A stretch of DNA of 64,000 nt from Natrinema ejinorense (GTDB lineage Archaea; Halobacteriota; Halobacteria; Halobacteriales; Natrialbaceae): the NCBI RefSeq assembly GCF_002494345.1, contig NZ_NXNI01000001.1:2976001-3040000 (forward strand), read 5' to 3'. Position numbers and translations under genes: made by a program. Below are positions 1 to 64,000 of this stretch, in pieces. The notes under the pieces are model-generated. The model searched no databases. It saw only the letters and a program-made list of their open reading frames with translations, and was not told where the DNA came from. Position 1 is the first letter of the stretch, and each line of letters begins with the position of its first letter.

Positions 1-238
1 CTCCGACGAGGCCGAGCACCGCGCGCGAAGCCTGCTCCAGAACGCCAAGGAGAAGGGCGTCCACTCGGGCAAGTCGCCGGTCGGCCTCGCCGCCGCCGCG
101 GTCTACGCCGCCGCGTTGCTGACCAACGAGAAGACCACGCAGGCCGCCGTCTCCGACGTCGCCGACATCTCCGAAGTCACCATCCGAAACCGCTACCACG
201 AGCTCCTCGAAGCCGAGGAGACCATCGGGATGGCCTAA
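1..238 (+). CDS. tfb: Transcription initiation factor TFB (C-terminal part, 5' end outside window)
   Basis: This is the last 78 residues of a TFIIB-type factor, which bridges TBP at the TATA/BRE and RNA polymerase at archaeal promoters. The visible part is the second cyclin-like repeat: helices around KEKGVHSGKSPVGLAAAAVY, the YAAALL helix, and the terminal recognition segment with SEVTIRNRYHELLEA, which contacts the BRE in this family. The reading frame is open from base 2 and ends in TAA at 236-238. Haloarchaea usually carry several TFB paralogues, and which one this is cannot be decided from the fragment. Confidence 0.93.
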   Translation, partial: SDEAEHRARSLLQNAKEKGVHSGKSPVGLAAAAVYAAALLTNEKTTQAAVSDVADISEVTIRNRYHELLEAEETIGMA

Positions 239-310
239 CTCGGGACCCCGACCGACTGAAACTCGCCGGAACGATACCGTTTTTGCCACGCTCGTCCGCA
301 GTGGGTAGCA

Positions 311-985
311 ATGGAACTTGACTTCGACTCGTTCGTACTCGCGGCGTCGACGGCGGACCTCTCCGAGGAACCCACAGCCCGCGAGCACGCGGACGCGATC
401 GAGTTTCGAATGGACCTGGCCGACGAGCCACTGGCCGCACTCGAGGCCTACGACGGCGAGCTCCCGCTCCTCGCGACGAATCGCGCCGACTGGGAGGGCG
501 GAGACGCCGACGAGGACGGCCGGCTCGAGGCGCTGACCGAAGCGACCGGGTTCGATGCCGTCGCCGCGATCGACGTCGAGCTCGAGTCTATCGTGGATGG
601 CGACGCCGAGGACACCCTCGAGACGGCTCGTGACCGGGACGTCTCGATCGTCGCGTCGGCCCACGACTTCGAAGGGACGCCGCCTCGAACGGAGCTCGTC
701 CGGACGCTGACGGAGGCGGGCAAGTACGCCGACGTCGCGAAGCTGGCGGTGACTGCGGAATCGAAGGCCGATACGCTCGCGGTGTTGTCCGCGACCGAAC
801 AGCTGACCGCCCACGGCGACACGGTCGCGACGATGGCGATGGGTGACGTGGGAAGCCACACGCGTGCGGTCGCACCGGTGTACGGGTCGAAAATCGGCTA
901 CGCGCCGGTCGATCCCGCGGCGGCGACCGCACCGGGCCAGTACGACCTCGAGACGCTCGCGGAACTGGTGACACGACTCGGGTGA
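311..985 (+). CDS. aroD: 3-dehydroquinate dehydratase, type I
   Basis: Converts 3-dehydroquinate to 3-dehydroshikimate in the shikimate pathway; cytoplasmic. The 224-residue product has the class I TIM-barrel length and pattern: an EFRMD strand near residue 31, the SAHDFEGTPP segment that holds the catalytic His, KLAVTA with the Schiff-base Lys, and the closing MGDVGSHTRAVAPVYGSKIG region. The gene starts 72 bp after the TFB stop on the same strand, with a T-rich stretch (CCGTTTTTGCC) about 30 bp upstream of the ATG as a possible promoter. DHQ synthase II lies about 0.6 kb downstream on the other strand, so consecutive pathway steps are neighbours. Confidence 0.93.
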   Translation: MELDFDSFVLAASTADLSEEPTAREHADAIEFRMDLADEPLAALEAYDGELPLLATNRADWEGGDADEDGRLEALTEATGFDAVAAIDVELESIVDGDAEDTLETARDRDVSIVASAHDFEGTPPRTELVRTLTEAGKYADVAKLAVTAESKADTLAVLSATEQLTAHGDTVATMAMGDVGSHTRAVAPVYGSKIGYAPVDPAAATAPGQYDLETLAELVTRLG

Positions 986-1043
986 GTCGAAAACGAGGAG
1001 AATCGGAATGTTAAGGGCAGGGGGCCCCTACCATCCCAGTACA

Positions 1044-1481
1044 ATGACATGGCTCCGTGCGCTTCTCGCCGCCGGCCTGTCGGTGATCATGCCCGGTGCG
1101 GGCCACGTCCTCGTTCGTGACTGGCTCCGCGCTGCCCTTTTTGCCGGGCTCTTCCTCTCGGTGAGTGCCTTCTTTCTCCCGATCGATCAACTCACGGCGG
1201 CCGGCCCGATAACGAGTTACGACGAGGCCTTCGAGCAAGCGACGATCATGGCCGAGGAAACCGACGTGATGGCACAGTTCTTCCTCTCGTTTATCGCCCT
1301 GTTTGCCGCGGTCGATTCGGCCTTTCGCGCGCTGGGCTACCTGCCCGGCGGCGATACGGAGACGGACGGATCGACCTGCCCCGAGTGCGGGAAAGAAATC
1401 GACGAGGACCTCGCGTTCTGCCACTGGTGTACGACGCGACTCGAACCGGCAGAGCCCGAGGCAGAGACGAACGATATCTGA
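1044..1481 (+). CDS. Small membrane protein with C-terminal zinc ribbon (DUF7575-like)
   Basis: A 145-residue protein of unknown function. From the ATG at 1044 (chosen over an upstream in-frame ATG because the protein then starts directly with a hydrophobic helix) it shows a membrane segment near residues 4-20, a second near 28-45, a short loop, a third around residues 75-95, and a C-terminal zinc ribbon with two CxxC pairs (CPECGKE and CHWCTTR). The architecture, membrane helices plus a rubredoxin-type knuckle, is common in uncharacterised haloarchaeal proteins. It follows aroD by 58 bp but shares no obvious pathway with it. The DUF name is from memory and tentative. Confidence 0.75.
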   Translation: MTWLRALLAAGLSVIMPGAGHVLVRDWLRAALFAGLFLSVSAFFLPIDQLTAAGPITSYDEAFEQATIMAEETDVMAQFFLSFIALFAAVDSAFRALGYLPGGDTETDGSTCPECGKEIDEDLAFCHWCTTRLEPAEPEAETNDI

Positions 1482-1595
1482 GGACGGTCTGCTGGAAGTC
1501 ATCGACGGTACACCCCTAAGACAGGTCGCGGTTGCACCGGTAAATCGTTACAGGAGACCGTACGAGCCGAGCGGGCGAGGAACCGACGGGGACCG

Positions 1596-2777
1596 CTACT
1601 TCTCGATGATGCTTTCCTCGACGGCTTCGCCGAAGTGGCGAGCCGTATCCTCGTAGTACAGCAGTATCTCGTCGCCGGCCTCGAGATCAGTCACCGCCTT
1701 GCGTCCGTCGGCGGTGGCGACCTTGATCGTCTCGGCGTTCTGGAGCAGGGTTTCGACGCGGTCGCCGTTTGCGGCCTCGAGGGCGATCCGGAACATCGGC
1801 CGCTGTTCGATCTTGACCCGACCGACGATGGCCTCGCGGGTGTTGCCCTGCAGATCGACGACCTGAACCTCGTCGCCGCTTTGCAGTTCCGAGAGGTACT
1901 TCGTCCCGCCGTCGGGCGTGCGGACGTAGGCGTGGACCGCGCCCGCGTTCACCCGGAAGGGACGGGAGGCGACGTACGGTGATTCCGCGGTTTCGCCGTG
2001 GACGAACACCAGTCCGCGGCTCATCGACCCCACGAGCATCCCCTCGTCGTGCTCGAGCAGGCTGCCGGTATCGACACAGACCCGGTCGGCGCTGCCGGCC
2101 CGTTCGACGTCGCGGACCTCGGCGTACTCGAGATCGAGGCTCTCGCGGGCGGCCTCGTCCCGGACCTCGACCGTCTTGCGAATCTCGTCGGGGTCGTCGG
2201 AGTCGAGCAGGACGGCATCGGAGCCGATCTCGAGGGTTTCGAACGCCGTCTTGGCCTCCTCGGCGCTGGTCACGCCCGCGACGAGGTCGGTCTCCTCGCC
2301 GATGCGCGCGATCAGGTTCTCGAGGGGGATGATCGTCCAGTCCTCGCCGACGACGATCGTGTGGTCGGCTTCCTCGGCGGCGGTTTCCGCGAAGCGTTCG
2401 TACTCCTTGCCCAGAATGCGGACGTACGCGCCCCGGTCGAAGTCGCCGTCCCGTCGCAGCGTCGAGAGATCCGCCGAGCCCGAGAAGTCCTCGGGCAGGT
2501 CGATCGTCGCGTCGCCCTCGCCGTTTTTGCCGACGATAATCGCGTCGGCCTGCGAAGCAGGGTCGTCTTCGCCCTCGGCGTCGTCGACCAGGGTCACGTC
2601 GCCGTCGGTTCGAAACGCCGCGACGTTGATGTCGCCCAGTTCGCGGACGCGTCCGACGTCGTCTTCGTCGACCAGTACCCAGTCTGCACCCGCTTCGAGC
2701 GCGGTGGTGATCCGCGCCCGGCGGTCGTTCCAGTCGCCGACGGTATCGTCGGCTTTCACCCAGACAGCTCGCGTCAT
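1596..2777 (-). CDS. 3-dehydroquinate synthase II (archaeal type)
   Basis: Catalyses oxidative deamination and cyclisation of 2-amino-3,7-dideoxy-D-threo-hept-6-ulosonate (ADH) to 3-dehydroquinate, replacing bacterial AroB in most archaea. The 393-residue protein starts MTRAVWVKADD, a typical start for the family. It carries the acidic N-terminal half with IVGKNGEGD and VVGEDWTIIPLENLIA, then SMSRGLVFVHGE and the C-terminal small beta domain (GNTREAIVGRVKIEQRPMF). An in-frame extension upstream of 2777 is poor in family-like sequence and was not used. Its substrate would be made by the ADH synthase encoded at 7930-8724, so the two unusual archaeal steps lie 5 kb apart. Confidence 0.93.
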   Translation of the reverse strand: MTRAVWVKADDTVGDWNDRRARITTALEAGADWVLVDEDDVGRVRELGDINVAAFRTDGDVTLVDDAEGEDDPASQADAIIVGKNGEGDATIDLPEDFSGSADLSTLRRDGDFDRGAYVRILGKEYERFAETAAEEADHTIVVGEDWTIIPLENLIARIGEETDLVAGVTSAEEAKTAFETLEIGSDAVLLDSDDPDEIRKTVEVRDEAARESLDLEYAEVRDVERAGSADRVCVDTGSLLEHDEGMLVGSMSRGLVFVHGETAESPYVASRPFRVNAGAVHAYVRTPDGGTKYLSELQSGDEVQVVDLQGNTREAIVGRVKIEQRPMFRIALEAANGDRVETLLQNAETIKVATADGRKAVTDLEAGDEILLYYEDTARHFGEAVEESIIEK

Positions 2778-2998
2778 GAATCGATCCTCGAAGGGAACCG
2801 GCTTGAACGTGGCGGATCGGGCAGGGCCGGCGGATCGATCGGTCCAACGGATCGACGGTAGCCGTTTCCGGGTCGTCGAGCCCGATACCGCCGGTCGAAA
2901 GCCGTAATAGAACGGACAGTGCCAACACCCACGATAGTAAGGATAGTACGGATACTTTCTCAGAAGTTGATAAGATATCTCCGGGCGATCGATCGAAC

Positions 2999-3580
2999 AT
3001 GGGTCAGCGTCACCTCGAGATGGATGCAGAACCGTCGATCGACCGCGCCGCCCGCCGTCTCGAGGCGGAGTCCGCGGCCGCAGTCGCGCGAGCGGTCTAC
3101 GATCACGCCGGCGAGCTGGCGGCCCTCGAGTACGGGCAGCCGGCTGCCATGCTGGGCGCGATCCGGCTCGCCGCTCGCCGCACCGGCGTCGGCGAACCGG
3201 ACCGTGAACGGCTCGCGGCGGAGTTCGACGTCGAGCCGGACCGCGTCGTCGCGGCCGACGAGTTGCAGTCGCGGTACCTGACACCGCCCGCGGACGACGA
3301 CGAGATCCACCGGCTCCGACGGCGACTCATCGTGGCCAGAGAAGTGCTGGCCGCAGTCGAGCGCGGCCGTGGCGCTGGCCCCGAGCTTCCGGGCTCGCAC
3401 CTCGCTGACGCCGCGCCCTTCCTGCTCGCACGCGCGAGCAGCCACCTCGATTCCCGCACCGACCGCGAGTTCCCGGGACTCGACGCGGCGGCGCTTCGCG
3501 ACCACATCGAGCGACTCGAGGCCGACCTCGAGTTCGCTCGGCTAGGGACGAAACTGTACAGGCTGGTTCACGAGGAGTGA
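2999..3580 (+). CDS. Uncharacterised haloarchaeal protein, helical
   Basis: A 193-residue acidic, Ala/Arg/Glu-rich and probably all-helical protein of unknown function. The start may be 2999 (MGQRHLE) or the in-frame ATG at 3020 (MDAEPSID). There is no signal peptide or membrane segment. Residues about 50-95, beginning GQPAAMLGAIRLAARRTGV and followed by a segment with FDVEPDRVV, resemble the pattern of a cyclin-like repeat of TFB proteins, but the match is weak and judged only by eye. The gene is divergent from DHQ synthase II, with a 221-bp shared intergenic region containing AT-rich patches around 2930-2990. GC3 bias supports real coding. Confidence 0.6.
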   Translation: MGQRHLEMDAEPSIDRAARRLEAESAAAVARAVYDHAGELAALEYGQPAAMLGAIRLAARRTGVGEPDRERLAAEFDVEPDRVVAADELQSRYLTPPADDDEIHRLRRRLIVAREVLAAVERGRGAGPELPGSHLADAAPFLLARASSHLDSRTDREFPGLDAAALRDHIERLEADLEFARLGTKLYRLVHEE

Positions 3581-3587
3581 GTAGGCG

Positions 3588-3686
3588 ACGCGTGTGCCGG
3601 CCGACCGCCGCTCGGACGGTCCGGCGTCGCTGGGTCTCGGCGCACCCACAGGGCGGTCCCACCGGGAAATTGGGACAGCAAACCGT
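3588..3686 (+). repeat. Repeat family R2, copy 1 (hairpin plus 26-bp core)
   Basis: Intergenic, between two converging genes. Bases 3661-3686 match the 26-bp core seen again at 59446-59471 (one difference in the core) and, on the opposite strand, at 40134-40159. A short inverted repeat, TGGGT...ACCCA (3631-3648), lies just upstream of the core. Sequence outside the core does not match the other copies. The function is unknown; see the findings. Confidence 0.6.
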
Positions 3687-3687
3687 C

Positions 3688-4548
3688 TCAGGATTCGGTG
3701 CCGTCACCGATGAGCTTGTGCCGGAACGCCCGGTAGGCGTTTTCGCCTCGCTCGGTCAACTCGACCACGCGTCGGCGGCCGACCGACTCGATCGTGACGT
3801 AGCCGTCCTCAGCGAGGGGCTCGAGGACGTGGGTATCCAGCACGCGGAACGCGCCCTTGTCCTCGCCGGAGCGCTCGTCGGGCGAGCGACGGTCGGCGAT
3901 AAAAGAGAGGTCGTGGTCGCGCGCGTACTCGATGAGGTCCTTCTTCTTCGGCGGGGCCGTCCGATCGTCGTGAAATCCGTCCCACGCGGGCGGATCGGAG
4001 AGGAACTCCATGATCGCGACCTGGTCACGCGACGGCGACTCGATCGGATAGGTCGGGACCTCCTCGATCTCGTCGAGTCCGAACGAGACCGGTTCGGCGG
4101 TCCCGTCGTGGGCGTACTCCGCGGGCTCGACGTAATAGGCGTGTGCGTCCGTCGAGACGTCCATACACGCGATCGTCGCACCGATCGCCGGGATCGTCCC
4201 GGCCCCGGAGACGTTGACGTACACCTGATCGTCTGCGTGCTCGTCGGCGATCGTCGTCACGTCTCCGAGCACGGCGTAGACGTCCGTCAGATCACACACC
4301 CAGGTCCGAACCTCGGGGACGATCGACTCGAGTTCCGCGCGCAATTCCTCGTGGTACTCGGCGGCTGCCGTGGCGTTTCGCTCGGTCGTTCCGTTCCACT
4401 CCCCTTCGTTGCCGTTCCTCCCCCTGCCGCCCACGCCGTCACCCTCGAGCAGATAGACCAGATCCGCCCGCTGGTCCCGGATCGGCTCGAGGATCCGATC
4501 GAACTCGTAGCCCAGTGGCACGACGTGGACTCGCTTGACGACCTCCAT
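3688..4548 (-). CDS. CARF-like/winged-helix regulator (HFX_2341 / DUF6293 family)
   Basis: A 286-residue predicted transcriptional regulator. The N-terminal ~170 residues form a Rossmann-like domain (VHVVPLGYEFDRI strand-loop, VYVNVSGAGTIPAIGATIA with the glycine-rich ligand loop) resembling CARF-type cyclic-nucleotide sensors. The C-terminal ~110 residues, from about residue 175, are a winged helix (KKKDLIEYARDHDLSFIA, then FRVLDTHVLEPLAEDGYVTIESVGRRRVVELTERG). An AT-rich TATA-like box (TTATTTTTATTG on the coding strand, about 4566-4577) lies some 25 bp upstream of the ATG, suggesting a leaderless transcript. No CRISPR or defence gene is nearby, so the ligand and target are unknown. A short Gly/Asn-rich insert (about residues 38-60) looks variable. 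Confidence 0.8.
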   Translation of the reverse strand: MEVVKRVHVVPLGYEFDRILEPIRDQRADLVYLLEGDGVGGRGRNGNEGEWNGTTERNATAAAEYHEELRAELESIVPEVRTWVCDLTDVYAVLGDVTTIADEHADDQVYVNVSGAGTIPAIGATIACMDVSTDAHAYYVEPAEYAHDGTAEPVSFGLDEIEEVPTYPIESPSRDQVAIMEFLSDPPAWDGFHDDRTAPPKKKDLIEYARDHDLSFIADRRSPDERSGEDKGAFRVLDTHVLEPLAEDGYVTIESVGRRRVVELTERGENAYRAFRHKLIGDGTES

Positions 4549-4596
4549 ACGCCGAGAGGTGTGTCAATAAAAATAACTGCTGCGGAATCGGCGGGT

Positions 4597-4680
4597 TATA
4601 GCAGCCACCGAACGTCACTGCACACCTGACCGCATGAGGCGTTGCGGTCAGTGTGTCGATCGGTTCAGTAGCTACTAGCG
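4597..4680 (-). repeat. 84-bp foldback element, copy A (degenerate)
   Basis: Imperfect palindrome in the intergenic region between the DUF6293-type regulator and the HAD gene. The outer arms (TATAGCAGCCACCGAA... and ...TTCAGTAGCTACTAG) are diverged. The inner stem TGACCGCA / TGCGGTCA is perfect and differs from copy B by a compensatory T-A to C-G change. Orientation is opposite to copies B and D. It lacks one base in the loop relative to copy B. Confidence 0.8.
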
Positions 4681-4849
4681 GCTCGAGTCGACCCCGAGCG
4701 GCCGCGAGGGTCGGCTCCCCGGTCGAACCACCAGTCGGGCGGGACTGAACGGGGCTTTCAGGCAGTTCTCGTCGGTGACGATACGCCGTCTCGAGTGGAT
4801 GCGACCTCGGCGAAACGTTGAGAACGCCCCCGCCCCTACACGGTGACAG

Positions 4850-5524
4850 ATGGCCGCCTACGACGCGATCTGTTTCGATCTTGATTCGACGCTCTGCGAA
4901 TCGACCCAGGACGCCGCGAGCCTGCTCGAGTCGACCTTCGAGCGGGCCGGCTGTGACCCGTTCTGTACGCCGGCGGATCTGCGAGCCGCGGTGCCCGACC
5001 TGCCGACCGCCGAGACGGATCGGGAGTTCTACGAGCAACTCTTTACGGAAGTCACACGGCGGGCCGGCCTGGCTCCGGATCTCGCGCCGACGCTCGCGAC
5101 GAACTACCTCGACGTCCAGGAGCCGACCGCCGTCCGGTTCCGGCCCGGCGCGAAACCCGCCCTCGAATACGCCCGCGAACGTGCGTCCGTCGCGCTCATC
5201 ACGAACGGTGGCCGGAAGACACAAACCCAGAAACTCCGATCGCTGGGTATCGAGGACGCGTTCGACACCCACGTCTTCACGGAGCCAAGCGCGGGGATCC
5301 TCCCGAAACCGAACGCCGCCCCCTTCGAACGCGCACTCGCCGACCTCGACGTGACGCCGGACGCGGCGATCCACGTCGGCGACTCGTTACACGCCGACAT
5401 CGCAGGGGCCAACGCGATGGGCCTGGACTCGGCCTGGCTCGATACCGGCCGCGACGACGGCCCCAGCGAGCACGAACCGACCTACGAACTCGCGTCGCTC
5501 GAGGCCTTCGAAACGATCGTCTAG
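4850..5524 (+). CDS. HAD-superfamily phosphatase
   Basis: A 224-residue haloacid-dehalogenase-type hydrolase, cytoplasmic, expected to dephosphorylate a small phosphorylated metabolite; the substrate is unknown. All four HAD motifs are visible: the nucleophile motif DLDST at residues 10-14, motif II in LITNGG, the Lys of motif III in LPKPNAAPF, and motif IV HVGDSLHADIAGANAMG. A helical cap domain occupies about residues 20-90. This places it with the phosphoglycolate-phosphatase/HAD-IA group. It stands alone: copy A of the foldback element lies about 170 bp upstream and the next gene converges 15 bp downstream. Confidence 0.88.
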   Translation: MAAYDAICFDLDSTLCESTQDAASLLESTFERAGCDPFCTPADLRAAVPDLPTAETDREFYEQLFTEVTRRAGLAPDLAPTLATNYLDVQEPTAVRFRPGAKPALEYARERASVALITNGGRKTQTQKLRSLGIEDAFDTHVFTEPSAGILPKPNAAPFERALADLDVTPDAAIHVGDSLHADIAGANAMGLDSAWLDTGRDDGPSEHEPTYELASLEAFETIV

Positions 5525-5539
5525 TGGCGGTTCGAACCC

Positions 5540-6079
5540 CTACTCGTCAGGCAGCAGATCCGTGTGAACGACGGCCCGATACTGGGTGTCCGTCCCTTCC
5601 TCGAGTCGCTTGAGCAGCGCCGCCGCGTTCGGGAAACTCTCGGGGAGTTCGAACGAGTCCGACTCGTCCTCGTCGCGGTCCTTGCAGCGCTTGACGAACT
5701 CGATCAGGACCTCGAGGGTCCCGCGACGGGCGTAGACGACGCCGATATCTCGCTCGAGGGTCTCGCTCCAGGTCCCGATGACCGACGCGGCCGCGTTCTG
5801 GGGCCGTTGCAGTCGCTCGACGAGCGCGTCGGTATCGATATCGGGGCCCTCCTCGCCCCCCACGTCGTCGATGACCGCCTGGAGTTCCTCGGGGTCCGTC
5901 TCGGCTGGCGACCCGTCGCCGGCCGCCTCGAGCAACTCACCGAAGGCCTCGACCTCCTCGCGGCGAACCGCGATCGGATAGACGAAGTCGTGGGTCTCCT
6001 TCGGGAGCGTGTACGATTTCCCCTCGATGCCCTGTTCGCCGGGGCCGGACGAACCCAGCATCAACTCGAGTATTCCCAT
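5540..6079 (-). CDS. Uncharacterised haloarchaeal protein
   Basis: A 179-residue acidic soluble protein without a recognisable catalytic motif. I start at the ATG at 6079 (MGILELMLGSSGPGEQG) rather than the in-frame codon five residues upstream, because the start then looks like related haloarchaeal proteins. Features: a Gly-rich N-terminus, a region beginning YTLPKETHDFVYPIAVRREE, a helical Glu-rich middle, and a strand-rich part around IGVVYARRGTLEVLIEFVKR. It converges with the HAD gene (15-bp gap). I cannot assign a function. Confidence 0.65.
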   Translation of the reverse strand: MGILELMLGSSGPGEQGIEGKSYTLPKETHDFVYPIAVRREEVEAFGELLEAAGDGSPAETDPEELQAVIDDVGGEEGPDIDTDALVERLQRPQNAAASVIGTWSETLERDIGVVYARRGTLEVLIEFVKRCKDRDEDESDSFELPESFPNAAALLKRLEEGTDTQYRAVVHTDLLPDE

Positions 6080-6157
6080 ACCTGACACAGGCATGGTGAG
6101 GCGAATAAGTGTTCCGCGCTCGACCCGTCGCTCGCCCCGATTCGAGCACCGATCGCG

Positions 6158-6730
6158 CTACCATTCGTCGCCGAGGGCCGCTTTCGCGCCGCCGTAGCCG
6201 CCGGCGGTCGTCCACGTCCGGCCGCTTTCCGCGTGTTCGACCTCGTAGGCACCGCCGCACGCACCACAGCGGTACTGATCGGGTGATTTCACGGGCGTGG
6301 ACGCGCGATGGCGCGTTGCCCGCCAGTCACAGCCGTCGGTGAGACACCGGAGGACGTATCGGGGCTCCGCGAACGCCTCGCAGTAGCGCGGGGCCTCGAG
6401 CGCGCCAGCCCGGTCGCGAAATCGTTCCCCGTGTCCGGACTCGCCGAAGTGCTGGAACTCCCAGGCGTGGACGAGTTCGTGGCGGACGATCCCCGCGAAC
6501 TCGGGCCAGTCGTAGTGGTCGTACGCCCGGCGGGCGAGCACGATCGTCGCGACGCCACTGTCCGCGTTCCACCTGCAAAGGCCCGCTCGGCGGCGCGCTC
6601 GCGAGGAGACCGTCCACTCGAGGGCCCCGAGGTCGACGGCCAGTTCGTACTCCTCGCGGACCTCACGGGCGTGAATCCGCGCGCGGGCGACGATCTCGTC
6701 TGCGAGCGTCAGCTCCTCGCCGTCGGTCAC
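6158..6730 (-). CDS. SprT-like zinc metalloprotein
   Basis: A 190-residue SprT-like domain protein (gluzincin fold), related to the protease part of Spartan, which cuts DNA-protein crosslinks in eukaryotes. The zinc site is HELVH at residues 84-88, with Glu85 as catalytic base and His100 in GHG as the probable third ligand. A C-terminal zinc ribbon follows (CLTDGCDWRATRH ... YRCGACGG), as in many archaeal and bacterial SprT proteins. No substrate-targeting domain is present. It is transcribed away from the cation-efflux gene at 6912, with about 180 bp of AT-rich DNA between them. A DNA-protein-crosslink repair role is an inference from family only. Confidence 0.85.
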   Translation of the reverse strand: MTDGEELTLADEIVARARIHAREVREEYELAVDLGALEWTVSSRARRRAGLCRWNADSGVATIVLARRAYDHYDWPEFAGIVRHELVHAWEFQHFGESGHGERFRDRAGALEAPRYCEAFAEPRYVLRCLTDGCDWRATRHRASTPVKSPDQYRCGACGGAYEVEHAESGRTWTTAGGYGGAKAALGDEW

Positions 6731-6818
6731 GGCCTCGTAGTAGGTGTCTACCGCCGAAGTCGTTCCGATTCGGTCCCGCTCCGGGCGAGAAGCGGCGATG
6801 TGCCGGGCACGTTTTAAT

Positions 6819-6882
6819 AACTCAATCGAGTATTTTTGCCAAGATTAGCATATAAAACGGCGTTTAATAGCAGCTATGTTAA
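6819..6882 (+). promoter_or_regulatory. Promoter of the cation-efflux gene with two dyads
   Basis: TATAAAA at 6851-6857 is a good archaeal TATA box, about 55 bp before the chosen ATG. An inverted repeat, TTAATAGC-A-GCTATGTTAA (6864-6882), sits at the expected transcription start, and a second short dyad, ACTC-AATC-GAGT (6820-6831), lies upstream of the TATA box. Both are plausible binding sites for a metal-responsive repressor, but no regulator gene is adjacent. Confidence 0.5.
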
Positions 6883-6911
6883 TAAGAGTGAGGTCCCGAG
6901 TTCGACATACG

Positions 6912-7871
6912 ATGCGTCAACACGAGTCGGCGCACGCTCACGACGACTCGCACGCAGGCGACGACCACAGCCACGGACGGGGACACAGCCACGGCGGGGA
7001 TTCGACGAGCAGTCGCAAACTCGCCGCCGTCTCGCTGATCAACGTCGTCGGCTTCCTCGTCGAACTCGCGGGCGGGCTGGCCTTTGGCTCCGTCGCGCTG
7101 ATCAGCGACGCCGTCCACATGCTGTTCGACGCGCTAGCGTACGTGATGGCCTTCGCTGCCGCTCACGTCGCCGAACAGTACGGCGACGGCGAGCGCTGGT
7201 CGTACGGCCTCCACCGTCTCGAGCCGTTCGCCGCGTTCCTCAACGGGCTCCTCCTCTTGCCGATGGTCGGGTTCATCCTCTGGGAGTCCTATCAGCGCTT
7301 CCTCGAGCCCGTCGCCATCGGTACCGGGCCGACGATCGCCATCGCGACGGGCGGCCTCCTCGTCAACGTCGGCTCGGTGTACGTCCTCCACGGCGACGCG
7401 ATGAGCCTCAACGAGAAGGGTGCGTTCTACCACTTGCTCGGCGACGCCGGCGGCTCCGTCGCCGTCATCGTCTCCGTGCTCGCCATCGAGGTGACCGGCA
7501 TCCGCGTCGTCGACCCGATCGCCGCGGCGCTCATCGCCGCCGTGGTGACCTGGTCGGCAGTCACCGTCTTGCGCGGCAGCGGCGAGATCTTCTTCCTCAA
7601 GACGCCCCTCGAGAGCGACGACATTCGATCCCACATAACCGGGATCGACGGCGTGGATCGAGTCGACGACTTCCACGCGTGGCAGATCTGCAGTCAGATC
7701 ACGGTCGCGACGGTCCACCTCGAGACCGGCGTCGAGACGATGGCCGAGGCCGAATCGGTCGTCGCTCGCGTCCACGACGAACTCGCCCGCCACGGCGTCG
7801 ATCACGCGACCGTCGAACTGAGTCCTCACTATGCGGACCGTGACGTGCATCTCGATACGCATTGTCACTGA
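6912..7871 (+). CDS. Cation diffusion facilitator (probable Zn/Co/Cd efflux)
   Basis: A 319-residue CDF transporter exporting divalent metal in exchange for protons across the cytoplasmic membrane. The N-terminus is His/Asp-rich (HESAHAHDDSHAGDDHSHG), a typical metal-binding loop. Six membrane segments follow between about residues 40 and 235. The two metal-site motifs HxxxD are present in TM2 (SDAVHMLFD) and TM5 (HLLGD), which in this family indicates zinc-type selectivity. The cytoplasmic ferredoxin-like domain follows (ITGIDGVDRVDDFHAWQI). The ATG at 6912 is preferred over the one at 6876, because the TATA box at 6851 would place the transcript start at about 6880. Confidence 0.9.
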   Translation: MRQHESAHAHDDSHAGDDHSHGRGHSHGGDSTSSRKLAAVSLINVVGFLVELAGGLAFGSVALISDAVHMLFDALAYVMAFAAAHVAEQYGDGERWSYGLHRLEPFAAFLNGLLLLPMVGFILWESYQRFLEPVAIGTGPTIAIATGGLLVNVGSVYVLHGDAMSLNEKGAFYHLLGDAGGSVAVIVSVLAIEVTGIRVVDPIAAALIAAVVTWSAVTVLRGSGEIFFLKTPLESDDIRSHITGIDGVDRVDDFHAWQICSQITVATVHLETGVETMAEAESVVARVHDELARHGVDHATVELSPHYADRDVHLDTHCH

Positions 7872-7929
7872 CCGCGAGGGATGTCGCGGACGCTACTGCG
7901 ATCGACGGCGAGAAGAGAAACGAAGGGTC

Positions 7930-8724
7930 TCAGGCCTCGAGTGCCAGTCCGGCTTCGGTCAGCGCGTCCTCGGCCGAGAGATCGTCGTGGACGACGCCGG
8001 CGACCGCTCGTGCGATGGCTTCCGGGTCCTCGTGCTGGAAGATCGATCGACCCATCGAGACGCCGGCACCGCCGGCGTCCATCACGCCCCGTACCATCTC
8101 GATCGTCTCGCGGTCGGTTCCCTTCGAGCCGCCGGCGATGACGACCGGCAGTCGGGTCGACTCGACGACGTGCTGGAAGCTCTCCGCGTCGCCGCTGTAC
8201 CCCGTCTTGACGATGTCAGCGCCGAGTTCCTCGGCGAGTCGGACCGCATGGCCGAGCGCTTCGGGGTCCGCCGAGTCGACGCCGGGACCGCGAGCGTAGG
8301 CCATCGCGAGCACCGGGATACCGAACCGCTGGGCCTGTTCGGTGACCGCCGAGAGCTGACTGATCTGGTCCGGTTCGTGATCCGAGCCGACGTTGATGTG
8401 GAAGGAGACGGCGTCGGCACCCACTCGGATCGCCTCCTCGACGGTACCGGTCATCCGTTTGTCCTGCTCGTCGGGTCCGATCGTCGTCGAGCCGTTGAGG
8501 TGGACGATGTACCCCTTTCCGTTCTTGTTGTCGTGGACGCGAGGTGCGACACCCTTCTGCGTGAGGACGGCGTCCGCCCCGCCGCTGGTCACGCCGTCGA
8601 TCGTCGCTTCGATGTCTTTCAGTCCCTGGACCGCACCCATCGTGATGCCGTGGTCCATCGGGATGATCACGTACGATCCGTCTGTACCGATTCGCTCGAG
8701 TCGTGCGTCAGTTCCTGTGGTCAT
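7930..8724 (-). CDS. 2-amino-3,7-dideoxy-D-threo-hept-6-ulosonate synthase (ADH synthase)
   Basis: A 264-residue class I aldolase of the archaeal shikimate branch. It condenses 6-deoxy-5-ketofructose-1-phosphate with aspartate semialdehyde to give ADH, the substrate of DHQ synthase II (1596-2777). The aldolase barrel is clear: IPMDHGITMGAVQGL near the N-terminus, ADAVLTQKGV, AVSFHINVGS, VLAMAYARGPG, ADIVKTGYSGD with the Schiff-base Lys, and the phosphate loop VIAGGSKGTD plus GAGVSMGRSIFQ. The gene is last in the trpCBA operon, 24 bp after trpA. A fructose-bisphosphate aldolase is the main alternative, but position and sequence favour ADH synthase. Confidence 0.9.
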   Translation of the reverse strand: MTTGTDARLERIGTDGSYVIIPMDHGITMGAVQGLKDIEATIDGVTSGGADAVLTQKGVAPRVHDNKNGKGYIVHLNGSTTIGPDEQDKRMTGTVEEAIRVGADAVSFHINVGSDHEPDQISQLSAVTEQAQRFGIPVLAMAYARGPGVDSADPEALGHAVRLAEELGADIVKTGYSGDAESFQHVVESTRLPVVIAGGSKGTDRETIEMVRGVMDAGGAGVSMGRSIFQHEDPEAIARAVAGVVHDDLSAEDALTEAGLALEA

Positions 8725-8748
8725 TGCGGGAGTCTAACAAGCTTGCCG

Positions 8749-9663
8749 TTATGGCTGTTCTGGTTCCGGTCGTTCTTCCGGATCGACCGTGAGGGAATCC
8801 GCGCCGCGACGTGCGCCCCGTTTGAGCTCCGCCGCTTTGGCCTCGAGTGCGTCGACCGCGTCGCCGGGCGTCTCGCTCGACGAAATGATGTCGATGAGAG
8901 CACTGCCGACGATGACGCCGTCGGCACCTGCCTCAATGATCTCGGTCGCGTGTTCGCCCTTGCTAACGCCGAAGCCGACGGCTTTGGGGACGTCGTACTC
9001 CGAGAGCCGCGCGAGGCTGTCGTGGGTCGCACCCGACACGTTCGCTCGTGCGCCGGTCGTCCCGAGGCGGGCCTGGACGTAGGCAAAGCCCGAAACCTGA
9101 GACATGATACTGTCCAGTCGCTCGCCCTCGGTCGTCGGCGCGATGATGAAGACGAGGTCGAGCCCGTTGTCGTCGCAGGCCTCCCGAAGCGGATCGGATT
9201 CCTCGGCAGGCAAGTCGGGAACGATGATTCCCGAAAGGCCGGCTTCGGCGGCCCGCTCCACGAACGGCCGCACGTCGGGTTTGGCTCGCGGGCGCTGCCC
9301 GGTCGCTTCTTCCGAGGCGCGTTGCGCCTCGCTGTCCCCGTACTGGAGAATCATATTGTAGTACGTCATCACCAGCAGCGGCGCTTCGGTTTCGAGGTCT
9401 TCGACCAGTTCGAAGAACCCGTCGGGGGTCGTCCCGGCCGCGAGCGCGCGGTTGATCGCGGCCTGGATCGTCTGCCCCTCCGCGATCGGTTCCGAGAACG
9501 GAAGCCCGAGCTCGATCAGATCCGAGCCCCCGCGATCCAGGGCCTCGACGTAGGCTTTGGTGTCCTCGAGCGAGGGGTCACCCGCGGTGATGTAGGTGAT
9601 GAGCGCGGGGTGGTTCTCACGGATGGCTGCTTCGACGTCGCTGTCGTATGTCGCGTCGCTCAC
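8749..9663 (-). CDS. trpA: Tryptophan synthase alpha subunit
   Basis: A 304-residue alpha subunit that cleaves indole-3-glycerol phosphate to indole, which is channelled to TrpB. The TIM barrel starts [16 protein letters not shown]. The catalytic Glu (E49 in Salmonella numbering) is Glu51 in [12 protein letters not shown]. The second catalytic acid, normally Asp60 in the motif ADG, is Glu62 here ([11 protein letters not shown]), a conservative change I believe is usual in haloarchaeal TrpA. The C-terminus extends about 25 residues past the barrel with charged sequence ending in [10 protein letters not shown]. Start and trpB stop overlap by 4 bp (ATGA), indicating translational coupling. Confidence 0.95.
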
Positions 9664-10928
9664 TGGTCGAACACCTCGACGTCCGGCGCGGCCTCGAGAT
9701 CGCGCTTCTCGGTCTCCTCGAGCACCGTCTCGAGGTCCTTGTCGCCGCGGCCGGAAACGTTGACGACGACGAGGTCGCCGAGTTCCTCGTGTTCCTCCTC
9801 GAGATACCCGAGCGCGTGACTCGACTCGAGCGCGGGGATGATCCCCTCGAGTCTCGAGAGTCGGTGGAAGCCGTTGAGCGCGGCGTCGTCGTCGACGTTC
9901 GTGGGCGTGACCCGGCCGGTCTCGACGAGATGCGACAACTCGGGGCCGACGCCGGCGTAGTCGAGCCCCGCGCTGACGCTGTGGGACTCGACGATCTGGC
10001 CGTCACCGCCCTGGAGGAGCTTCGTCATCGCGCCGTGGAGGACGCCGTCGGTGCCCGTCGAGAGCGTCGCGGAGTTCGGCGCGAGTCCGGCGTCTTCGTC
10101 GATCTCGAGGCTCGAGCCGCCGGCCTCGACGGCGTAGAGGTCGACGGTCTCGTCCGGTACGAACGCGTGGAACGTGCCCATCGTGTTCGAGCCGCCGCCG
10201 GCGCAGGCGACGACGCTGTCCGGGAGTCGGCCCGCCCGCTCCTGTATCTGATCGCGGATCTCCTCGCCGATGACCGCCTGAAAGTCACGGACCATCTGCG
10301 GGAACGGGTGTGGCCCCACGACCGAGCCGATCACGTAGTGGGTCCGCTCGACGGTCGTCGCCCAGTCGCGCATCGTCTCGTTGATCGCCTCTTTCAGCGT
10401 GGCGCTGCCGGCCTCGACCGGGTTCACCTCGGCACCGTTCATTCGCATTCGATAAACGTTGGGCCGCTGGCGGTTGACGTCCGTTCGGCCCATGTAGATC
10501 TCGCAGGGCATGTCCAGATGGGCCGCAGCCATCGCCGTCGCGGTGCCGTGTTGTCCGGCACCGGTTTCGGCGATGATCCGCTCTTTGCCCATGTACTTGG
10601 CCAGGAGAACCTGTCCGAGCGCGTTGTTGAGCTTGTGGGCCCCGCCGTGGAGGAGATCCTCCCGTTTCAGGTAGACCTCGCGGTCGTAGCGCTCGCTCAG
10701 CCGATCCGCGCGCTGCAGCGGCGTCGGTCGCCCGCCGAAGTCCCGCATGCGCTCGCGGAACTCGTCGAGAAATCCGTCCTCGTTTTCGAGAACGTAGCGC
10801 TCGTAGGCGTCCTCGAGTTCCTGGAGTGCTGGCATCAGCGCCTCGGGGACGTACTGACCGCCGTAGTCGCCGAAGCTGCCCGTCCGTCCGGATTCGTACT
10901 CGCCGTCCCGTTCGCGTTCCGTGCTCAT
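9660..10928 (-). CDS. trpB: Tryptophan synthase beta subunit
   Basis: A 422-residue PLP enzyme that joins indole and serine to tryptophan. The Schiff-base Lys is Lys99 in [11 protein letters not shown], the hallmark of TrpB1 (the form that pairs with TrpA). The other PLP and interface motifs are present: [12 protein letters not shown], the glycine-rich phosphate loop [12 protein letters not shown], and the monovalent-cation region [14 protein letters not shown]. The N-terminus is slightly extended and acidic. It overlaps trpC and trpA by 4 bp at each end, so the three genes form one coupled operon read on the minus strand. Confidence 0.96.
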
Positions 10929-11746
10929 GTCTGTGTCTCTCCGTCGTACGCTCGTGTCGTCTCACTCGTCGTGCTCGATTCCGCTCGCGTGAGTCGCCGC
11001 GTGTTCGCGGTCACGTCGCTGTCGCCCGCGCCGTGGTCCATGATGGCGCTGCCGACTAGCAGGGCGTCGGCACCCGCCTCGCGCATCCGCCGGGCGTCGG
11101 CCGGCGACGAGACCCCGCTCTCGGCGATCAGGGTTACGTCGTCCGGAGCCTCGGGTGCGACTGACTCGAAGGTTTCGAGGTCGACCTCGAGTCGCGCCAG
11201 ATCCCGGTTGTTCACGCCGATGATGTCGGCTCCCGCCTCGAGGGCGGTCTCGAGTTCCGCCCGGTCGTGGACCTCCACGAGGGGTTGAAAACCGCGCTCG
11301 CGGGCGGCGGTAACGAGCGCCTCGAGATCGTCCACGAACCTGGCGATCAACAAGAGCAGGTCCGCCTCGACGACGTCCATCCCGGCTTCCTCAAGGACGA
11401 AGTCCTTTCGCAGGACGGGGACGTCGACGGCCGCCCGGATGCGGGAAAGCGCCTCGGGCGAGCCGCCGAAGTGGGTCGGCTCCGTGAGTACCGAAATCGC
11501 CGCCGCGCCGCCCTCGACCATCGCCCGTGCCAGTTCGACCGGATCGTCGGCTCGAGTGCCATCCGCCGTCGGACTCGTCGGTTTCACCTCCGCGATCACT
11601 GGGACTCGCCCCTCGGCCTCGGCGTCGGCAAGCGCGTCCGACAGCGAGCGCGCGTCGACGTCGACGACGCCCTCACCGCCCGACCGCTCCCGTGCCGCCT
11701 CGAGGATCGACTCCACCGCGGGAGCGAGCTCCGTATCGGAGTTCAT
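10925..11746 (-). CDS. trpC: Indole-3-glycerol-phosphate synthase
   Basis: A 273-residue enzyme converting CdRP to indole-3-glycerol phosphate. It is a monofunctional TrpC, not fused to TrpF. Motifs: [14 protein letters not shown] with the catalytic Lys, [33 protein letters not shown] with the second Lys, [14 protein letters not shown], and [20 protein letters not shown]. The ATG at 11746 is first in the operon, and the promoter region just upstream carries two TGTACA sequences. The expected partner genes trpD, trpE, trpG and trpF are not in this window, which fits the split trp loci of haloarchaea. Confidence 0.95.
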
Positions 11747-11749
11747 TAT

Positions 11750-11778
11750 TGTACATCGACGTACTCATATGTACATAA
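11750..11778 (-). promoter_or_regulatory. trpCBA promoter with paired TGTACA boxes
   Basis: Immediately upstream of the trpC start codon, the hexamer TGTACA occurs at 11750-11755 and again at 11770-11775, 20 bp apart, each inside a longer partial dyad (TTATGTACATATG around the upstream copy). The upstream copy coincides with the position expected for the TATA box of a leaderless transcript (about 25 bp before the ATG). TGTACA is the core of the TRP boxes bound by the archaeal repressor TrpY in Methanothermobacter. No TrpY gene lies in the window. Confidence 0.55.
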
Positions 11779-12057
11779 GGCTTGCGTCATGGAGGCACAC
11801 GGGACCGCGGAGAAAAGAATGGAGAAAGCGATCTGACCACGTGCAGAGGCGCGCGCTGTGCCGCGGTGAGGAATGCGAGGCCGAACGAAGTGAGGCCCCG
11901 GAAATACGAACGTCGACTGTCGGAACCGTGAGTAGAACTCGGTTGGGGAAGGCGTGGTGCTTCCTCGTCGTCAGTGGAGGCGAGACTCCCGGAGAGTCCA
12001 GACGAGGAGAAACCGAGGACCGGCGACTATTCAAGCCCCGATGGTCTAGTGCTAGCT
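11779..12057. other. Non-coding stretch upstream of trpC
   Basis: About 280 bp with no convincing gene. It holds a GC-rich segment (11835-11905) with short repeats such as GAGGCCGAACGAAGTGAGGCC, which can fold into a small hairpin. It also contains the presumed promoter of the gene at 12058 (ACTATTCAAG near 12028). Confidence 0.4.
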
Positions 12058-12528
12058 ATGGAGGACGTTACGGATGCCGGAATCTACGCACGGGAATCGC
12101 CGTACCTCGACCGGTACGTCCAGCTCGGTGCCGCGAGCGGGCGGGTCCTGAGCGTCTCGTTCCCCGAGATCCCCGACGACGACGCCGAGGACGACCACCC
12201 CGTCCTCGATCGAATCTTCGAGTACCTCGACGGCCTCGAGGAGATCACCTTCGACGACGTGCAGGTCGCGATGACCATGCCGACCGACCAGCGGGCGGTC
12301 CTCGAAGGCGTCCAGGAGATTCCCTACGGGGAGCAGGTCAGCGTCGAGACGCTCGCCCGGATGACCTCCGGGCTCGATCACGAGGACGACGACGACATCA
12401 TCCTCGTCCGGACAGCACTCGACGAGAACCCGGCCCCGCTGTTGCTCCCCGACCACCGCGTGCGCGACGGCCCCAGCGCCGCGCCGCCCGACGTCGAGCA
12501 GAAATTGCGGTCGCTCGAGGGGCTGTGA
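12058..12528 (+). CDS. Alkyltransferase-like protein (MGMT DNA-binding fold, no reactive Cys)
   Basis: A 156-residue protein whose C-terminal ~80 residues match the DNA-binding domain of O6-alkylguanine-DNA alkyltransferases: PTDQRAVLEGVQEIPYGEQV followed by SVETLARM. In MGMT the active site is PCHRV. Here residues 131-135 read PDHRV, so the alkyl-accepting Cys is Asp132. It therefore cannot transfer alkyl groups and is best called alkyltransferase-like (ATL), a class that binds O6-alkylguanine and recruits nucleotide excision repair (E. coli YbaZ has Trp at this site). The N-terminal 60 residues are acidic and family-specific. The ATG at 12058 is chosen over an upstream in-frame ATG in non-coding-like sequence. 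Confidence 0.8.
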   Translation: MEDVTDAGIYARESPYLDRYVQLGAASGRVLSVSFPEIPDDDAEDDHPVLDRIFEYLDGLEEITFDDVQVAMTMPTDQRAVLEGVQEIPYGEQVSVETLARMTSGLDHEDDDDIILVRTALDENPAPLLLPDHRVRDGPSAAPPDVEQKLRSLEGL

Positions 12529-12799
12529 CCCACGATCGATTCGGACGGTCCCCTGTCGCGAGTGACCGCGACCCCACGGGCCCGTTGGTCGCCGTCGCTG
12601 CCTGACAGCGGTCCGTATCACTCCGTTCTCGACCGCTCCGAGAGAGGGAACTCGATCTCGGGACAGCCACGGTTGACGAGGGACGGCCGAGGTGATTCAG
12701 GAGACAGTGCTCACGGAGGGAAACCACGGCACTGCGGTACTCGACGAATTTCCCGACGGAAGATTCAGCGGAAACTCCGGAAATTCGGCGAGTGACCGA

Positions 12800-13393
12800 C
12801 TAAAAATCCGACCGGTCGACCTTCTCGGGCGCTTCGAAGTCGGTCGCCAACTCGAGCAGTTGCACCAGGATCCGGCCGGTCGCGCCCCAGACGGTGGCGC
12901 CGTTTACGTGGAAGTAGTGGATGACGATCTCGCCGTAATAGGGGTGAGATCGGCGCTCGTATTCGTAGTTGTCCGGATCGAGCAGTCCCGACAGCGGCAG
13001 GACGACGATCTCGGCGACCTCGCTCTCCTCGCGGACGTACTCCCGATCGGGCACGCGGGCGACGAACGGCGTGACGGCGTACTCGGTGACCGTTCGAATG
13101 TCGTCGAGCTGGCCGACGATTTCGGCCTCGCTGGGTTCGAGGCCGATCTCCTCGTTCGCTTCACGGAGCGCGGTCTCGAGGATGGTTTCGTCCTGTGACT
13201 CGGCTCCGCCGCCGGGGAAGCTCATCTGTCCGGGGTGTTCCCCCAGGTGGTCGGCCCGCCGGGTAAAGAGGAGGTGGTCCTCGCCGTCCCGATCGAGTAT
13301 CGGCGCGAGAACCGCGGCGTCGTACTCCTGGTCGCCGATCTCGGTGGGGTCGTACGCTGCGACGGGATCGAGCGTCAGTCTCCTCGCTATCAT
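12800..13393 (-). CDS. Nudix hydrolase, CoA-pyrophosphatase type
   Basis: A 197-residue Nudix hydrolase. The Nudix box runs from GGGAESQDETILETALREAN into EEIGL, with the required Arg-Glu and Glu-Glu pairs. The preceding LLFTRRADHLGEHPGQMSFP matches the CoA-specific signature of the NudL/CoAse group, so the likely reaction is CoA or acyl-CoA to 3',5'-ADP plus phosphopantetheine. The ATG at 13393 overlaps the stop of the upstream minus-strand gene by 4 bp (ATGA), so the two are translationally coupled. The 3' side faces a gene-free stretch (12529-12799) in which I see nothing. Confidence 0.88.
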   Translation of the reverse strand: MIARRLTLDPVAAYDPTEIGDQEYDAAVLAPILDRDGEDHLLFTRRADHLGEHPGQMSFPGGGAESQDETILETALREANEEIGLEPSEAEIVGQLDDIRTVTEYAVTPFVARVPDREYVREESEVAEIVVLPLSGLLDPDNYEYERRSHPYYGEIVIHYFHVNGATVWGATGRILVQLLELATDFEAPEKVDRSDF

Positions 13394-13887
13394 TCGTTGA
13401 GAGCGTCCTCCAGTCGCGTCCGTTCGTCCGTGAGATCGACCGGCGCCCACGACTCGACGTCGTAGCTGACGTCGATCAGGGCCCTGATCCGTTCGGTCTC
13501 CTCGGCTTCGATGGCCTCGTCGGCAGCCTCGCGGACACGCTCGCGGGTCCGCTCACCCAACAGGTCCCGATCGAGCCGTCGTCGCTCGACGTCGAGAATG
13601 TGGGGGACGTCTTCCGCGTCCGCCGGCACGGTCGGAAAGGCCGTCGGGCCCGCAACCAGCAACGCCTCGCCGTCGGCCATCGACGCAACGTCCTCCTCCG
13701 CGGGATCGTACCGAACGAGCGCGAACGACTCGAGCGCCTCGTCGATCGCCGCCTCGAGGGCCCCGTCGTCGACCGATTGCCCGTCGGCACGGTAGGCGGC
13801 TTCGGCGAGCGCCCGCTCGAGTTCGGCACGAGTCAACCCGCCGAAGAGGTCGACCACGCCGGCAAGTTCGTCGGCGGTCGCGTCCAT
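13390..13887 (-). CDS. Uncharacterised haloarchaeal protein (DUF7109-like)
   Basis: A 165-residue acidic protein. It begins MDATADELAGVVDLFGGLTR, continues as a helical segment ELERALAEAAYRADG, and ends in a second helical region. A small beta region (EALLVAGPTAFPTVP) lies between them. No catalytic motif or membrane segment is visible. The helix pattern AGVVDLFGGLTRAELERAL with the AAYR motif looks like a DNA- or protein-binding helical domain, but this is only a pattern judgement. It is first in a two-gene unit with the Nudix hydrolase (4-bp overlap). The DUF number is from memory and uncertain. Confidence 0.7.
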   Translation of the reverse strand: MDATADELAGVVDLFGGLTRAELERALAEAAYRADGQSVDDGALEAAIDEALESFALVRYDPAEEDVASMADGEALLVAGPTAFPTVPADAEDVPHILDVERRRLDRDLLGERTRERVREAADEAIEAEETERIRALIDVSYDVESWAPVDLTDERTRLEDALNE

Positions 13888-13913
13888 ACGCGGCCCAACG
13901 GCCGATAGGGGGA

Positions 13914-15065
13914 TTAGTCTTGCGAGCGCGAGCCGACGCGTCGCCCCCGCCAGGGCTGAGTTGCCCCGAGCACGTCGCCCGGCGCGAACGGCGCGTCGAT
14001 CCATCGCGGCAGGCGCGTGTCGTCGGGTCCCGGCGGGACGATCGACTCGGCGTAGCGAGCCAGCTGCTCCCGTTCGCTCGCCGGATCGTACGCGAGCCCG
14101 TTGATCGCCGCGTCGGCGCGGTACTGCTGGATCAGATCGTCGCCGACGGCCCGATACCGCTCGGGAAGCGTCCCGTAGTCGGGGTCGACCCCGTGCTCCT
14201 CGAGGACGGACAGGAGCGTGGCGGCCACCTCGCGGCTCATCCCCTCGAGGCCGGTCTCGCCGGCAACGGCGCGGTGGTCGTGTTCGTGCCGGCCGAGATC
14301 GACCTGTGCACTGCCGTCGAAGCCGGCGATCTCGTAGGCGTCGCCGAGGGTTCCGACCTCGAGCCCCCACGTACGGGGGGCGCGGAGCCGCCGGGCGAGG
14401 TCGGCGGTCGCGGCGAACTCGCCGGCCAGCGCATACCGGAACGCACCGAGGAAGTCGACGATCGGCGCATCGTGAGCGTCCGCGAGGGTACGAACGAGCG
14501 GTTCGTAGAACAGTCGGCAAAGCCGCCCGTAGAGTCGACCGCGCTCGACGCGGGCGTAGTACCCCTTCGAAAACTCGAATTCCATCGTCAGCGGTGCGAG
14601 CAGGCGGCGAACGTGGCCTGCCTCGTAACTCCGAGCGTCGGCGTCGTGGACGACGACGGCGTCGGCGGCGTCGGCGGCAGGACCGAGCGCGAGCCAGACG
14701 TCTCGGCCCTTTCCGAACTCGCCGCCCAGTCCGGCGTCGGCGAGGAGCGTCTCGACGCCGGGCGCGTTACACCAGAGGACGCGAATCGGCAGCCCGAACT
14801 CCTCGAGCCAGTTCCGGAACGGACCGATCCGATCGGGCTCGGCGCGAACGGGGACGAACACCGCGGCCGGTTCCGGCTCGAGTGACTCGAGTTCGCCGAG
14901 AACGCGTTCGGCGGCGGGGCTCTCGTACTCGCGGCCGGTCATTGGGACGACGACGGCCGTCTCGGCGACTGCCGCGGCGGCCTCGCGGGCGAGGTCGGTC
15001 CGCCGCCGCCCGTCCCCGTCGCCGAACTCGTGGAGCGTGGCGATCCGCTCCTGGACGTACTCCAT
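13914..15065 (-). CDS. Glucosyl-3-phosphoglycerate synthase-like glycosyltransferase (GT81/GT2 fold)
   Basis: A 383-residue GT-A glycosyltransferase. It has a Rossmann-type N-terminal half (AVVVPMTGREYESP, then AVFVPVRAEPDRIG) and the metal-binding DxD-like motif in AVVVHDADARSYEAGHVRRL. The acceptor-side segment FSKGYYARVERGRLYGRLCR is typical of GpgS/MpgS enzymes, which make glucosyl- or mannosyl-3-phosphoglycerate, precursors of compatible solutes. No phosphatase for the second step lies next to it; the HAD protein at 4850 is 9 kb away. The ATG at 15065 is chosen because upstream sequence lacks coding bias. Donor and acceptor remain unproved. Confidence 0.75.
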   Translation of the reverse strand: MEYVQERIATLHEFGDGDGRRRTDLAREAAAAVAETAVVVPMTGREYESPAAERVLGELESLEPEPAAVFVPVRAEPDRIGPFRNWLEEFGLPIRVLWCNAPGVETLLADAGLGGEFGKGRDVWLALGPAADAADAVVVHDADARSYEAGHVRRLLAPLTMEFEFSKGYYARVERGRLYGRLCRLFYEPLVRTLADAHDAPIVDFLGAFRYALAGEFAATADLARRLRAPRTWGLEVGTLGDAYEIAGFDGSAQVDLGRHEHDHRAVAGETGLEGMSREVAATLLSVLEEHGVDPDYGTLPERYRAVGDDLIQQYRADAAINGLAYDPASEREQLARYAESIVPPGPDDTRLPRWIDAPFAPGDVLGATQPWRGRRVGSRSQD

Positions 15066-15286
15066 CGGTGGGGTGTTCGAGCGGACCGGTAAAACGGCCA
15101 CGGATGCGGCCAGATAGACACCACGGAGCGCTGTCAGGCAGCGGCGCGACCCACGGAGCCGGCCGTGGTGTCGCCGATCGCTCGAGACAGGGGACCGTCC
15201 CGGCACCCGCAACGACCACACGACGGCAGCGACTCGAGGCCGGGAAGCATTGGTCTTTTTCTTCCCCACCTGCCTACAGGGTGAAC

Positions 15287-15457
15287 ATGAGATCAGTCCG
15301 GAAGGCACTCCGTGCCGGCGAACTCGAGAAAGACACCTACGATCGGCTCGTCTGCGGTGAGTGCGAGAAACCACTGAAGACGGAAAACGACCCGGATGAG
15401 ATCAAGACGGTCCGTATCTGTCCGGACTGCAAGTCCGAGTGGAAAGAGATCCGATAG
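15287..15457 (+). CDS. Small zinc-finger protein (HVO_0758-like)
   Basis: A 56-residue basic protein beginning MRSVRKALRAGELEKDTYDR. It carries two CxxC knuckles, CGECEKP and CPDCKSE, separated by about 20 residues: a single zinc ribbon. Small zinc-finger proteins of this size are abundant in haloarchaea and often act as regulators; the family match is from memory. A T-rich stretch (GGTCTTTTTCTTCCCC, about 15251-15266) lies roughly 25 bp upstream of the ATG as a possible TATA region. It is transcribed divergently from the glycosyltransferase and converges with the DHH phosphoesterase. Confidence 0.82.
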   Translation: MRSVRKALRAGELEKDTYDRLVCGECEKPLKTENDPDEIKTVRICPDCKSEWKEIR

Positions 15458-15513
15458 CGGCGGGTGACGACGGGCACTGAGACACCGCCGACCGACTGCG
15501 GGTAGGAGCGTCG

Positions 15514-16704
15514 TCACCGTTCGCCCGCCATCGCCGAGAAGAGCCGTTCCTCGAACTCCGCGCGGCTGATCCCGTCGGAGGGACCGATCCCCTCCATGTG
15601 ATCGACCGAGAGCTGGCCACCGCCCATTCGTGCGTGGCCGCCCGCGCTGGCCATCGGTATATCGCTGATCGCGTGGCGGAGCGTCTCGCCCATGTGGACT
15701 CGGTCGTCCCGGGACCGTCCGGAGAGGTGGAGCGTCCCGTCGTGTTCACCGTAGACGACGACTGCCGTGACGCCCTCGAGGTGCATGAGTTCGTCCGCGG
15801 CCTGTGGAATCGCGTCGACGTTGCCGATCTCGCCGACGCCGCAGACGGCGAAGGGGCCTTCGATCCGTTTCTCGGTGATCGCCTTCGCCTTGACCTGTAA
15901 CACGTCGTCGCTGACCTGCGGGTTGGCGATCCGGTCGAGCAGGTCCTCGTCGATCCCGGGAAACAACGTCGCACAGGCGTCGAACTCCGCCCGGGAGCAG
16001 CCGTTCGTCAGGTGATTCGTGTCCGACTGGATGCCATAGAGGAGGCCCGTCGCCAGCTCCGGCGACACCTCGAGCCCGCCGGAGCCGTCCTCGGCGGCCA
16101 TCGTCGCGCCGATATCGTTCAGGTACTCGACGATGATCGTCGAGGCCGCGCCGTAGTCGGTCCGGACGTCGGTAAACTTCTTCCCGGCCCCGTTGCCGGG
16201 ATGGTGATCCACGACCGCGATCGGCTCGACGGTCTGTGCACCCGTGAACCCGCGGGGGGTGTTGTGATCGACGAGGACCACCGGGTTCGATGCGAGTTGT
16301 GAACTCGCCTCGATGGACTCCATGTCGAGATCGAGGACGGTTCGGAACGCGCGGTTCTCCTGGTGGCGGATTTCGCCCGAGAACTGCAGCGTCGCGTCGG
16401 TGTCGACCGACGCTGCGATCGCCGCGACGCCCATCGCACACGACATGGCGTCGGGATCCGGATTCGGATGCATCAACACCGTCACGTCGTCCTCTCCGGC
16501 GAGGACGCGTTGGAGCCGGACGCCCGGCGGTCGTCGAACCCACCGAACCGCCCACCACCCACCGAGGACGAGCGCGACGGCGACGAGAACCAGCAACGAG
16601 AGGACGAGCGGTTCGAGGGATCGGACCGAGTCACCGAGCGACTCGGTTACCAACGGATTCGCCCCGAGGAAGGCACCGCCTCTCGAGGCGCGCCGATAGC
16701 TCAT
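15514..16704 (-). CDS. Membrane-anchored DHH/DHHA1 phosphoesterase
   Basis: A 396-residue protein with one N-terminal membrane helix (LEPLVLSLLVLVAVALVLGG, about residues 30-50), then a DHH-family catalytic domain: MHPNPDPDAMSCAMGVAAIA, VVLVDHNTPRG and AVVDHHPGNG supply the metal ligands. A C-terminal DHHA1 domain ends in GGHARMGGGQLS. Related enzymes are RecJ-like nucleases, nanoRNases and cyclic-dinucleotide phosphodiesterases. Membrane anchoring recalls GdpP-type c-di-AMP phosphodiesterases, but the PAS and degenerate GGDEF parts of GdpP are absent. Substrate specificity cannot be read from the sequence. Confidence 0.85.
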   Translation of the reverse strand: MSYRRASRGGAFLGANPLVTESLGDSVRSLEPLVLSLLVLVAVALVLGGWWAVRWVRRPPGVRLQRVLAGEDDVTVLMHPNPDPDAMSCAMGVAAIAASVDTDATLQFSGEIRHQENRAFRTVLDLDMESIEASSQLASNPVVLVDHNTPRGFTGAQTVEPIAVVDHHPGNGAGKKFTDVRTDYGAASTIIVEYLNDIGATMAAEDGSGGLEVSPELATGLLYGIQSDTNHLTNGCSRAEFDACATLFPGIDEDLLDRIANPQVSDDVLQVKAKAITEKRIEGPFAVCGVGEIGNVDAIPQAADELMHLEGVTAVVVYGEHDGTLHLSGRSRDDRVHMGETLRHAISDIPMASAGGHARMGGGQLSVDHMEGIGPSDGISRAEFEERLFSAMAGER

Positions 16705-16891
16705 ACCGAGGAATCAAATCGAACCACCAAGAGTTTTCCGACGGTTTTTCCGCTCGAGGAGCGCCGTCGATCGTCGCGAACCGTCAGTCGACGGCCCCAC
16801 GACGGTATCGCAGTCGTTGAAACGAGTGACACACCGCGTGCAGCCCCGCGGTCAGGGCCGGAGCCGTGGTTCCCGGTTCACGAACGGGCAA

Positions 16892-17782
16892 TCACCGACG
16901 GCGATAGCTCTCGATCGCCTCTCGATACCCCTCACGAAAGGTGGGATAGGCGAACTCGTAGCCCAGTTCCCGAAGCCGGTCGTTCGAACAGCGTTTGCTC
17001 GTCAGGATCCGCCGTCGGCCCGCGTCGGAGACGTCGTCATCCGCGAGCCGTTCGGCTTTCGTCTGCGTCGGCGGCCCCTCCCGACCACACTCGGCGGCCA
17101 GCCAGTCCGCGAACGCCCATTTGGAGGCGGGTTCGTCGTCGACCACCTGGACGACCTCCCCGCGTGCGAGGTCTTCCTCGAGCAGGTATCGAACCGCACC
17201 GGCGGCGTCGTCCCGATGGACCATGTTGAGATACCCCGCGGTCACGGGCCCCTCGAGATACCGCTCGAGACGGTATCGATCGGGGCCGTACAGCCCGGCA
17301 TACCGTGCGACTGTCCCCCGAAAGCCGTACGCTTCGGGGTCCTCGAGCGCGATCCGTTCGGCCTCGGCGAGTACCGCCGTCTTCTCGGTCGTGGGATCGA
17401 GCGGCGTCTCCTCGTCGACCCAGTCACCGTCGTGATCGCCGTGAACACCGGTCGAGGAGGTGTAAATCAGTCGTTCGGGCGTACGCTCGCGTTCGCCGAA
17501 CGCCTCGATCGCCGTTTGCAGCCCCTCGACGTACACGTCGCGGGCGGCCTCGGCACCTCGCCCGCCGCTGCTCGCGGCGAAGACGATCGCGTCGACGTCC
17601 GGGACCGCCGCGAGGGCCTCGCGATCGGTGACGTCCGCTCGGACCGCCTGGAAGCCCGCGTCTTCGATCCGCTCGATTCCCGCCGTCGACCGCCGAACGC
17701 CGATCGGCTCGTGCTCTCGTGCCGCGAGCTGTCGGCCCAGCTCGATGCCGACGTACCCACAGCCGAGAATTGCAACGTCCAT
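16892..17782 (-). CDS. NAD(P)-dependent epimerase/dehydratase-like protein (extended SDR)
   Basis: A 296-residue extended short-chain dehydrogenase. The N-terminal dinucleotide-binding loop is AILGCGYVGIELG. The adenine-site Asp follows in VRADVTDREAL, and IVFAASSGG and LIYTSSTGVHGDHDGDWVDE contain the Ser/Thr of the active site. The usual YxxxK is not obvious at the normal place (the region reads AVLAEAERIAL), so it may be an atypical SDR that binds NAD(P) without classical oxidoreductase activity, like the YeeZ group. It stands alone between two gaps. Confidence 0.82.
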   Translation of the reverse strand: MDVAILGCGYVGIELGRQLAAREHEPIGVRRSTAGIERIEDAGFQAVRADVTDREALAAVPDVDAIVFAASSGGRGAEAARDVYVEGLQTAIEAFGERERTPERLIYTSSTGVHGDHDGDWVDEETPLDPTTEKTAVLAEAERIALEDPEAYGFRGTVARYAGLYGPDRYRLERYLEGPVTAGYLNMVHRDDAAGAVRYLLEEDLARGEVVQVVDDEPASKWAFADWLAAECGREGPPTQTKAERLADDDVSDAGRRRILTSKRCSNDRLRELGYEFAYPTFREGYREAIESYRRR

Positions 17783-17986
17783 ACCGCGACTCGTGGTCGA
17801 ATACCCATAATTTCACCGCTCGAGGCGGCGTTCACTGTCTTCTGGACTGTATTGTGATGTGTACGGCGACCCGTCTCTAAGGAGGGATCGACGCCCGAAT
17901 TACTCGAATGGGGAGAGCGACGCCACTGACGACCGTTCGTGAAACCCGAAAATTCGGGGAGAAAAGCCGCGGTAGACGAAATCGAA

Positions 17987-18868
17987 TTAGAGCAGTCCCG
18001 TCTTCTGGAGTTTCATCAGGTCCTCGGTTTCGAGGGTTTCGCCTTCCTTGAACTTCTGATAGATCTCTTCGGCCTCCTCTTTGGCCTCCTCTTTCTTCTT
18101 GTCGCGCTCGGACTTGCGCTCTTCCTCTTCTTTCTTGTCCAGTTCGCGCAGGCGCTTCTGGACGCGGACGAAGTCCTCGTGGTGGCGGTCGGCGGCCTCC
18201 TGGGCTTCGACGAACTTCTCGTGCATCTCGTCGGCCTCGTCACGGACGTCGTCGGCCTCGCGATAGGCCTCGATCATCTGATTGTGATGTTCCTGGGCCT
18301 TGTCCGCCAGCTCCGTGACCTTCTGATGGTGCTGGGAGGCTTCCGATCGCACTTCTTCGGCTTCCGCGACGAGCTCCTCTAAGTCCTCGTTCTGATCGAG
18401 TTTCTGTTTGCGCTCCTCGTACTCCTCGCGCTTGCTCTCGATCTTCTCGATGAGTTCCTTCTCTTCCTCGCTCGAGAGAACCTCGGTCTGCTGTTTGAAC
18501 TCGAGTTGCTCGATCTCCTCTTTGAGCTCCTCGAGATCCGTGCCCTCGTCGAGCTCCATGTCGGACTTGAGCTGTTCGACCTTGTCGAACAGCTCGTTGG
18601 CTTCGGCGTTGAGCTCGTTGCGGCTCTCCTTGTGTTCCTGGACTTGCTCGTTGAGCTCGTCGCGTTTCTCGCGGTGCTCTTGGGCTTCGTCGACCTTCTC
18701 GCGGGTCTTCGCGTTGAGATCGTCACGCTTTGACGCCCGCTCGGAAGCCATCTGGTTCAGGTCGTTTCGCCGGTCTCGGAGTTGACCGGCCATCTTGATG
18801 AGCTGTCCTTTCGATTTGTTTTCTAAGTCGTCCTCTGTCAGTTCGATGTTCTTCGATTCGTCTACCAT
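17987..18868 (-). CDS. Long coiled-coil protein (COG1340-like)
   Basis: A 293-residue protein that is almost entirely coiled coil: heptad-rich, Glu/Lys/Arg/Gln-dense sequence from about residue 15 to 280, broken around residue 110 (MELDEGTDLEELKEEIEQLE) and 180. It has no membrane segment or enzyme motif. It is richer in Lys and poorer in GC than its neighbours, as expected of coiled coils. Archaeal proteins of this class (COG1340) are conserved but uncharacterised, and some have been loosely annotated as phosphoserine phosphatases without support. The ATG at 18868 (MVDESKNIELTEDD) is chosen over an upstream extension with basic, non-coding-like sequence. A structural or scaffolding role is an inference. 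Confidence 0.85.
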   Translation of the reverse strand: MVDESKNIELTEDDLENKSKGQLIKMAGQLRDRRNDLNQMASERASKRDDLNAKTREKVDEAQEHREKRDELNEQVQEHKESRNELNAEANELFDKVEQLKSDMELDEGTDLEELKEEIEQLEFKQQTEVLSSEEEKELIEKIESKREEYEERKQKLDQNEDLEELVAEAEEVRSEASQHHQKVTELADKAQEHHNQMIEAYREADDVRDEADEMHEKFVEAQEAADRHHEDFVRVQKRLRELDKKEEEERKSERDKKKEEAKEEAEEIYQKFKEGETLETEDLMKLQKTGLL

Positions 18869-19470
18869 GTTAGTTAAACCTCTGTGCCATACCCGCACCG
18901 GGGAACGGTCGGCCGGCCACTCGAGTCGGTCGCCGACGGCTGGGCGAGCGACTCACGGGCAGCAAGCCGACCGTTCGAAGCGACTGCTCACGATCTGCGA
19001 AACCTCGGTGAATAAGATTTCCTGTCATCGTTCGTCGAGCGATACGCGCCCCGGTGGCGTTCTGGTGACGACAACTACTGTCGCCTATAGTTTAAATCTA
19101 CCGGTCCCTGATACCCTGAAAACGGTTCACAGGAGCCTCTACCCCCGTGTTAGCTGATGACAAGCGGGTGGCCGTCGAACATAAATAGAGCCGGGCTTGA
19201 CCCGGCCGATCGGCCGCCCGGTTCGAAGCCGGTCCCGCCGACGCGAAGCATGCGCTCGGTGTCGTGGCGACACCCTCGAGCAGGTCGATACCGACCGCAC
19301 CAGCCGTTGCGAGCCGTCGGCTTCGTTCGTGTCGGCAGCGAGGGCGGGCCGTCGATGGTCGTCCTGTCGGATAGCCGTCCGTAAACACCGACTCGCGTCT
19401 CGAGGACGGTCACCGCCGACGAGTTGCGTCTCGCGGGGACTCGATCCGCAAATCGTCCCGTCCGATCGTC
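18869..19470. other. Gene-free stretch between cetZ and the coiled-coil gene
   Basis: About 600 bp. TTTAAAT (19091-19097) is a TATA-like sequence readable on both strands. Downstream on the plus strand a GC-rich segment can form a 6-bp stem GCCGGG...CCCGGC (19191-19207), a GGCCGATCGGCC palindrome and a CCGGTTCGAAGCCGG hairpin. The last resembles a T-arm, but no acceptor stem can be paired, so I do not call a tRNA. Open frames here lack the GC3 bias of real genes. A structured non-coding RNA is possible. Confidence 0.4.
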
Positions 19471-20604
19471 TCAAAAGAGGTTCTCGAGTCGATCGTCGGC
19501 GAACACCTCGGCGTGGTCCGTCGGTTCCGACTCCTGCGCGTCGTTCGCTTCGCGGGCGCGTTCCATGAACGCCTCGATCCGGTCGGACCGTTCCGCGCCG
19601 CCGAGCAAGACGAGCGCGCCGAGTCGGTCGCTGTCCAGCGGGAAGTCACCGCCGCGAACCTGCATGCTCCCGGTTTCGTCCTCGAGCCAACGGCGGGCCC
19701 GCTCGACGCCCTTGCGCGGGATCGCATCGGGCTGGCCCGCGATGACGAGCAGGGCCGAGTCTGCCGTCGTCGCGTCCGGCAGGCTCGTCCCCGTCAACAG
19801 CGCCTGTCGAGCGACGCTCATCGTGTTCGTGATGTTCTCGCTGCTGTCCTCGCTGGCGACCTCGGAGGCATACCCCAGCGCCGCGACGCCGCCCGCCCGA
19901 AGGGTGTTGATCACCTCGCTCGAGTCGACGACACTAGCGGCGGCTGCGCCGCCGCTCGTCCGTGACGTCTTCGACGTCACGCTACTCTCGCCGACGCCGT
20001 TGACGGCTTCGCCGGCGGCAAAGAGCAGGCCGACCCGCTTGGCGATCCGTTCGTTGATCGTCTCGAAGGCGCTCTCGATGCTCTCGCCCTGTTCGTGCCA
20101 GGCGTCGTTGTCGATCAGCAGCGTCGAATCGGCCTCCCGGAGGAGCGTCTTCAGGGAGCGACCGGCGTTGGCCTGATAGAGCGCCCCTTCGTTGCGTCCC
20201 GGAAGGATGCCCAGCGCGTAGATTGGGATGTCGTGGATTTGCTGGAGGTGGTGGACGAGGACGGGCGCGCCGCCGCTGCCGGTGCCGCCGCCGAGGCCGG
20301 CGACGACGACGATGGCCTCGGACCGTGACGTGACGCGGCCGTCGAGGTCGTCCAGTACTTGCTGGACGTCCGACTGCATCACGTCCGTACCGAGTTCGTT
20401 GTCGGCACCGACGCCGTGCCCGTTCACGCGGTCGGCGCCGATCAACTGGGTATCGACGAACTGGAGGGACTGGAGGTCGGCTTCCGCAGAGTTGACGGCC
20501 AGCGCGCCCTGGACGGCTTCGAAGCCCATGTTCGCGTCGAACCGGGCGAGCCGTTCGGTGACGTTGCCGCCTGCCTGACCGACTCCGATCAGGGCTACTT
20601 TCAT
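19471..20604 (-). CDS. cetZ: CetZ-type tubulin/FtsZ-family GTPase
   Basis: A 377-residue cytoskeletal GTPase of the archaeal CetZ group, which controls cell shape and motility in Haloferax rather than division. The start MKVALIGVGQAGGNVTERLA is the N-terminal GTP-binding loop. The tubulin signature GGGTGSG lies at residues 105-111. The T7-like catalytic region follows in IDNDAWHEQGESIESAFE, and CetZ-type Gly/Thr-rich segments replace the FtsZ C-terminal tail. It lacks the conserved FtsZ C-terminal peptide. Which CetZ paralogue it is (1, 2 or other) cannot be settled here. It stands alone, 97 bp from the convergent end of the bat-type regulator. Confidence 0.93.
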   Translation of the reverse strand: MKVALIGVGQAGGNVTERLARFDANMGFEAVQGALAVNSAEADLQSLQFVDTQLIGADRVNGHGVGADNELGTDVMQSDVQQVLDDLDGRVTSRSEAIVVVAGLGGGTGSGGAPVLVHHLQQIHDIPIYALGILPGRNEGALYQANAGRSLKTLLREADSTLLIDNDAWHEQGESIESAFETINERIAKRVGLLFAAGEAVNGVGESSVTSKTSRTSGGAAAASVVDSSEVINTLRAGGVAALGYASEVASEDSSENITNTMSVARQALLTGTSLPDATTADSALLVIAGQPDAIPRKGVERARRWLEDETGSMQVRGGDFPLDSDRLGALVLLGGAERSDRIEAFMERAREANDAQESEPTDHAEVFADDRLENLF

Positions 20605-20701
20605 GTACGCCACATATGTTGGAGGTCTGTTGAACGTTTCGATTGGCTGAAGCGTTCGGCGACGGTGATCGAACCCGACCACGCGGACTCGGGGTCGGCC
20701 C

Positions 20702-21346
20702 CTAGAGGTACATGGCGAACGCGTCCGCAATTTTTTCCTCGGCGCGTCTGAGGTGATGGTCGACGGTCCGACGGCTGAGATCCAGCGCGTCCGCGATGTC
20801 GGCCGTCGTCGTCCCGCGCGGGATTTCGTAGTACCCCCACTCGTAGGCGGCCAGGAACACCTCGCGCTGGCGGTCGGAGAGCGTCGGCAGGAAGGAGTCG
20901 ACCGACAGGACCGGCGTCTCGGAGCGAACAGTTTGCAGTTCTTTTTTCGACTCGACGGTCACGATCGAATCAGCCGCGATGTCGCTATAGAACGCGGTCA
21001 GGTTCGACGCGGTGAGCGCGAGGACGCGAACGATCTTCGCCCCGTTCTCGTACCGTAACGGCGGCAAGAGGAGACAGTCGTTGGCGGCAAGCGGCGCTTC
21101 GATATAGTCATCCCCGTACTGTTTCAGACACGACTCCGTGACGATCGTCCGGTCGCTGTCGTTTTCGATCCGCTGTCGAACCCCGACTTCCGCGGCCACC
21201 TGTGCCTCCACGTCGGCTTGCTGATCCCCAGTCACGTGAAGCAGATCACAGTGATCGTTACACCACAACTCGATGCTCGTCTCGTTTTTCGCCGTCGAAC
21301 TCGAGTACGGATCGTCGCTCTCGATCCGAAACACCGCCTTGTACAT
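20702..21346 (-). CDS. Bat-type HTH regulator next to the hut operon
   Basis: A 214-residue regulator with a C-terminal HTH_10 (bat) domain of about 55 residues: LSDRQREVFLAAYEWGYYEI, then TTADIADALDLSRRTVDHHL. The N-terminal ~150 residues form a beta-rich sensor domain with Cys/His (WCNDHCDLLHV) that has no close match I recognise. It is divergent from hutU with only 87 bp between start codons, which strongly suggests it controls histidine degradation. TATTTTTTAAG on its coding strand (about 21365-21375) sits roughly 25 bp before its ATG, so its transcript is probably leaderless. Confidence 0.85.
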   Translation of the reverse strand: MYKAVFRIESDDPYSSSTAKNETSIELWCNDHCDLLHVTGDQQADVEAQVAAEVGVRQRIENDSDRTIVTESCLKQYGDDYIEAPLAANDCLLLPPLRYENGAKIVRVLALTASNLTAFYSDIAADSIVTVESKKELQTVRSETPVLSVDSFLPTLSDRQREVFLAAYEWGYYEIPRGTTTADIADALDLSRRTVDHHLRRAEEKIADAFAMYL

Positions 21347-21361
21347 AGCGCACGTTCGCCC

Positions 21362-21433
21362 GGTTTACTTAAAAAATATTGGCCAAAGGGAGAGTGACAG
21401 GATTTCACGTTCGCTAGCGTGAGCACTAGACGC
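21362..21433 (+). promoter_or_regulatory. Divergent hut promoter region
   Basis: One AT-rich block (TTTACTTAAAAAATATT, 21364-21380) can serve as TATA box for both the regulator (minus) and hutU (plus). Between it and the hutU ATG lies an inverted repeat, TCACG-N8-CGTGA (21405-21422), 12 bp before the start codon and close to the expected transcription start. It is a plausible operator for the adjacent bat-type regulator. Confidence 0.5.
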
Positions 21434-23164
21434 ATGACACGAGACGACTCCGGTCACGAAATCGGCGAGCCGTCGTCGGACTGGCGTGAATACCAGGGGT
21501 CTCCGACGGGGACCGACATCGAGTGTGAGGGGTGGCGACAGGAGGCTGCCCTGCGAATGCTCAACAACAACCTCGATCCCGAGGTCGCAGAGGAGCCAGA
21601 GGATCTCGTCGTCTACGGCGGGACCGGCCGCGCCGCGCGGAGTTGGGACGCGTACGACGCGATCCTCGACGAACTCCGGGGCCTCGACGACGACGAAACG
21701 TTGCTCGTCCAGTCGGGGAAACCGGTCGGGCGGTTTCGAACGCACGAACGTGCGCCCCGCGTGCTGATCGCGAACTCGAACCTCGTCGGTCACTGGGACG
21801 ACTGGGAGCACTTCCACGAACTCGAGTCGAAGGGGCTCATCATGTACGGGCAGATGACCGCCGGTTCGTGGGCTTACATCGGCACGCAGGGGATCATCCA
21901 GGGGACCTTCGAGACGCTGGCCGAGGTCGCACGCCAGCACTTCCCCGACCGCGAGGGACTCCGCGGGACCATCACCGCCACCGCCGGTCTCGGCGGGATG
22001 GGCGGTGCACAGCCACTCGCCGTGACGATGAACCACGGCGTCTGTATCGCAGCCGAAGTCGACGAGCGGCGCATCGACCGGCGACTCGAGACGGACTACT
22101 GCATGGAAAAGACCGACGACATCGACGAGGCGATCGAACTGGCCCGCGACGCTGCGGCGGCCGGCGAACCGCGCTCGATCGCGCTCCACATGAACGCGGC
22201 GGAGATGTTCGACGAGTTCCTCGAGCGGGAGTTCGTGCCGGAGATCGTCACCGATCAGACGAGTTCCCACGACGAACTCGAGGGGTACTATCCGAGCGGC
22301 TACACCGTCGCCGAGGCCGACGCGCTCCGCGAGTCCGACCCCGAACGGTACGTCGCGGAGAGTCTCGACACGATGGAGCGCCACGTCGAAGGGATTCTCG
22401 CGATGCAGGACCGGGGTGCGGTGGCCTTCGAGTACGGGAACAACATCCGCGGCCAGGTCGAAACACACCGCGGGCTGGACACCGCCTTCGACTTCCCGGG
22501 GTTCGTGCCGGCGTACGTTCGGCCCTTGTTCTGCCGCGGCAAGGGACCGTTCCGCTGGGTTGCCCTCTCCGGGGACGAGTCGGACATCCACCGGACCGAC
22601 GAGGCCGTCAAGGAACTGTTCCCGGACAAAGCGCAACTCCACCGCTGGATCGACCTCGCACAGGAGCAGGTCTCCTTCCAGGGACTGCCCAGCCGCGTCT
22701 GCTGGCTGGGCTATCAGGCCGACGACGGGCTGACAGAACGCGCACGGTTCGCGTTGCACATCAACGACCTCGTCGCCGAGGGCGAGATTTCGGCCCCGGT
22801 CGTCGTCACGCGCGACCACCTCGATGCGGGCAGCGTCGCCAGCCCGAACCGGGAGACCGAAGCCATGCGCGACGGCTCGGACGCCGTCGCCGACTGGCCG
22901 GTGCTCAACGCCTTGCTCAACTGCGCTGCCGGCGCGGACATCGTCAGCGTCCACGACGGCGGCGGCGTGGGGATCGGGAACTCCCTACACACCAACAACC
23001 ACGTCGTTCTCGACGGCACGGACCTCGCTGCACGGAAGGCCCGGCGCGTGTTTACCACCGACCCCGGGATGGGCGTCATCCGCCACGCCGACGCCGGCTA
23101 CGACGAGGCGCTCGAGGAGGCCGCAACGTCGGACGTCCACGTGCCGATGCGGGAGGACGAATGA
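21434..23164 (+). CDS. hutU: Urocanate hydratase
   Basis: A 576-residue enzyme for the second step of histidine degradation: urocanate to imidazolone propionate, using tightly bound NAD as electrophile. Recognisable are [20 protein letters not shown] and [17 protein letters not shown] near the N-terminus, the NAD-binding [19 protein letters not shown], and the conserved [20 protein letters not shown] near the C-terminus. The ATG at 21434 is used rather than the in-frame GTG five codons upstream, because it fits the promoter spacing. First gene of the hut operon; its stop overlaps the hutG start by 4 bp. Confidence 0.96.
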
Positions 23165-24075
23165 GTTCGTTTATCGACCCGCCGACGTGGTCGGGACCGT
23201 CGTCGGACCCAGTCGACGAGCAGTTCGGCGACGTCGTTACCGCGACGACGCTCGAGGAGGCCGACGCGTTCGATGCCGTCCTCGTCGGCGAGCCGTACGA
23301 CGGTGCGGTCATCTCCCGACCCGGGGCGGCTGCGGGCCCCCGTGCGCTCAGGGAGTCGCTGTCGGGGGTGACGACCCATCACTTCGGGAGCGGTCCCGTC
23401 CGGGGCGTCGCCGACCTCGGTGACGTGCCGATTCCCGACGGCTCCGTCGCCGACGTCCAGCGAGCGGTCCGCGAGCGCGCGGCGGCGATACACGAGCGCG
23501 AAGCACTGCCGGTGTTCCTCGGCGGAGACAACTCGCTGACCTACTCGAACGTCGCCCCGCTGCTCGGGGACGCCAGCGTCGGCGTCGTCAACATCGACGC
23601 CCACCTCGATGTCCGCGAGACGCGGGACGGCCCGACCAGCGGGACGCCCTATCGTCAGTTACACGAGGCCGGGCTGGACGGCTACGCGTGTCTCGGCGCG
23701 CGCCATTTCGAGACGAGCACGGCCTACCACGAGTTCGTCCGCGAACGCGGCGGGGCCGTCGTCACCGCCACGGAGACGGGGGCCGATCCCGCCGGAGCGG
23801 TCGAGCGAGCGCTGGCTGCGCTCGAGGACGTCGACCGACTCTACTGTAGCGTCGACATCGACGTTCTCGACGCACCCTACTGCGGCGTCAGCGCCCCGAC
23901 GCCCGGCGGATTGCTACCACGGGAGGTGTTCGATATCGTCGGTCGCCTCGCGGCCGACGACCGACTCGCCGGCTTCGAGGTCGTCGAATGCGCGCCGCCG
24001 CTCGACGAGAACGGCCGAACCGTCGATGCCGCGGCGCGGACCGTCGCACACGCCCTCGCGGGGTGGGCAGCATGA
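23161..24075 (+). CDS. hutG: Formimidoylglutamase
   Basis: A 304-residue ureohydrolase (arginase fold, two Mn ions) that releases formamide from N-formimidoylglutamate to give glutamate. Metal-site motifs are NIDAHLDVR (residues 144-152) and [11 protein letters not shown]. The first canonical metal motif GGDHS reads GGDNS here (residues 121-125), so one expected His ligand is Asn124. This may be normal for haloarchaeal HutG but should be compared. Overlaps hutU and hutI by 4 bp, placing it inside the operon and supporting HutG over agmatinase or arginase. Confidence 0.9.
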
Positions 24076-25289
24076 CCGACCTCGTCGTTTCCAACGCCGC
24101 CCAGCTCGCGACGCCGACCGAGCACGACGCGCTCGAGGTGATCCCGGACGGGGCCGTCGCGATCGACGACGGCGTCGTCGTCGCAACGGGATCGACCGAC
24201 GAAATCACCCGTGCGTATCCGCCGGAGAACGCAGCGAATAGCATCGATGCGACCGGGCAGACGATACTACCAGGGTTCGTCGATCCGCACACGCACGCCG
24301 TCTTCGGAGGGACCCGTGCCGACGAGTTCACCGCGAAGCTCGAGGGAGCGTCGTATCAGGAGATACTCGAGGACGGCGGTGGCATTCTGCGGACCGTTCG
24401 GTCGACGCGCGAGGCGTCCCGTGACCAACTCGTCGAGAACCTCGTGGCACAGCTCGACGTCATGCTCGCCCACGGGACGACGACGGCCGAAGTGAAATCC
24501 GGCTACGGGCTCGACGTCGAGACAGAACTGAAACTGCTCGAGGCGATCGCCACGGCGGACGAGCGACACCCGATCGACGTGGTGCCGACGTTTATGGGGG
24601 CTCACGCCGTCCCCGAGGGAGTGACAGCCGACGACTACGTCGATCGCGTCGTCGAGGAACAACTCCCGGCGGTCGCGGCGGCCGACCTCGCCGAGTTCTG
24701 TGACGTGTTCTGTGAAGCGGGCGTCTTCTCGGTCGCACAGTCCCGCCGCGTTCTCGAGGCCGGACAAGAAGCGGGCCTGGCAGCGAAGGTCCACGCCGAG
24801 GAGTTCGAGCGACTCGGCGGCTCCCAGCTGGCTGCCTCCCTGGAGGCGACGAGTGCCGATCACCTGTTGCAGGCGACCGACGACGATATCGACGCGCTCG
24901 GCGAGGCGGGCGTCACACCCGTCTTGCTCCCCGGAACGGCGTTCTCGCTTGGGACCGAGTACGCGGACGCGGCGGCCTTCGAGGCGGCCGACGTGCCGGT
25001 GGCGATTGCAACGGATTTCAACCCGAACTGCTACTCACAGAGCATGGAGTTCGCTATCGACCTCGCTTGCAACGGCATGCGAATGCGACCGGCCGCGGCG
25101 ATCCGCAGCGCGACCAGGACCGCCGCCGCCGCCATCGATCGCACGGACGGGACCGGGACGCTGTGCGAGGGCGCGCCGGGCGATCTGGTCGTCGCGAACG
25201 TCGCCGACTACCAGCATCTCCCGTACAATTTCGGCGTGTCGACCGTTCGAACCGTCGTGAAAGGCGGGGAGGTGGTCCACCGTGAGTGA
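24072..25289 (+). CDS. hutI: Imidazolonepropionase
   Basis: A 405-residue amidohydrolase-superfamily enzyme that opens imidazolone propionate to N-formimidoylglutamate. The metal-binding His pair is in [20 protein letters not shown]. Further conserved parts are [41 protein letters not shown], and [20 protein letters not shown] near the C-terminus. The start overlaps hutG by 4 bp and the end overlaps the GTG start of hutH by 8 bp, so the operon is tightly coupled. Confidence 0.95.
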
Positions 25290-26856
25290 CCAGTCCGTCG
25301 TCGTCGACGGGAGCTCGCTCACGCCGGCGGGCGTCGAACGCGTCGCCCGCGAGGGAGCCACCGTCTCGGTTCCTGACTCGGCACGGCAACGGGTCCGCGC
25401 GTCCCGCGAGCGGATCGCCGATATCGTCGACTCCGGACAGGCCGTGTACGGCGTCAACACTGGGTTCGGCGAACTCGTTCAGGAGCGGATTCCAGGCGAC
25501 GAGATCGAAGCCCTCCAGCACAATCTCATCCGAAGCCACGCCGCGGGCACCGGTCGGGACCTCGAGCAACCGGAGATCCGGGCGATGCTCGTGACGCGGC
25601 TCAACGCGCTCGTCGCGGGGTACAGCGGCGTCCGCGAGTGCGTCGTCGATCTCCTCGTCGGCATGCTCAACAACGGCGTCCACCCCGTCGTAAAGGCCAA
25701 GGGAAGCCTGGGGGCAAGCGGCGATCTCGCCCCCCTCGCACACCTCGCACTCGTCGTCATCGGGGAGGGCGAAGCGCTCGTCGACGGCGACCGCCTCGCC
25801 GGCGACGAGGCGCTGGCCCGCGTCGGCCTCGAGCCGCTCGATCTCCGGCCGAAGGAAGGGTTGGCACTGATCAACGGGACGCAGCTAACCGTCGCGATCG
25901 GCGCGCTCGTCGTCCGCGACGCCGAGCGGGCGATGCGGATGGCGGACGTCGCCGGAGCGATGACGACGGAAGCGACGATGAGCACCACGGCGAGCGCCCA
26001 CCCCAGCATCCAGCGCGTCCGCCCGCATCAGGGCCAGGCCACGAGCGCGGAGAACATCCGCCGGCTGACGCACGGCTCCGAAATCGTCGAATCACACCGG
26101 AACTGCGACCGGGTCCAAGACGCCTACTCGATCCGGTGTCTCCCGCAAGTTCATGGAGCCGTCCGCGACGCGATTCGTCACCTTCGGGCGGCCATCGAGA
26201 CGGAACTCAACAGTGCGACGGACAACCCGCTGGTCTTCCCCGCCGACGAGGCCGACGAGCGAGCGAGCGGCACCGATCGGGCGGCGGTGCTCTCCGGCGG
26301 GAACTTCCACGGCCAGCCGCTTGCGTTGCGGCTGGATTACGTGACGAGCGCCCTCGCGAACCTGGCGTCGATCGCGGAACGGCGGCTCGATCGGCTGCTC
26401 AATCCGAACGTCCAGGAGCCGCACTTACCGCCGTTCCTGACCACCGACAGCGGCCTCGAGTCGGGCTACATGATCGCTCAGTATACGGCCGCGGATCTCG
26501 TCAGCACGATCCAGACGCAGGGTCGCCCGTCGACGGACAGCGTCCCGGTGAGCGGCAACCAGGAGGATCACGTGAGCATGAGCGCCCAGAGCGCGCACGT
26601 CGCCAGCGACGCCGTCGACCGGACGATACGCGTGGTCGGCATCGAACTGGCCTGTGCCGCCCAGGCGCTCGACTTCGTCGACGACCGCGTTCCCGGCGTC
26701 GGGACGCGGGCCGCCCACCGAACCATCCGCGACCACGTCCCGCACCTCGAGACGGATCGTCCCATCCACCGTGACATCGAGACGATGGCGGACCTGATCC
26801 GCTCCGACGAGTTGCTCGCGGCCATCGAACAGGACCTCGACGACGGCGTGGCGTGA
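25282..26856 (+). CDS. hutH: Histidine ammonia-lyase
   Basis: A 524-residue enzyme for the first step of histidine degradation, histidine to urocanate plus ammonia. The Ala-Ser-Gly triad that cyclises to the MIO cofactor is at residues 145-147 in GSLGASGDLAPLAH. Other family signatures are YGVNTGFGEL, QHNLIRSHAAGTG, QDAYSIRCLPQVHGAV and SVPVSGNQEDHVSMS. Translation starts with GTG at 25282, overlapping hutI, which implies translational coupling. It is the last gene of hutUGIH, so the entry enzyme is encoded distally, an order opposite to the pathway. Confidence 0.96.
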   Translation: MSDQSVVVDGSSLTPAGVERVAREGATVSVPDSARQRVRASRERIADIVDSGQAVYGVNTGFGELVQERIPGDEIEALQHNLIRSHAAGTGRDLEQPEIRAMLVTRLNALVAGYSGVRECVVDLLVGMLNNGVHPVVKAKGSLGASGDLAPLAHLALVVIGEGEALVDGDRLAGDEALARVGLEPLDLRPKEGLALINGTQLTVAIGALVVRDAERAMRMADVAGAMTTEATMSTTASAHPSIQRVRPHQGQATSAENIRRLTHGSEIVESHRNCDRVQDAYSIRCLPQVHGAVRDAIRHLRAAIETELNSATDNPLVFPADEADERASGTDRAAVLSGGNFHGQPLALRLDYVTSALANLASIAERRLDRLLNPNVQEPHLPPFLTTDSGLESGYMIAQYTAADLVSTIQTQGRPSTDSVPVSGNQEDHVSMSAQSAHVASDAVDRTIRVVGIELACAAQALDFVDDRVPGVGTRAAHRTIRDHVPHLETDRPIHRDIETMADLIRSDELLAAIEQDLDDGVA

Positions 26857-27416
26857 GACCAGCGACGCTACGGTCGGCCGATCCCATCGAACGCCGTCCC
26901 GGTGTACCGTCCGTTTCGACGCTTGTTTTTCGCTGTTTTGGACTGCGGTCGCGAGTGCGGTGACACGGTTCGGACGCTTCCGTGTGCCGACTGTAACGCC
27001 ACTTACACCGATGCCCCCGACAGTTTGCGGAGACGGACTGTCACTCGACGCGACGGCGAGCGCGGAACGGAAACCGATATACAACCGGACTGGATTCGTC
27101 GGGACGAACGCGCCGCACTGACAGCCAAGTATATAAAAAGTTCGCCATATGGAAACCAGTACTACTTGGATCAAACTACGAGTATTGTTTACATGGTAGC
27201 GGGCATCACCCACCCAACGCGCGCCCAGCATCGAACCGAGAAACCGAGACAACGGCTCCGGCCTGGGGCGACACCGTCCACGAGACCGACCGGGCGTGTG
27301 GACGCCGTTCCGGACGCGGGAGGCACTGCCGACACCGATCGATCGGTTGTCCGTCGACAGCGATTTCCGTCGTCGACTCGACGCCGTCGCGACCGGTTCG
27401 GGCTCGAGGTGACCCG
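26857..27416 (+). promoter_or_regulatory. Intergenic region hutH-nhaC with strong TATA box
   Basis: About 560 bp without a convincing gene. TATATAAAAA at 27130-27139 is the clearest TATA box in the window and would start a transcript near 27160, leaving a 5' leader of about 255 nt before the NhaC-type gene. Open frames here (for example 27193-27423, overlapping the NhaC start) have poor codon bias. The leader could be regulatory, or could hide a small upstream ORF. Confidence 0.5.
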
Positions 27417-28892
27417 ATGGTAGCGCTCGAGCCGCAACTGTTCGAGGATATCGATCCCGAGAAACGGCCGTCGTTGCTTGCGGCGCTCGTCCCCGTCGTG
27501 GCGATGCTCGGGTTCCTCAGCGTCGGGATCGTCTTGCTCGAGTTGGACCCGCAGTTCCCGCTCCTCTGGGGGATCGCGTTTACCGGGCTGTTCGCCCGGT
27601 ACCACCTCGGCCTGTCGTGGGCGGACCAGTACGACGGAATTACCGATAGCCTCCTCATGGGGATGCAGGTCATCCTCATCATGTTCGTCGTCTATGCGCT
27701 GATCGCCACGTGGATTCAGGCGGGGACGATTCCGGGGCTGATGTACTACGGGCTCGAACTGCTCACGCCGGCGGTCTTCCTGCCGATGACCGCGATCCTC
27801 GCGGCGCTCGTCACGTTCGCCGTCGGCTCGTCGTGGACGACCGCGGGGACGCTCGGCGTCGCGTTCATCGGTATCGGGGCTGGGCTGGGCATTCCGATGC
27901 CGATGACGGCCGGCGCGATTCTGACCGGCGCATACACCGGGGACAAGCAGTCCCCGCTCTCGGACACGACGAACCTCGCCGCTGCCGTGACGAACACCGA
28001 CCTCTACGATCACATCAACGCGATGCGGTTCGGGACGCTCATCGCGTTCGGCCTCTCCGTCGGGCTCTACGCCATCCTCGGCCTCCGTGCCTCCGGGACG
28101 ATTCCAGCCGGACGGGTCGCGGAGATTCAGGGTGCCATTCAGGGCACGTACGTCGTGACACCGCTGGTCTTCGTGCCGCTGGTGTTGACGTTCGGACTGG
28201 CAATCTACGGCCTGCCGGCGCTGCCGGCGCTCGGCGTCGGCGTGTTCGCCGGCGTCCTCACCGCCGTCGGCGTCCAGGGGACCGGATTCGCCGCGGCGTG
28301 GACCGTCGCACAGTCCGGAACGGCCCCCGAGACCGGGATGGAACTGGTAAGCGGGTTGCTCCAGAGCGACGGCCTGCTCGGCGGTGCGTGGATCGTCACG
28401 ATCGCGATCGCCGCGCTCTCGCTCGGGGGGTTACTCGAGCGTGCCGGCGTGCTGGCGGTTCTCGCACACCACCTCGGCCGACTGAGCCGCGGCGAGGCGA
28501 GTCTCACCGGCGTCACCATCCTCTCCGCGATCTCGATGAACGTCCTCGCGGCCGAACAGTACATCAGCATCGTCGTCCCCGGGATGTCCCTTCGAAACCT
28601 CTACCGCGAACAGGGGCTGAAGATGGAGAACCTCTCGCGTGCCGTCGAAGCGTCGGGCACGACGACCGCGGTCCTCATCCCGTGGTCGAGCGGCGGCCTG
28701 TTCATGGCCGGAACGCTGGGCGTCCCGACGCTGTCGTACGCGCCGTACTACTTCTTTGGCTTCCTGTCGCCGCTCGTGCTCCTCTTGATGGGCGTGACCG
28801 GCTGGCAGATCACGTCCGAGACTCGAGCGGCGCCCCCCGAAACCGCATCGACGACCGACGGCGCGACGGCCGTCACGGGCGGCGACGAGTAA
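27417..28892 (+). CDS. nhaC: NhaC-family Na+/H+ antiporter-like transporter
   Basis: A 491-residue polytopic membrane protein with about 11-12 hydrophobic segments. The NhaC-family core is visible: VTFAVGSSWTTAGTLGVAFI, GIPMPMTAGAILTGAYTGDK followed by QSPLSDTTNLAAAVTNTDLY, and VLIPWSSGGLFMAGTLGVP. Members exchange Na+ for H+ or, in some branches, organic substrates (malate/lactate in MleN; a histidine role is proposed for Bacillus YuiF of the same superfamily). Its position just after the hut operon, but with its own promoter, makes a histidine-linked transport role worth considering. Sequence alone does not separate this from a plain antiporter. Confidence 0.88.
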   Translation: MVALEPQLFEDIDPEKRPSLLAALVPVVAMLGFLSVGIVLLELDPQFPLLWGIAFTGLFARYHLGLSWADQYDGITDSLLMGMQVILIMFVVYALIATWIQAGTIPGLMYYGLELLTPAVFLPMTAILAALVTFAVGSSWTTAGTLGVAFIGIGAGLGIPMPMTAGAILTGAYTGDKQSPLSDTTNLAAAVTNTDLYDHINAMRFGTLIAFGLSVGLYAILGLRASGTIPAGRVAEIQGAIQGTYVVTPLVFVPLVLTFGLAIYGLPALPALGVGVFAGVLTAVGVQGTGFAAAWTVAQSGTAPETGMELVSGLLQSDGLLGGAWIVTIAIAALSLGGLLERAGVLAVLAHHLGRLSRGEASLTGVTILSAISMNVLAAEQYISIVVPGMSLRNLYREQGLKMENLSRAVEASGTTTAVLIPWSSGGLFMAGTLGVPTLSYAPYYFFGFLSPLVLLLMGVTGWQITSETRAAPPETASTTDGATAVTGGDE

Positions 28893-29032
28893 CGTCGGCC
28901 GCGGGGTCGAATCGGCCCACCGACCGGCCGCCACCCGTCGTCGATATCGGAGCGCCGGCCGCCCGGGTACGGCGGCACGTGACCAACGGGAATGTCACAA
29001 TCCCTTTCTACGCCATTCCCGTCCCTTCGCAT

Positions 29033-29458
29033 ATGTTCTACGAACAGCGGCTGACCGTTCCCGACTCGCCCGCCGACCTCCGGGCCGAGTACGAGGCCGA
29101 TTTCACAACGATCGTCGACGAACGCGGGCCCGAGGCCGTCGCCGACGAAACCGACCTCGAGCCGGAGACGCTCGAGGCGATGGCCGCGGGCGAGTCGCCT
29201 TCGTTGACCCTCGAGCAGGCCGCCCGGATCCAGTCGCTCGAGGCGGGCGAACCCGATTCGGAAACGATCGTCACGATGGCGCTCGAGCACCTGCTGTTGG
29301 GGATGTCGACCGCCGTTCTCGACGTGGATGCGGTCGAGAGCCACCTCGAGATCGACCTGGACGCCAAGGAGATCCAGCAGAAGATCGAAGGGCGAGCACC
29401 CATGTCCTTCGAGGAGTTCGTCCACGTCCAGTACGTGATCGCGGACGGGGCTCCCTGA
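29033..29458 (+). CDS. DUF5791-like haloarchaeal protein
   Basis: A 141-residue acidic, mainly helical protein of unknown function. It begins MFYEQRLTVPDSPADLRAEY. A repressor-like helical stretch follows (ADETDLEPETLEAMAAGESP, then SLTLEQAARIQSL), which looks like a cryptic helix-turn-helix, and the ending DAKEIQQKIEGRAPMSFEEF is strongly conserved-looking. TTTCTACGCC and similar T-rich sequence upstream gives no clear TATA box. The family name is from memory. It stands alone between nhaC and the ATP-grasp gene. Confidence 0.7.
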   Translation: MFYEQRLTVPDSPADLRAEYEADFTTIVDERGPEAVADETDLEPETLEAMAAGESPSLTLEQAARIQSLEAGEPDSETIVTMALEHLLLGMSTAVLDVDAVESHLEIDLDAKEIQQKIEGRAPMSFEEFVHVQYVIADGAP

Positions 29459-29723
29459 CTCGCCAGCGTGGCGTCCGGCCGTCCTGGTGCCGTCATCGGA
29501 GAGCGACGATCCGAACAGCCCGAAGCCACCCTCCTCGAGCCAGTAATCGCCACCTACTGCGGTGTACGCGATGCGAACCCCGATCGCGGAGGGGTGTGGA
29601 TGGGCGACGATTCCCGGTGCCGGACCGAGAGCAGATGTAATGAGCCGTGTTCGAAACGTCCGGCCGGCGATGAGGACGGCCGGCGAACGCCGAGGGATCG
29701 CATCGCGTAGCCGATCCATAACA

Positions 29724-31109
29724 ATGCGATACGATACCCAGTTGTCGCTCATGCAACGTCACAGGGGCGAGGCTGGCGTGGTCGTACCTGGAATCGACGC
29801 GCCGAGTACCGTCGCCTGTCTCCGCTCGCTTCGACCGCGTGGCGTCCGAACCATCGTCGGCTCCGAGTCACGGTCGACTCCGGCAGCCGCCTCGACCTAC
29901 CGTGACGAGTTCGTCAGTCTCCCCGACCCCGAAACGGATCTCGTCGCGTACGGCGACGCGTTGCTCTCGCTGGCAGAGCGGCCCGACGTTCGGACGATCA
30001 TCCCAGTCCGGGAGGAAGACGTCTACGTCCTCGCGAACCGAAAGGAGGCCTTCGCCGCCGAGATCGCGACCCCCTGGCCGGAGTTCGAGACGCTCCAACG
30101 GGTCCAGGATCGAGTCGAACTCTTCGAGGCCGCCAGCGCGGCCGGCGTCGGCGCTCCCGAGACCGCCCTCCTCGACCAGTGGGACGACTGGGATCGGGAA
30201 ACGATCGTGAAACCACGCTACACCGTGGCCGCTCCCGCCTATCTCGGTTCGCGGTTCGACGACGCCGAAATCGGTTCGACGGAGTACCAGCGGCCGGGAA
30301 CGCGACCGGACCCACAGGCAATGCGGGACCGACGGGGACACACCCCGCTCGTCCAGGAACGGATCCCCGACGTACGGGAGTTCGGATTCTTCGCCCTCTA
30401 CGACCACGGCGAACCGGTCGCGACCTTTCAGCACTGCCAGCGTCGGGGATGGAAGTACTGTGGCGGACCAAGCGCCTACCGGGAGTCGATCCACGTTCCC
30501 GCCCTCGAGACCGCCGGGCGGGCGCTACTGGGCGAACTGGAGTGGCACGGCCTCGCGATGGTCGAGTTCCTGCGCGATCCCGCGGACGGCGAGTTCAAGC
30601 TGATGGAGATCAATCCCCGGTTCTGGTCGTCGCTGCCGTTTTCCGTCCGGGCGGGCGCGGATTTCCCCCACTACTACTGGCAGCTCGCGACGGGCGAACG
30701 GATCGAAACGGGCCCGACGTACGCGGTCGGCATGGGCGGCCACCTCCTCCGGGGGGAACTCAGTTATCTCCACAGCGTGGCGACCGAGGAGTACCCGCTC
30801 GTCGACCGGCCCTCGCTGGGCACCGCCGTCCGCGAGGTCGCCACGTCGCTCCTTCGGCACCCCCGATTCGATTACGCGTCCGCCGCCGATCCGGTGCCGT
30901 TTTTCCAGGACGGCGTGAACCTCGTGCGAGCGTGGCTCGAGACCCAATCCGATCCGGAGTCCTCGGCCGAAACCGAGATCGAGATCGGGGACGGGACCGT
31001 CGTCGAGAGCGACGACCGGGCGGAACCGACGGATACGAACCCCGTTTCGGAGGGGGATCCGACGCGGTCGGCCCAGACCGACGGCGGGTCGCGATCCGAG
31101 TCACGGTGA
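29724..31109 (+). CDS. ATP-grasp carboxylate-amine ligase-like protein
   Basis: A 461-residue ATP-grasp protein resembling the CarB-like carboxylate-amine ligases. The N-terminal pre-ATP-grasp domain has VVVPGIDAPSTVACLRSL and a segment ending in FVSLPDPETD. ATP-binding strands include ETIVKPRYTV and LVQERIPDVREFGFF. The Mg-binding motif near the C-terminus of the fold is FKLMEINPRFWSSLPFSVRAG. The last ~75 residues are low-complexity, Glu/Asp/Thr-rich and probably disordered. The start is 29724 (MRYDTQLSLMQRHRGEAG) or the Met at 29751; upstream in-frame sequence looks non-coding. The reaction is unknown; related proteins act on amino-acid-type or cell-surface substrates. Confidence 0.8.
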   Translation: MRYDTQLSLMQRHRGEAGVVVPGIDAPSTVACLRSLRPRGVRTIVGSESRSTPAAASTYRDEFVSLPDPETDLVAYGDALLSLAERPDVRTIIPVREEDVYVLANRKEAFAAEIATPWPEFETLQRVQDRVELFEAASAAGVGAPETALLDQWDDWDRETIVKPRYTVAAPAYLGSRFDDAEIGSTEYQRPGTRPDPQAMRDRRGHTPLVQERIPDVREFGFFALYDHGEPVATFQHCQRRGWKYCGGPSAYRESIHVPALETAGRALLGELEWHGLAMVEFLRDPADGEFKLMEINPRFWSSLPFSVRAGADFPHYYWQLATGERIETGPTYAVGMGGHLLRGELSYLHSVATEEYPLVDRPSLGTAVREVATSLLRHPRFDYASAADPVPFFQDGVNLVRAWLETQSDPESSAETEIEIGDGTVVESDDRAEPTDTNPVSEGDPTRSAQTDGGSRSESR

Positions 31110-31232
31110 CGAGAGAGCAATCTCCGAGCGAAAAAGCGGGTACGCTGACTCGGATCGCAGCGACCGTCCGTGGCTTTGCTCGGAACGTGAACCCTTAACC
31201 GGAACCGACCCCAGGTTCCGATATGACTCGAG

Positions 31233-32237
31233 GTGCTGTCCGTGGTCAGTAGCGGTGGGATAGATCGACTCCTGACGGTCGGCCTCGGCGCGCTCGCGTC
31301 CGTCGCGATCGCCGTCGTCCTGTTCGTCGTCTATCCGGAGACGCTGACGGACCTGCTTGGCGTACTGGTCGCGATCGCCGTCGCCCTCGTCGGCGTACGG
31401 TTCGCGAGCAACATCGCGGACTCGCTGTTTCCGACCTACGACGTCGCGGAGGTCGCCGTCGAGGGGCCGATCAGCCGAGACGGCGGCGGCGGCCGACTAC
31501 CCACGAGTCCGGGGTCGACGCCGGCCGACGACGTCGTCGAGCAGATCGATCGCGCGAACGACGACGACAACGTGCGAGCGCTGTTGGTGAAGCTGAACAC
31601 GCCCGGCGGCGAGGTCGTTCCCAGCGACGACATTCGCCTGGCCGCCGAGCGCTTCGACGGGCCGACCGTCGCCTACGCGACCGACGTCTGTGCCAGCGGC
31701 GGCTACTGGATCGCCAGCGGCTGCGACGAACTCTGGGCCCGCGAGGGCTCGATCGTCGGCTCGATCGGCGTCATCGGCTCCCGAGTCAACGCCAGCGACC
31801 TCGCCGAGAAGGTCGGCCTCTCCTACGAGCGCTTCGCCGCCGGCGAGTTCAAGGACGCCGGCACCCCGCTGAAGGAACTCGAGGAGAAGGAACGCGAGTA
31901 CCTGCAGGGAGTGATCGACGACTACTACGAGACGTTCGTCGAGCGCGTGAGCGACGGCCGCGATCTAGAGCCGGAGTTCGTTCGCGATACTGAGGCCCGG
32001 ATCTACCTCGGCGAGGAAGCCGCCGACATGGAGCTGGTCGATCAGCTCGGTACCCGCCGGGAGATCGAAACCGAACTCGCGGATCGGCTCGACACCGACG
32101 AGGTGACCGTCGAGGAGTTCGAACCCGAACGGCCGCTGATGGCTCGCGTCGGAACGGGTGCCCAACGGATCGCGTACGCCTTCGGGGCCGGAATCGCCGG
32201 CGTCACCGGCGACCGGGAGTTTCGGCTTCGAACGTAG
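31233..32237 (+). CDS. sppA: Signal peptide peptidase A-like S49 protease
   Basis: A ~334-residue membrane serine protease that degrades residual signal peptides or membrane fragments. Two N-terminal membrane helices lie near residues 12-33 and 38-56. The S49 domain follows: LLVKLNTPGGEVVPSDDI, the nucleophile Ser155 in CASGGYWIASG, SIVGSIGVIGS, and the general-base Lys207 in AAGEFKDAGTPLKELEEKE. Archaeal SppA is half the length of the E. coli enzyme, as here. The start codon must be GTG, at 31233 or 31242; an ATG at 31223 opens only a 9-codon out-of-frame minigene that overlaps both. Confidence 0.9.
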   Translation: MLSVVSSGGIDRLLTVGLGALASVAIAVVLFVVYPETLTDLLGVLVAIAVALVGVRFASNIADSLFPTYDVAEVAVEGPISRDGGGGRLPTSPGSTPADDVVEQIDRANDDDNVRALLVKLNTPGGEVVPSDDIRLAAERFDGPTVAYATDVCASGGYWIASGCDELWAREGSIVGSIGVIGSRVNASDLAEKVGLSYERFAAGEFKDAGTPLKELEEKEREYLQGVIDDYYETFVERVSDGRDLEPEFVRDTEARIYLGEEAADMELVDQLGTRREIETELADRLDTDEVTVEEFEPERPLMARVGTGAQRIAYAFGAGIAGVTGDREFRLRT

Positions 32238-32258
32238 CGAATCGGTGTCCCTCTCGAC

Positions 32259-35200
32259 TCAGGGCGGGCTCGCTCCCGGCTCCTCGACGGCCAGTGCCCA
32301 CCCCTCGAGCCACTCGCGAAGGCCCGAATCGGGGACGGACAGCGAGTGCGTGTTCACGGGGAGATCGGGGTAGCCGCCGACCGCGTCCGGATCCGGAATC
32401 CAGTAGTCGTACTCCGAGTCGAGCCGATCGTTGCCGGCTCGATCGGCGATCTCCCGGACGATCCGCTCGTCGTTGGCCGTCCGGTCGGCCGGCCGCGCGC
32501 CGGCGTACCGGAGGTTGTGTTCCTCGACCTCGCTCGAGGACATCGTTTCGAGGCCGTCGGGCCACAGCGGCCGGGAACTCAGCGAGTCGGTCTCGGCGAA
32601 GGGCTGGTCGTCGTCCAGCGGCGGATCGGCGGTGACGTTGTCCTCGTGGTAGGCGGAGCCACCCTCGAGAGGTGCGTCTCCGGTGTCGAGAACGCCGGTG
32701 TAGACGTTTCCGACGAAGCTCGTGACGGTCGATCCGTCGGCGTCGGCCGCGTAATCGTAGAAGTACGCGAAGTTGTTGACGACGACCGACTCCGTGTCGC
32801 TTTTGAGCCGCGGCACGCGGCCACGGATCTTCGCCCAGACGTTGCCTGCCAGCGTGACGTTGTCGGCGCCGTCGCCGACGAGCGTACCGTAGTTGTGATC
32901 GGAGCCGTCGCCGTAGGGGTCGTACAGCCCCTCGTAGATCAGGTTGTTCGTGTAGGTGGTCCGGTTCGTGTCGTAGCCGACGGACAGACACTCGTCGGTC
33001 CCCCACGAGGCCGTCACGTGATCGACGACGTTGTTCGTCGTCTCGTCCTCGGTGTTGAACGAGTCGTTGCCCTGGATATTCCCGTCGGAACCGGGGCCGA
33101 TCCGCGAGCGGACGTGCTGGACGACACAGTCGTCGGCGGCGACCTGCAGCATGCCGTTGATGAACGAGATTCCCGGCGAGGGAGCCGTCTGTCCGGCGAT
33201 CCAGCACTTATCCTCGGTGACTCGAAGCGTGTCGCCCCCGAGGTCGACGGTGCCGCTGGTCTCGAAGACGACCACGCGCGGGCCACTCGCCTGGAACGGA
33301 GCTTCGACCGCGCTGCGGGTCGGTTCCCGTACCCTGTAGACGTCGACGTCGTCGTCGAGCCACGGTGCCGGCGTCGCGAACCCGTCGTCGAGGTCGAAGA
33401 ACGCGCCACCCGAATCGTCGGCGGCTTCGTCGGTCGTGAACGCAGCTGTCTCGCCGGTGTCGACGTCTCCGTCGTCGGCCTCGGCGACCGCGCGGAACTC
33501 GTAGTCGGTCTCGGCCGAGAGCCCGAACACGCTCTGACCGAACTCGCCGGGTTCCGCGAGCGTGTCCGCGCTCGAGCGTTCCCATTCGGCGTCGTCCTCG
33601 GCTTCGTCGTCGGCGACGGGGCGGTACTCGAAGGCGACGTCCGCCGAAGACGCCCGGCCGCCCAGCTCCTCGAGCGTGCCGTTCAGCGTCGCCGACGTGC
33701 CGTCGACGCTCGTGGCCTCGCCGGTCGTGACGACGGGCTCGGTGTCCGGTCCGGTGGTGGCGAACGTTGCGACCGCGCCGGTATCGGTGTCGCCGTCGCC
33801 GGCCTCGACGACCGCACGGAACTCGTAATCGATCTCGCTCGAGAGCGCCGTCAGCTCGGCGCTGAAGGATCCGGGTTCGGACAGCGTCCCGCCGCTCGTG
33901 GTCAGCCACGATTCCGCCACAGCGGCGCGGTATTCGAATCCGACGGCCGCCGAGGACGACCCGCCCAGCGAGTCGAGTTGGCCCGAGACCACTGCCGTCG
34001 TCTCGGTGATATCCGCGACCGAACCCGTCGCGACCACGGGATTCGTATCGACCGGTGCGCCGTCGTCCCCGGAGACGCTGCCGGCGACCGCGACGTCGCC
34101 GATGTCCCGGTTGTGGGTCGGCGAGACGCCCCCAAGCTCGGAGAACTCGGCGGCACACAGGGTTCCCGCGTTGTGGCTGGTGACCGCGAGTCCGAGGTAG
34201 CCGCTTTCCTCGAGGTCGATCACGTCGCTCGAGAGTTCGGCCATGAGCGTCCAGTCGGTCCCGTCCGCCGACGCGTACGCGAGGAGCGTGTCGTCGCTCC
34301 GGACGAGCCGCTGGTAGCTGGCGTCCATCGTCCCGCCCGAAATCTCGCTCTCGCTCTCGCCGGCGTCGGATGTCAGGCTCGTCGAGTCGCCGCCGCTCTC
34401 GGAACGCCACTGGACAGACGTGTCGTGGCCCGGCGTCCGTCGGATCATGACGTTCTTCGCCTCGGGGTCGAGCGATTCGCGGACCATCAGTCCGGCCTTG
34501 GCGTACGCGTCGGTCTCCTCGAGGTCGTCGACCGCGACGACGGCGTCGAAGTCGCCGTTGACGTCGGTGAAGTAGTAGTGGCCCTCGTCGGATTCGTTCC
34601 AGATGTCGGTGCCGGCGCCCTCGACGACGAGCCCGTCCGTCTGGTCGACTGCGGTCTCGAACGTATTGGTCGATCCCCGATCGGCGTCGCCGTCGCTCGC
34701 CTCGAGGACAGCGCGGAACTCGTAGGCGGTATTGACCGAGAGGTCGCCGACCTGGTAGCTGAACGTACCGGTCGCGGAGAGCGTCTGCGAGGGGGTCGCG
34801 GTCCACGACCGCGCGCCGCTCGCGCGGTACTCGAAGTATGCGGTCGCCTCGTCGGCACCGCCCAGTTCGTCGACGGCACCGCCGAGGCTGGCCGACGAGG
34901 GGGTGACGTTCGAGGCAGACCCCGTCGAAACGACCGGCGCGGGGTCGCTACCACCGCCGGTATCGCCGTCGCTGGTGGAGACGCTGCCGGGAACTTCGAC
35001 GTCGCCGACGTCGGTGTTTTCGGTCGGTGTGAGCCCCGAGAGGTTCGAAAAGGTCGCCGCACAGAGGGTCCCCGCGTCGTGGCTCGTCACCGCGAGGCCG
35101 ACGTAGGCGCTGTCGGCGAAGTCGATCGTCCCCGCCGACGGCGAGATTTCGGCGATGAGCGTCCAGTTCTCGCCGTCGTCCGAGCCGTACGCCCGTATCG

Positions 35201-35645
35201 TCTCCCCCTCGCGAACGAGACGCTGCCAGTCGGCGGTGATCGTTCCGCTCGAAACCCTGCTCAGGTCCTCGCCGCTGTCCGACGTCGTGCTCTCGGCCTG
35301 ATCGCCGTCGTCCGAACGCCACTGGACGGACGTGTCGTTGCCGACGGTCTTCCGGATCATCGCGTGCTCCTCGTCGTTCGCGAGCGACTGACGGACCATC
35401 AGTCCGGCCTTGGCGTACGCGTCGGTCTCCTCGAGGTCGTCGATCTTGACTGTGACGTCGAAGTCGCCGTCGACTTCCTCGTAGTAGTAGTGGAACTCGT
35501 CGTCGTCGTTCCAGATGTCGTATCCGCCCCCCTCGATCGCAATCGTCGTCGTTGCTGCTGCGGTCCCGACCGCCCCTGTCGACAGGGCGCCGATGCTTCC
35601 TGCGCCGATTGTTTGCAGGAACGATCGTCGTTTTTGTTTAGTCAT
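32259..35645 (-). CDS. Tat-exported modular pectate lyase (PL1-like) with two sugar-binding-like and three FN3-like modules
   Basis: A 1128-residue secreted protein. Tat signal MTKQKRRSFLQTIGAGSIGA, cleaved near residue 31. Residues ~33-220 and ~338-523 are a duplicated beta-sandwich domain (DUF1349/laminin-G-like; both contain GLMVRxSL, DTSVQWRS, QRLVR and GLAVTSHxAGTLCAAxFS). Residues ~236-333, ~535-632 and ~636-738 are FN3-like linkers with YEFRAV. Residues ~748-1128 form a right-handed beta-helix similar to PL1 pectate lyases (GTVDLGGDTLRV, SPGISFINGMLQVAADDCVV, NNVVDHVTASWGTDE) with the usual ending RPLWPDGLETMSSSEVEEHN and AGARPADR. It would cleave pectate outside the cell. A TATA-like TATATTTT lies ~25 bp upstream of the ATG. 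Confidence 0.85.
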   Translation of the reverse strand: MTKQKRRSFLQTIGAGSIGALSTGAVGTAAATTTIAIEGGGYDIWNDDDEFHYYYEEVDGDFDVTVKIDDLEETDAYAKAGLMVRQSLANDEEHAMIRKTVGNDTSVQWRSDDGDQAESTTSDSGEDLSRVSSGTITADWQRLVREGETIRAYGSDDGENWTLIAEISPSAGTIDFADSAYVGLAVTSHDAGTLCAATFSNLSGLTPTENTDVGDVEVPGSVSTSDGDTGGGSDPAPVVSTGSASNVTPSSASLGGAVDELGGADEATAYFEYRASGARSWTATPSQTLSATGTFSYQVGDLSVNTAYEFRAVLEASDGDADRGSTNTFETAVDQTDGLVVEGAGTDIWNESDEGHYYFTDVNGDFDAVVAVDDLEETDAYAKAGLMVRESLDPEAKNVMIRRTPGHDTSVQWRSESGGDSTSLTSDAGESESEISGGTMDASYQRLVRSDDTLLAYASADGTDWTLMAELSSDVIDLEESGYLGLAVTSHNAGTLCAAEFSELGGVSPTHNRDIGDVAVAGSVSGDDGAPVDTNPVVATGSVADITETTAVVSGQLDSLGGSSSAAVGFEYRAAVAESWLTTSGGTLSEPGSFSAELTALSSEIDYEFRAVVEAGDGDTDTGAVATFATTGPDTEPVVTTGEATSVDGTSATLNGTLEELGGRASSADVAFEYRPVADDEAEDDAEWERSSADTLAEPGEFGQSVFGLSAETDYEFRAVAEADDGDVDTGETAAFTTDEAADDSGGAFFDLDDGFATPAPWLDDDVDVYRVREPTRSAVEAPFQASGPRVVVFETSGTVDLGGDTLRVTEDKCWIAGQTAPSPGISFINGMLQVAADDCVVQHVRSRIGPGSDGNIQGNDSFNTEDETTNNVVDHVTASWGTDECLSVGYDTNRTTYTNNLIYEGLYDPYGDGSDHNYGTLVGDGADNVTLAGNVWAKIRGRVPRLKSDTESVVVNNFAYFYDYAADADGSTVTSFVGNVYTGVLDTGDAPLEGGSAYHEDNVTADPPLDDDQPFAETDSLSSRPLWPDGLETMSSSEVEEHNLRYAGARPADRTANDERIVREIADRAGNDRLDSEYDYWIPDPDAVGGYPDLPVNTHSLSVPDSGLREWLEGWALAVEEPGASPP

Positions 35646-35665
35646 TCGGTATGCAATTTAATCAC

Positions 35666-35680
35666 TATATTTTGAGTAAA
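35666..35680 (-). promoter_or_regulatory. Pectate lyase promoter (TATA box)
   Basis: On the coding strand the sequence reads CTCAAAATATAG, centred about 25 bp before the ATG at 35645 within a very AT-rich 40-bp block. This fits a leaderless transcript. The block also contains TTTATTTA further upstream, which may serve as a second element. Confidence 0.55.
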
Positions 35681-35802
35681 TAAATGTTACTCGTCCGCTC
35701 CGATCGTGCGGAACGAAGACCGGTTTGGCGGCCGACCGTGCGGACCGCTCTCCGGCTACCGAGTAAGTGGTTTTATCGTTGCAGAGGGTCCAATCCCTAT
35801 CC

Positions 35803-37014
35803 GTGACAACGCTGGTCGTCTGCCTCGACCGGACCGACGACGTGGGCCGCAAGACCGGTCTCCGTTCGCCGGTCGTCGGCTGGGAGGCAGTCCGCGCGCT
35901 CGTAACCGACGTCGGCCTCGCGGATCCGGAAGACTCCGGGGTCAACACGTTACTCGAGTCGCTGCGGGTCGCCCAGAACCTCCGCGACGAAAACGAGGAG
36001 GTCGTCGTCGCGGTCGTCTCGGGCGACCACGAGTCGATGGTGTCGGCCGACCGGGCCGTCGCCGAGCAACTCGACGATCTCATCGCCGACCACGAGCCGG
36101 ACTCGGCGGTCGTCGTGACCGACAGCGCCGAGGACGAACGGCTGATTCCGATCGTCGAGAGCCGCGTTCGCGTCGACTCCGTCGATCGGGTCGTCGTCCG
36201 CCAGGCTCGCGATATCGAGTCGACGTACTACCTCCTCAAGCAGTTTCTCGCGGACGAGGAGCTCCGCCAGACGGTGTTGATTCCGATCGGGCTAACGCTG
36301 CTTGTCTTCCCCCTGCTCGCGACGACCGTCGGACCCGCCGAGGGGGCCGCCGCGATCACGACGGTCATCGGCCTGTTCCTGCTCTACAAGGGGTTCAACG
36401 TCGACGAACTCCTGACCAGGCTCGCCCGCCAGACGCGAGAATCGCTGTACTCCGGACAGGTATCGGTCGTGACCTACGTGGTCGCGGCCGGACTCACGTT
36501 CGTCGGCCTGTTCGTGGGCGCGCTGGGCGTCTCGAATCTCGGCGAGACACCCGGCGTCGTGATTCCGGCGATGCAGTTCGCGTACGACAGCATCCCCTGG
36601 TTGGCGATGGCCGCACTGACCGCCAGTGCTGGCCGCCTGCTCGACGAGGCAATCCGTGACGACCCGATTCGAAGCTCGTTTCTCAACCTCCCGTTCATCG
36701 TCGTCGCCGTCAGTCTGGTCGTCCGCGGGTTCTCAGCGTACTTCCTCGAGCAACAGGACGTCATCGGTCAGTTCGTCGTCCCGGCCAACGAGTTCCTCAT
36801 CTTCTCGAACGAGCGGTTCGTGATGGGAACCGGCGAACGACTCGCGCTGTTCGTCGTCAGCGCGATCGTCATCAGCCTCGTCGGGGCACGGATCGCCGCC
36901 GCCGTCAGCGGCTCGAGCGACGCTGCCGATCGGACCGACGGCGGATCGGACCCGGAGCTCACCGACGGCGGGGCCGACACGACCCCCGACGCCTCCGAGG
37001 AGCGGACCCGGTAA
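35803..37014 (+). CDS. DUF373 family membrane protein
   Basis: A 403-residue membrane protein of the archaeal DUF373 family, function unknown. The N-terminal ~150 residues are a soluble alpha/beta domain (TTLVVCLDRTDDVGRKTGLR as the signature, then VVAVVSGDHESMV and AVVVTDSAEDER). Five or six membrane segments follow from about residue 165 to 370, and a Thr/Asp/Gly-rich tail ends the protein. Translation starts with GTG at 35803. A GTG further upstream (35767) overlaps the TTTTAT promoter-like sequence at 35769-35776 and is unlikely. The family is widespread in archaea, usually as a single-copy gene. Confidence 0.9.
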   Translation: MTTLVVCLDRTDDVGRKTGLRSPVVGWEAVRALVTDVGLADPEDSGVNTLLESLRVAQNLRDENEEVVVAVVSGDHESMVSADRAVAEQLDDLIADHEPDSAVVVTDSAEDERLIPIVESRVRVDSVDRVVVRQARDIESTYYLLKQFLADEELRQTVLIPIGLTLLVFPLLATTVGPAEGAAAITTVIGLFLLYKGFNVDELLTRLARQTRESLYSGQVSVVTYVVAAGLTFVGLFVGALGVSNLGETPGVVIPAMQFAYDSIPWLAMAALTASAGRLLDEAIRDDPIRSSFLNLPFIVVAVSLVVRGFSAYFLEQQDVIGQFVVPANEFLIFSNERFVMGTGERLALFVVSAIVISLVGARIAAAVSGSSDAADRTDGGSDPELTDGGADTTPDASEERTR

Positions 37015-37062
37015 GCTCGCCCGACTCGGTATCCATTTACCCCTCCTCCGCGACCACCGACC

Positions 37063-37791
37063 ATGAGCGATGCAGACGGCGCGTGGGTGAGCCTCTTTTC
37101 GGGCGGCAAGGACTCGTCGTGGGCGCTGTATCGGGCCCTCGAGCGGGAGCTGCCGGTCGAGCGACTGGTCACTGTCCACCCCGCAGGCGACTCGTACATG
37201 TATCACGTCCCCGCGACCGAGCTGGCCGCGCTGGCGGCCGAAAGCATCGGCATCGAACTGGTCGACGTCGAACCCGACGACTTCGCGGCCGACACGGCCA
37301 CCGACTCGAGCGTGCAGGGCGACGACGAACTCGAGCCTCTCGAGGCCGCCCTCGAGGCCCTCGATCGCGACCTCCCGGGGGGGATCGCGGGCGTCACCGC
37401 GGGAGCCGTCGAGAGCGAGTATCAGACGAGCCGCATCCAGGGAATGTGTGACCGGCTGGGCTGTGATCTCTTCGCTCCGCTCTGGCAGGAAGACCCCGCG
37501 GAGCTGGCCGACGCGATGCTCGAGGCCGGCTTCGAGATCGAGATTATACAGGTCGCCGCTCACGGCCTGGACGAGTCCTGGCTCGGTCGAACCCTCGATC
37601 GAGAAGCGATCGCGGAGCTCGAGACGCTCCACGAGGAGTACGGCGTCCACATCCTGGGTGAGGGCGGCGAGTTCGAGACGTTCGTGGTGGACGGACCACA
37701 CATGGATCGGCGGATCGCTCTCGAGTACGAACCCGAATGGGAGGGGACGCGGGGCCGGGTGCGAATCACTGACGCGCGACTCGAAGAGTAG
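37063..37791 (+). CDS. dph6: Diphthine--ammonia ligase
   Basis: A 242-residue PP-loop ATPase that amidates diphthine to diphthamide on elongation factor 2, the last step of that modification. The PP-loop SGGKDS is at residues 13-18. Other family motifs are ITAGAVESEYQTSRIQGMCD, APLWQEDPAELADAMLEAGF and VHILGEGGEFETFVVDGP. The full-length gene is intact, ending RVRITDARLEE. Its last 111 bp before the stop are repeated at 37927-38037 with two substitutions, which is unusual (see findings). Confidence 0.93.
   Translation: MSDADGAWVSLFSGGKDSSWALYRALERELPVERLVTVHPAGDSYMYHVPATELAALAAESIGIELVDVEPDDFAADTATDSSVQGDDELEPLEAALEALDRDLPGGIAGVTAGAVESEYQTSRIQGMCDRLGCDLFAPLWQEDPAELADAMLEAGFEIEIIQVAAHGLDESWLGRTLDREAIAELETLHEEYGVHILGEGGEFETFVVDGPHMDRRIALEYEPEWEGTRGRVRITDARLEE
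37674..37784 (+). repeat. 111-bp direct repeat, copy 1 (inside dph6 3' end)
   Basis: This segment of dph6 (from CGAGACGTTCGTGG to GCGCGACTCGA) recurs at 37927-38037 with 109 of 111 bases identical by eye. The repeat unit, counted start to start, is 253 bp. Confidence 0.95.
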
Positions 37792-37926
37792 GTGTCGTAC
37801 CGCGAGTGAGCGAGGGCGCGGCGCTTTGTGCCGCGACCCGGCGAACGAGCGGGATTTTTTGGTCCAGATTTTTGCGCGATGGGTGAGGGTACGAAGTGAC
37901 CGAACCCGAGCGGAAAAAGGTGGTTC
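37785..37926 (+). other. 142-bp spacer between the dph6 3' repeats
   Basis: Non-coding. It contains a possible hairpin GCGGC-N7-GCCGC (about 37817-37833), a T-run GATTTTTTGG at 37853-37862 that could terminate dph6 transcription, and the segments GTACCGCGAGTGAGC near its start and GTACGAAGTGACC near its end. It has no coding bias. Confidence 0.6.
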
Positions 37927-38037
37927 CGAGACGTTCGTGGTGGACGGACCACACATGGATCAGCGGATCGCTCTCGAGTACGAACCCGAATGGGAGGGGA
38001 CGCGGGGTCGGGTGCGAATCACTGACGCGCGACTCGA
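37927..38037 (+). repeat. 111-bp direct repeat, copy 2 (orphan dph6 3' end)
   Basis: A second copy of the end of dph6. The reading frame is intact and ends in TGA (38039-38041). Relative to copy 1 there are two transitions, one silent (GGC to GGT) and one changing Arg to Gln (CGG to CAG). The sequence upstream of the copy is the 142-bp spacer, not dph6. It is most likely a gene-end remnant rather than a functional gene. Confidence 0.9.
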
Positions 38038-38221
38038 GTGAGGGAGAGGTGACAGCGCAGCAGGTCCGCGCCGTCTTTGGAGGTGCTCAAACCGTCGCGT
38101 ATCCCCTCTGACGCCGTGTTGAACCCCCAGGCCGATCGATAGCGGATGATGCGGCTGGGCTATGATTGCTCGTCGCATGAGAGAGCCGAATCGTTTTCAC
38201 ACTTGTTCACGTAACTCAAAC

Positions 38222-39034
38222 ATGGCAAGTGATAGCATACCATATAGAGAGGCGGAGTCACCGATCGACGACATCGCGTATCTCGCACGGTCCCAACATC
38301 GCGTTCCGGCGCTCGTCGCGCTGACGGAGCGCCCTCGAAGTCGCTCTGAACTCTGTGAATTGACCGGCGTCTCGTCTTCCACGATACGGCGGACGTTGGA
38401 CGAGTTCGAAGACCGCATCTGGGTCCGCAAAGACAGCTACCAGTATACAGCAACACGGCTGGGTGAGGTAATCGCGTCGGGGATAGTAGACCTGATCGAA
38501 CGGGTCGAAACGGAGCGGAAATTGCGTGACGTCTGGCACTGGCTCCCCGACGTGGTCAGCGAATACCCCCTCGAGACGTGGGCAGCCATGTCCGTCACAG
38601 TCGCCGAACCCGATGCGCCCTACCGCCCGGTGAATCGATTCGAGTCACTTCTCCAGGAGACGAACGAGCTTCGATTCGTTCGTCCCGAAATTGCCCTGAT
38701 GGAGCCTTGCTTTGACGTTCTTCGACAGCAGGTCGATGCGGGAGTGGACGTCGTTCTGGTGGACCGACCACACAGCCACACGTATTTTCTTTCGACGTAC
38801 CCGGAGCGCAGTGCAGAGATGATGCAACAGGACAATTTCACGGTGTTAGAACACGACGACCTTCCACCGCACGGAATCGGAGTTCTCGACGAGCGCGTCG
38901 CCATCAGCTGTTACGAACGGGATAGCGGGACGGTCCAGGCATTGATCGACACCGACGCAGCGGCTGTCCGCGAGTGGGCGCAGTCGGTGTTCGAAACGTA
39001 CACAGCAGAGGCTCAGCCAGTCGAACCCCAGTAG
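38222..39034 (+). CDS. Winged-helix regulator with FilR1-like middle domain
   Basis: A 270-residue regulator. The N-terminal winged helix (residues ~15-85) includes ARSQHRVPALVALTERPRSR and ELTGVSSSTIRRTLDEFEDR, then YTATRLGEVIASG as wing and linker. The C-terminal ~150 residues (LRFVRPEIALMEPCFDVLRQ, VVLVDRPHSHTYFL, LPPHGIGVLDERVAISCYER) match the ligand-binding part of FilR1-type archaeal regulators. The ATG at 38222 is chosen because upstream in-frame sequence lacks coding bias. Codon use is less GC-rich at third positions than its neighbours, and it lies between the dph6 repeat and a broken OsmC gene, which suggests recent acquisition. Confidence 0.82.
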   Translation: MASDSIPYREAESPIDDIAYLARSQHRVPALVALTERPRSRSELCELTGVSSSTIRRTLDEFEDRIWVRKDSYQYTATRLGEVIASGIVDLIERVETERKLRDVWHWLPDVVSEYPLETWAAMSVTVAEPDAPYRPVNRFESLLQETNELRFVRPEIALMEPCFDVLRQQVDAGVDVVLVDRPHSHTYFLSTYPERSAEMMQQDNFTVLEHDDLPPHGIGVLDERVAISCYERDSGTVQALIDTDAAAVREWAQSVFETYTAEAQPVEPQ

Positions 39035-39302
39035 AATAGAGACTACTGATTTCGTTGCTGGACGTGCGTGATGCGTCGGCTTGTTCGCGGGGTTCGTGCC
39101 GGGGTCGGCGAGGAGACGGTCGGGTCCGACCGTCCTCGGTTTGTTCGGGGGGTCGGCAGGGAGACGGTCAGTCACGGTTGTCCTCGAGTCGCAGGGAACG
39201 CTACTTTTCAGTGACTGCCACAACAGCAGTTCCCGGCGCGCTGTCACGAAGTAACTACAGTATCCTCGCCAGCGTAGCGTCACTGGCAGGGAGGCACCTC
39301 AC

Positions 39303-40011
39303 ATGACAGACACCCAGCAGACCGCACATGGCATCGACCTCGAAACGCTCGACGGGTTCGCCGAACACGCCGCCGAGAACCCCGACGCGGTCCAGCTCGG
39401 GCTCCGTGCGTCCGCGACCTATAGTAGCAACTGAAACGATTTACACACTGATCGCAACGTTGTCGTGCGATCAGGTGTGCAATGACTTTCAGTTGCTACT
39501 ATACGAGGGGACGGCCGCACACAGCCTGGCGAAGATCGACAGCTACGACCTCGGTGGCGAGACGATCCCTCGTGAAACGCGCGAATACACGATTCCGTAC
39601 GGAGGCTGGAAGGAAGTGTTGGACGCCGGTGGGTGGGTCGGCGCGACCGACCGGATGGAACCGATAGAAGTGGCGCTGTCGGCGCTCGCCGCCTGTATCA
39701 ACGTCGGCATCAGCATCAATGCCGCCGCCAACGGCGTGGACATCGAGCACCTCGAGACGCGCGTCGGAACCGATTTCGATCCCGCGGTTCTCTTCAGTCT
39801 CGAGGAACTCAAAGCGGCTGACTCGGTTTTCGAGAACCTCACCGCTGAGGTCGAGATCGACGGCGAGGATCTCGATCGGGACCTGATCGACGAATGGGCG
39901 CGGCGGGCACCCGTCTACACGTTCGTCTCCCTCGCTCAGGACGTCGATATAGCCATCAACACGCCCGCCGAGGTGGCGGGCGACGACTACCCGGTGACCA
40001 CCGACGAGTGA
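39303..40011 (+). pseudogene. OsmC-family gene disrupted by an 82-bp palindromic insertion
   Basis: The first exon-like part (39303-39419) encodes MTDTQQTAHGIDLETLDGFA... up to RASAT. It then runs into the foldback element and stops at TGA (39432-39434). The remainder (39504-40011) continues in a different frame as EGTAAHSLAKIDSYDLGGET ... WARRAPVYTFVSL. Removing 82 bp restores ATYEGTAAHS in frame, the expected OsmC sequence. OsmC/Ohr-family proteins reduce organic hydroperoxides or act as sulfur-transfer proteins. The catalytic-type Cys in ALAACINVGISINAAANG is present. The native enzyme is not made unless the downstream part is started separately. Confidence 0.9.
39420..39503 (+). mobile_element. 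84-bp foldback element, copy B (inserted in OsmC gene)
   Basis: Perfect 17-bp terminal inverted repeats, TATAGTAGCAACTGAAA (39420-39436) and its complement (39487-39503). Inside is an 8-bp perfect stem, TGATCGCA / TGCGATCA, with a 9-nt loop. The pre-insertion sequence inferred from the OsmC frame has a single TA at the junction, so the element proper is about 80 bp with a TA target duplication. It has no coding capacity for a transposase, so it must be mobilised in trans if it moves. Stops occur in two of three frames within each arm. Confidence 0.85.
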
Positions 40012-40133
40012 AGCCCTCGATACGGAGACACTCGAACGCGAGGGCGAGCCGATGGAACCGGGATGTCGCAGGGTCCGCCGAGGCGGCGTTCCACTCCGAG
40101 ACGGGCCGGATGAGTTACGGACGATAGAATCAA

Positions 40134-40185
40134 ACGGTTTGCTGTCCCGATTTACCGGCGACGCTACGACCCCGTCCGTGGGGTC
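40134..40185 (-). repeat. Repeat family R2, copy 3 (core plus hairpin, minus orientation)
   Basis: On the minus strand the 26-bp core occupies 40159-40134 (GCCGGTAAATCGGGACAGCA followed by AACCGT), two differences from the copy at 59446. The associated hairpin GACCCC-GTCCGT-GGGGTC is at 40168-40185, 8 bp from the core and on the same relative side as in the other copies. Confidence 0.6.
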
Positions 40186-40342
40186 GGCGGCTTGCTCGTC
40201 GTCAGGAACGAGGGAGACACCAGCGTCCGGAAGTCGCTGTCAAAGACGAAGCTGTGTTCAACGCGCGAACAAAACGGACTGTAGTAGAGGTCCCCTCCTC
40301 ATCGGTAATGTTTATGAGTCATGTGCTAAAGATATCAAATAT

Positions 40343-40350
40343 TTTAAATC
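40343..40350 (+). promoter_or_regulatory. TATA box of the 45-aa gene
   Basis: TTTTAAAT in an AT-rich block, centred about 29 bp before the ATG at 40376. This fits a leaderless transcript. Confidence 0.6.
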
Positions 40351-40375
40351 CTTGGTGTGAATACCGCAGAACGAA

Positions 40376-40513
40376 ATGGGGGAGCTAAGTGCTGAAAGCA
40401 GACAACACTTGGAGGAAGCGTTACAGAACGATGATCCATCGGAGAAGGATTTCCACGTTCGACAAGTACTACAGGTGTGTGGGGTAGACGATCTTCCGAA
40501 CGAAGTAAAATAG
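40376..40513 (+). CDS. Small acidic protein, 45 aa, leaderless
   Basis: A short ORF encoding MGELSAESRQHLEEALQNDD and then PSEKDFHVRQVLQVCGVDDL to the end. It is helical and acidic, with a single Cys. Support for reality: a good TATA-like box at the leaderless spacing, a clean start and stop (TAG at 40511-40513), and an amphipathic pattern resembling small haloarchaeal proteins of this type that I recall but cannot cite. GC content is clearly lower than in neighbouring genes. Function unknown. It lies in the disturbed patch between repeat R2 copy 3 and foldback copy C. Confidence 0.6.
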   Translation: MGELSAESRQHLEEALQNDDPSEKDFHVRQVLQVCGVDDLPNEVK

Positions 40514-40697
40514 AGCGACTACGTTCTCATCCGTTCAGTGGTCCATCTGTATCGAGTGCGTCGGTGACCCGCACAGTACGGGACCGAGACTCGTGGAGCC
40601 GGTCGGAACGCTTCGAGTGACGAGCCAATCGCTACGGGTCCGTCCGGTGAAGGGTTCCGCACGATCGAGGGCGACCGAGACCTGTTCGTCCGGGAGC

Positions 40698-40781
40698 TAT
40701 AGTCGCCACTGAGAGTCATTGCACACCTGATCGCGCGACAACGCACCGATCAGCATGTAAATGGTTTCAGTGGCTACTATA
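40698..40781 (-). mobile_element. 84-bp foldback element, copy C (supplies a stop codon)
   Basis: Same length as copy B and in opposite orientation. Its arms (TATAGTCGCCACTGAGA and ...TTTCAGTGGCTACTATA) carry a C-G pair where copy B has A-T, a compensatory difference. It overlaps the 3' end of the minus-strand gene at 40767-41525, whose last codons (YSSH and TGA) are read from the element. Confidence 0.85.
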
Positions 40782-41525
40782 CCCGCCCGAGTTCGGCGAT
40801 CGGGCGGTGACTGCGTCGATCGACCGTGCATGGACGCCGGCGACGGCCTCGCGATCGTCCTCGTCCGTCCCCGTCCACCACGCGAGCCGGTCGATCTCGA
40901 GTGGCGAGTACGACGATGTCATCGCCAGCCACTCGCCGGACGCGATCGTCCGCAGAGCCGTCGTCGTTTCGAGGGGCGAGGACTCGAGTTCGGCGTCGAT
41001 GCGGTCGATCAGTGCGACGACCGGTGGGGCGGGCCTGATCGTCTCGACGCCCGCGAGCTGGCGCAGGTACTGGAACGTCGAGGGGCCGACGCCGGCGATC
41101 GAGCCGATGGGGTCTGCCTCGTACCGGTAGTGATCGGCCCTGCTCGCCCACTCGAGCAGTGCGTCGAGATCGTCGGCTTCCGGTCGCTCTGCGAGGACGC
41201 ACGCGGCCTCACAGAGGACGTGTCGTTTCCGCTGGGCACCGAAGGCGGCCACGAGTTCGTCGTCCTCGGGGTCGAGCGCGGCGAGGTCCCCGAAGGAGTC
41301 GACGCGGTCGCTCGCGACGAACGACTCGTGAAACCGGGCGACGGTAGGTGCGATGCCGTCGACGAACCCCTGGCCGGTCGTCGAGGCGGCGGCCTCCGCG
41401 AGGAGCAACGGGGGATCGTCGCCGGTCCAGCGCCGATACTCGCGGAACTCAGCCGCGAGCTCCTCGTAGGGCGTGCCGTTCGCATACGGCTCGAGGAGCG
41501 GCTCCACTGCCGTGTCGGGACTCAT
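40767..41525 (-). CDS. Uncharacterised protein with HhH-like segment; 3' end formed by foldback element
   Basis: A 252-residue soluble protein. The segment DPIGSIAGVGPSTFQYLRQL has the GVG turn and flanking helices of a helix-hairpin-helix, as in endonuclease III-type DNA glycosylases, and a segment before it (AAFGAQRKRHVLCEAACVLA) is helical. I see no catalytic Lys/Asp pair of the HhH-GPD family with certainty, so a DNA-repair role is only a suggestion. The start is the ATG at 41525; an upstream in-frame Met (41540) is possible. The final residues YSSH and the TGA derive from foldback element copy C, so the original C-terminus may have been longer. Confidence 0.65.
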   Translation of the reverse strand: MSPDTAVEPLLEPYANGTPYEELAAEFREYRRWTGDDPPLLLAEAAASTTGQGFVDGIAPTVARFHESFVASDRVDSFGDLAALDPEDDELVAAFGAQRKRHVLCEAACVLAERPEADDLDALLEWASRADHYRYEADPIGSIAGVGPSTFQYLRQLAGVETIRPAPPVVALIDRIDAELESSPLETTTALRTIASGEWLAMTSSYSPLEIDRLAWWTGTDEDDREAVAGVHARSIDAVTARSPNSGGYSSH

Positions 41526-41661
41526 ACGCGTTGTCCACACCTATCATACTGGGGACTGATAGCTGTACCGACCGGTTCGGGGCGTCGGCCGCCGGCCGCG
41601 TGTCCTCGGGTTTCCAGCAAGCAGGTCGGCACTACGGTCGGAATCCCCGAAGAAGAGAGCG

Positions 41662-42633
41662 CTACTCCGTCCCGTTCGTGATGGTCGTGTGCGCGCCGAT
41701 GAGCGCCCCCGCGAGATCTAGCTCCTCGAGATGGGTCCCCTCGTCGATGATCGAGCGGCGGATGTCGCCGTCTCGAACCGTCGCGTTCGGGAAGATGATC
41801 GTCTGCTCGAGCGTCGTTCCCTCGAGGGTCACGTCGTCCATAACGTGGACGTTCTCGCCGATGGTGGTGTCTTCCAGCGTCGCGGAGCCGGCGACGAGCG
41901 AGTCGCCATCGAGGTGCCAGGCGACGGCGTCGAGATAGCTCTCGGGGGTGCCGATGTCGAACCACGCGCCCTCGAAGGTGTAGGCGTAGGTGGGTTCGCG
42001 GTTCTGGAGCCACTGGACGAACCAGCCGGGCTCGTCGGGGTTGTTGCCGTCCTCGAGGTAGGTCTCCAGGAGATCGAGCGAGGTCCGTGGGAACGCATAG
42101 CAGGCGATCGAGACGAGCGTGCTCTTGGGATCGGCGGGCTTCTCCTGGAAGTCGACGACGCGGTCGCCCTCGAGATCGACGAGCCCGTAGGATTTGGCCT
42201 TCTCGCGGGAGCCGACGTCGTAGGCGGCGAGCGTGGGTGCGTCTCGCTCCTGAAACTCGTCGAGGAAGTCGGCGACATCGAAGCTGATCAGGTTGTCGCC
42301 GGCGATGATCAGGAGATCGTCGTCGACGTTCTCGCGGTCGATCAGCTGTGCGAGCGCGCCGACGACGCCGAACTTGTCGTCTTCCTCGGTCGTCTCCTCG
42401 ACCGAGAGTTGGGGTTTCTCGAACTCGCTGTCGGCGAGGTGAGCCTCGAAATCGGGAGCGAACCGCTCGTTGGTGCTGACGTAGACCTCCTCGATCCGAT
42501 CGTCAGCCTCGAGTTCCGCGAAGATGCGATCGACGACGGTCGACTCGCCGATCGGGAGAAACATCTTGGGCCGATGTTTGGTAATCGGCCACATTCGGGT
42601 CGCGTACCCGCCTGCGAGGACGACGGCCTTCAT
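41662..42633 (-). CDS. Sugar-nucleotide pyrophosphorylase (NDP-sugar, GlmU/RmlA-like)
   Basis: A 323-residue nucleotidyltransferase. The signature MKAVVLAGGYATRMWPITKH with RPKMFLPIG is the NTP-binding loop; DDLLIIAGDNLISFDVADFL holds the metal-binding Asp; YGLVDLEGDRVVDFQEKPAD and FEGAWFDIGTPESYLDAVAW complete the Rossmann core. The last ~60 residues are left-handed beta-helix repeats (SATLEDTTIGENVHVMDDVT), as in glucose-1-phosphate thymidylyl/uridylyltransferases of archaea. It would supply NDP-sugars for glycosylation or exopolysaccharide. No other sugar gene is adjacent. Confidence 0.88.
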   Translation of the reverse strand: MKAVVLAGGYATRMWPITKHRPKMFLPIGESTVVDRIFAELEADDRIEEVYVSTNERFAPDFEAHLADSEFEKPQLSVEETTEEDDKFGVVGALAQLIDRENVDDDLLIIAGDNLISFDVADFLDEFQERDAPTLAAYDVGSREKAKSYGLVDLEGDRVVDFQEKPADPKSTLVSIACYAFPRTSLDLLETYLEDGNNPDEPGWFVQWLQNREPTYAYTFEGAWFDIGTPESYLDAVAWHLDGDSLVAGSATLEDTTIGENVHVMDDVTLEGTTLEQTIIFPNATVRDGDIRRSIIDEGTHLEELDLAGALIGAHTTITNGTE

Positions 42634-42808
42634 AGGCCGGACTTCACTTGGGGAAGGTAAGTTACTTGCCCTTTCACTGGATCCGAAACCGTCGCCCGAT
42701 CGACCGACCAACGGCCCAGGCGGAGCGAAAAACGGACGCTCGCTGCATTCCCGTTCGTGTGATCGTCACATTCGGTCCGTCACCCATCAACTGACCGATA
42801 GCCGGCAG

Positions 42809-42816
42809 TATAAATA
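42809..42816 (+). promoter_or_regulatory. TATA box TATAAATA
   Basis: A near-consensus archaeal TATA box 30 bp before the in-frame ATG at 42839. This favours the second start codon of the HTH/zinc-ribbon gene. Confidence 0.6.
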
Positions 42817-42826
42817 CGGAGCACCC

Positions 42827-43129
42827 ATGAGCCAACGTATGCGAGAGGCCGACGAAACGACGCGACAGAAACTCGCAGACGCCCTGCGTGCCGAGCCGGC
42901 GACCCCGAGCGAACTCGCGACGCAGCTCGATCTCACGCCCCACTCGGTAGTCCGCCACGCCGAGCACGTCTCCCGTTCGGTCGAGGGAACGGACGAGCAG
43001 TTGCTCGTCGCACCGCCGACCTGTCGGGACTGTGGGTTCGACGACTACGACGACCTGTTGAATCTCCCCTCGCGGTGTCCCGACTGCAAAAGCGAGTCGA
43101 TCGACGAGCCGACCCTCACGATCGAGTGA
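42827..43129 (+). CDS. HTH/zinc-ribbon transcriptional regulator (COG3357-like)
   Basis: A ~100-residue protein with an N-terminal winged helix (DALRAEPATPSELATQLDLT then HSVVRHAEHVSRSV) and a C-terminal zinc ribbon (CRDCGFDD ... CPDCKSES). Start: the ATG at 42827 is possible, but the TATA box TATAAATA at 42809-42816 would place a leaderless transcript start near 42838, exactly at the in-frame ATG at 42839 (MREADETTRQ). The shorter form may be the real product. Proteins of this type are conserved in archaea and predicted to be regulators; the target is unknown. Confidence 0.85.
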   Translation: MSQRMREADETTRQKLADALRAEPATPSELATQLDLTPHSVVRHAEHVSRSVEGTDEQLLVAPPTCRDCGFDDYDDLLNLPSRCPDCKSESIDEPTLTIE

Positions 43130-43321
43130 CGGAACCTGACAGTCGAGCCGGGATTATTGTCGTTGCTAACTACCGATGACGGATCGGATTCGACACTCAT
43201 ATTTATGGCGCAGGTGAGAACCCGATACGAACCCTCGAGCGAACGGCAGCCGCGTCCGATCGACGGTAGCTGTCGACTCCGTTCTCCGTCCTGTCCGTTC
43301 GACTCGAGAACGACGGAACAC

Positions 43322-43690
43322 ATGACTTCCAAATCCCACTCGGAGCGTGACTGCGTCGAGTCCGTGCGGACGACCCTCGACTGGCTCGACGACCACGACT
43401 CGGCCGGCCCGTCGGACGAGTCGTTCGACGCCGCGTTCGCGCTTCTCGCCGATCAGCGCCGCAGGTTGTTGCTCACTGTGATGCGAACCTACGGCGAGGA
43501 ACTGACGCTGCCGGACGCGGCGGAGGAAGTCGCCGTTCGCGAAACCGGACACAACGTGACGAACATTTCGGCAGAACGGGTCCAGGAGGTCTATCTCTCC
43601 CTGTATCACGACCACCTCCCGCGACTGGTCGATGCCGGCCTGCTCGAATACGACCAGGAGCGGGATCTGGTAGCACCCGACGGGATCTAG
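43322..43690 (+). CDS. DUF7344-like winged-helix protein
   Basis: A 122-residue protein with a single winged-helix-like domain: FDAAFALLADQRRRLLLTVM, a helix-rich centre, and VYLSLYHDHLPRLVDAGLLE with YDQERDLV as wing. This pattern (RRRLLL..., then H..LP.L...G.v.yd) is typical of small haloarchaeal DUF7344 regulators. The ATG at 43322 begins coding-like sequence. A TATA-like CATATTTATGG lies 125 bp upstream (43197-43207), which would give a leader of about 95 nt. The DUF number is from memory. Confidence 0.75.
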   Translation: MTSKSHSERDCVESVRTTLDWLDDHDSAGPSDESFDAAFALLADQRRRLLLTVMRTYGEELTLPDAAEEVAVRETGHNVTNISAERVQEVYLSLYHDHLPRLVDAGLLEYDQERDLVAPDGI

Positions 43691-43772
43691 TACCGTTCCA
43701 CCCGTCGACTGCAGGGTCGAGTCCGGTGGGACGATCCCCAGTGCCGGCATGGACCGCCACTAGCGGCGGGGG

Positions 43773-44234
43773 CTAGAACTCGACGTTCGAGGTCGACGTC
43801 CGATCGATATCGTCGCTCTCGAGCGGGCCAGTACCGCGGAACTCGTACTCCTCGTCGGTCAAGTAGACGTCGCCGTCGACGACGGTGGTCTCGAGATCGG
43901 TGAGGTAGGCCCCCTCGCAGGGGCCGAACGTACAGTGGCCGGAGTCGGCCTCGAAGTACGCACCGTGGTTCGCACAAACGAGTTCGCCGTCTCGCATCGG
44001 TGCACCGGAGCCTTTGTCGAGTTTGATGTGTGTGAGATGCTGGCAGTAGTTCAGCCAGCAGGCGACGGCATCGCCGTCCGTCTCGGTACGGTCCGGTTCG
44101 CCGCCGTCCGTCGTCGCCGGTTCGGTTGCGACGAGAATCGCTTCCCGTTCCTCGCCGGACCCGTCGGCGACACGGAAGAGAAACGTCGAATCCTCGGGAA
44201 TGGCCGAAAGCGCCGTGATCCGTCCTGTTTCCAT
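43773..44234 (-). CDS. Rieske-type [2Fe-2S] ferredoxin
   Basis: A 153-residue soluble Rieske protein. Cluster ligands: box 1 is CQH (Cys64, His66) in LNYCQHLTHIKLD, box 2 is CANH (Cys87, His90) in LVCANHGAYFE. The disulphide-forming Cys of the high-potential cytochrome bc type is absent, so it belongs to the ferredoxin/dioxygenase-type group that donates electrons to an oxygenase or reductase. An insertion of ~15 polar residues (ATTDGGEPDRTETDG) precedes box 1. No signal peptide or membrane helix is visible. It is divergent from the saccharopine-dehydrogenase-like gene. Confidence 0.88.
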   Translation of the reverse strand: METGRITALSAIPEDSTFLFRVADGSGEEREAILVATEPATTDGGEPDRTETDGDAVACWLNYCQHLTHIKLDKGSGAPMRDGELVCANHGAYFEADSGHCTFGPCEGAYLTDLETTVVDGDVYLTDEEYEFRGTGPLESDDIDRTSTSNVEF

Positions 44235-44344
44235 CGCGTTCGGCTTTCGAGTCGGTCGTCCTGAACGTTACGGAACGGTACAAACGAAGACGGTCCGTTG
44301 CAGGGCAGACGGCCGTCGCGACACCGAACGGGTACCCGTCCGAC

Positions 44345-44358
44345 GGAGTTTTAACTCC
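44345..44358 (+). promoter_or_regulatory. Palindromic promoter element of the saccharopine-dehydrogenase-like gene
   Basis: GGAGTT-TT-AACTCC is a perfect 6-bp inverted repeat that contains a TATA-like TTTTAA, 27 bp before the ATG at 44379. The dyad may be a repressor site overlapping the TATA box. Confidence 0.5.
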
Positions 44359-44378
44359 ATCTCCACCCAACACTGCCT

Positions 44379-45479
44379 ATGGACTCCCTTCTCATCTACG
44401 GTGCCTACGGCTATACGGGCCGACTGATCGCACGCGAGGCCGTCGCGCGTGGTGGCTCGCCCGCTATCGCCGGACGTGACGGTCGCTCGGTCGCCCGTCA
44501 GGCCGACGAACTCGGCGTCGAAGGGCGAACGTTCGACCTCGCGGCTCCCGATCTCGACGATCATCTCCGCCCCTTCGACGCCGTGTTGAACTGTGCCGGA
44601 CCGTTCGTCGACACGGCCGAGCCGCTGGTCGAGGCCTGTCTCGAGACGAACACGGGGTATCTGGATATCACGGGCGAGTTCTCCGTCTTCGAGTCCCTTC
44701 GCCAGCGCGACGGCGCGGCCCGCGAGTCGGGGGTCCCGCTCCTGCCCGGCGTCGGCTTCGACGTGGTTCCGTCGGACTGTCTGGCGGGGTTTCTCCACGA
44801 GCAGCTTCCCGACGCGGATCGACTGGCACTCGGAATCAAGGGCAGCAGCGACCTCTCGCGGGGGACGGCCCGCACGCTCGTCGAACAGCTCGGCACGGGC
44901 GGGGTCGTTCGGCGGAACGGCCGGCTCGTACAGGTTCCAACCGCGTTCCGAACCCGCGAGGTCGACTTCGGCGACGGTCCCGAACACGCCGTCACGATCC
45001 CGTGGGGTGACGTCGTCACCGCGTCCCACACGACCGGTATCGAATCGATCGAGGTCTACGTTGCCACACCCTCGTGGGCGACCAGCGCCCTTTCGGCCGT
45101 CGATTCGCTCGAGTGGCTCCTCGAACGCCGGCCCGTCAAGGGCGTGTTGAAACGACTGGTCGACGCACGCCTCGACGGGCCGGACGGACGGCGGTTGGCG
45201 ACCGGGAGCGCCGTCGTCTGGGGCGAAGTCGTCGACGACGATACCGGCAGGCGGGCCTGTGCCCGACTCAGAACGCCGAACCCCTACGCGCTCACGGCCG
45301 AGTCAGCGGTGACGGCCGCCGAGCGGGTTCTCGAGGCCGGAGATCGAGACCTAGCCGGATTCCAGACGCCGGCGTCGGCCTTCGGAACCGAGTTCGCCCT
45401 CGAGTTGCGGGGGACGGAGCGGGAACTCGTGACCGCTCCGGATGCCGCCGATCGACCGCCCGTCGAGCCCGAGCACTGA
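44379..45479 (+). CDS. Saccharopine dehydrogenase-like / trans-acting enoyl reductase-like oxidoreductase
   Basis: A 366-residue NAD(P)-binding oxidoreductase of the saccharopine-dehydrogenase-like superfamily. The Rossmann loop is LLIYGAYGYTGRLIAREAVA; further conserved parts are VLNCAGPFVDTAEPLVEACL, NTGYLDITGEFSVFESLRQR and LLPGVGFDVVPSDCLAGFLH. These match the enoyl-reductase-type members (COG3268) seen in lipid-related contexts, not lysine-pathway enzymes. The substrate is not predictable. It starts at the ATG at 44379, with a palindromic promoter element 27 bp upstream. Confidence 0.85.
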   Translation: MDSLLIYGAYGYTGRLIAREAVARGGSPAIAGRDGRSVARQADELGVEGRTFDLAAPDLDDHLRPFDAVLNCAGPFVDTAEPLVEACLETNTGYLDITGEFSVFESLRQRDGAARESGVPLLPGVGFDVVPSDCLAGFLHEQLPDADRLALGIKGSSDLSRGTARTLVEQLGTGGVVRRNGRLVQVPTAFRTREVDFGDGPEHAVTIPWGDVVTASHTTGIESIEVYVATPSWATSALSAVDSLEWLLERRPVKGVLKRLVDARLDGPDGRRLATGSAVVWGEVVDDDTGRRACARLRTPNPYALTAESAVTAAERVLEAGDRDLAGFQTPASAFGTEFALELRGTERELVTAPDAADRPPVEPEH

Positions 45480-45538
45480 CCGACGTCACCGCGTCGGAAG
45501 AACCCGCCCTCGAGCGTGACGCCCACGTTTGGTTCGTC

Positions 45539-47068
45539 TTAGAGAAACAGGCGGTAGTAGTACGGACTCACGAATCCTTCGATAACGGCTGCGATCGCCA
45601 ACAGGATGCCGACGCCGACGAGCACCCAGAAGGCCCGCTCGAGTGCGTCCGCGAGCCCCGCCCGCGTCTCGCGACCCCGCCACGTTCGCCAGGCGGTGAC
45701 GCCCACGGAGATGCCGAGCGCGCTGGCGACGAGGATCGCCGGGATCTCGAGGACGCCGTGTGGGAGCACGAAGGCGGCGAGTTCCGCGGGATCGACCTCG
45801 AGCCGGGCGATGAGTCCGAGGAAGACGCCGTTGAACAGCAACGAAACGATCGCCGGAATCGCGAGTGCGGTGCCGCCGTAGGCGGTCGTGAGCGCGACCA
45901 GCCAGTTGTTACCGAACAGTTCAAGGGCGGCCGTGGGTGGAACGTGCCCCTGGAGTCGAGCCGCGATCGACGTCTCGACCGTGCCGACGAACGGTCCGGC
46001 CGCGAGCCAGCCGAGCCCGAACCCGAGGACGGCGAGCCCGATCACCAGCGCGTGTGTTCCCGGCGTCGCCCGCACGAACGTCGTCAGTTCGCCCCAGCCG
46101 CGTCGGAGCCCGGCCCGAAACTGGGTCCGAAGCGACCGCGTCGGCGGCTCGGGCGGCGTCAATCGATCCCGGTAGTCACAGTAGACGGCCGTCTTCAGCA
46201 GATCGAGCACCGGGAACAGGACCAGCGGGGCGAGCAACGAGCCGACGGTGGCGACGTTGACCAGCGAGAGGAGTCCAGTAACGGCGACGAAGCCGCCACC
46301 CATCACGAGAGCGATGACGTAGTAAAAGATCGCTTCGACCGGCTGTGTGCGGACGAACGCCCCCGCGCTGCGCACCGACCCGAAGACGCCGGCGTCGTCG
46401 ACGACGATCGCGACCGATGCGAACGCGAACAGCGCTCGAACGAGAACGAGAGGGACGATCGCGACGACGATCGCCAGCCCGACCACGAGGACGGCGACGC
46501 CCATCGATTCGGCCGCCAGCGAGGCCACGCCGGCGATCAGCGCCGCTCCGATTCCGACGGTCGCGAGTATCGCCATCCAGCACAGTACCTCGAGCACGAA
46601 GAGCCCGAGGAACCGCGGCCAGTAGCGGCGGGCACCCGCGAGCCCGGCCACGAGCCCGCGGTCGTCTCGCAACCGACCGTAACAGGCTGCGAGTTGCCCC
46701 GCCGCGACGGCGGCGGTAAGCAGGACGAACAGCAACAGGCTCACGACGATCGTCACGACGGCGAGGGCGGCAAGCGGCGGCGTGAGTAGCTGCTCGACGA
46801 TCGGCTCGAGACCGGTTGCCCACGCTTCGACCGCCTCGGGATCGGCGTTGGGATCGGTCGGTGGCGGCTCGAGGTCGGCAAGCTGGGTTCGAATCGACTC
46901 CAGACGACCGGTCGTCGCGAGGAAGAGTACGCCGGCGGCGATCGCGACGAACGGAACGACCCGCACGATCGCGGCGACCGCGACGCCGAGGACGTACATC
47001 GGCAGGATGTCTCCCGGTCGACGACGGAGGACGGCGACGACGGCAGCGAGGAAATCCGAAAGCGCCAT
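45539..47068 (-). CDS. SpoIIM-like (DUF95) membrane protein with extra N-terminal half
   Basis: A 509-residue polytopic membrane protein. The C-terminal ~200 residues match the stage II sporulation protein M family (TFVRATPGTHALVIGLAVLG, LFGNNWLVALTTAYGGTALA, FNGVFLGLIARLEVDPAELA, LPHGVLEIPAILVASALGIS). The N-terminal ~300 residues add about six to eight membrane helices (VVRVVPFVAIAAGVLFLATT, then AIVRAL-type repeats) of a separate uncharacterised domain. In archaea SpoIIM homologues have no link to sporulation; one proposed function is membrane remodelling or peptidase partnering. It starts 24 bp after the plus-strand-free gap near 47070 and ends 58 bp after the oxidoreductase gene on the other strand. 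Confidence 0.82.
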   Translation of the reverse strand: MALSDFLAAVVAVLRRRPGDILPMYVLGVAVAAIVRVVPFVAIAAGVLFLATTGRLESIRTQLADLEPPPTDPNADPEAVEAWATGLEPIVEQLLTPPLAALAVVTIVVSLLLFVLLTAAVAAGQLAACYGRLRDDRGLVAGLAGARRYWPRFLGLFVLEVLCWMAILATVGIGAALIAGVASLAAESMGVAVLVVGLAIVVAIVPLVLVRALFAFASVAIVVDDAGVFGSVRSAGAFVRTQPVEAIFYYVIALVMGGGFVAVTGLLSLVNVATVGSLLAPLVLFPVLDLLKTAVYCDYRDRLTPPEPPTRSLRTQFRAGLRRGWGELTTFVRATPGTHALVIGLAVLGFGLGWLAAGPFVGTVETSIAARLQGHVPPTAALELFGNNWLVALTTAYGGTALAIPAIVSLLFNGVFLGLIARLEVDPAELAAFVLPHGVLEIPAILVASALGISVGVTAWRTWRGRETRAGLADALERAFWVLVGVGILLAIAAVIEGFVSPYYYRLFL

Positions 47069-47229
47069 ACTGACCGTTGGGTCGCGTGTAAGTTAAATGA
47101 ACGCTCTCGCCGGGCGCACCCGTTCCCAACGCTCCATCGGGGCGTAGCGAAAGCTCCGAGGAGGTCATGACTGTGCTCCGCTTTGCCGGGACGACCCGGA
47201 GCGCGTCGAGACGATCGGAGCGGGGGCGA

Positions 47230-49401
47230 CTATGGGGTCGGCGGCTCGCCGTCGTATTCGTCGTGCCCGCCGTAGAAGTTGAGCATCGCGAACTTGAGTT
47301 TGTCCGGGGCGATGTCGATCAACTCCTCGCGTTCCTCGTGTGGGAAGGTGCCGTTGACGCTGTACCTGCCGAGATCCGGTTTGGCCTGCCTCGAGTAGCG
47401 GCGATCGAGCAGCGCGCGGACGCCGACCTCCTCCGGGGAGCGGATGACTCGCCCCAGCGCCTGTCGGGTCTTGCGGACCGTCGGGATCTCGACGGCGTAG
47501 CGCCAGCCCGTGTCGGTGCCGTCGAAGGCCACGTCGTAGGCGTCCTGAACGGCTTCGGCCCGGTCGTCCAGATGCGGGTAGGGAACGCCGACGACCAACA
47601 CCGTGTGGGCATCGTCGCCGTCGAAGCTCACCCCCTCCGCGAGGGTTCCCCACAGCGAGGTACAGAGCACCGCGCCGTCGTCCGCGACGAACTGCTGGCG
47701 AAGCTCCTCGACGGACTGGCCCGGTTCGTCCAGATAGAGCGTCCGATCGCTTCGGCTCGCGAGTCGGTCGGCGTACCGACTCGCCTCGCCGTAGTTGGGG
47801 AAGAACGCGAGCGTGTTGCCGGGCGTCATCCGGACGGCATCGTGGATCGTCTCCGCCACCGTCTCCTGAACCGCGGGGTCGTCGCGATCCGAGGAGAACA
47901 GCGGCGGCGTCTCGACGGCGTACGTTCGGCGGTTCTCCTCGGGGAACTCCAGCCCGTAGGCCATCGTCACTGCGTCCTCGAGGCCGAGCACGTTCTCCGT
48001 GACCTCGAAGGGGTGGATGGTCGCGCTCATCAGGACGGTCGCGTGGACCTCCTCGAACAGCTGGCCGGTCACCTGCCGGGGGAGACAGGAGTACAGCTCC
48101 GCGCGGCCGTAGACTTCGTCGGTCCCGGCGTCTCGGGTGACGGAAACCACCGGATAGAGCCCCTCCGCCGAGCTCTCGGTCATCCACGCGCTGACGAAGC
48201 CGGCGGCCTGCAGGGTCTGACACTCCGTGCGCGTGGCCGTCTCGCCCTCCCGATAGGCCTCCTCGTATTGCTCGTCGAGTTCCTGCCCGAGTTTCATCGC
48301 GGCCTCGAGGTCGTCGTCGATCCCCCGGCCGGAGTAGCGCTGGAGGAACTCGAGCGTGAGGTCGTCCTTGCGGTCCTCGTTGGCGATGGGGACGTCGGAC
48401 CAGTTGTCGCCGATCCCCTCGCGATCGCCGAATCCGAAGGCGTCCTCGTAGGTCTCGACGAGCGCGCGGTGGAAGGCCGAGAGGACGTTCGCGGCGTCTT
48501 CCGAGCGCGGGTCGTCCGTCTCGGCCAATTCGTCCAGCGCGGAATCGAAGGTGCGCTCGGAGCAGGTCCGGGTCGCGTGCTCGCGGGCGGCGTCCTCGAC
48601 GTTGTGGGCCTCGTCGAAGACGGCGATCACGTCGTCGGGATCCCGTCCCAGCCACCGGAAGAACTGCTCGCGAATCGTCGAATCGAGCAGGTGGTGGTAG
48701 TTACAGACGACTAGATCGACGCCCTCGATTCCCTCCTTGAGGAGTTCGTAGCCGCAGAATTGCTGCTGTTCGGCGTACTCGTAAATGTCGTCGGGCGTCC
48801 GGACGTCCTCGAAGAGCCAGCCGAAGAAGTCGTCCGTATTCTGCGTAAGGTTGTTCCGGTAGTAGTCACAGACGTTTTGCTCCTCTAAATCTTCGAGGCG
48901 CTCCTCGATGTCGTCGAGTTCGTCCATGACGGCGCTGCGGGCGTCGGCCGCCGAGCCGTCGCCCTCCTGACTCTCGGCCAGCAGTTCGCGCTGGCGACGC
49001 TCGAGTTGCTCGCGGTCGCGTTCGGCGTCGACGACGGCACGGGTGTTGTCCCGCAGGACCTGACACTCCTCGTAGCCGACGTCGATGTGACACATCGACG
49101 ATTTCCCCTTGAAAACGACCGCACGGATCGACTCCTCGCGGGTGATCGCGCGGGCTTCGGCGACGAACTGGCGCATCTGCTGGTGGACGTTCGTCGTGAT
49201 GACGACCGTCTTGTCCTGCTCGCGGGCGACCTCGAGGGCCGGAACCAGCGACGAGAGGGACTTGCCGGTCCCGCAGGCTCCCTCGAAGAGCACGTCCTGG
49301 CCCCGATGGAGGGAATTGTGGATGCGGTCCATCGCCTCCCGCTGGTTCGCGTAGGGCTGGTCGTACGGGAAAAAGCGCATGTACCCGGCTGTCTCGGACA
49401 C
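47230..49401 (-). CDS. XPD/Rad3/DinG-type superfamily 2 DNA helicase
   Basis: A 723-residue ATP-dependent 5'-3' helicase. Walker A GACGTGKS is at residues 41-48 and the Walker B/DEAH box at 263-266 (VFDEAHNVED). Four cysteines at 104, 113, 178 and 216 are spaced for the [4Fe-4S] cluster of the XPD/DinG family. Motifs V and VI follow in DDAHTVLVVGVPYPHLDDRA and TRQALGRVIRSPEEVGVRAL. An insert rich in Glu/Arg coiled coil (residues ~125-175) is typical of halophilic members. A TATA-like CCTTTTATCGC on the coding strand (about 49420-49430) supports the start at 49401 as leaderless. Role: DNA repair or recombination; the exact substrate is unknown. Confidence 0.92.
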   Translation of the reverse strand: MSETAGYMRFFPYDQPYANQREAMDRIHNSLHRGQDVLFEGACGTGKSLSSLVPALEVAREQDKTVVITTNVHQQMRQFVAEARAITREESIRAVVFKGKSSMCHIDVGYEECQVLRDNTRAVVDAERDREQLERRQRELLAESQEGDGSAADARSAVMDELDDIEERLEDLEEQNVCDYYRNNLTQNTDDFFGWLFEDVRTPDDIYEYAEQQQFCGYELLKEGIEGVDLVVCNYHHLLDSTIREQFFRWLGRDPDDVIAVFDEAHNVEDAAREHATRTCSERTFDSALDELAETDDPRSEDAANVLSAFHRALVETYEDAFGFGDREGIGDNWSDVPIANEDRKDDLTLEFLQRYSGRGIDDDLEAAMKLGQELDEQYEEAYREGETATRTECQTLQAAGFVSAWMTESSAEGLYPVVSVTRDAGTDEVYGRAELYSCLPRQVTGQLFEEVHATVLMSATIHPFEVTENVLGLEDAVTMAYGLEFPEENRRTYAVETPPLFSSDRDDPAVQETVAETIHDAVRMTPGNTLAFFPNYGEASRYADRLASRSDRTLYLDEPGQSVEELRQQFVADDGAVLCTSLWGTLAEGVSFDGDDAHTVLVVGVPYPHLDDRAEAVQDAYDVAFDGTDTGWRYAVEIPTVRKTRQALGRVIRSPEEVGVRALLDRRYSRQAKPDLGRYSVNGTFPHEEREELIDIAPDKLKFAMLNFYGGHDEYDGEPPTP

Positions 49402-50058
49402 ACCGGACGATAGGTTCGCGATGCGATAAAAGGATTCGTCTCGGATCGGGGTTCAGTATATAACGCGACTCGAGAAGTATTACGCTCCAGGCACCTGGTG
49501 GGTCGGAAACGTCCCTCGAGTCGCGCATCTCGCTCGAGGGAGGGTCGAACGAGCCGGCAAGGGAGGACGGAACCGGTCGACGCGATCAGTTCGTCGATCA
49601 AAGGGGTGTGACTCGAGGGCGGTCACCTGGATGCGATCAACGGTGGCCCGTGAGCAGTCATATCGGGTGGTCGACCCGAAAACCAGTGGGGCTGGGCGAA
49701 CGGAGCAGTGAACTCGACAGAAAGACGGAGCGTGCCGTTCCGGGAACACGGAACCGCCACGTCCTCCCCAGCCGATTCGTTCGCTCGTTACAGTCGCTCA
49801 CTCATCCCTCGCGTGGGGTCGTGCAGACGGTTCGCCGTCGGCGAACCGTCGCACAGCACGCGCCGCCGCATGCCGGTTGACCGATCAGCGTGATCCCTCG
49901 TCCCGTTCCAGGCAGGACGGCCGTTCTAGTCCCCCTTCAGCACGGACGGTGGGAGCGATAGTAACGACTGCGACTAGTTACGCACTGATGGCACAGCTGT
50001 CGTGCGATCAGGTGTGTGGTGACGTGGAATGGCTGTTATCGGTGGCGACGACTCGAGG
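49402..50058. other. Gene-free stretch with foldback copy D
   Basis: About 650 bp. It holds the helicase promoter at its left end, an isolated TATATAA (49457-49463) without an evident gene, a palindrome GACGGTTCGCC-GTC-GGCGAACCGTC (about 49828-49852) whose arms pair perfectly over 11 bp and could act as a terminator or other structured site, and foldback copy D at 49957-50040. No open frame shows haloarchaeal GC3 bias. Confidence 0.45.
49957..50040 (+). mobile_element. 84-bp foldback element, copy D (degenerate)
   Basis: Exactly 84 bp between GATAGTAACGACTG and ...GGCTGTTATC, same orientation as copy B. The central TCGTGCGATCAGGTGTG is identical to copy B, while the arms and the left half of the inner stem have accumulated mismatches. 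It lies 18 bp beyond the 3' end of the manganese transporter gene. Confidence 0.78.
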
Positions 50059-51282
50059 TCAGAGCACGCCGAACCCGAACTCGGCCATGCCGAAGACGGG
50101 GCTCCACAGGAAGTGGAGCGCGACGCCGACGACGACGGCTGGCAGGAAGTTGTAGATCGTGGCGACGATGGCGGCCCTGGCGTCGACGGCCAGCAGCGGG
50201 AACAGGGCGTCGCCGTCCTGGGCGATCGCGTTGGCGCTCAGCGCGGAGAAGGGGAGCCCACCCTCGGCGTAGACGCTCGCCAGGAGAATCTGGGGGCCAC
50301 AGCCGGGAATCAGGCCGACGACCGCGCCGCCGATCGGGGCCAACACGCCCGCCGCCGCGGCAACGGTGGCGACGTTCACGCCGGTGAAAAGGACGGCGTA
50401 CTCGTAGACGAGGAAGGCCACGAGCACCCAGACGGTGACGAAGCTGGTCTCCATCGCCGCGTGGGTGAGCGTGTCGTAGATCGACCCGAAGGAGTCTCGA
50501 GCGCGGGCGATCTCTCCCTCGCCGACGTAGTGACGGCCGATCGCGTAGAGGTACAGCGACAGGACCGCGCCGACGATACCGGCGACGGTAAACAGGCCGT
50601 CGAAGCCGAAGTCCGCAACCAGCGCGACCTCGGGGCCGCCACGGAACAGGTAGAGCGTCCCGAGGACGAGTCCCGCGACGGCGGCGACCCACCACAGGAC
50701 GTGTGCGAGGTGCGAGAGCGGGGTGAGGACTCGAGAGTGGCGATCGGGTCCCGTTTCGTGTGCATGGGTAGGGGCCGCGCAGCCATAGTCGTGGGCGGGG
50801 TTGGGACCGACGCCGCTGTTGACCACAGTGCCGCCGTCGGCCATCGCCGGCGAGAGTTTCGCGACGGCGTTGTCGACGCGACCGACGCCCAGTCCGAACT
50901 CGTCGACGAGGTAGCCGGTGGCGACGGAGGCCGCGAACGCGATGGCGTAGGCGTAGATCGCAGCCTCGGGCGCGAGCGCGAGGATGACGAACGCCGAGTC
51001 GCCGGCGGTCGCGCCCAGCGTCGCGACCACGGTACCGAAACTGACCGTCCCGCGGACGTACAGCGGCATGACGACGATCGCGCCGCCACAGCCCGGTGTC
51101 AGCCCCAGCAGGCCGCCAAACAGTACTTGCAGCCGCTCGTTGCCCTCGATCGCACCGATCACGGCTCCGTCGGTCCAGTACTGGATCAGGCCGAACGCTA
51201 ACACCGTCACCGCGACGAACGCGCTCACCTGGACGTAGCCGTCCCGCAGCGATGCGAGAAAGACCTCCAGCACCTCGTTCAT
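50059..51282 (-). CDS. Putative manganese transporter (MntX/ArsP-like permease)
   Basis: A 407-residue membrane protein with about 9-10 helices in two homologous halves. Each half has a Pro-Gly-Cys-Gly signature (LGLTPGCGGAIVVMPLYVRG and VGLIPGCGPQILLASVYAEG), the mark of the putative manganese transporter/arsenic-permease-like group. A His/Cys-bearing soluble loop lies between the halves (YGCAAPTHAHETGPDRHS). Direction of transport is uncertain: members are annotated as manganese transporters and distant relatives export arsenic compounds. A DtxR/MntR-like dyad 40 bp upstream supports a metal-regulated role. Confidence 0.75.
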   Translation of the reverse strand: MNEVLEVFLASLRDGYVQVSAFVAVTVLAFGLIQYWTDGAVIGAIEGNERLQVLFGGLLGLTPGCGGAIVVMPLYVRGTVSFGTVVATLGATAGDSAFVILALAPEAAIYAYAIAFAASVATGYLVDEFGLGVGRVDNAVAKLSPAMADGGTVVNSGVGPNPAHDYGCAAPTHAHETGPDRHSRVLTPLSHLAHVLWWVAAVAGLVLGTLYLFRGGPEVALVADFGFDGLFTVAGIVGAVLSLYLYAIGRHYVGEGEIARARDSFGSIYDTLTHAAMETSFVTVWVLVAFLVYEYAVLFTGVNVATVAAAAGVLAPIGGAVVGLIPGCGPQILLASVYAEGGLPFSALSANAIAQDGDALFPLLAVDARAAIVATIYNFLPAVVVGVALHFLWSPVFGMAEFGFGVL

Positions 51283-51321
51283 TGCGTCTCACCCGTATAT
51301 TGGCTTCGGGTGAACCAAAGA

Positions 51322-51335
51322 TTAGACATCTCTAA
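51322..51335 (-). promoter_or_regulatory. Candidate DtxR/MntR-type operator
   Basis: TTAGA-CATC-TCTAA, a perfect 5-bp inverted repeat with a 4-bp centre, lies 40 bp upstream of the manganese transporter start. The spacing and TTAG...CTAA ends resemble metal-regulator boxes of the DtxR/MntR/SirR family used by archaea for Fe and Mn control. Confidence 0.5.
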
Positions 51336-51471
51336 AAACGGATTTAGCGTCGGGATGTATATATCTGCTGGTGGCTGCAATCCTTATGGGTGACCCATCG
51401 AATCCGACACGGGAACCCGCTCTCGAGGCTGGTACCGTCGATCGCTCGAGAGACCGGGAGGCCGCCGGTCG

Positions 51472-52788
51472 CTACTCGTGATCGTCACGCAGGTGTTCGA
51501 TGGCGTGGAGTTCGACGACGGGGAAGATCTTGGCGACGGTGAGGAAGAACAGCGCGACCATACCGATCGTTCCCGTGATCGACGCGAGCTCGATCAGACT
51601 CGGCACGTAGACACCCGGCACGGCCTCGTAGATGTCGAACGTCGGGTGCAGGAACCCCTCGACGACGAACAGCACTTTCTCGAGGATCGTCGCGGTGAGC
51701 ACCGCGAGTCCGGAGACGACGGCCCGGCGCTTGGTGAACAGCGTCGGACGGAGCGTCTGGGCGAAGATGTACGTCAGCGTCAGGAAGACCAGCGACATAG
51801 AGGTGAGATAGATGGGGTTGGTAGCCCTGGCCAGGGCGGCGACGGTCAGGTCGACGGGGGCCTGGAACAGGCCGGTGATGTTCTGCTGGAGTTGGAGCCA
51901 CAGGAAGAGCAGACAGAAGAACCCGAGCCACAGGAGGAGTCCGCGGAAGATGTCGTCCGTAATGATGTGGTCCCAGTCGTAGGCACGTCGGAACGAGAAC
52001 GCGAGAATGATGACGCCGCTGATGGCCGACGTCAGTGCGATGGTGAGGAACTGCGGGCCCTGGACGGCACCGAACCAGGTCGGCATCGTCGGAATCACCG
52101 CGAACAGCCACGGAATGACCCCTCCGTGGAGCAAGAGCGGTGCCATGATAATGATCGCGAGCGCGAGCCACCAGACCATGCGCTCGACGACTGCGTCTTC
52201 GCGCTCGGTGTAGCCGATCGTGATGAGCCCATAAATCGGGTCGAGCCTGTCGGGCAACTGATCGCGCAGCCGGCTCACGTCGTAGCGCAGCGTCAGCCCG
52301 AGATAGGTCGCCGTCAACACGAAGTAGGCCGTGATGACGGTCACGTCCCACACGAGCGGCGAGGCGTGGATCGTGATGTGGTAGTGACCGACGACGCTGG
52401 TAACCATCCGGTCGGGCCGGCCGAGGTGGACGATAATGTAAAACCCTGCCGCCGAGAGGCCGCTGATGGTCAGCAACTCGGCGAGTCGCGCGACCGGCAT
52501 GTACCGGTCCATGCCGAGCAGGCGGACGGCGGCCGAGAGGATGATCCCACCGTGTGCGATCCCGACCCACCAGATGAACGCGCCGATGTAGATTCCCCAC
52601 GTGACGCCACCGCCGCTCCCCCAGTCGCCCAGCGCGGTGACGATCAACCCCTCGTTCAGTTGGTAGGCCCAGCCGATCAGGAAGGCGACGAACGCCAGCC
52701 CTGCGACGGCGACCAGCGCGAAGTACGTTAACGAGACCGTTCCGATCGGCCGCAAAATGTCGGCCTCGGTCGGCCGTTTTGTCGACAT
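51472..52788 (-). CDS. nrfD: NrfD-type membrane quinol oxidoreductase subunit (orphan)
   Basis: A 438-residue membrane protein with about ten helices matching the NrfD/PsrC family, the quinone-interacting anchor of polysulfide, DMSO and nitrite reductases. Diagnostic parts: VTWGIYIGAFIWWVGIAHGG, ITISGLSAAGFYIIVHLGRP-like region (LLTISGLSAAGFYIIVHLGR), then long helices VWWLALAIIIMAPLLLHGGV and IPTMPTWFGAVQGPQFLTIA. The catalytic molybdopterin subunit and the iron-sulfur subunit that normally accompany NrfD are not adjacent: the neighbours are a manganese transporter and two acetyltransferases. The enzyme partner therefore must be elsewhere, or this is a repurposed or stand-alone quinone-binding protein. 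Confidence 0.85.
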   Translation of the reverse strand: MSTKRPTEADILRPIGTVSLTYFALVAVAGLAFVAFLIGWAYQLNEGLIVTALGDWGSGGGVTWGIYIGAFIWWVGIAHGGIILSAAVRLLGMDRYMPVARLAELLTISGLSAAGFYIIVHLGRPDRMVTSVVGHYHITIHASPLVWDVTVITAYFVLTATYLGLTLRYDVSRLRDQLPDRLDPIYGLITIGYTEREDAVVERMVWWLALAIIIMAPLLLHGGVIPWLFAVIPTMPTWFGAVQGPQFLTIALTSAISGVIILAFSFRRAYDWDHIITDDIFRGLLLWLGFFCLLFLWLQLQQNITGLFQAPVDLTVAALARATNPIYLTSMSLVFLTLTYIFAQTLRPTLFTKRRAVVSGLAVLTATILEKVLFVVEGFLHPTFDIYEAVPGVYVPSLIELASITGTIGMVALFFLTVAKIFPVVELHAIEHLRDDHE

Positions 52789-52874
52789 CGTACTACGGAG
52801 AACCTCATCGGCGGCCCACTTGCGTCCGTGCTATGAATGTGCAAGGGACGGGTCGGTCGAGCGTCGACAGGGAG

Positions 52875-53357
52875 TCACAACTCGAGCGTGTAGACCACTT
52901 CCCGCCGTTGCTCGCCGCCGATCTCGACGTTGTCCTCGTCGGTGGGTTCGAACCCGTGATCCTCGTAGAACTTCCGGCCACCCTCGTTCGATGCGAGGTC
53001 GATCGCGCGCATCCGTTCCATGTTGAAGTCCCGCAAGTCCTCGCGGAGCCGTTCGTACAGCGCCGTGCCGATTCCCTCGCCCTGGTGGTCGGGGTGGACG
53101 GACATGCGGAGGACGTCGCCTTCGTCCTCGGTGACGACGCCGTGAGTGAAGCCGACGATCTCTCCCCCTCGTTCCGCGACGAGGAAGGCAGTCCCCGGCT
53201 TCGACAGCGCCGTCTCGAGGGCCTCGTCGCCGTACCACTCGTCGATGGTTTCGTCGATCGTGTCGGCCTCGAGTTCGTCGTAGGTCGCGTGCCAGGTCTC
53301 GCGGGCGACGGCCCTGATTCGGTCGCGGTCCTCGCGGGTCGCTGGTCTGATCTCCAT
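52875..53357 (-). CDS. GNAT family N-acetyltransferase, paralogue 1
   Basis: A 160-residue GNAT-fold acetyltransferase that would transfer acetyl groups from acetyl-CoA to an amine. The N-terminal strand-helix is MEIRPATREDRDRIRAVARE, the acetyl-CoA binding motif A is in RMSVHPDHQGEGIGTALYER with the Q/RxxGxG/A loop QGEGIG, and motif B lies in MRAIDLASNEGGRKFYEDHG. The start is the Met at 53357; an in-frame upstream Met lacks a plausible context. It is 40-45% identical by eye to paralogue 2 at 53541-54017, so the two arose by tandem duplication. Confidence 0.88.
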   Translation of the reverse strand: MEIRPATREDRDRIRAVARETWHATYDELEADTIDETIDEWYGDEALETALSKPGTAFLVAERGGEIVGFTHGVVTEDEGDVLRMSVHPDHQGEGIGTALYERLREDLRDFNMERMRAIDLASNEGGRKFYEDHGFEPTDEDNVEIGGEQRREVVYTLEL

Positions 53358-53540
53358 ACGCAACGGTACGACAGGGAGTAACAAAGTGGTTACACCGTCT
53401 CAGTTAGGCTCGTACGGTCCGCTGTAGGATGTATCGGCCCAGTCCCGAACCGCCGTGGGGTTGCGCCGTCACTGACTGACAGGAGTCCGTGTCAGTCACC
53501 GATCTACGAGCCGACCCGTCGGCCGGGCGTGGAAGGGGTG

Positions 53541-54017
53541 CTACAACTCGAGCGTGTAGACCGCTTCGTCGTAGTACTCCCCGTCGATCTCGACCTCGCC
53601 GGTGTCGGTCTGTTCGAAGCCCAGCCCCTCGTAGAACGCGCGACTGGTGTCGTTGAACGCGAAGTCGATCGACCGGACCCGCTCGACGTCGTGGGACTCG
53701 ATCTCCTCGATCAGCCGCTCGTGGAGTTGCGACCCGATCCCCTCGCCCTGACGGTCCGGGCGGACGTACATCCGGAGGATATCGGCCTTATCACCCTGTG
53801 CGACCGCGTGCGTAAAGCCGACGAGTTCCCCGTCTTCTTCGGCGACGAGGACGACCGTGCCGGGGGCCTCGAGGGGCATCGAGTCGTCGGTGTACCACTC
53901 GTCGACGGTCTGGTCGATCATGTCGGCCTCGAGTTCGTCGTACGTGTCGTGCCAGGTGGCGCGAGCGACGGCGGTGATCGCCTCGAAGTCCTCGGGTGTC
54001 GCGGATCGAACGTTCAT
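53541..54017 (-). CDS. GNAT family N-acetyltransferase, paralogue 2
   Basis: A 158-residue GNAT with the same plan as its neighbour: MNVRSATPEDFEAITAVARA at the N-terminus, ADMIDQTVDEWY in the variable loop, RMYVRPDRQGEGIGSQLHER carrying the CoA-binding QGEGIG, and VERVRSIDFAFNDTSRAFYE. Both copies share the ending VYTLEL and the segment ATWHDTYDELEAD / ETWHATYDELEAD, so the duplication is recent in family terms. Their substrates are not known. Confidence 0.88.
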   Translation of the reverse strand: MNVRSATPEDFEAITAVARATWHDTYDELEADMIDQTVDEWYTDDSMPLEAPGTVVLVAEEDGELVGFTHAVAQGDKADILRMYVRPDRQGEGIGSQLHERLIEEIESHDVERVRSIDFAFNDTSRAFYEGLGFEQTDTGEVEIDGEYYDEAVYTLEL

Positions 54018-54137
54018 ACCTCATCATTGAACGTGGGACATAAATAACACGCTGACACGAGACGCTCGCTCCGAGCGGAGACGACGCGGTCGACACGGAG
54101 TGTGTCGGGACGCCGAACTGTCCCCCCAACGGTGGAA

Positions 54138-54437
54138 TTACTCCTGCACGTCGAACCCCCGGTCCCGGAGCAGGTCCGGAACGCGGTCCCGATGGTCGCC
54201 CTGGAGTTCGATGCGACCGTCGTCGACCGTTCCGCCCGTCCCGAGGGACCGCTTGAGGTCCGACGCGGTCGATTTGATCTCCGATGTGGTGAGGTCGAAC
54301 CCCTCGATGATCGTCACCGGCTTGTCGTACCGTCTGCTCTCCGTCCGGAGCGACAGCACCTGCTGGGAGGTCTCGAGATCCCCCTGGCTGTCGAGTTCGT
54401 CGAGCAGGTCGTCGAGGTCGTCGTCGTTGTCTGCCAT
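54138..54437 (-). CDS. yciH: SUI1-fold translation factor (aIF1/YciH-like)
   Basis: A 99-residue protein of the eIF1/SUI1 fold: a Lys/Arg-containing basic strand (YDKPVTIIEGFDLTTSEIKS) followed by DLKRSLGTGGTVDDGRIELQ, the loop and strand that contact the ribosomal P site and promote stringent start-codon selection. An N-terminal Asp-rich extension (MADNDDDLDDLLDELDSQGD) is typical of halophiles. The start is the ATG at 54437, although an in-frame Met lies upstream. Archaea often have two such proteins, aIF1 and a YciH-like variant; which this is cannot be read with certainty. Confidence 0.88.
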   Translation of the reverse strand: MADNDDDLDDLLDELDSQGDLETSQQVLSLRTESRRYDKPVTIIEGFDLTTSEIKSTASDLKRSLGTGGTVDDGRIELQGDHRDRVPDLLRDRGFDVQE

Positions 54438-54524
54438 ACAATCACATGGATTGGGAACGGGGATAGCCCTGTCCCTGCCTTCGCAACGGAGCCGAATCGG
54501 CAAGCGCCGACCCGGCTGGCACCC

Positions 54525-56282
54525 CTATAGCCGCGACTTGATCGTCTCGGCGGTTTTCTCGCCGATCCCCTCGACGCTCCGGAGGTCCTCGAGGCTCGCC
54601 TCGCGGACGTTCTCGACGCTCCCGAAGCGACCGAGCAGGCGTTTTCGGGTCTCGGGTCCGACCCCCTGGACGTCGTCAAGCACCGTTTTCACCTCGTCGC
54701 GGACGGTCTGGTGGTACTGGAGGGCAAAGCGGTGGGCCTCGTCGCGCACGCGCTGGAGGAGATGCAGATGCGGCGCGTCGCTCGGCCACGAAAACGTCCG
54801 GCGGGGCGTCACGACGCGCTCCTCGGCTTTCGCCAGCGCGACCGCCGGCACCTCCCAGCCGACCGTGGACAGCGCGTCGCGGGCCGCCTCGAGTTGACCC
54901 TCGCCGCCGTCGATCAGCAGGAGATCCGGATCCGGGCGATCGTCCCGCCCCTCGACGGCGCGGCTGGCGCGCCACTCGAGCAAGGCGCGCATGTTGTCGT
55001 AGTCGTCGTTCTGGTCGGTGAGTTTCTTCCGTCGATAGTCCGCCGTCTCGGCGCTGCCGTCGACGAAGGTGACGTTGCTCCCGACCGCGGCGTTTCCCTG
55101 GGCGTGGCTCACGTCGAACCCCTCGATCCGTCGGGCGGCGTCGATCTCGAGGGCGTCGGCGAGCATGCCACACTCGTCGTGTCGGCCCACGTTGCGCCGG
55201 GCGTTTTTCAACGCGAGTTCGACGAGTTTGGCCTCCCGGCCGGCACCCGGGACGCGGACCGAGACCCCCTCGGCCTCGAGCCAGGCGGCGACCTCCTCGT
55301 CGCCGTGGCGTTCGGGCAGGAGCAGAGCGTCGGGCAGTTCGCGCTCGGCGTAGTACTGGACGATGAACGCGGCGAGGACGGCGGGGACGGCCTCGGTCTC
55401 GACGGCGACGCCGCCCTCGGTAGCGCCGGGTGCCTCGAGCGTGTGCCGATCCCGGTCGACCAGTTTCCCGTTCTCCGCGCGCAGTCGGGCGACGGTCGCG
55501 TCCTCGCCCTCGATGGCGACGCCGAGGACGTCGACGCCCCGTTCGTCGCCGACCGACTGGACCGCCTCGCCGCCCTCGCCGTGGAAGGCCGCGACGGTCT
55601 CGAGGCGATCCCGCAGGTTCGCCGCGCGCTCGAAGTGTTTTTCCTGCGCCGCGGCTTCCATCTCCTGCCGTAACGGATCCGCGAGGATCCCCGTCTCGCC
55701 CTCGAGGAATCGCTCGACCGCGGTGACGTCCTCGCCGTAGCTCTCGAGGTCGATCTCGCGGGTACAGGGTGCGGTACACAGCCCCATCTCGTAGTCCAGA
55801 CACGGCCGGTCGCGGCCCGCGTACTTGTGGTCCGAACAGCCCCGGACGCCGTACGTTTCCCGGAGCGCCTTGACGACGGTCTCGACGTGTCCCTTGCTCG
55901 TGTAGGGACCGAAGACGGTCGCGGACTCGTCGGGATCGCGGGTGATCTCGATCCGCGGGGCGTCGTGGGCCGTCAGCTGGACCATCGGATACGATTTGTC
56001 GTCCTTGAGCCGAACGTTGTAGCGGGGCTGGTGGCGCTTGATCAGGTTCGCCTCGAGCAACAGGGCCTGCGTCTCCGTGTCGGTGACGGCGATCTCGACG
56101 TCGTCGGCGCGGTCGACCATCCGGCGGATCCGAGCGCTGCGGGGGTCGGCGTAGGATCGCACCCGGTCCCGCAGGTCGACCGCCTTTCCGACGTAGAGGG
56201 TCGTCTCTCCCTCGCGGAACTGGTAGACCCCCGGCTCGCGGGGCAACGATCCGGCGCGCTCGCGAACCCCATCGGCGTTCAT
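54525..56282 (-). CDS. uvrC: Excinuclease ABC subunit C
   Basis: A 585-residue UvrC that makes the two incisions flanking DNA damage in bacterial-type nucleotide excision repair. N-terminal GIY-YIG nuclease: [20 protein letters not shown] (residues ~18-37) with the catalytic Arg and Tyr region following. UVR motif around residues 200-225. C-terminal RNase-H-like nuclease with [20 protein letters not shown] and [20 protein letters not shown]; final helix-hairpin-helix [20 protein letters not shown]. UvrA and UvrB are not in the window, although this bacterial system is standard in haloarchaea. It stands 87 bp downstream of the SUI1 gene's start on the same strand, as a possible unit. Confidence 0.95.
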
Positions 56283-56308
56283 CGGCGGCCCTACGGAGGC
56301 AGGAGGTT

Positions 56309-56998
56309 TCAGCCTGACTCCTCGGCGTCGACCGCCGCGCCGGTCGCCCCGCTTTCCTCGCCGTCTCCGTTCGCCTCGAGCGCCGTCGATCCCGGTCGGA
56401 TCGCACGCTCGAGGTCCTCGACCGCTCCGGCGTCGATGGCGGCGTCGCCGATGGGGACCTCGATGTCGGTGCCCCCGCTGACGCGAACGACGAGTCGTTT
56501 CGAGCGCGATCGGAGGACGGAGGTGACGAAGACGGAAGCTGCGACGAGGGCGACGATACCGAGGAGGAGAAGGCCACCCTCGAGCACCACGAGGGCCGTC
56601 TCGAGGGCTCCGAGGGCCGCCTCGACGACGCGCGTGAGCTGCGTCGCCCCCGGCATCGTCCGGCTCCCCTCGAGATCGACGGTCGGAACCGCCGTCGCGA
56701 AACTGCCAGCCCTCGTGAGTTCGAGCAGCCCGACGCCGACGACCGCGGCGACGGCCCCAAGACAGAGCCGTCGCAGTGGGGTATCCGTCTCGACGGAGAC
56801 GGTCCCGACGTCGGGCCGATCGGCGTGGCGGAACTTCGGCTCCGCCGCGTCGGGCGTAAACGCCAGCACGCGCTGGTTCGTGACGACGAGCGTCGCGTCC
56901 TCGAGATCGGCGCGGTGGACGACGAACTCACCCTCGTGGCACAACTCCGCGACGTGGTCGGACCACTGATCGATGCGCTCGCTTCGGGTCTCGACCAT
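56309..56998 (-). CDS. Membrane protein with N-terminal PH-like domain
   Basis: A 229-residue protein: a soluble N-terminal ~85-residue domain ([20 protein letters not shown] then LAFTPDA) that resembles the PH-like/bacterial PH fold; two membrane segments ([19 protein letters not shown], and [20 protein letters not shown] about residues 150-175); and a Lys/Arg-containing beta region ([19 protein letters not shown]) facing the cytoplasm. No catalytic motif is visible. The ATG at 56998 is chosen, as the upstream in-frame sequence has a non-coding look. Function unknown; it ends 26 bp before uvrC starts on the same strand. Confidence 0.7.
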
Positions 56999-57115
56999 CG
57001 TCACCGCTCCGACGCCATCGACCAAGTACGTCCGGGCTCGTTCAGGCCGGTAGGGGCTGCCTTCCAGTCGATGGGACTCGGTACATTCTCGGTGATCGAC
57101 GCTGAACGCCCCGCC

Positions 57116-57385
57116 ATGAGTGACTCGACGGTACAGTGCTGGCTCGTCGAACGGGAGGTCGGGGATCGGGACTTCGTCACGCTCGTCTACGCGACGCCCG
57201 ATGGCTCGCGCTACCACCAACGCCAGCGGTCGTCGACGGCCCTGCGAACCGGGCCGACGGTGACTGCAGCCACCGAGATCCCTGCCGACGAGCTCGAGCC
57301 GGTTCCCGACGAGGAAACCCGCGAACGGTACGCCGAGGAGGTCGACCGGACCGCGGACCGATACGATCCGGACGACCCGATCTAG
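57116..57385 (+). CDS. Small uncharacterised haloarchaeal protein
   Basis: An 89-residue acidic protein, starting MSDSTVQCWLVEREVGDRDF and continuing VTLVYATPDGSRYHQRQRSS. It has a small beta-sheet-like N-terminal half and a charged C-terminal helix (EETRERYAEEVDRTADRY). GC3 and the clean ATG support coding. I cannot assign a family or function. It is divergent from the PH-like membrane protein, with 117 bp between the start codons. Confidence 0.65.
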   Translation: MSDSTVQCWLVEREVGDRDFVTLVYATPDGSRYHQRQRSSTALRTGPTVTAATEIPADELEPVPDEETRERYAEEVDRTADRYDPDDPI

Positions 57386-57518
57386 CCGCGAAAGGGACGA
57401 CCGCCGACCCCGGAAACGAGGATCGTCGAGCGTCGACGCCTCTCCGTGGGGAAACCGATGCTTTCAGCCGAGTAGTGATGTCAAAAACCTTATCGGGCAA
57501 CGCCGCAACCACACAGCC

Positions 57519-58445
57519 ATGTCCGCTATCACAGTCGATAATCTGACCAAGTCGTTCGGTCAGACCCTCGCGCTCGATGACCTCTCGTTCCAGGTCGAAG
57601 AGGGCGAAGTGTTCGGCTTCCTCGGTCCCAACGGTGCCGGCAAATCGACGACGATCAACATCGTGCTGGACTTCGCCCGCCCGACGGCCGGCGAGGTGAG
57701 CGTCCTCGGGATGGACGCCCAACGCCACAGCCGGACGATCCGGCAGCGAACCGGCGTTCTCCCGGAGGGGGTCCAGCTGTACGGCCGCCTGACCGCCCGA
57801 CAACACCTCGAGTTCGCCATCGACTCGAAGGGCGCAGACGACGACCCCGAAGCCTTGCTCGAGCGCGTCGGGCTGGTCGACGCCATCGACAAGAAAGCCG
57901 GCGGCTACTCGAAAGGGATGGCCCAGCGGCTCATGCTCGCGATGGCGCTGGTCGGCGAGCCCGATCTGCTCATCCTGGACGAGCCCTCCACCGGGCTCGA
58001 CCCCAACGGGGCCCGCGAGATGCGCAAGATCGTCCAAGAAGAGAGCGAACGGGGTGCGACCGTCTTCTTCTCGAGTCACATCATGGAGCAAGTCGAGGCG
58101 GTCTGTGACCGCGTCGGCATTCTGCGCGACGGGCAGATGGTCGCCGTCGACTCCGTCGCGGGGCTCCGTGACTCCGTCGGGGGCGGCACGACCCTGCGTG
58201 TCACCGTCGACCGGATCGACGACGACACCCTGCAGGCGGTCCGATCGCTGCCCGACGTCGGCGGCGCGACCGTCGAGGACCAGCAGCCACCGACGCTCGT
58301 CGTCGACGTCGACGGCTCGAAGACGACCGTCCTCTCCACGCTCGAGGATCGGGGGATCGAAATCCAGGACTTCGCGACGACCGAAGCCTCCCTCGAGGAC
58401 GTCTTCCAGTCGTACACGACGGATACGGAGGTGTACGCGCGATGA
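57519..58445 (+). CDS. ABC transporter ATP-binding protein
   Basis: A 308-residue ATPase for an ABC-2-type exporter. Walker A is GPNGAGKST in FGFLGPNGAGKSTTINIVLD (about residues 35-54), the signature motif YSKGMAQRL, Walker B LLILDEPSTGLDPNGAREM, and the H-loop SSHIMEQV. A C-terminal ~80-residue extension with beta strands (TLRVTVDRIDDDTLQAVRSL) occurs in the DrrA/NatA-type subfamily. A TATA-like AAAACCTTATCGG (57484-57500) is ~25 bp upstream of the ATG. The stop overlaps the permease start by 4 bp (ATGA), so the two subunits are translationally coupled. Substrate unknown. Confidence 0.93.
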   Translation: MSAITVDNLTKSFGQTLALDDLSFQVEEGEVFGFLGPNGAGKSTTINIVLDFARPTAGEVSVLGMDAQRHSRTIRQRTGVLPEGVQLYGRLTARQHLEFAIDSKGADDDPEALLERVGLVDAIDKKAGGYSKGMAQRLMLAMALVGEPDLLILDEPSTGLDPNGAREMRKIVQEESERGATVFFSSHIMEQVEAVCDRVGILRDGQMVAVDSVAGLRDSVGGGTTLRVTVDRIDDDTLQAVRSLPDVGGATVEDQQPPTLVVDVDGSKTTVLSTLEDRGIEIQDFATTEASLEDVFQSYTTDTEVYAR

Positions 58446-59395
58446 GTTCCGAAACCGGCACCCAGCCGGCGGCCCCAACTGGCTCGGCCTCGAGTTCGAT
58501 CGATCTCGAGAGCGTCCGCACGATCGCGAAGAAGGACTTCCAGGACGCGGTTCGGTCGTGGTTGTTCTGGGGACTGAGCGTGTTCTTCTTCGCGCTGATG
58601 GCAGGCCTGGCGGGAATCCTCGCGTGGATCAGTCCGGACGGGTTTACGACGATCGATTTCATTAGCACGGTCAGTTCGGTGGCGAAACTCGTCATCCCGC
58701 TGATCGCGCTCATTCTCGGCTGGAAAGCGATCGCCGGCGAACGCGAGACCGGGAGCATCAAGGTCTTGCTGTCGCTGCCCCACTCGCGGCGGGACGTCAT
58801 CCTCGGCAAGCTGCTCGGGCGGACAGCCGTGCTCTCGTTGTCACTGATCATCGGCCTCCTCATCGCCATGGTCGCGGTCGCCTTCGCCGTCACGGAGTTT
58901 TCCTTCCCCGCGTACATCGCCTTCCTCGTGTTGACGATCCTCTATGGGCTCGCGTACATGAGCATCGCCATCTCGCTTTCCTCGCTGACTCGCTCGACGA
59001 CGATCGCCGGCGCGGCGATGTTCGGCGTCTTCGTCGTCTTCTATATCGTCTGGAACTCGATGCAGGCCGCACTGCGACTCCTGATGAATCGGGGATACAT
59101 CGAGGGCGTCACCTACACCATGTCCGGTCCGGGCGGTGGACAACTCGAGTTCACTCGGCTGCCGAGTTGGGCCCAGTTCATCAACATGATCGACCCGGGG
59201 AACGCCTACCAGAACACGATCACGATCTTCAGCGAGATTTCGGGCGATCAGATCGGGACGACAGTGCGGGAAGTCGCCTACCCCAACGGAATCCCGTTCT
59301 TCCTGCAGGACTGGTTTTCGTTCATTATTCTGCTGTTCTGGATCGTCGTCCCGATCACGATCGCGCTCTTCTGGTTCGATCGCGTCGACATCTGA
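58442..59395 (+). CDS. ABC transporter permease (ABC-2 type)
   Basis: A 317-residue membrane subunit pairing with the preceding ATPase. The N-terminus is a cytoplasmic elbow (LESVRTIAKKDFQDAVRSWL), followed by six membrane segments, including LIPLIALILGWKAIAGERET with the coupling segment GSIKVLLSLPHSRRDVILGK typical of ABC-2 permeases. A large extracytoplasmic loop carries MSGPGGGQLEFTRLPSWAQF before the last helix. Together the two genes form an exporter of the NatAB/NosFY type; no adjacent cargo gene reveals a substrate. Confidence 0.93.
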   Translation: MSSETGTQPAAPTGSASSSIDLESVRTIAKKDFQDAVRSWLFWGLSVFFFALMAGLAGILAWISPDGFTTIDFISTVSSVAKLVIPLIALILGWKAIAGERETGSIKVLLSLPHSRRDVILGKLLGRTAVLSLSLIIGLLIAMVAVAFAVTEFSFPAYIAFLVLTILYGLAYMSIAISLSSLTRSTTIAGAAMFGVFVVFYIVWNSMQAALRLLMNRGYIEGVTYTMSGPGGGQLEFTRLPSWAQFINMIDPGNAYQNTITIFSEISGDQIGTTVREVAYPNGIPFFLQDWFSFIILLFWIVVPITIALFWFDRVDI

Positions 59396-59430
59396 TACGG
59401 CCGCCTGTCCGTCAGTGCCGGTGGGACCGG

Positions 59431-59471
59431 GACCGCCCTGCGGTCACCGGGAAATCGGGACAGCAAACCGT
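59431..59471 (+). repeat. Repeat family R2, copy 2 (hairpin plus 26-bp core)
   Basis: The hairpin GACCGC-CCT-GCGGTC (59431-59445) is a perfect 6-bp stem with a 3-nt loop, directly followed by the 26-bp core at 59446-59471 (ACCGGGAAATCGGGACAGCA then AACCGT). The core lies 50 bp beyond the permease stop, where it could also serve as part of a terminator. Flanks diverge from the other copies at both ends of the core. Confidence 0.65.
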
Positions 59472-59643
59472 ATGAGAGGGGCCGTCGTTCCGTGGGATCG
59501 GCGACCCATAACGGGTCCGGGGGTCGCCGACACTGCTTGCGGAAACCGGACGGGAGACTTCATCACGGTGGCTTTGCCTCCACAGCGGGCGTTCGCCTCC
59601 CCGCGGGGATCAGTTTACAGGGATCGCCGTCGTAGCCGCCAGT

Positions 59644-60639
59644 GTGACCGACTGCATCTTCTACGGCGGCAAAGGCGGCGTCGGGAAGACGACCTGCGCG
59701 GCGGCGACCGGACTCTCGCTGGCCGCCGCCGGCCGGACGACCCTCGTCGTCTCGACCGACCCGGCCCACTCGCTTTCCGATTCGTTCGAGGCGGAGATCG
59801 GCCCGGAACCGACCGAACTCGAGTCGCCCGCGGCGCTCGAGGGGGCCGGATCGATGGCGGACGAGTCGGAGCGGGCGGGGAGCCTGTGGGCCGTCGAGAT
59901 CGACCCAGACGTCCAGAAAGAGCGCTACGAAAAACTGGCACGCGCGCTCGCGAAAGACCTCCGGCGTGCCGGCATCAGTCTCTCCGACGAGGAGGTCGAA
60001 CGGCTCTTCGCGACGGGTGCGCCGGCGGGCAGCGACGAGATCGCGGCGCTCGATCTCCTGGTCGAGTACGTCGACTCGGGCGAGTGGGACACCGTCGTCT
60101 TCGACACCGCACCGACGGGTCACACCCTGCGGCTGTTCGACATGCCCGACGTGATGGGGCTGGCACTCGAGACGGCCCGGTCGCTTCGCGGGCAGGCAAA
60201 GCGGATCGGCAACGCCGCCCGGACGGCCGTCCTGGGGCCGATGTCGATGATGACCGGCGACAGCGACGACGAAGACGAGAGTCTAGAGGCGTTTCAGGCC
60301 CGACTCGAGCGCGCTCGGGAGGTGCTCGTCGATCCCGAACGGACCGAGTTTCGCGTGGTGCTCCTCCCGGAATCGATGGCGGTTTCGGAGACGGAACGGC
60401 TCGTCGACCGGCTTCGCGAGGGCGGCGTGCCCGTCGAGCGGCTGATCGTGAATCGCGTGCTCGAGGATCCCCACGAGGGGTGTCCGCGCTGTCGATCGCG
60501 ACAGGAACGCCACGAGGAACAGCTCGCGACGATCCGAGCGACGTTTCCGGACCTCGAGGTCGTGACGCTGCCCGCCCTCGAGGGCGAGGTCCAGGGGAGA
60601 GAGTCGCTCGCGGCGGTCGCGAAGCGATTGCCGACCTGA
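59644..60639 (+). CDS. arsA: ArsA/Get3-type ATPase
   Basis: A 331-residue single-domain ArsA/Get3-type ATPase. The deviant Walker A is GGKGGVGKTT in CIFYGGKGGVGKTTCAAATG (residues 4-23). VVSTDPAHSLSDSFEAEIG is the switch I region with the conserved Asp; WDTVVFDTAPTGHTLRLFD is switch II. A CxxC pair occurs near the C-terminus (HEGCPRCRSRQERHEEQL), as in Get3 tail-anchored protein-targeting factors, whereas arsenite-type ArsA usually has two domains. The start is GTG at 59644. Tail-anchored protein delivery is therefore more likely than arsenite export; no ars genes are adjacent. Confidence 0.9.
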   Translation: MTDCIFYGGKGGVGKTTCAAATGLSLAAAGRTTLVVSTDPAHSLSDSFEAEIGPEPTELESPAALEGAGSMADESERAGSLWAVEIDPDVQKERYEKLARALAKDLRRAGISLSDEEVERLFATGAPAGSDEIAALDLLVEYVDSGEWDTVVFDTAPTGHTLRLFDMPDVMGLALETARSLRGQAKRIGNAARTAVLGPMSMMTGDSDDEDESLEAFQARLERAREVLVDPERTEFRVVLLPESMAVSETERLVDRLREGGVPVERLIVNRVLEDPHEGCPRCRSRQERHEEQLATIRATFPDLEVVTLPALEGEVQGRESLAAVAKRLPT

Positions 60640-60648
60640 ACGACCGCG

Positions 60649-61809
60649 CTACGCCTCCGAATCGCCAAACTCCACGACCGCGGCGTCCTCGAGACACCGC
60701 TCGGTCGCGGTATCGAGGTCGAACTCCCGGACGATCTCCCCATCGCGGACCAGCGGCTCGAGCAGGGACTCGCCCTCGGCAGGGCCATCGCCGTCGGCGA
60801 GCGTGACGTGGTGTCCGCCCGCGGGGGTCCGATAGACATCCTTGACGCCGGAGAGTTTGCCCCGTTTGGAGATGGGCTCGCCCTCGATCTCGACGATATC
60901 GAGGCTGAAGTCCACGGCGTCGGCACCCGTGATGTGACTGCCGACGCCGAACCCGTCGGCGACGTCGGTCAGGGTTCGGATCGATTCGGGCTCGAGCCCG
61001 CCGCTACAGAAGATGTCGACGTCCTCGTGGCCGCGGGCGTCGAGCTCCCAGCGGACCTCGCGGACGATGTGTCGGAAATCGCCCCGTCGCGAACCGGTCG
61101 TGTCCAGTCGGACGCCGTCGAGGGCGTCGCCGAGCGTCTCGGCGGCCAACAGGCTCTCGCTTTTCTCGTCCCAGAAGGTGTCCGTCAGCGCGATCCGCGG
61201 GACGTCCTCGCCGACGGCCTCGTCGAACGCCGTCCAGGCGTCGGCCTGATTGCCCTCACCGAAACAGAACATGAGCGCGTGGGGCATCGTCCCGCCCGCC
61301 TCCCGGCCAAGCACCTCGCCGGCTGCGACGTGGGAGAACCCGTCGAGACCGGCGAGCAACGCTGCTCGCTCGACCGTCGTCGCGATCGAGGGATGGACGT
61401 GTCGCGCACCGAACGACAGGACGAGCGAGTCCGGGGCCGCCGATCTGGCCTCGAGTGCGGCCGTCGCGAACCCGCTTGGCTGTGAGCAAAAGCCAAGCAG
61501 CGAGGTCTCGAGTTCGGCGAACTCGAGGTAGGGGCCCTCGATCCGGCAGACGGGGCCGCCGTCGAACAGTTGGCCGTCGGGAAGGGCGTCGACATCGACG
61601 TTCCGGCCCTCGAACAACGTCGCGACGTCTTTCACGCCCGTGAAGACCTCGAAGCTCCCCGTCGGGAACTGGTCTGCCGTCACTTCGGCGACGACGTGGG
61701 GGTTCTTCGCCGCGTGCTCGAGCGTGGTCCGTGTGCGCTCGAAGTACGCGTCCGTTGCATCCCCCTCGAGAATCGCTGCAGGGGGAACGGTTCCGAACGG
61801 ATTTGACAT
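60649..61809 (-). CDS. Nicotinate phosphoribosyltransferase-like protein
   Basis: A 386-residue type II phosphoribosyltransferase for NAD salvage (nicotinate + PRPP to nicotinate mononucleotide). Family pattern: YFERTRTTLEHAAKNPHVVA at the N-terminus, the active-site loop with FSHVAAGEVLGREAGGTMPH, the phosphate-binding ALTDTFWDEKSESLLAAET, LDTTGSRRGDFRHIV, and VDIFCSGGLEPESIRTLTDV. The His in HPSIATTV/SFGARHVH region is the conserved phosphorylated His of this family. It converges with the ArsA gene (10-bp gap) and lies 31 bp from the Hvo_1808-family gene on the same strand. Confidence 0.88.
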   Translation of the reverse strand: MSNPFGTVPPAAILEGDATDAYFERTRTTLEHAAKNPHVVAEVTADQFPTGSFEVFTGVKDVATLFEGRNVDVDALPDGQLFDGGPVCRIEGPYLEFAELETSLLGFCSQPSGFATAALEARSAAPDSLVLSFGARHVHPSIATTVERAALLAGLDGFSHVAAGEVLGREAGGTMPHALMFCFGEGNQADAWTAFDEAVGEDVPRIALTDTFWDEKSESLLAAETLGDALDGVRLDTTGSRRGDFRHIVREVRWELDARGHEDVDIFCSGGLEPESIRTLTDVADGFGVGSHITGADAVDFSLDIVEIEGEPISKRGKLSGVKDVYRTPAGGHHVTLADGDGPAEGESLLEPLVRDGEIVREFDLDTATERCLEDAAVVEFGDSEA

Positions 61810-61839
61810 ATCGTCGGTTTCCCGTGGGAGGCAAAAAAG

Positions 61840-63312
61840 CTACCCGTCTGCCGACGAACGCGACGCAGCCGGGCTGTCGGTCGGCAGCGTCGACACGGTC
61901 GCCGCCGGCTCGCGGACTGGGGCGGGCTCGAGCGACGGGCTCGGTGTCGTCGCGTGAACGTCGGCAAGTTCGTCGACGGTCGGCGCGCCGACGATTTCGA
62001 CCGTGTCGCCGGCGACCGTGACGCGGTACGCGCCGGTGAAGGGCTCGCCGTCGGGGATCCGATAGACACCGTCGCCGGCGGATTCGACCGGCTCGGCCCC
62101 CTTGTTCGAGAGGAGTCGCCGGTAGGCATCGGCGAACGCCGTCGCATCCGCCGGGCGCTCCCAGGCGAGCCGCCAGACGTGTGCCGTCCGATTCGTCTCG
62201 TCTCCGTTTCGGTAGACCCGGAGGCTGTCGCCGGCCCACCCCTCGGTCGCGGGGGAGGAGTAGTTGTATCGTGAGCCGTCGGTGGCTCCCTCGGTGAGTG
62301 GCCGCTCGACCACGCCGTTGGCCCAGAGCGTCGCGAACAGGGTCGCTTCGCCGATCGTCTCCGTTCGGGGTTCGCCGTCGCCGTCAGCGACGCTCTCGGT
62401 GATCGGTCTCCAGTCGTCGCTCGAGCGGTCCGCGATGTCGACGGCGACCGGGTCGGCATCCGGATAACGCTCGGGGTGGAGAAGCTGGGCAGTACTCCGT
62501 GGTGGATCGGCGTGTGCACGATCGACGGCGGCCCAGCCGCCGCGTTCGAAGCGATCGGCGACGAACCCCGGTCCTTCGGCGTAGGGGGCGTAGATCGAGA
62601 GGAAGAGCCCGTCGTTGAACGGGCGCTGTGTGATCGCCTCGCCCGATGCCGTCGCTCCCTGGGTCGTGGGCAAACACTGCCACTCGGCCCCACAGCGGCG
62701 ATCGTACTGCCGGGGAACGTAGGCTGCTTCCCCCTCGAGCAGGCCGTTTTCGGCGCGCAATCCGTCGATCGTCTCGCTCTCGCGAGCGATGCCGAAGTGT
62801 TGGTCCTGCAGGGCGTGTGTCAGTTCGTGGACCAGGGTCCGGCGATCGATGCTGATCTCGTCGGTCTCGTCGACGACGATGACGATCCGGTCGTTCACGT
62901 AGTAGCCCTGTACGGAATCGCCGTAGAGGTCGTCGAACGCCCGATTGACGTCGGTGTCGCCGTCGACGAGGAACGCGGCCCGCCAGACCTCGTTGCTGAA
63001 CGCCGACGCGTTCTCCGTCCCGCTGGTCCGCCGGTCGCGGTACTCGCTCCGGGTCGTGACCTCGAGTTCGACGTCGCGTTCGTACTTCAGTCCGCGAACC
63101 ACCTCGATCCGAGCCATCGATCGATACATCACTGCCTCGAGTTGCTCCGCGGAGAGGTCGCCGCTCGTGTCGAACGCGAAAACGTCGTCGTGGGCGTACT
63201 CGCCGACGTACCCGAGTTCGCGGTCGGTGTCGAAGCCGTCGGGATTGCCGGGAAGGGCACAGCCCGAACAGACGACGAGTGCGACGACGACGAACAGCCT
63301 CGCTCGGCCCAT
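61840..63312 (-). CDS. Hvo_1808-family surface protein, probable lipoprotein with HExxH
   Basis: A 490-residue exported protein. N-terminal signal MGRARLFVVVALVVCSGC with a Cys that could be lipid-anchored (CSGC, loosely lipobox-like). A large extracellular domain carries HELTHALQDQHF (HExxH) with a downstream EGEAAYVPRQY-type Glu, the arrangement of a zinc metallopeptidase. The C-terminal ~130 residues (TIGEATLFATLWANGVVERP, then WAGDSLRVYRNGDETN and VWRLAWERPADATAFADAYR) are shared with the neighbour at 63367. Both belong to the Hvo_1808 haloarchaeal surface-protein family, function unknown. The start is the Met at 63312. Confidence 0.85.
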   Translation of the reverse strand: MGRARLFVVVALVVCSGCALPGNPDGFDTDRELGYVGEYAHDDVFAFDTSGDLSAEQLEAVMYRSMARIEVVRGLKYERDVELEVTTRSEYRDRRTSGTENASAFSNEVWRAAFLVDGDTDVNRAFDDLYGDSVQGYYVNDRIVIVVDETDEISIDRRTLVHELTHALQDQHFGIARESETIDGLRAENGLLEGEAAYVPRQYDRRCGAEWQCLPTTQGATASGEAITQRPFNDGLFLSIYAPYAEGPGFVADRFERGGWAAVDRAHADPPRSTAQLLHPERYPDADPVAVDIADRSSDDWRPITESVADGDGEPRTETIGEATLFATLWANGVVERPLTEGATDGSRYNYSSPATEGWAGDSLRVYRNGDETNRTAHVWRLAWERPADATAFADAYRRLLSNKGAEPVESAGDGVYRIPDGEPFTGAYRVTVAGDTVEIVGAPTVDELADVHATTPSPSLEPAPVREPAATVSTLPTDSPAASRSSADG

Positions 63313-63366
63313 TGAATCACTGTTCGGCGAGACGGTCAAATGTACATCGGTCGGAGCCGTCGCCGT

Positions 63367-64000
63367 TCAGTCCCGATCGCTACCGATCCGACCCCGGGCG
63401 AGACGCGTCCCCGCGCCGAGTACCACGACCGCAATCGCGCCTACAGCCGCCGTGAGGCCGAAGCCGGGGACGCTGTCGCTCCCCTCGACGATCTCGAGGG
63501 TGTCCTCACCGTCGGGTGCAGCACCCGCTTCCACGTTCGGGAGTTCCTCGACCGACGGCGCACGGACGATCGTCAGGATCCGGTTGGTTCGATCGAGATA
63601 GTACGCGCCGGCGTAGCCGCCGTCGTCGATCACGTAGGTGTCCTGGCGGCCCTCGACGGACTCCGCACCGTGGCTTTCGAGCAGTCGCAGATAGCCGTTA
63701 ACGAACTGCTGGGTGTCCGTCCCCGACTGCCACTGGGTTCGCCAGACGTAGCCGGCGTGGCCGGCCGCTTCGGCCGGGTCGCTCTCGGCCTCGGCCTCGT
63801 CGTTCGTATAAATGACCAGCCGATCGCCGCTCCATCCGTTGGTGTAGGAGTGGTTGTAGTTGTACCCCTCGTCGTCGAGGAGTTCGTTGGTTCCGATCAC
63901 CGACGACCCGCCGTCGAGCGCGCCGGCGGCGAACATCGCGACCATGCCCGCCTCGCCGACGGTATCGTTGGCGACCACGCCGTCGACGCGGAGCTGTCGC
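63367..64000 (-). CDS. Hvo_1808-family surface protein with PGF-CTERM tail (partial)
   Basis: The C-terminal ~210 residues of a second family member; the frame stays open through the window edge, so the N-terminus is missing. It matches the C-terminal part of the neighbour (TVGEAGMVAMFAAGALDGGS, NGWSGDRLVIYTNDEAEAES, GYVWRTQWQSGTDTQQFVNG). It ends in a membrane helix preceded by VPGFGLTAAVGAIAVVVLGA and an Arg-rich tail, the PGF-CTERM signal that archaeosortase A processes to anchor proteins to the cell surface by lipid. So two paralogues are anchored by different mechanisms, 54 bp apart. Confidence 0.88.
   Translation of the reverse strand, partial: RQLRVDGVVANDTVGEAGMVAMFAAGALDGGSSVIGTNELLDDEGYNYNHSYTNGWSGDRLVIYTNDEAEAESDPAEAAGHAGYVWRTQWQSGTDTQQFVNGYLRLLESHGAESVEGRQDTYVIDDGGYAGAYYLDRTNRILTIVRAPSVEELPNVEAGAAPDGEDTLEIVEGSDSVPGFGLTAAVGAIAVVVLGAGTRLARGRIGSDRD

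Follow-up and report, generated by a model that had tools for sequence, protein, structure and literature searches.

The window, the whole stretch of 64,000 nucleotides analyzed here, holds four copies of a repeat of about 84 bp, and one of them lies inside an OsmC-family gene. The features discussed below are these:

Copy A, 4597 to 4680, minus strand: old, decayed copy in the opposite orientation to B
OsmC-family gene disrupted by copy B, 39303 to 40011, plus strand: start at 39303, with an 82-bp net insertion
Copy B, 39420 to 39503, plus strand: young, intact copy; the element proper spans 39422 to 39501; empty site in genomes G041, G019, and G010
Flanks of copy B, TA at 39420 to 39421 and at 39502 to 39503: read as the target duplication
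Copy C, 40698 to 40781, minus strand: copy of intermediate age in the opposite orientation to B; C10-G75 subfamily; empty site in G041
Copy D, 49957 to 50040, plus strand: old copy whose ends are degraded and whose left flank lacks conservation among relatives

The original prediction, made from the letters of the window, proposed four related foldback copies of about 84 bp, and we found all four at the coordinates listed above. It also described an asymmetric center that fixes an orientation; this center, GATCAGGTGTG, is on the plus strand in B and D and on the minus strand in A and C. The ends given for the family are fully perfect in copy B alone. The left end of copy C is TATAGTCGC, the ends of copy A are TATAGCAGC...GCTACTAGC, and those of copy D are GATAGTAAC...GCTGTTATC. 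The imperfect ends of A and D therefore mark them as decayed copies. In copy B, the outer arms are a perfect inverted repeat of 17 bp, and the single-stranded DNA has a predicted fold of -28.9 kcal/mol versus -8.3 +/- 2.1 for shuffled sequences (z = -9.7). Two paired differences from copy B had been pointed out, and both are correct: C-G for T-A in the inner stem of copy A, and C-G for A-T in copy C, which falls at outer-arm position 10. With at most one mismatch allowed, the motif TATAGTAGC is found 5 times in the window versus 0.9 expected. A 306-aa ORF at 40761-41681, which has no Pfam match, starts inside copy C and is probably a spurious frame or one with a false start.

The 84-bp repeat is most simply read as an element of 80 bp, TAGTAGC...GCTACTA, together with a TA target duplication of 2 bp, a structure that is indistinguishable from an 82-bp insertion without duplication. 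Empty orthologous sites, the absence of which in relatives would have spoken against mobility, are present in other Natrinema genomes and show a net insertion of 82 bp with a single TA kept. Such sites are clean and retain one TA for copy B (G041, G019, and G010), for copy C (G041, a genome of the same species), and for two copies elsewhere in the source genome, L016 and L019. L009 has an empty site with one TA in one genome, and the sites of L006 and L018 are compatible with absence but less clean. G041 and several more Natrinema genomes are without the element at the position orthologous to copy A. At five other orthologous sites, the source genome and G041 both carry a copy, in the same orientation. 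Of 166 copies, 126 have a C before the element and 136 a G after it, and the preferred target is therefore C|TA|G. The element is thus multicopy, has been recently mobile, and was inserted at C|TA|G. It is short and non-coding and has terminal inverted repeats, as expected of a miniature inverted-repeat transposable element (MITE). Its presence or absence at orthologous sites and its TA target, with a duplication that is formally ambiguous, are those of MITEs of the IS630 type.

Copy B knocks out the OsmC-family gene. The gene's own frame ends at an in-frame stop inside copy B, while in G041 the gene is intact and its protein matches Pfam OsmC at 4.5e-9. The ORF at 39328-40011 is a by-product, an out-of-frame start fused to the real OsmC-family gene. 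Since 84 bp would make 28 codons, we considered an in-frame peptide-coding role; the net insertion of 82 bp led us to reject it for copy B. At another locus, L008 (G000:C1:2764756-2764839), a young copy is located where the genus-conserved flank stops. This flank is probably a gene, and the copy may alter its tail.

How abundant is the element outside the window? A whole-genome search with copy B, which had been suggested as a check on the family, returned 99 first-look candidates, 40 of which matched at E <= 3.7e-23. To these 40 are added copies A, C, and D, as well as about 20 more that have diverged. The 4.48-Mb Natrinema genome, of which the window had revealed only 4 copies, consequently contains at least 60, and this count is a lower bound. 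Genome-wide, TATAGTAGCNACTGA (at most two mismatches) occurs 72 + 77 times versus 8 + 13 for a reversed control. Eighteen copies, B among them, are 98-100% identical to B, which indicates recent spread, and many others are heavily decayed, which indicates earlier waves. We detected the element in 23 of 24 other sampled Natrinema genomes, in Haloarcula, Halomicrobium, Natrialba, Natronorubrum, and Halostella, and on Natronococcus plasmids; copies in named genomes are mostly from Natrinema. Phage records had no match to the element, and viral contigs had none to a short pattern. We found no description of the element in open-access papers; the subscription literature and ISfinder, which were outside the scope of this search, may record it.

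Several arrangements of copies drew our attention. Lone terminal repeats in the source genome were considered as the ends of an autonomous element, but all 20 examined belong to diverged MITE copies. Three loci in G007 (L285, L286, and L287) are seeming head-to-tail dimers that contain N; these tandem copies were rejected as transposition intermediates because the N bases between them point to draft-assembly gaps. At L021 (1360-1584), a younger copy directly abuts the terminus of an older, decayed one, which suggests that element ends can act as targets.

The MITE itself carries no transposase. The original prediction called for an insertion sequence (IS) with the same terminal repeats and TA target preference, and IS630-family elements of Natrinema answer this description. 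Full-length members (orfA/orfB, DDE_3, ~1.06 kb; mostly 1055-1059 bp with the flanking TAs included) do carry a transposase. They have the ends TATAGTA(A/G) (TATAGTAR), and 16 of 18 are preceded by C and 15 of 18 followed by G, giving the same C|TA|G target as the MITE. Their two reading frames match Pfam DDE_3 at 2e-39 and NCBIfam IS630 at 4.5e-40, well above cut-off, and the transposase is annotated "IS630 family transposase" in NZ_CP082248. In L177:932-1991 and its relatives, the transposase is split over two frames, and a full protein would need a frameshift.

The tips of the MITE and the IS are common over 7-8 bp, and the likeness extends to ~29 bp per end. For the right end of the MITE, 21 of 29 positions are identical to the consensus of the IS right ends (p = 0.0006 with the shared tip set aside), and 24 of 29 are identical to a single IS, L187. 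The likeness of the left end is weaker: 19 of its 29 positions agree with the IS left end (p = 0.003), and over the whole 29 it matches the IS right end equally, or nearly equally, well. For the inner 26 bp of the MITE, we detected no counterpart in the compared IS ends. In 125 Natrialbaceae genomes searched with a right-end pattern, the matches listed fall into IS630-like right ends and MITE-like ones; among them is one IS (L187/L208) with the right end TATAGTAGCCATTAGAAG. In Haloarcula, Halomicrobium, and Natrialba, the left end of the element is IS-like, TATAGTAAC, and the right end is TATAGTAGCC. This left/right difference is that of the IS consensus, so part of the asymmetry that orients the element probably derives from the two different ends of an IS630 element.

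In the source genome, we found no intact matching IS630, and the sole DDE_3 match is fragmentary, with a frame and ends like those of a different IS630 type. The source of the transposase is therefore past or external. Among 392 Halobacteriales genomes, a strict exact pattern detected no autonomous IS with the longer left terminal repeat of the MITE. Moreover, IS630 and MITE counts do not track between species: G005, G007, and G009 are rich in the element with no IS630 match, whereas G023 has a single element match alongside 55 IS630 matches. Because the counts do not track and an intact partner is missing from the genome, we infer mobilization in trans rather than observe it. The original idea of a MITE mobilized in trans nevertheless gains support from the copy number, the empty sites, the TA duplication, and the candidate IS630 partner. 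We propose, with a probability of about 0.87, that the element is an IS630-type MITE moved by an IS630-type transposase now absent from the genome, which would have bound the terminal repeats in trans.

We place the element among the IS630-type MITEs, as an addition to that class. Correia elements of Neisseria have TATAG ends and a TA duplication, and RUP of Streptococcus pneumoniae is a non-autonomous element attributed to an IS630 transposase. We liken both to the haloarchaeal element by description rather than sequence: Correia elements are also short multicopy MITEs but are longer and bacterial, and RUP is likewise bacterial. Closer in lineage are the MITEs and small mobile repeats (SMRs) of Haloquadratum walsbyi, which are similarly short and transposase-free, have inverted repeats and strain-specific insertions, and at times occur with no functional transposase in the genome (PMC3119063). 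One Haloquadratum MITE for which all transposase copies are broken provides a precedent for an absent transposase (PMC3119063). The main text of that study describes no IS630-type MITE (PMC3119063), and we set our element apart from the Haloquadratum set by description, not by element sequence.

Could the element instead be a small mobile repeat of the SMR kind, moved by an unknown or non-IS630 transposase? The SMRs are of similar size (one is 80 bp) and their mobilization is unexplained (PMC3119063), and intact matching IS630 elements are missing both from the source genome and from several element-rich relatives. However, the tips, the end-specific similarity, and the C|TA|G target shared with Natrinema IS630 make this explanation unlikely. 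In addition, the definition of SMRs asks for terminal repeats with no relation to transposons and for the lack of a target duplication (PMC3119063), which excludes an element with IS630-like ends and a TA duplication. PATEs, which derive from IS605, are defined as having neither terminal inverted repeats nor a target duplication (PMC3119063); the element has the former and apparently the latter, and is not a PATE.

Why do so many changes in the two arms come in pairs? The original prediction offered either selection on the folded single strand or RNA, or correction between the arms. The paired changes are genuine: across 142 distinct copies and 19 pairs, with position 10/75 left out, we counted 80 Watson-Crick double changes versus 5-20 in controls in which the partner was slid by 1-4 bases. 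Shuffling within divergence strata gave 35.5 on average and 52 at most. Much of the excess comes from a handful of common pairings, for example 33/51 and 10/75 (C-G in 76 of 166 copies and A-T in 58 of 166), and rare variants alone show a small excess. Most of the paired changes look like inherited subfamily markers, and this distribution would suit a history in which subfamily differences were purely inherited and the arms did not correct each other, a reading that we consider a serious contender, though somewhat on the doubtful side. Three observations run against it. L025, an old copy, carries C7-G78, whereas the pair in its G041 orthologue is A7-T78. Within one species, L019 (G000:C1:3687208-3687291) and L135 (G041) occupy the same CTA site with the copy inverted in place. 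Finally, outgroup copies have an unpaired A8, whereas most Natrinema copies have a paired G8. The paired change at L025 and the inversion at L019 point to a mutational mechanism, and the A8/G8 difference is a further hint in that direction.

Both L019 and its G041 orthologue have C63, a base that is rare in their subfamily (3 of its 58 listed copies). An independent second insertion at the L019 site is unlikely. The copy could also have been inverted by homologous recombination between the arms. Template switching between the arms can account for L025 and L019 alike without a functional RNA. Template switching between inverted repeats is described as giving rise to both arm homogenization and spacer inversion (PMC8604942), and it can yield compensatory changes without selection (PMC8794818). 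Correia elements are also reported to invert in place (review PMC10969869). Since the arms pair over most of the element, we infer that hairpin template switching would at times occur during replication. It would either copy one arm onto the other, producing paired changes, or flip the center in place.

Selection on the fold, with copies kept for a function of the folded single strand or RNA, could draw on the strength of the fold and on the 80 double changes, which include the inner stem. Yet copies are present or absent between strains, one disrupts a gene, and many are decayed. Single unpaired changes are common, the rare-variant excess is small, and the in-place inversion and the orthologue paired change fit arm-to-arm template switching. 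The window had no Rfam match at gathering score, and we found no evidence of the folded strand being transcribed or selected. We regard such a function as very improbable. Between the two explanations first offered, we favor arm correction over selection because paired changes occur in decaying copies, one distinguishes two orthologues, and another orthologous copy was inverted in place. More tentatively, and at slightly less than even odds, this MITE family may represent a natural, datable archaeal record of hairpin-arm template switching, with homogenized arms and in-place flips in unselected copies.

Altogether, an abundant haloarchaeal repeat for which we found no description is now tied to a specific transposon family. 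The element accounts for strain differences and for at least one gene knock-out. Our work also carries a warning that paired changes in foldback repeats of this type are not proof of a functional RNA. Because many copies have known orientation and orthology, the family offers a usable system to measure template switching in archaea.
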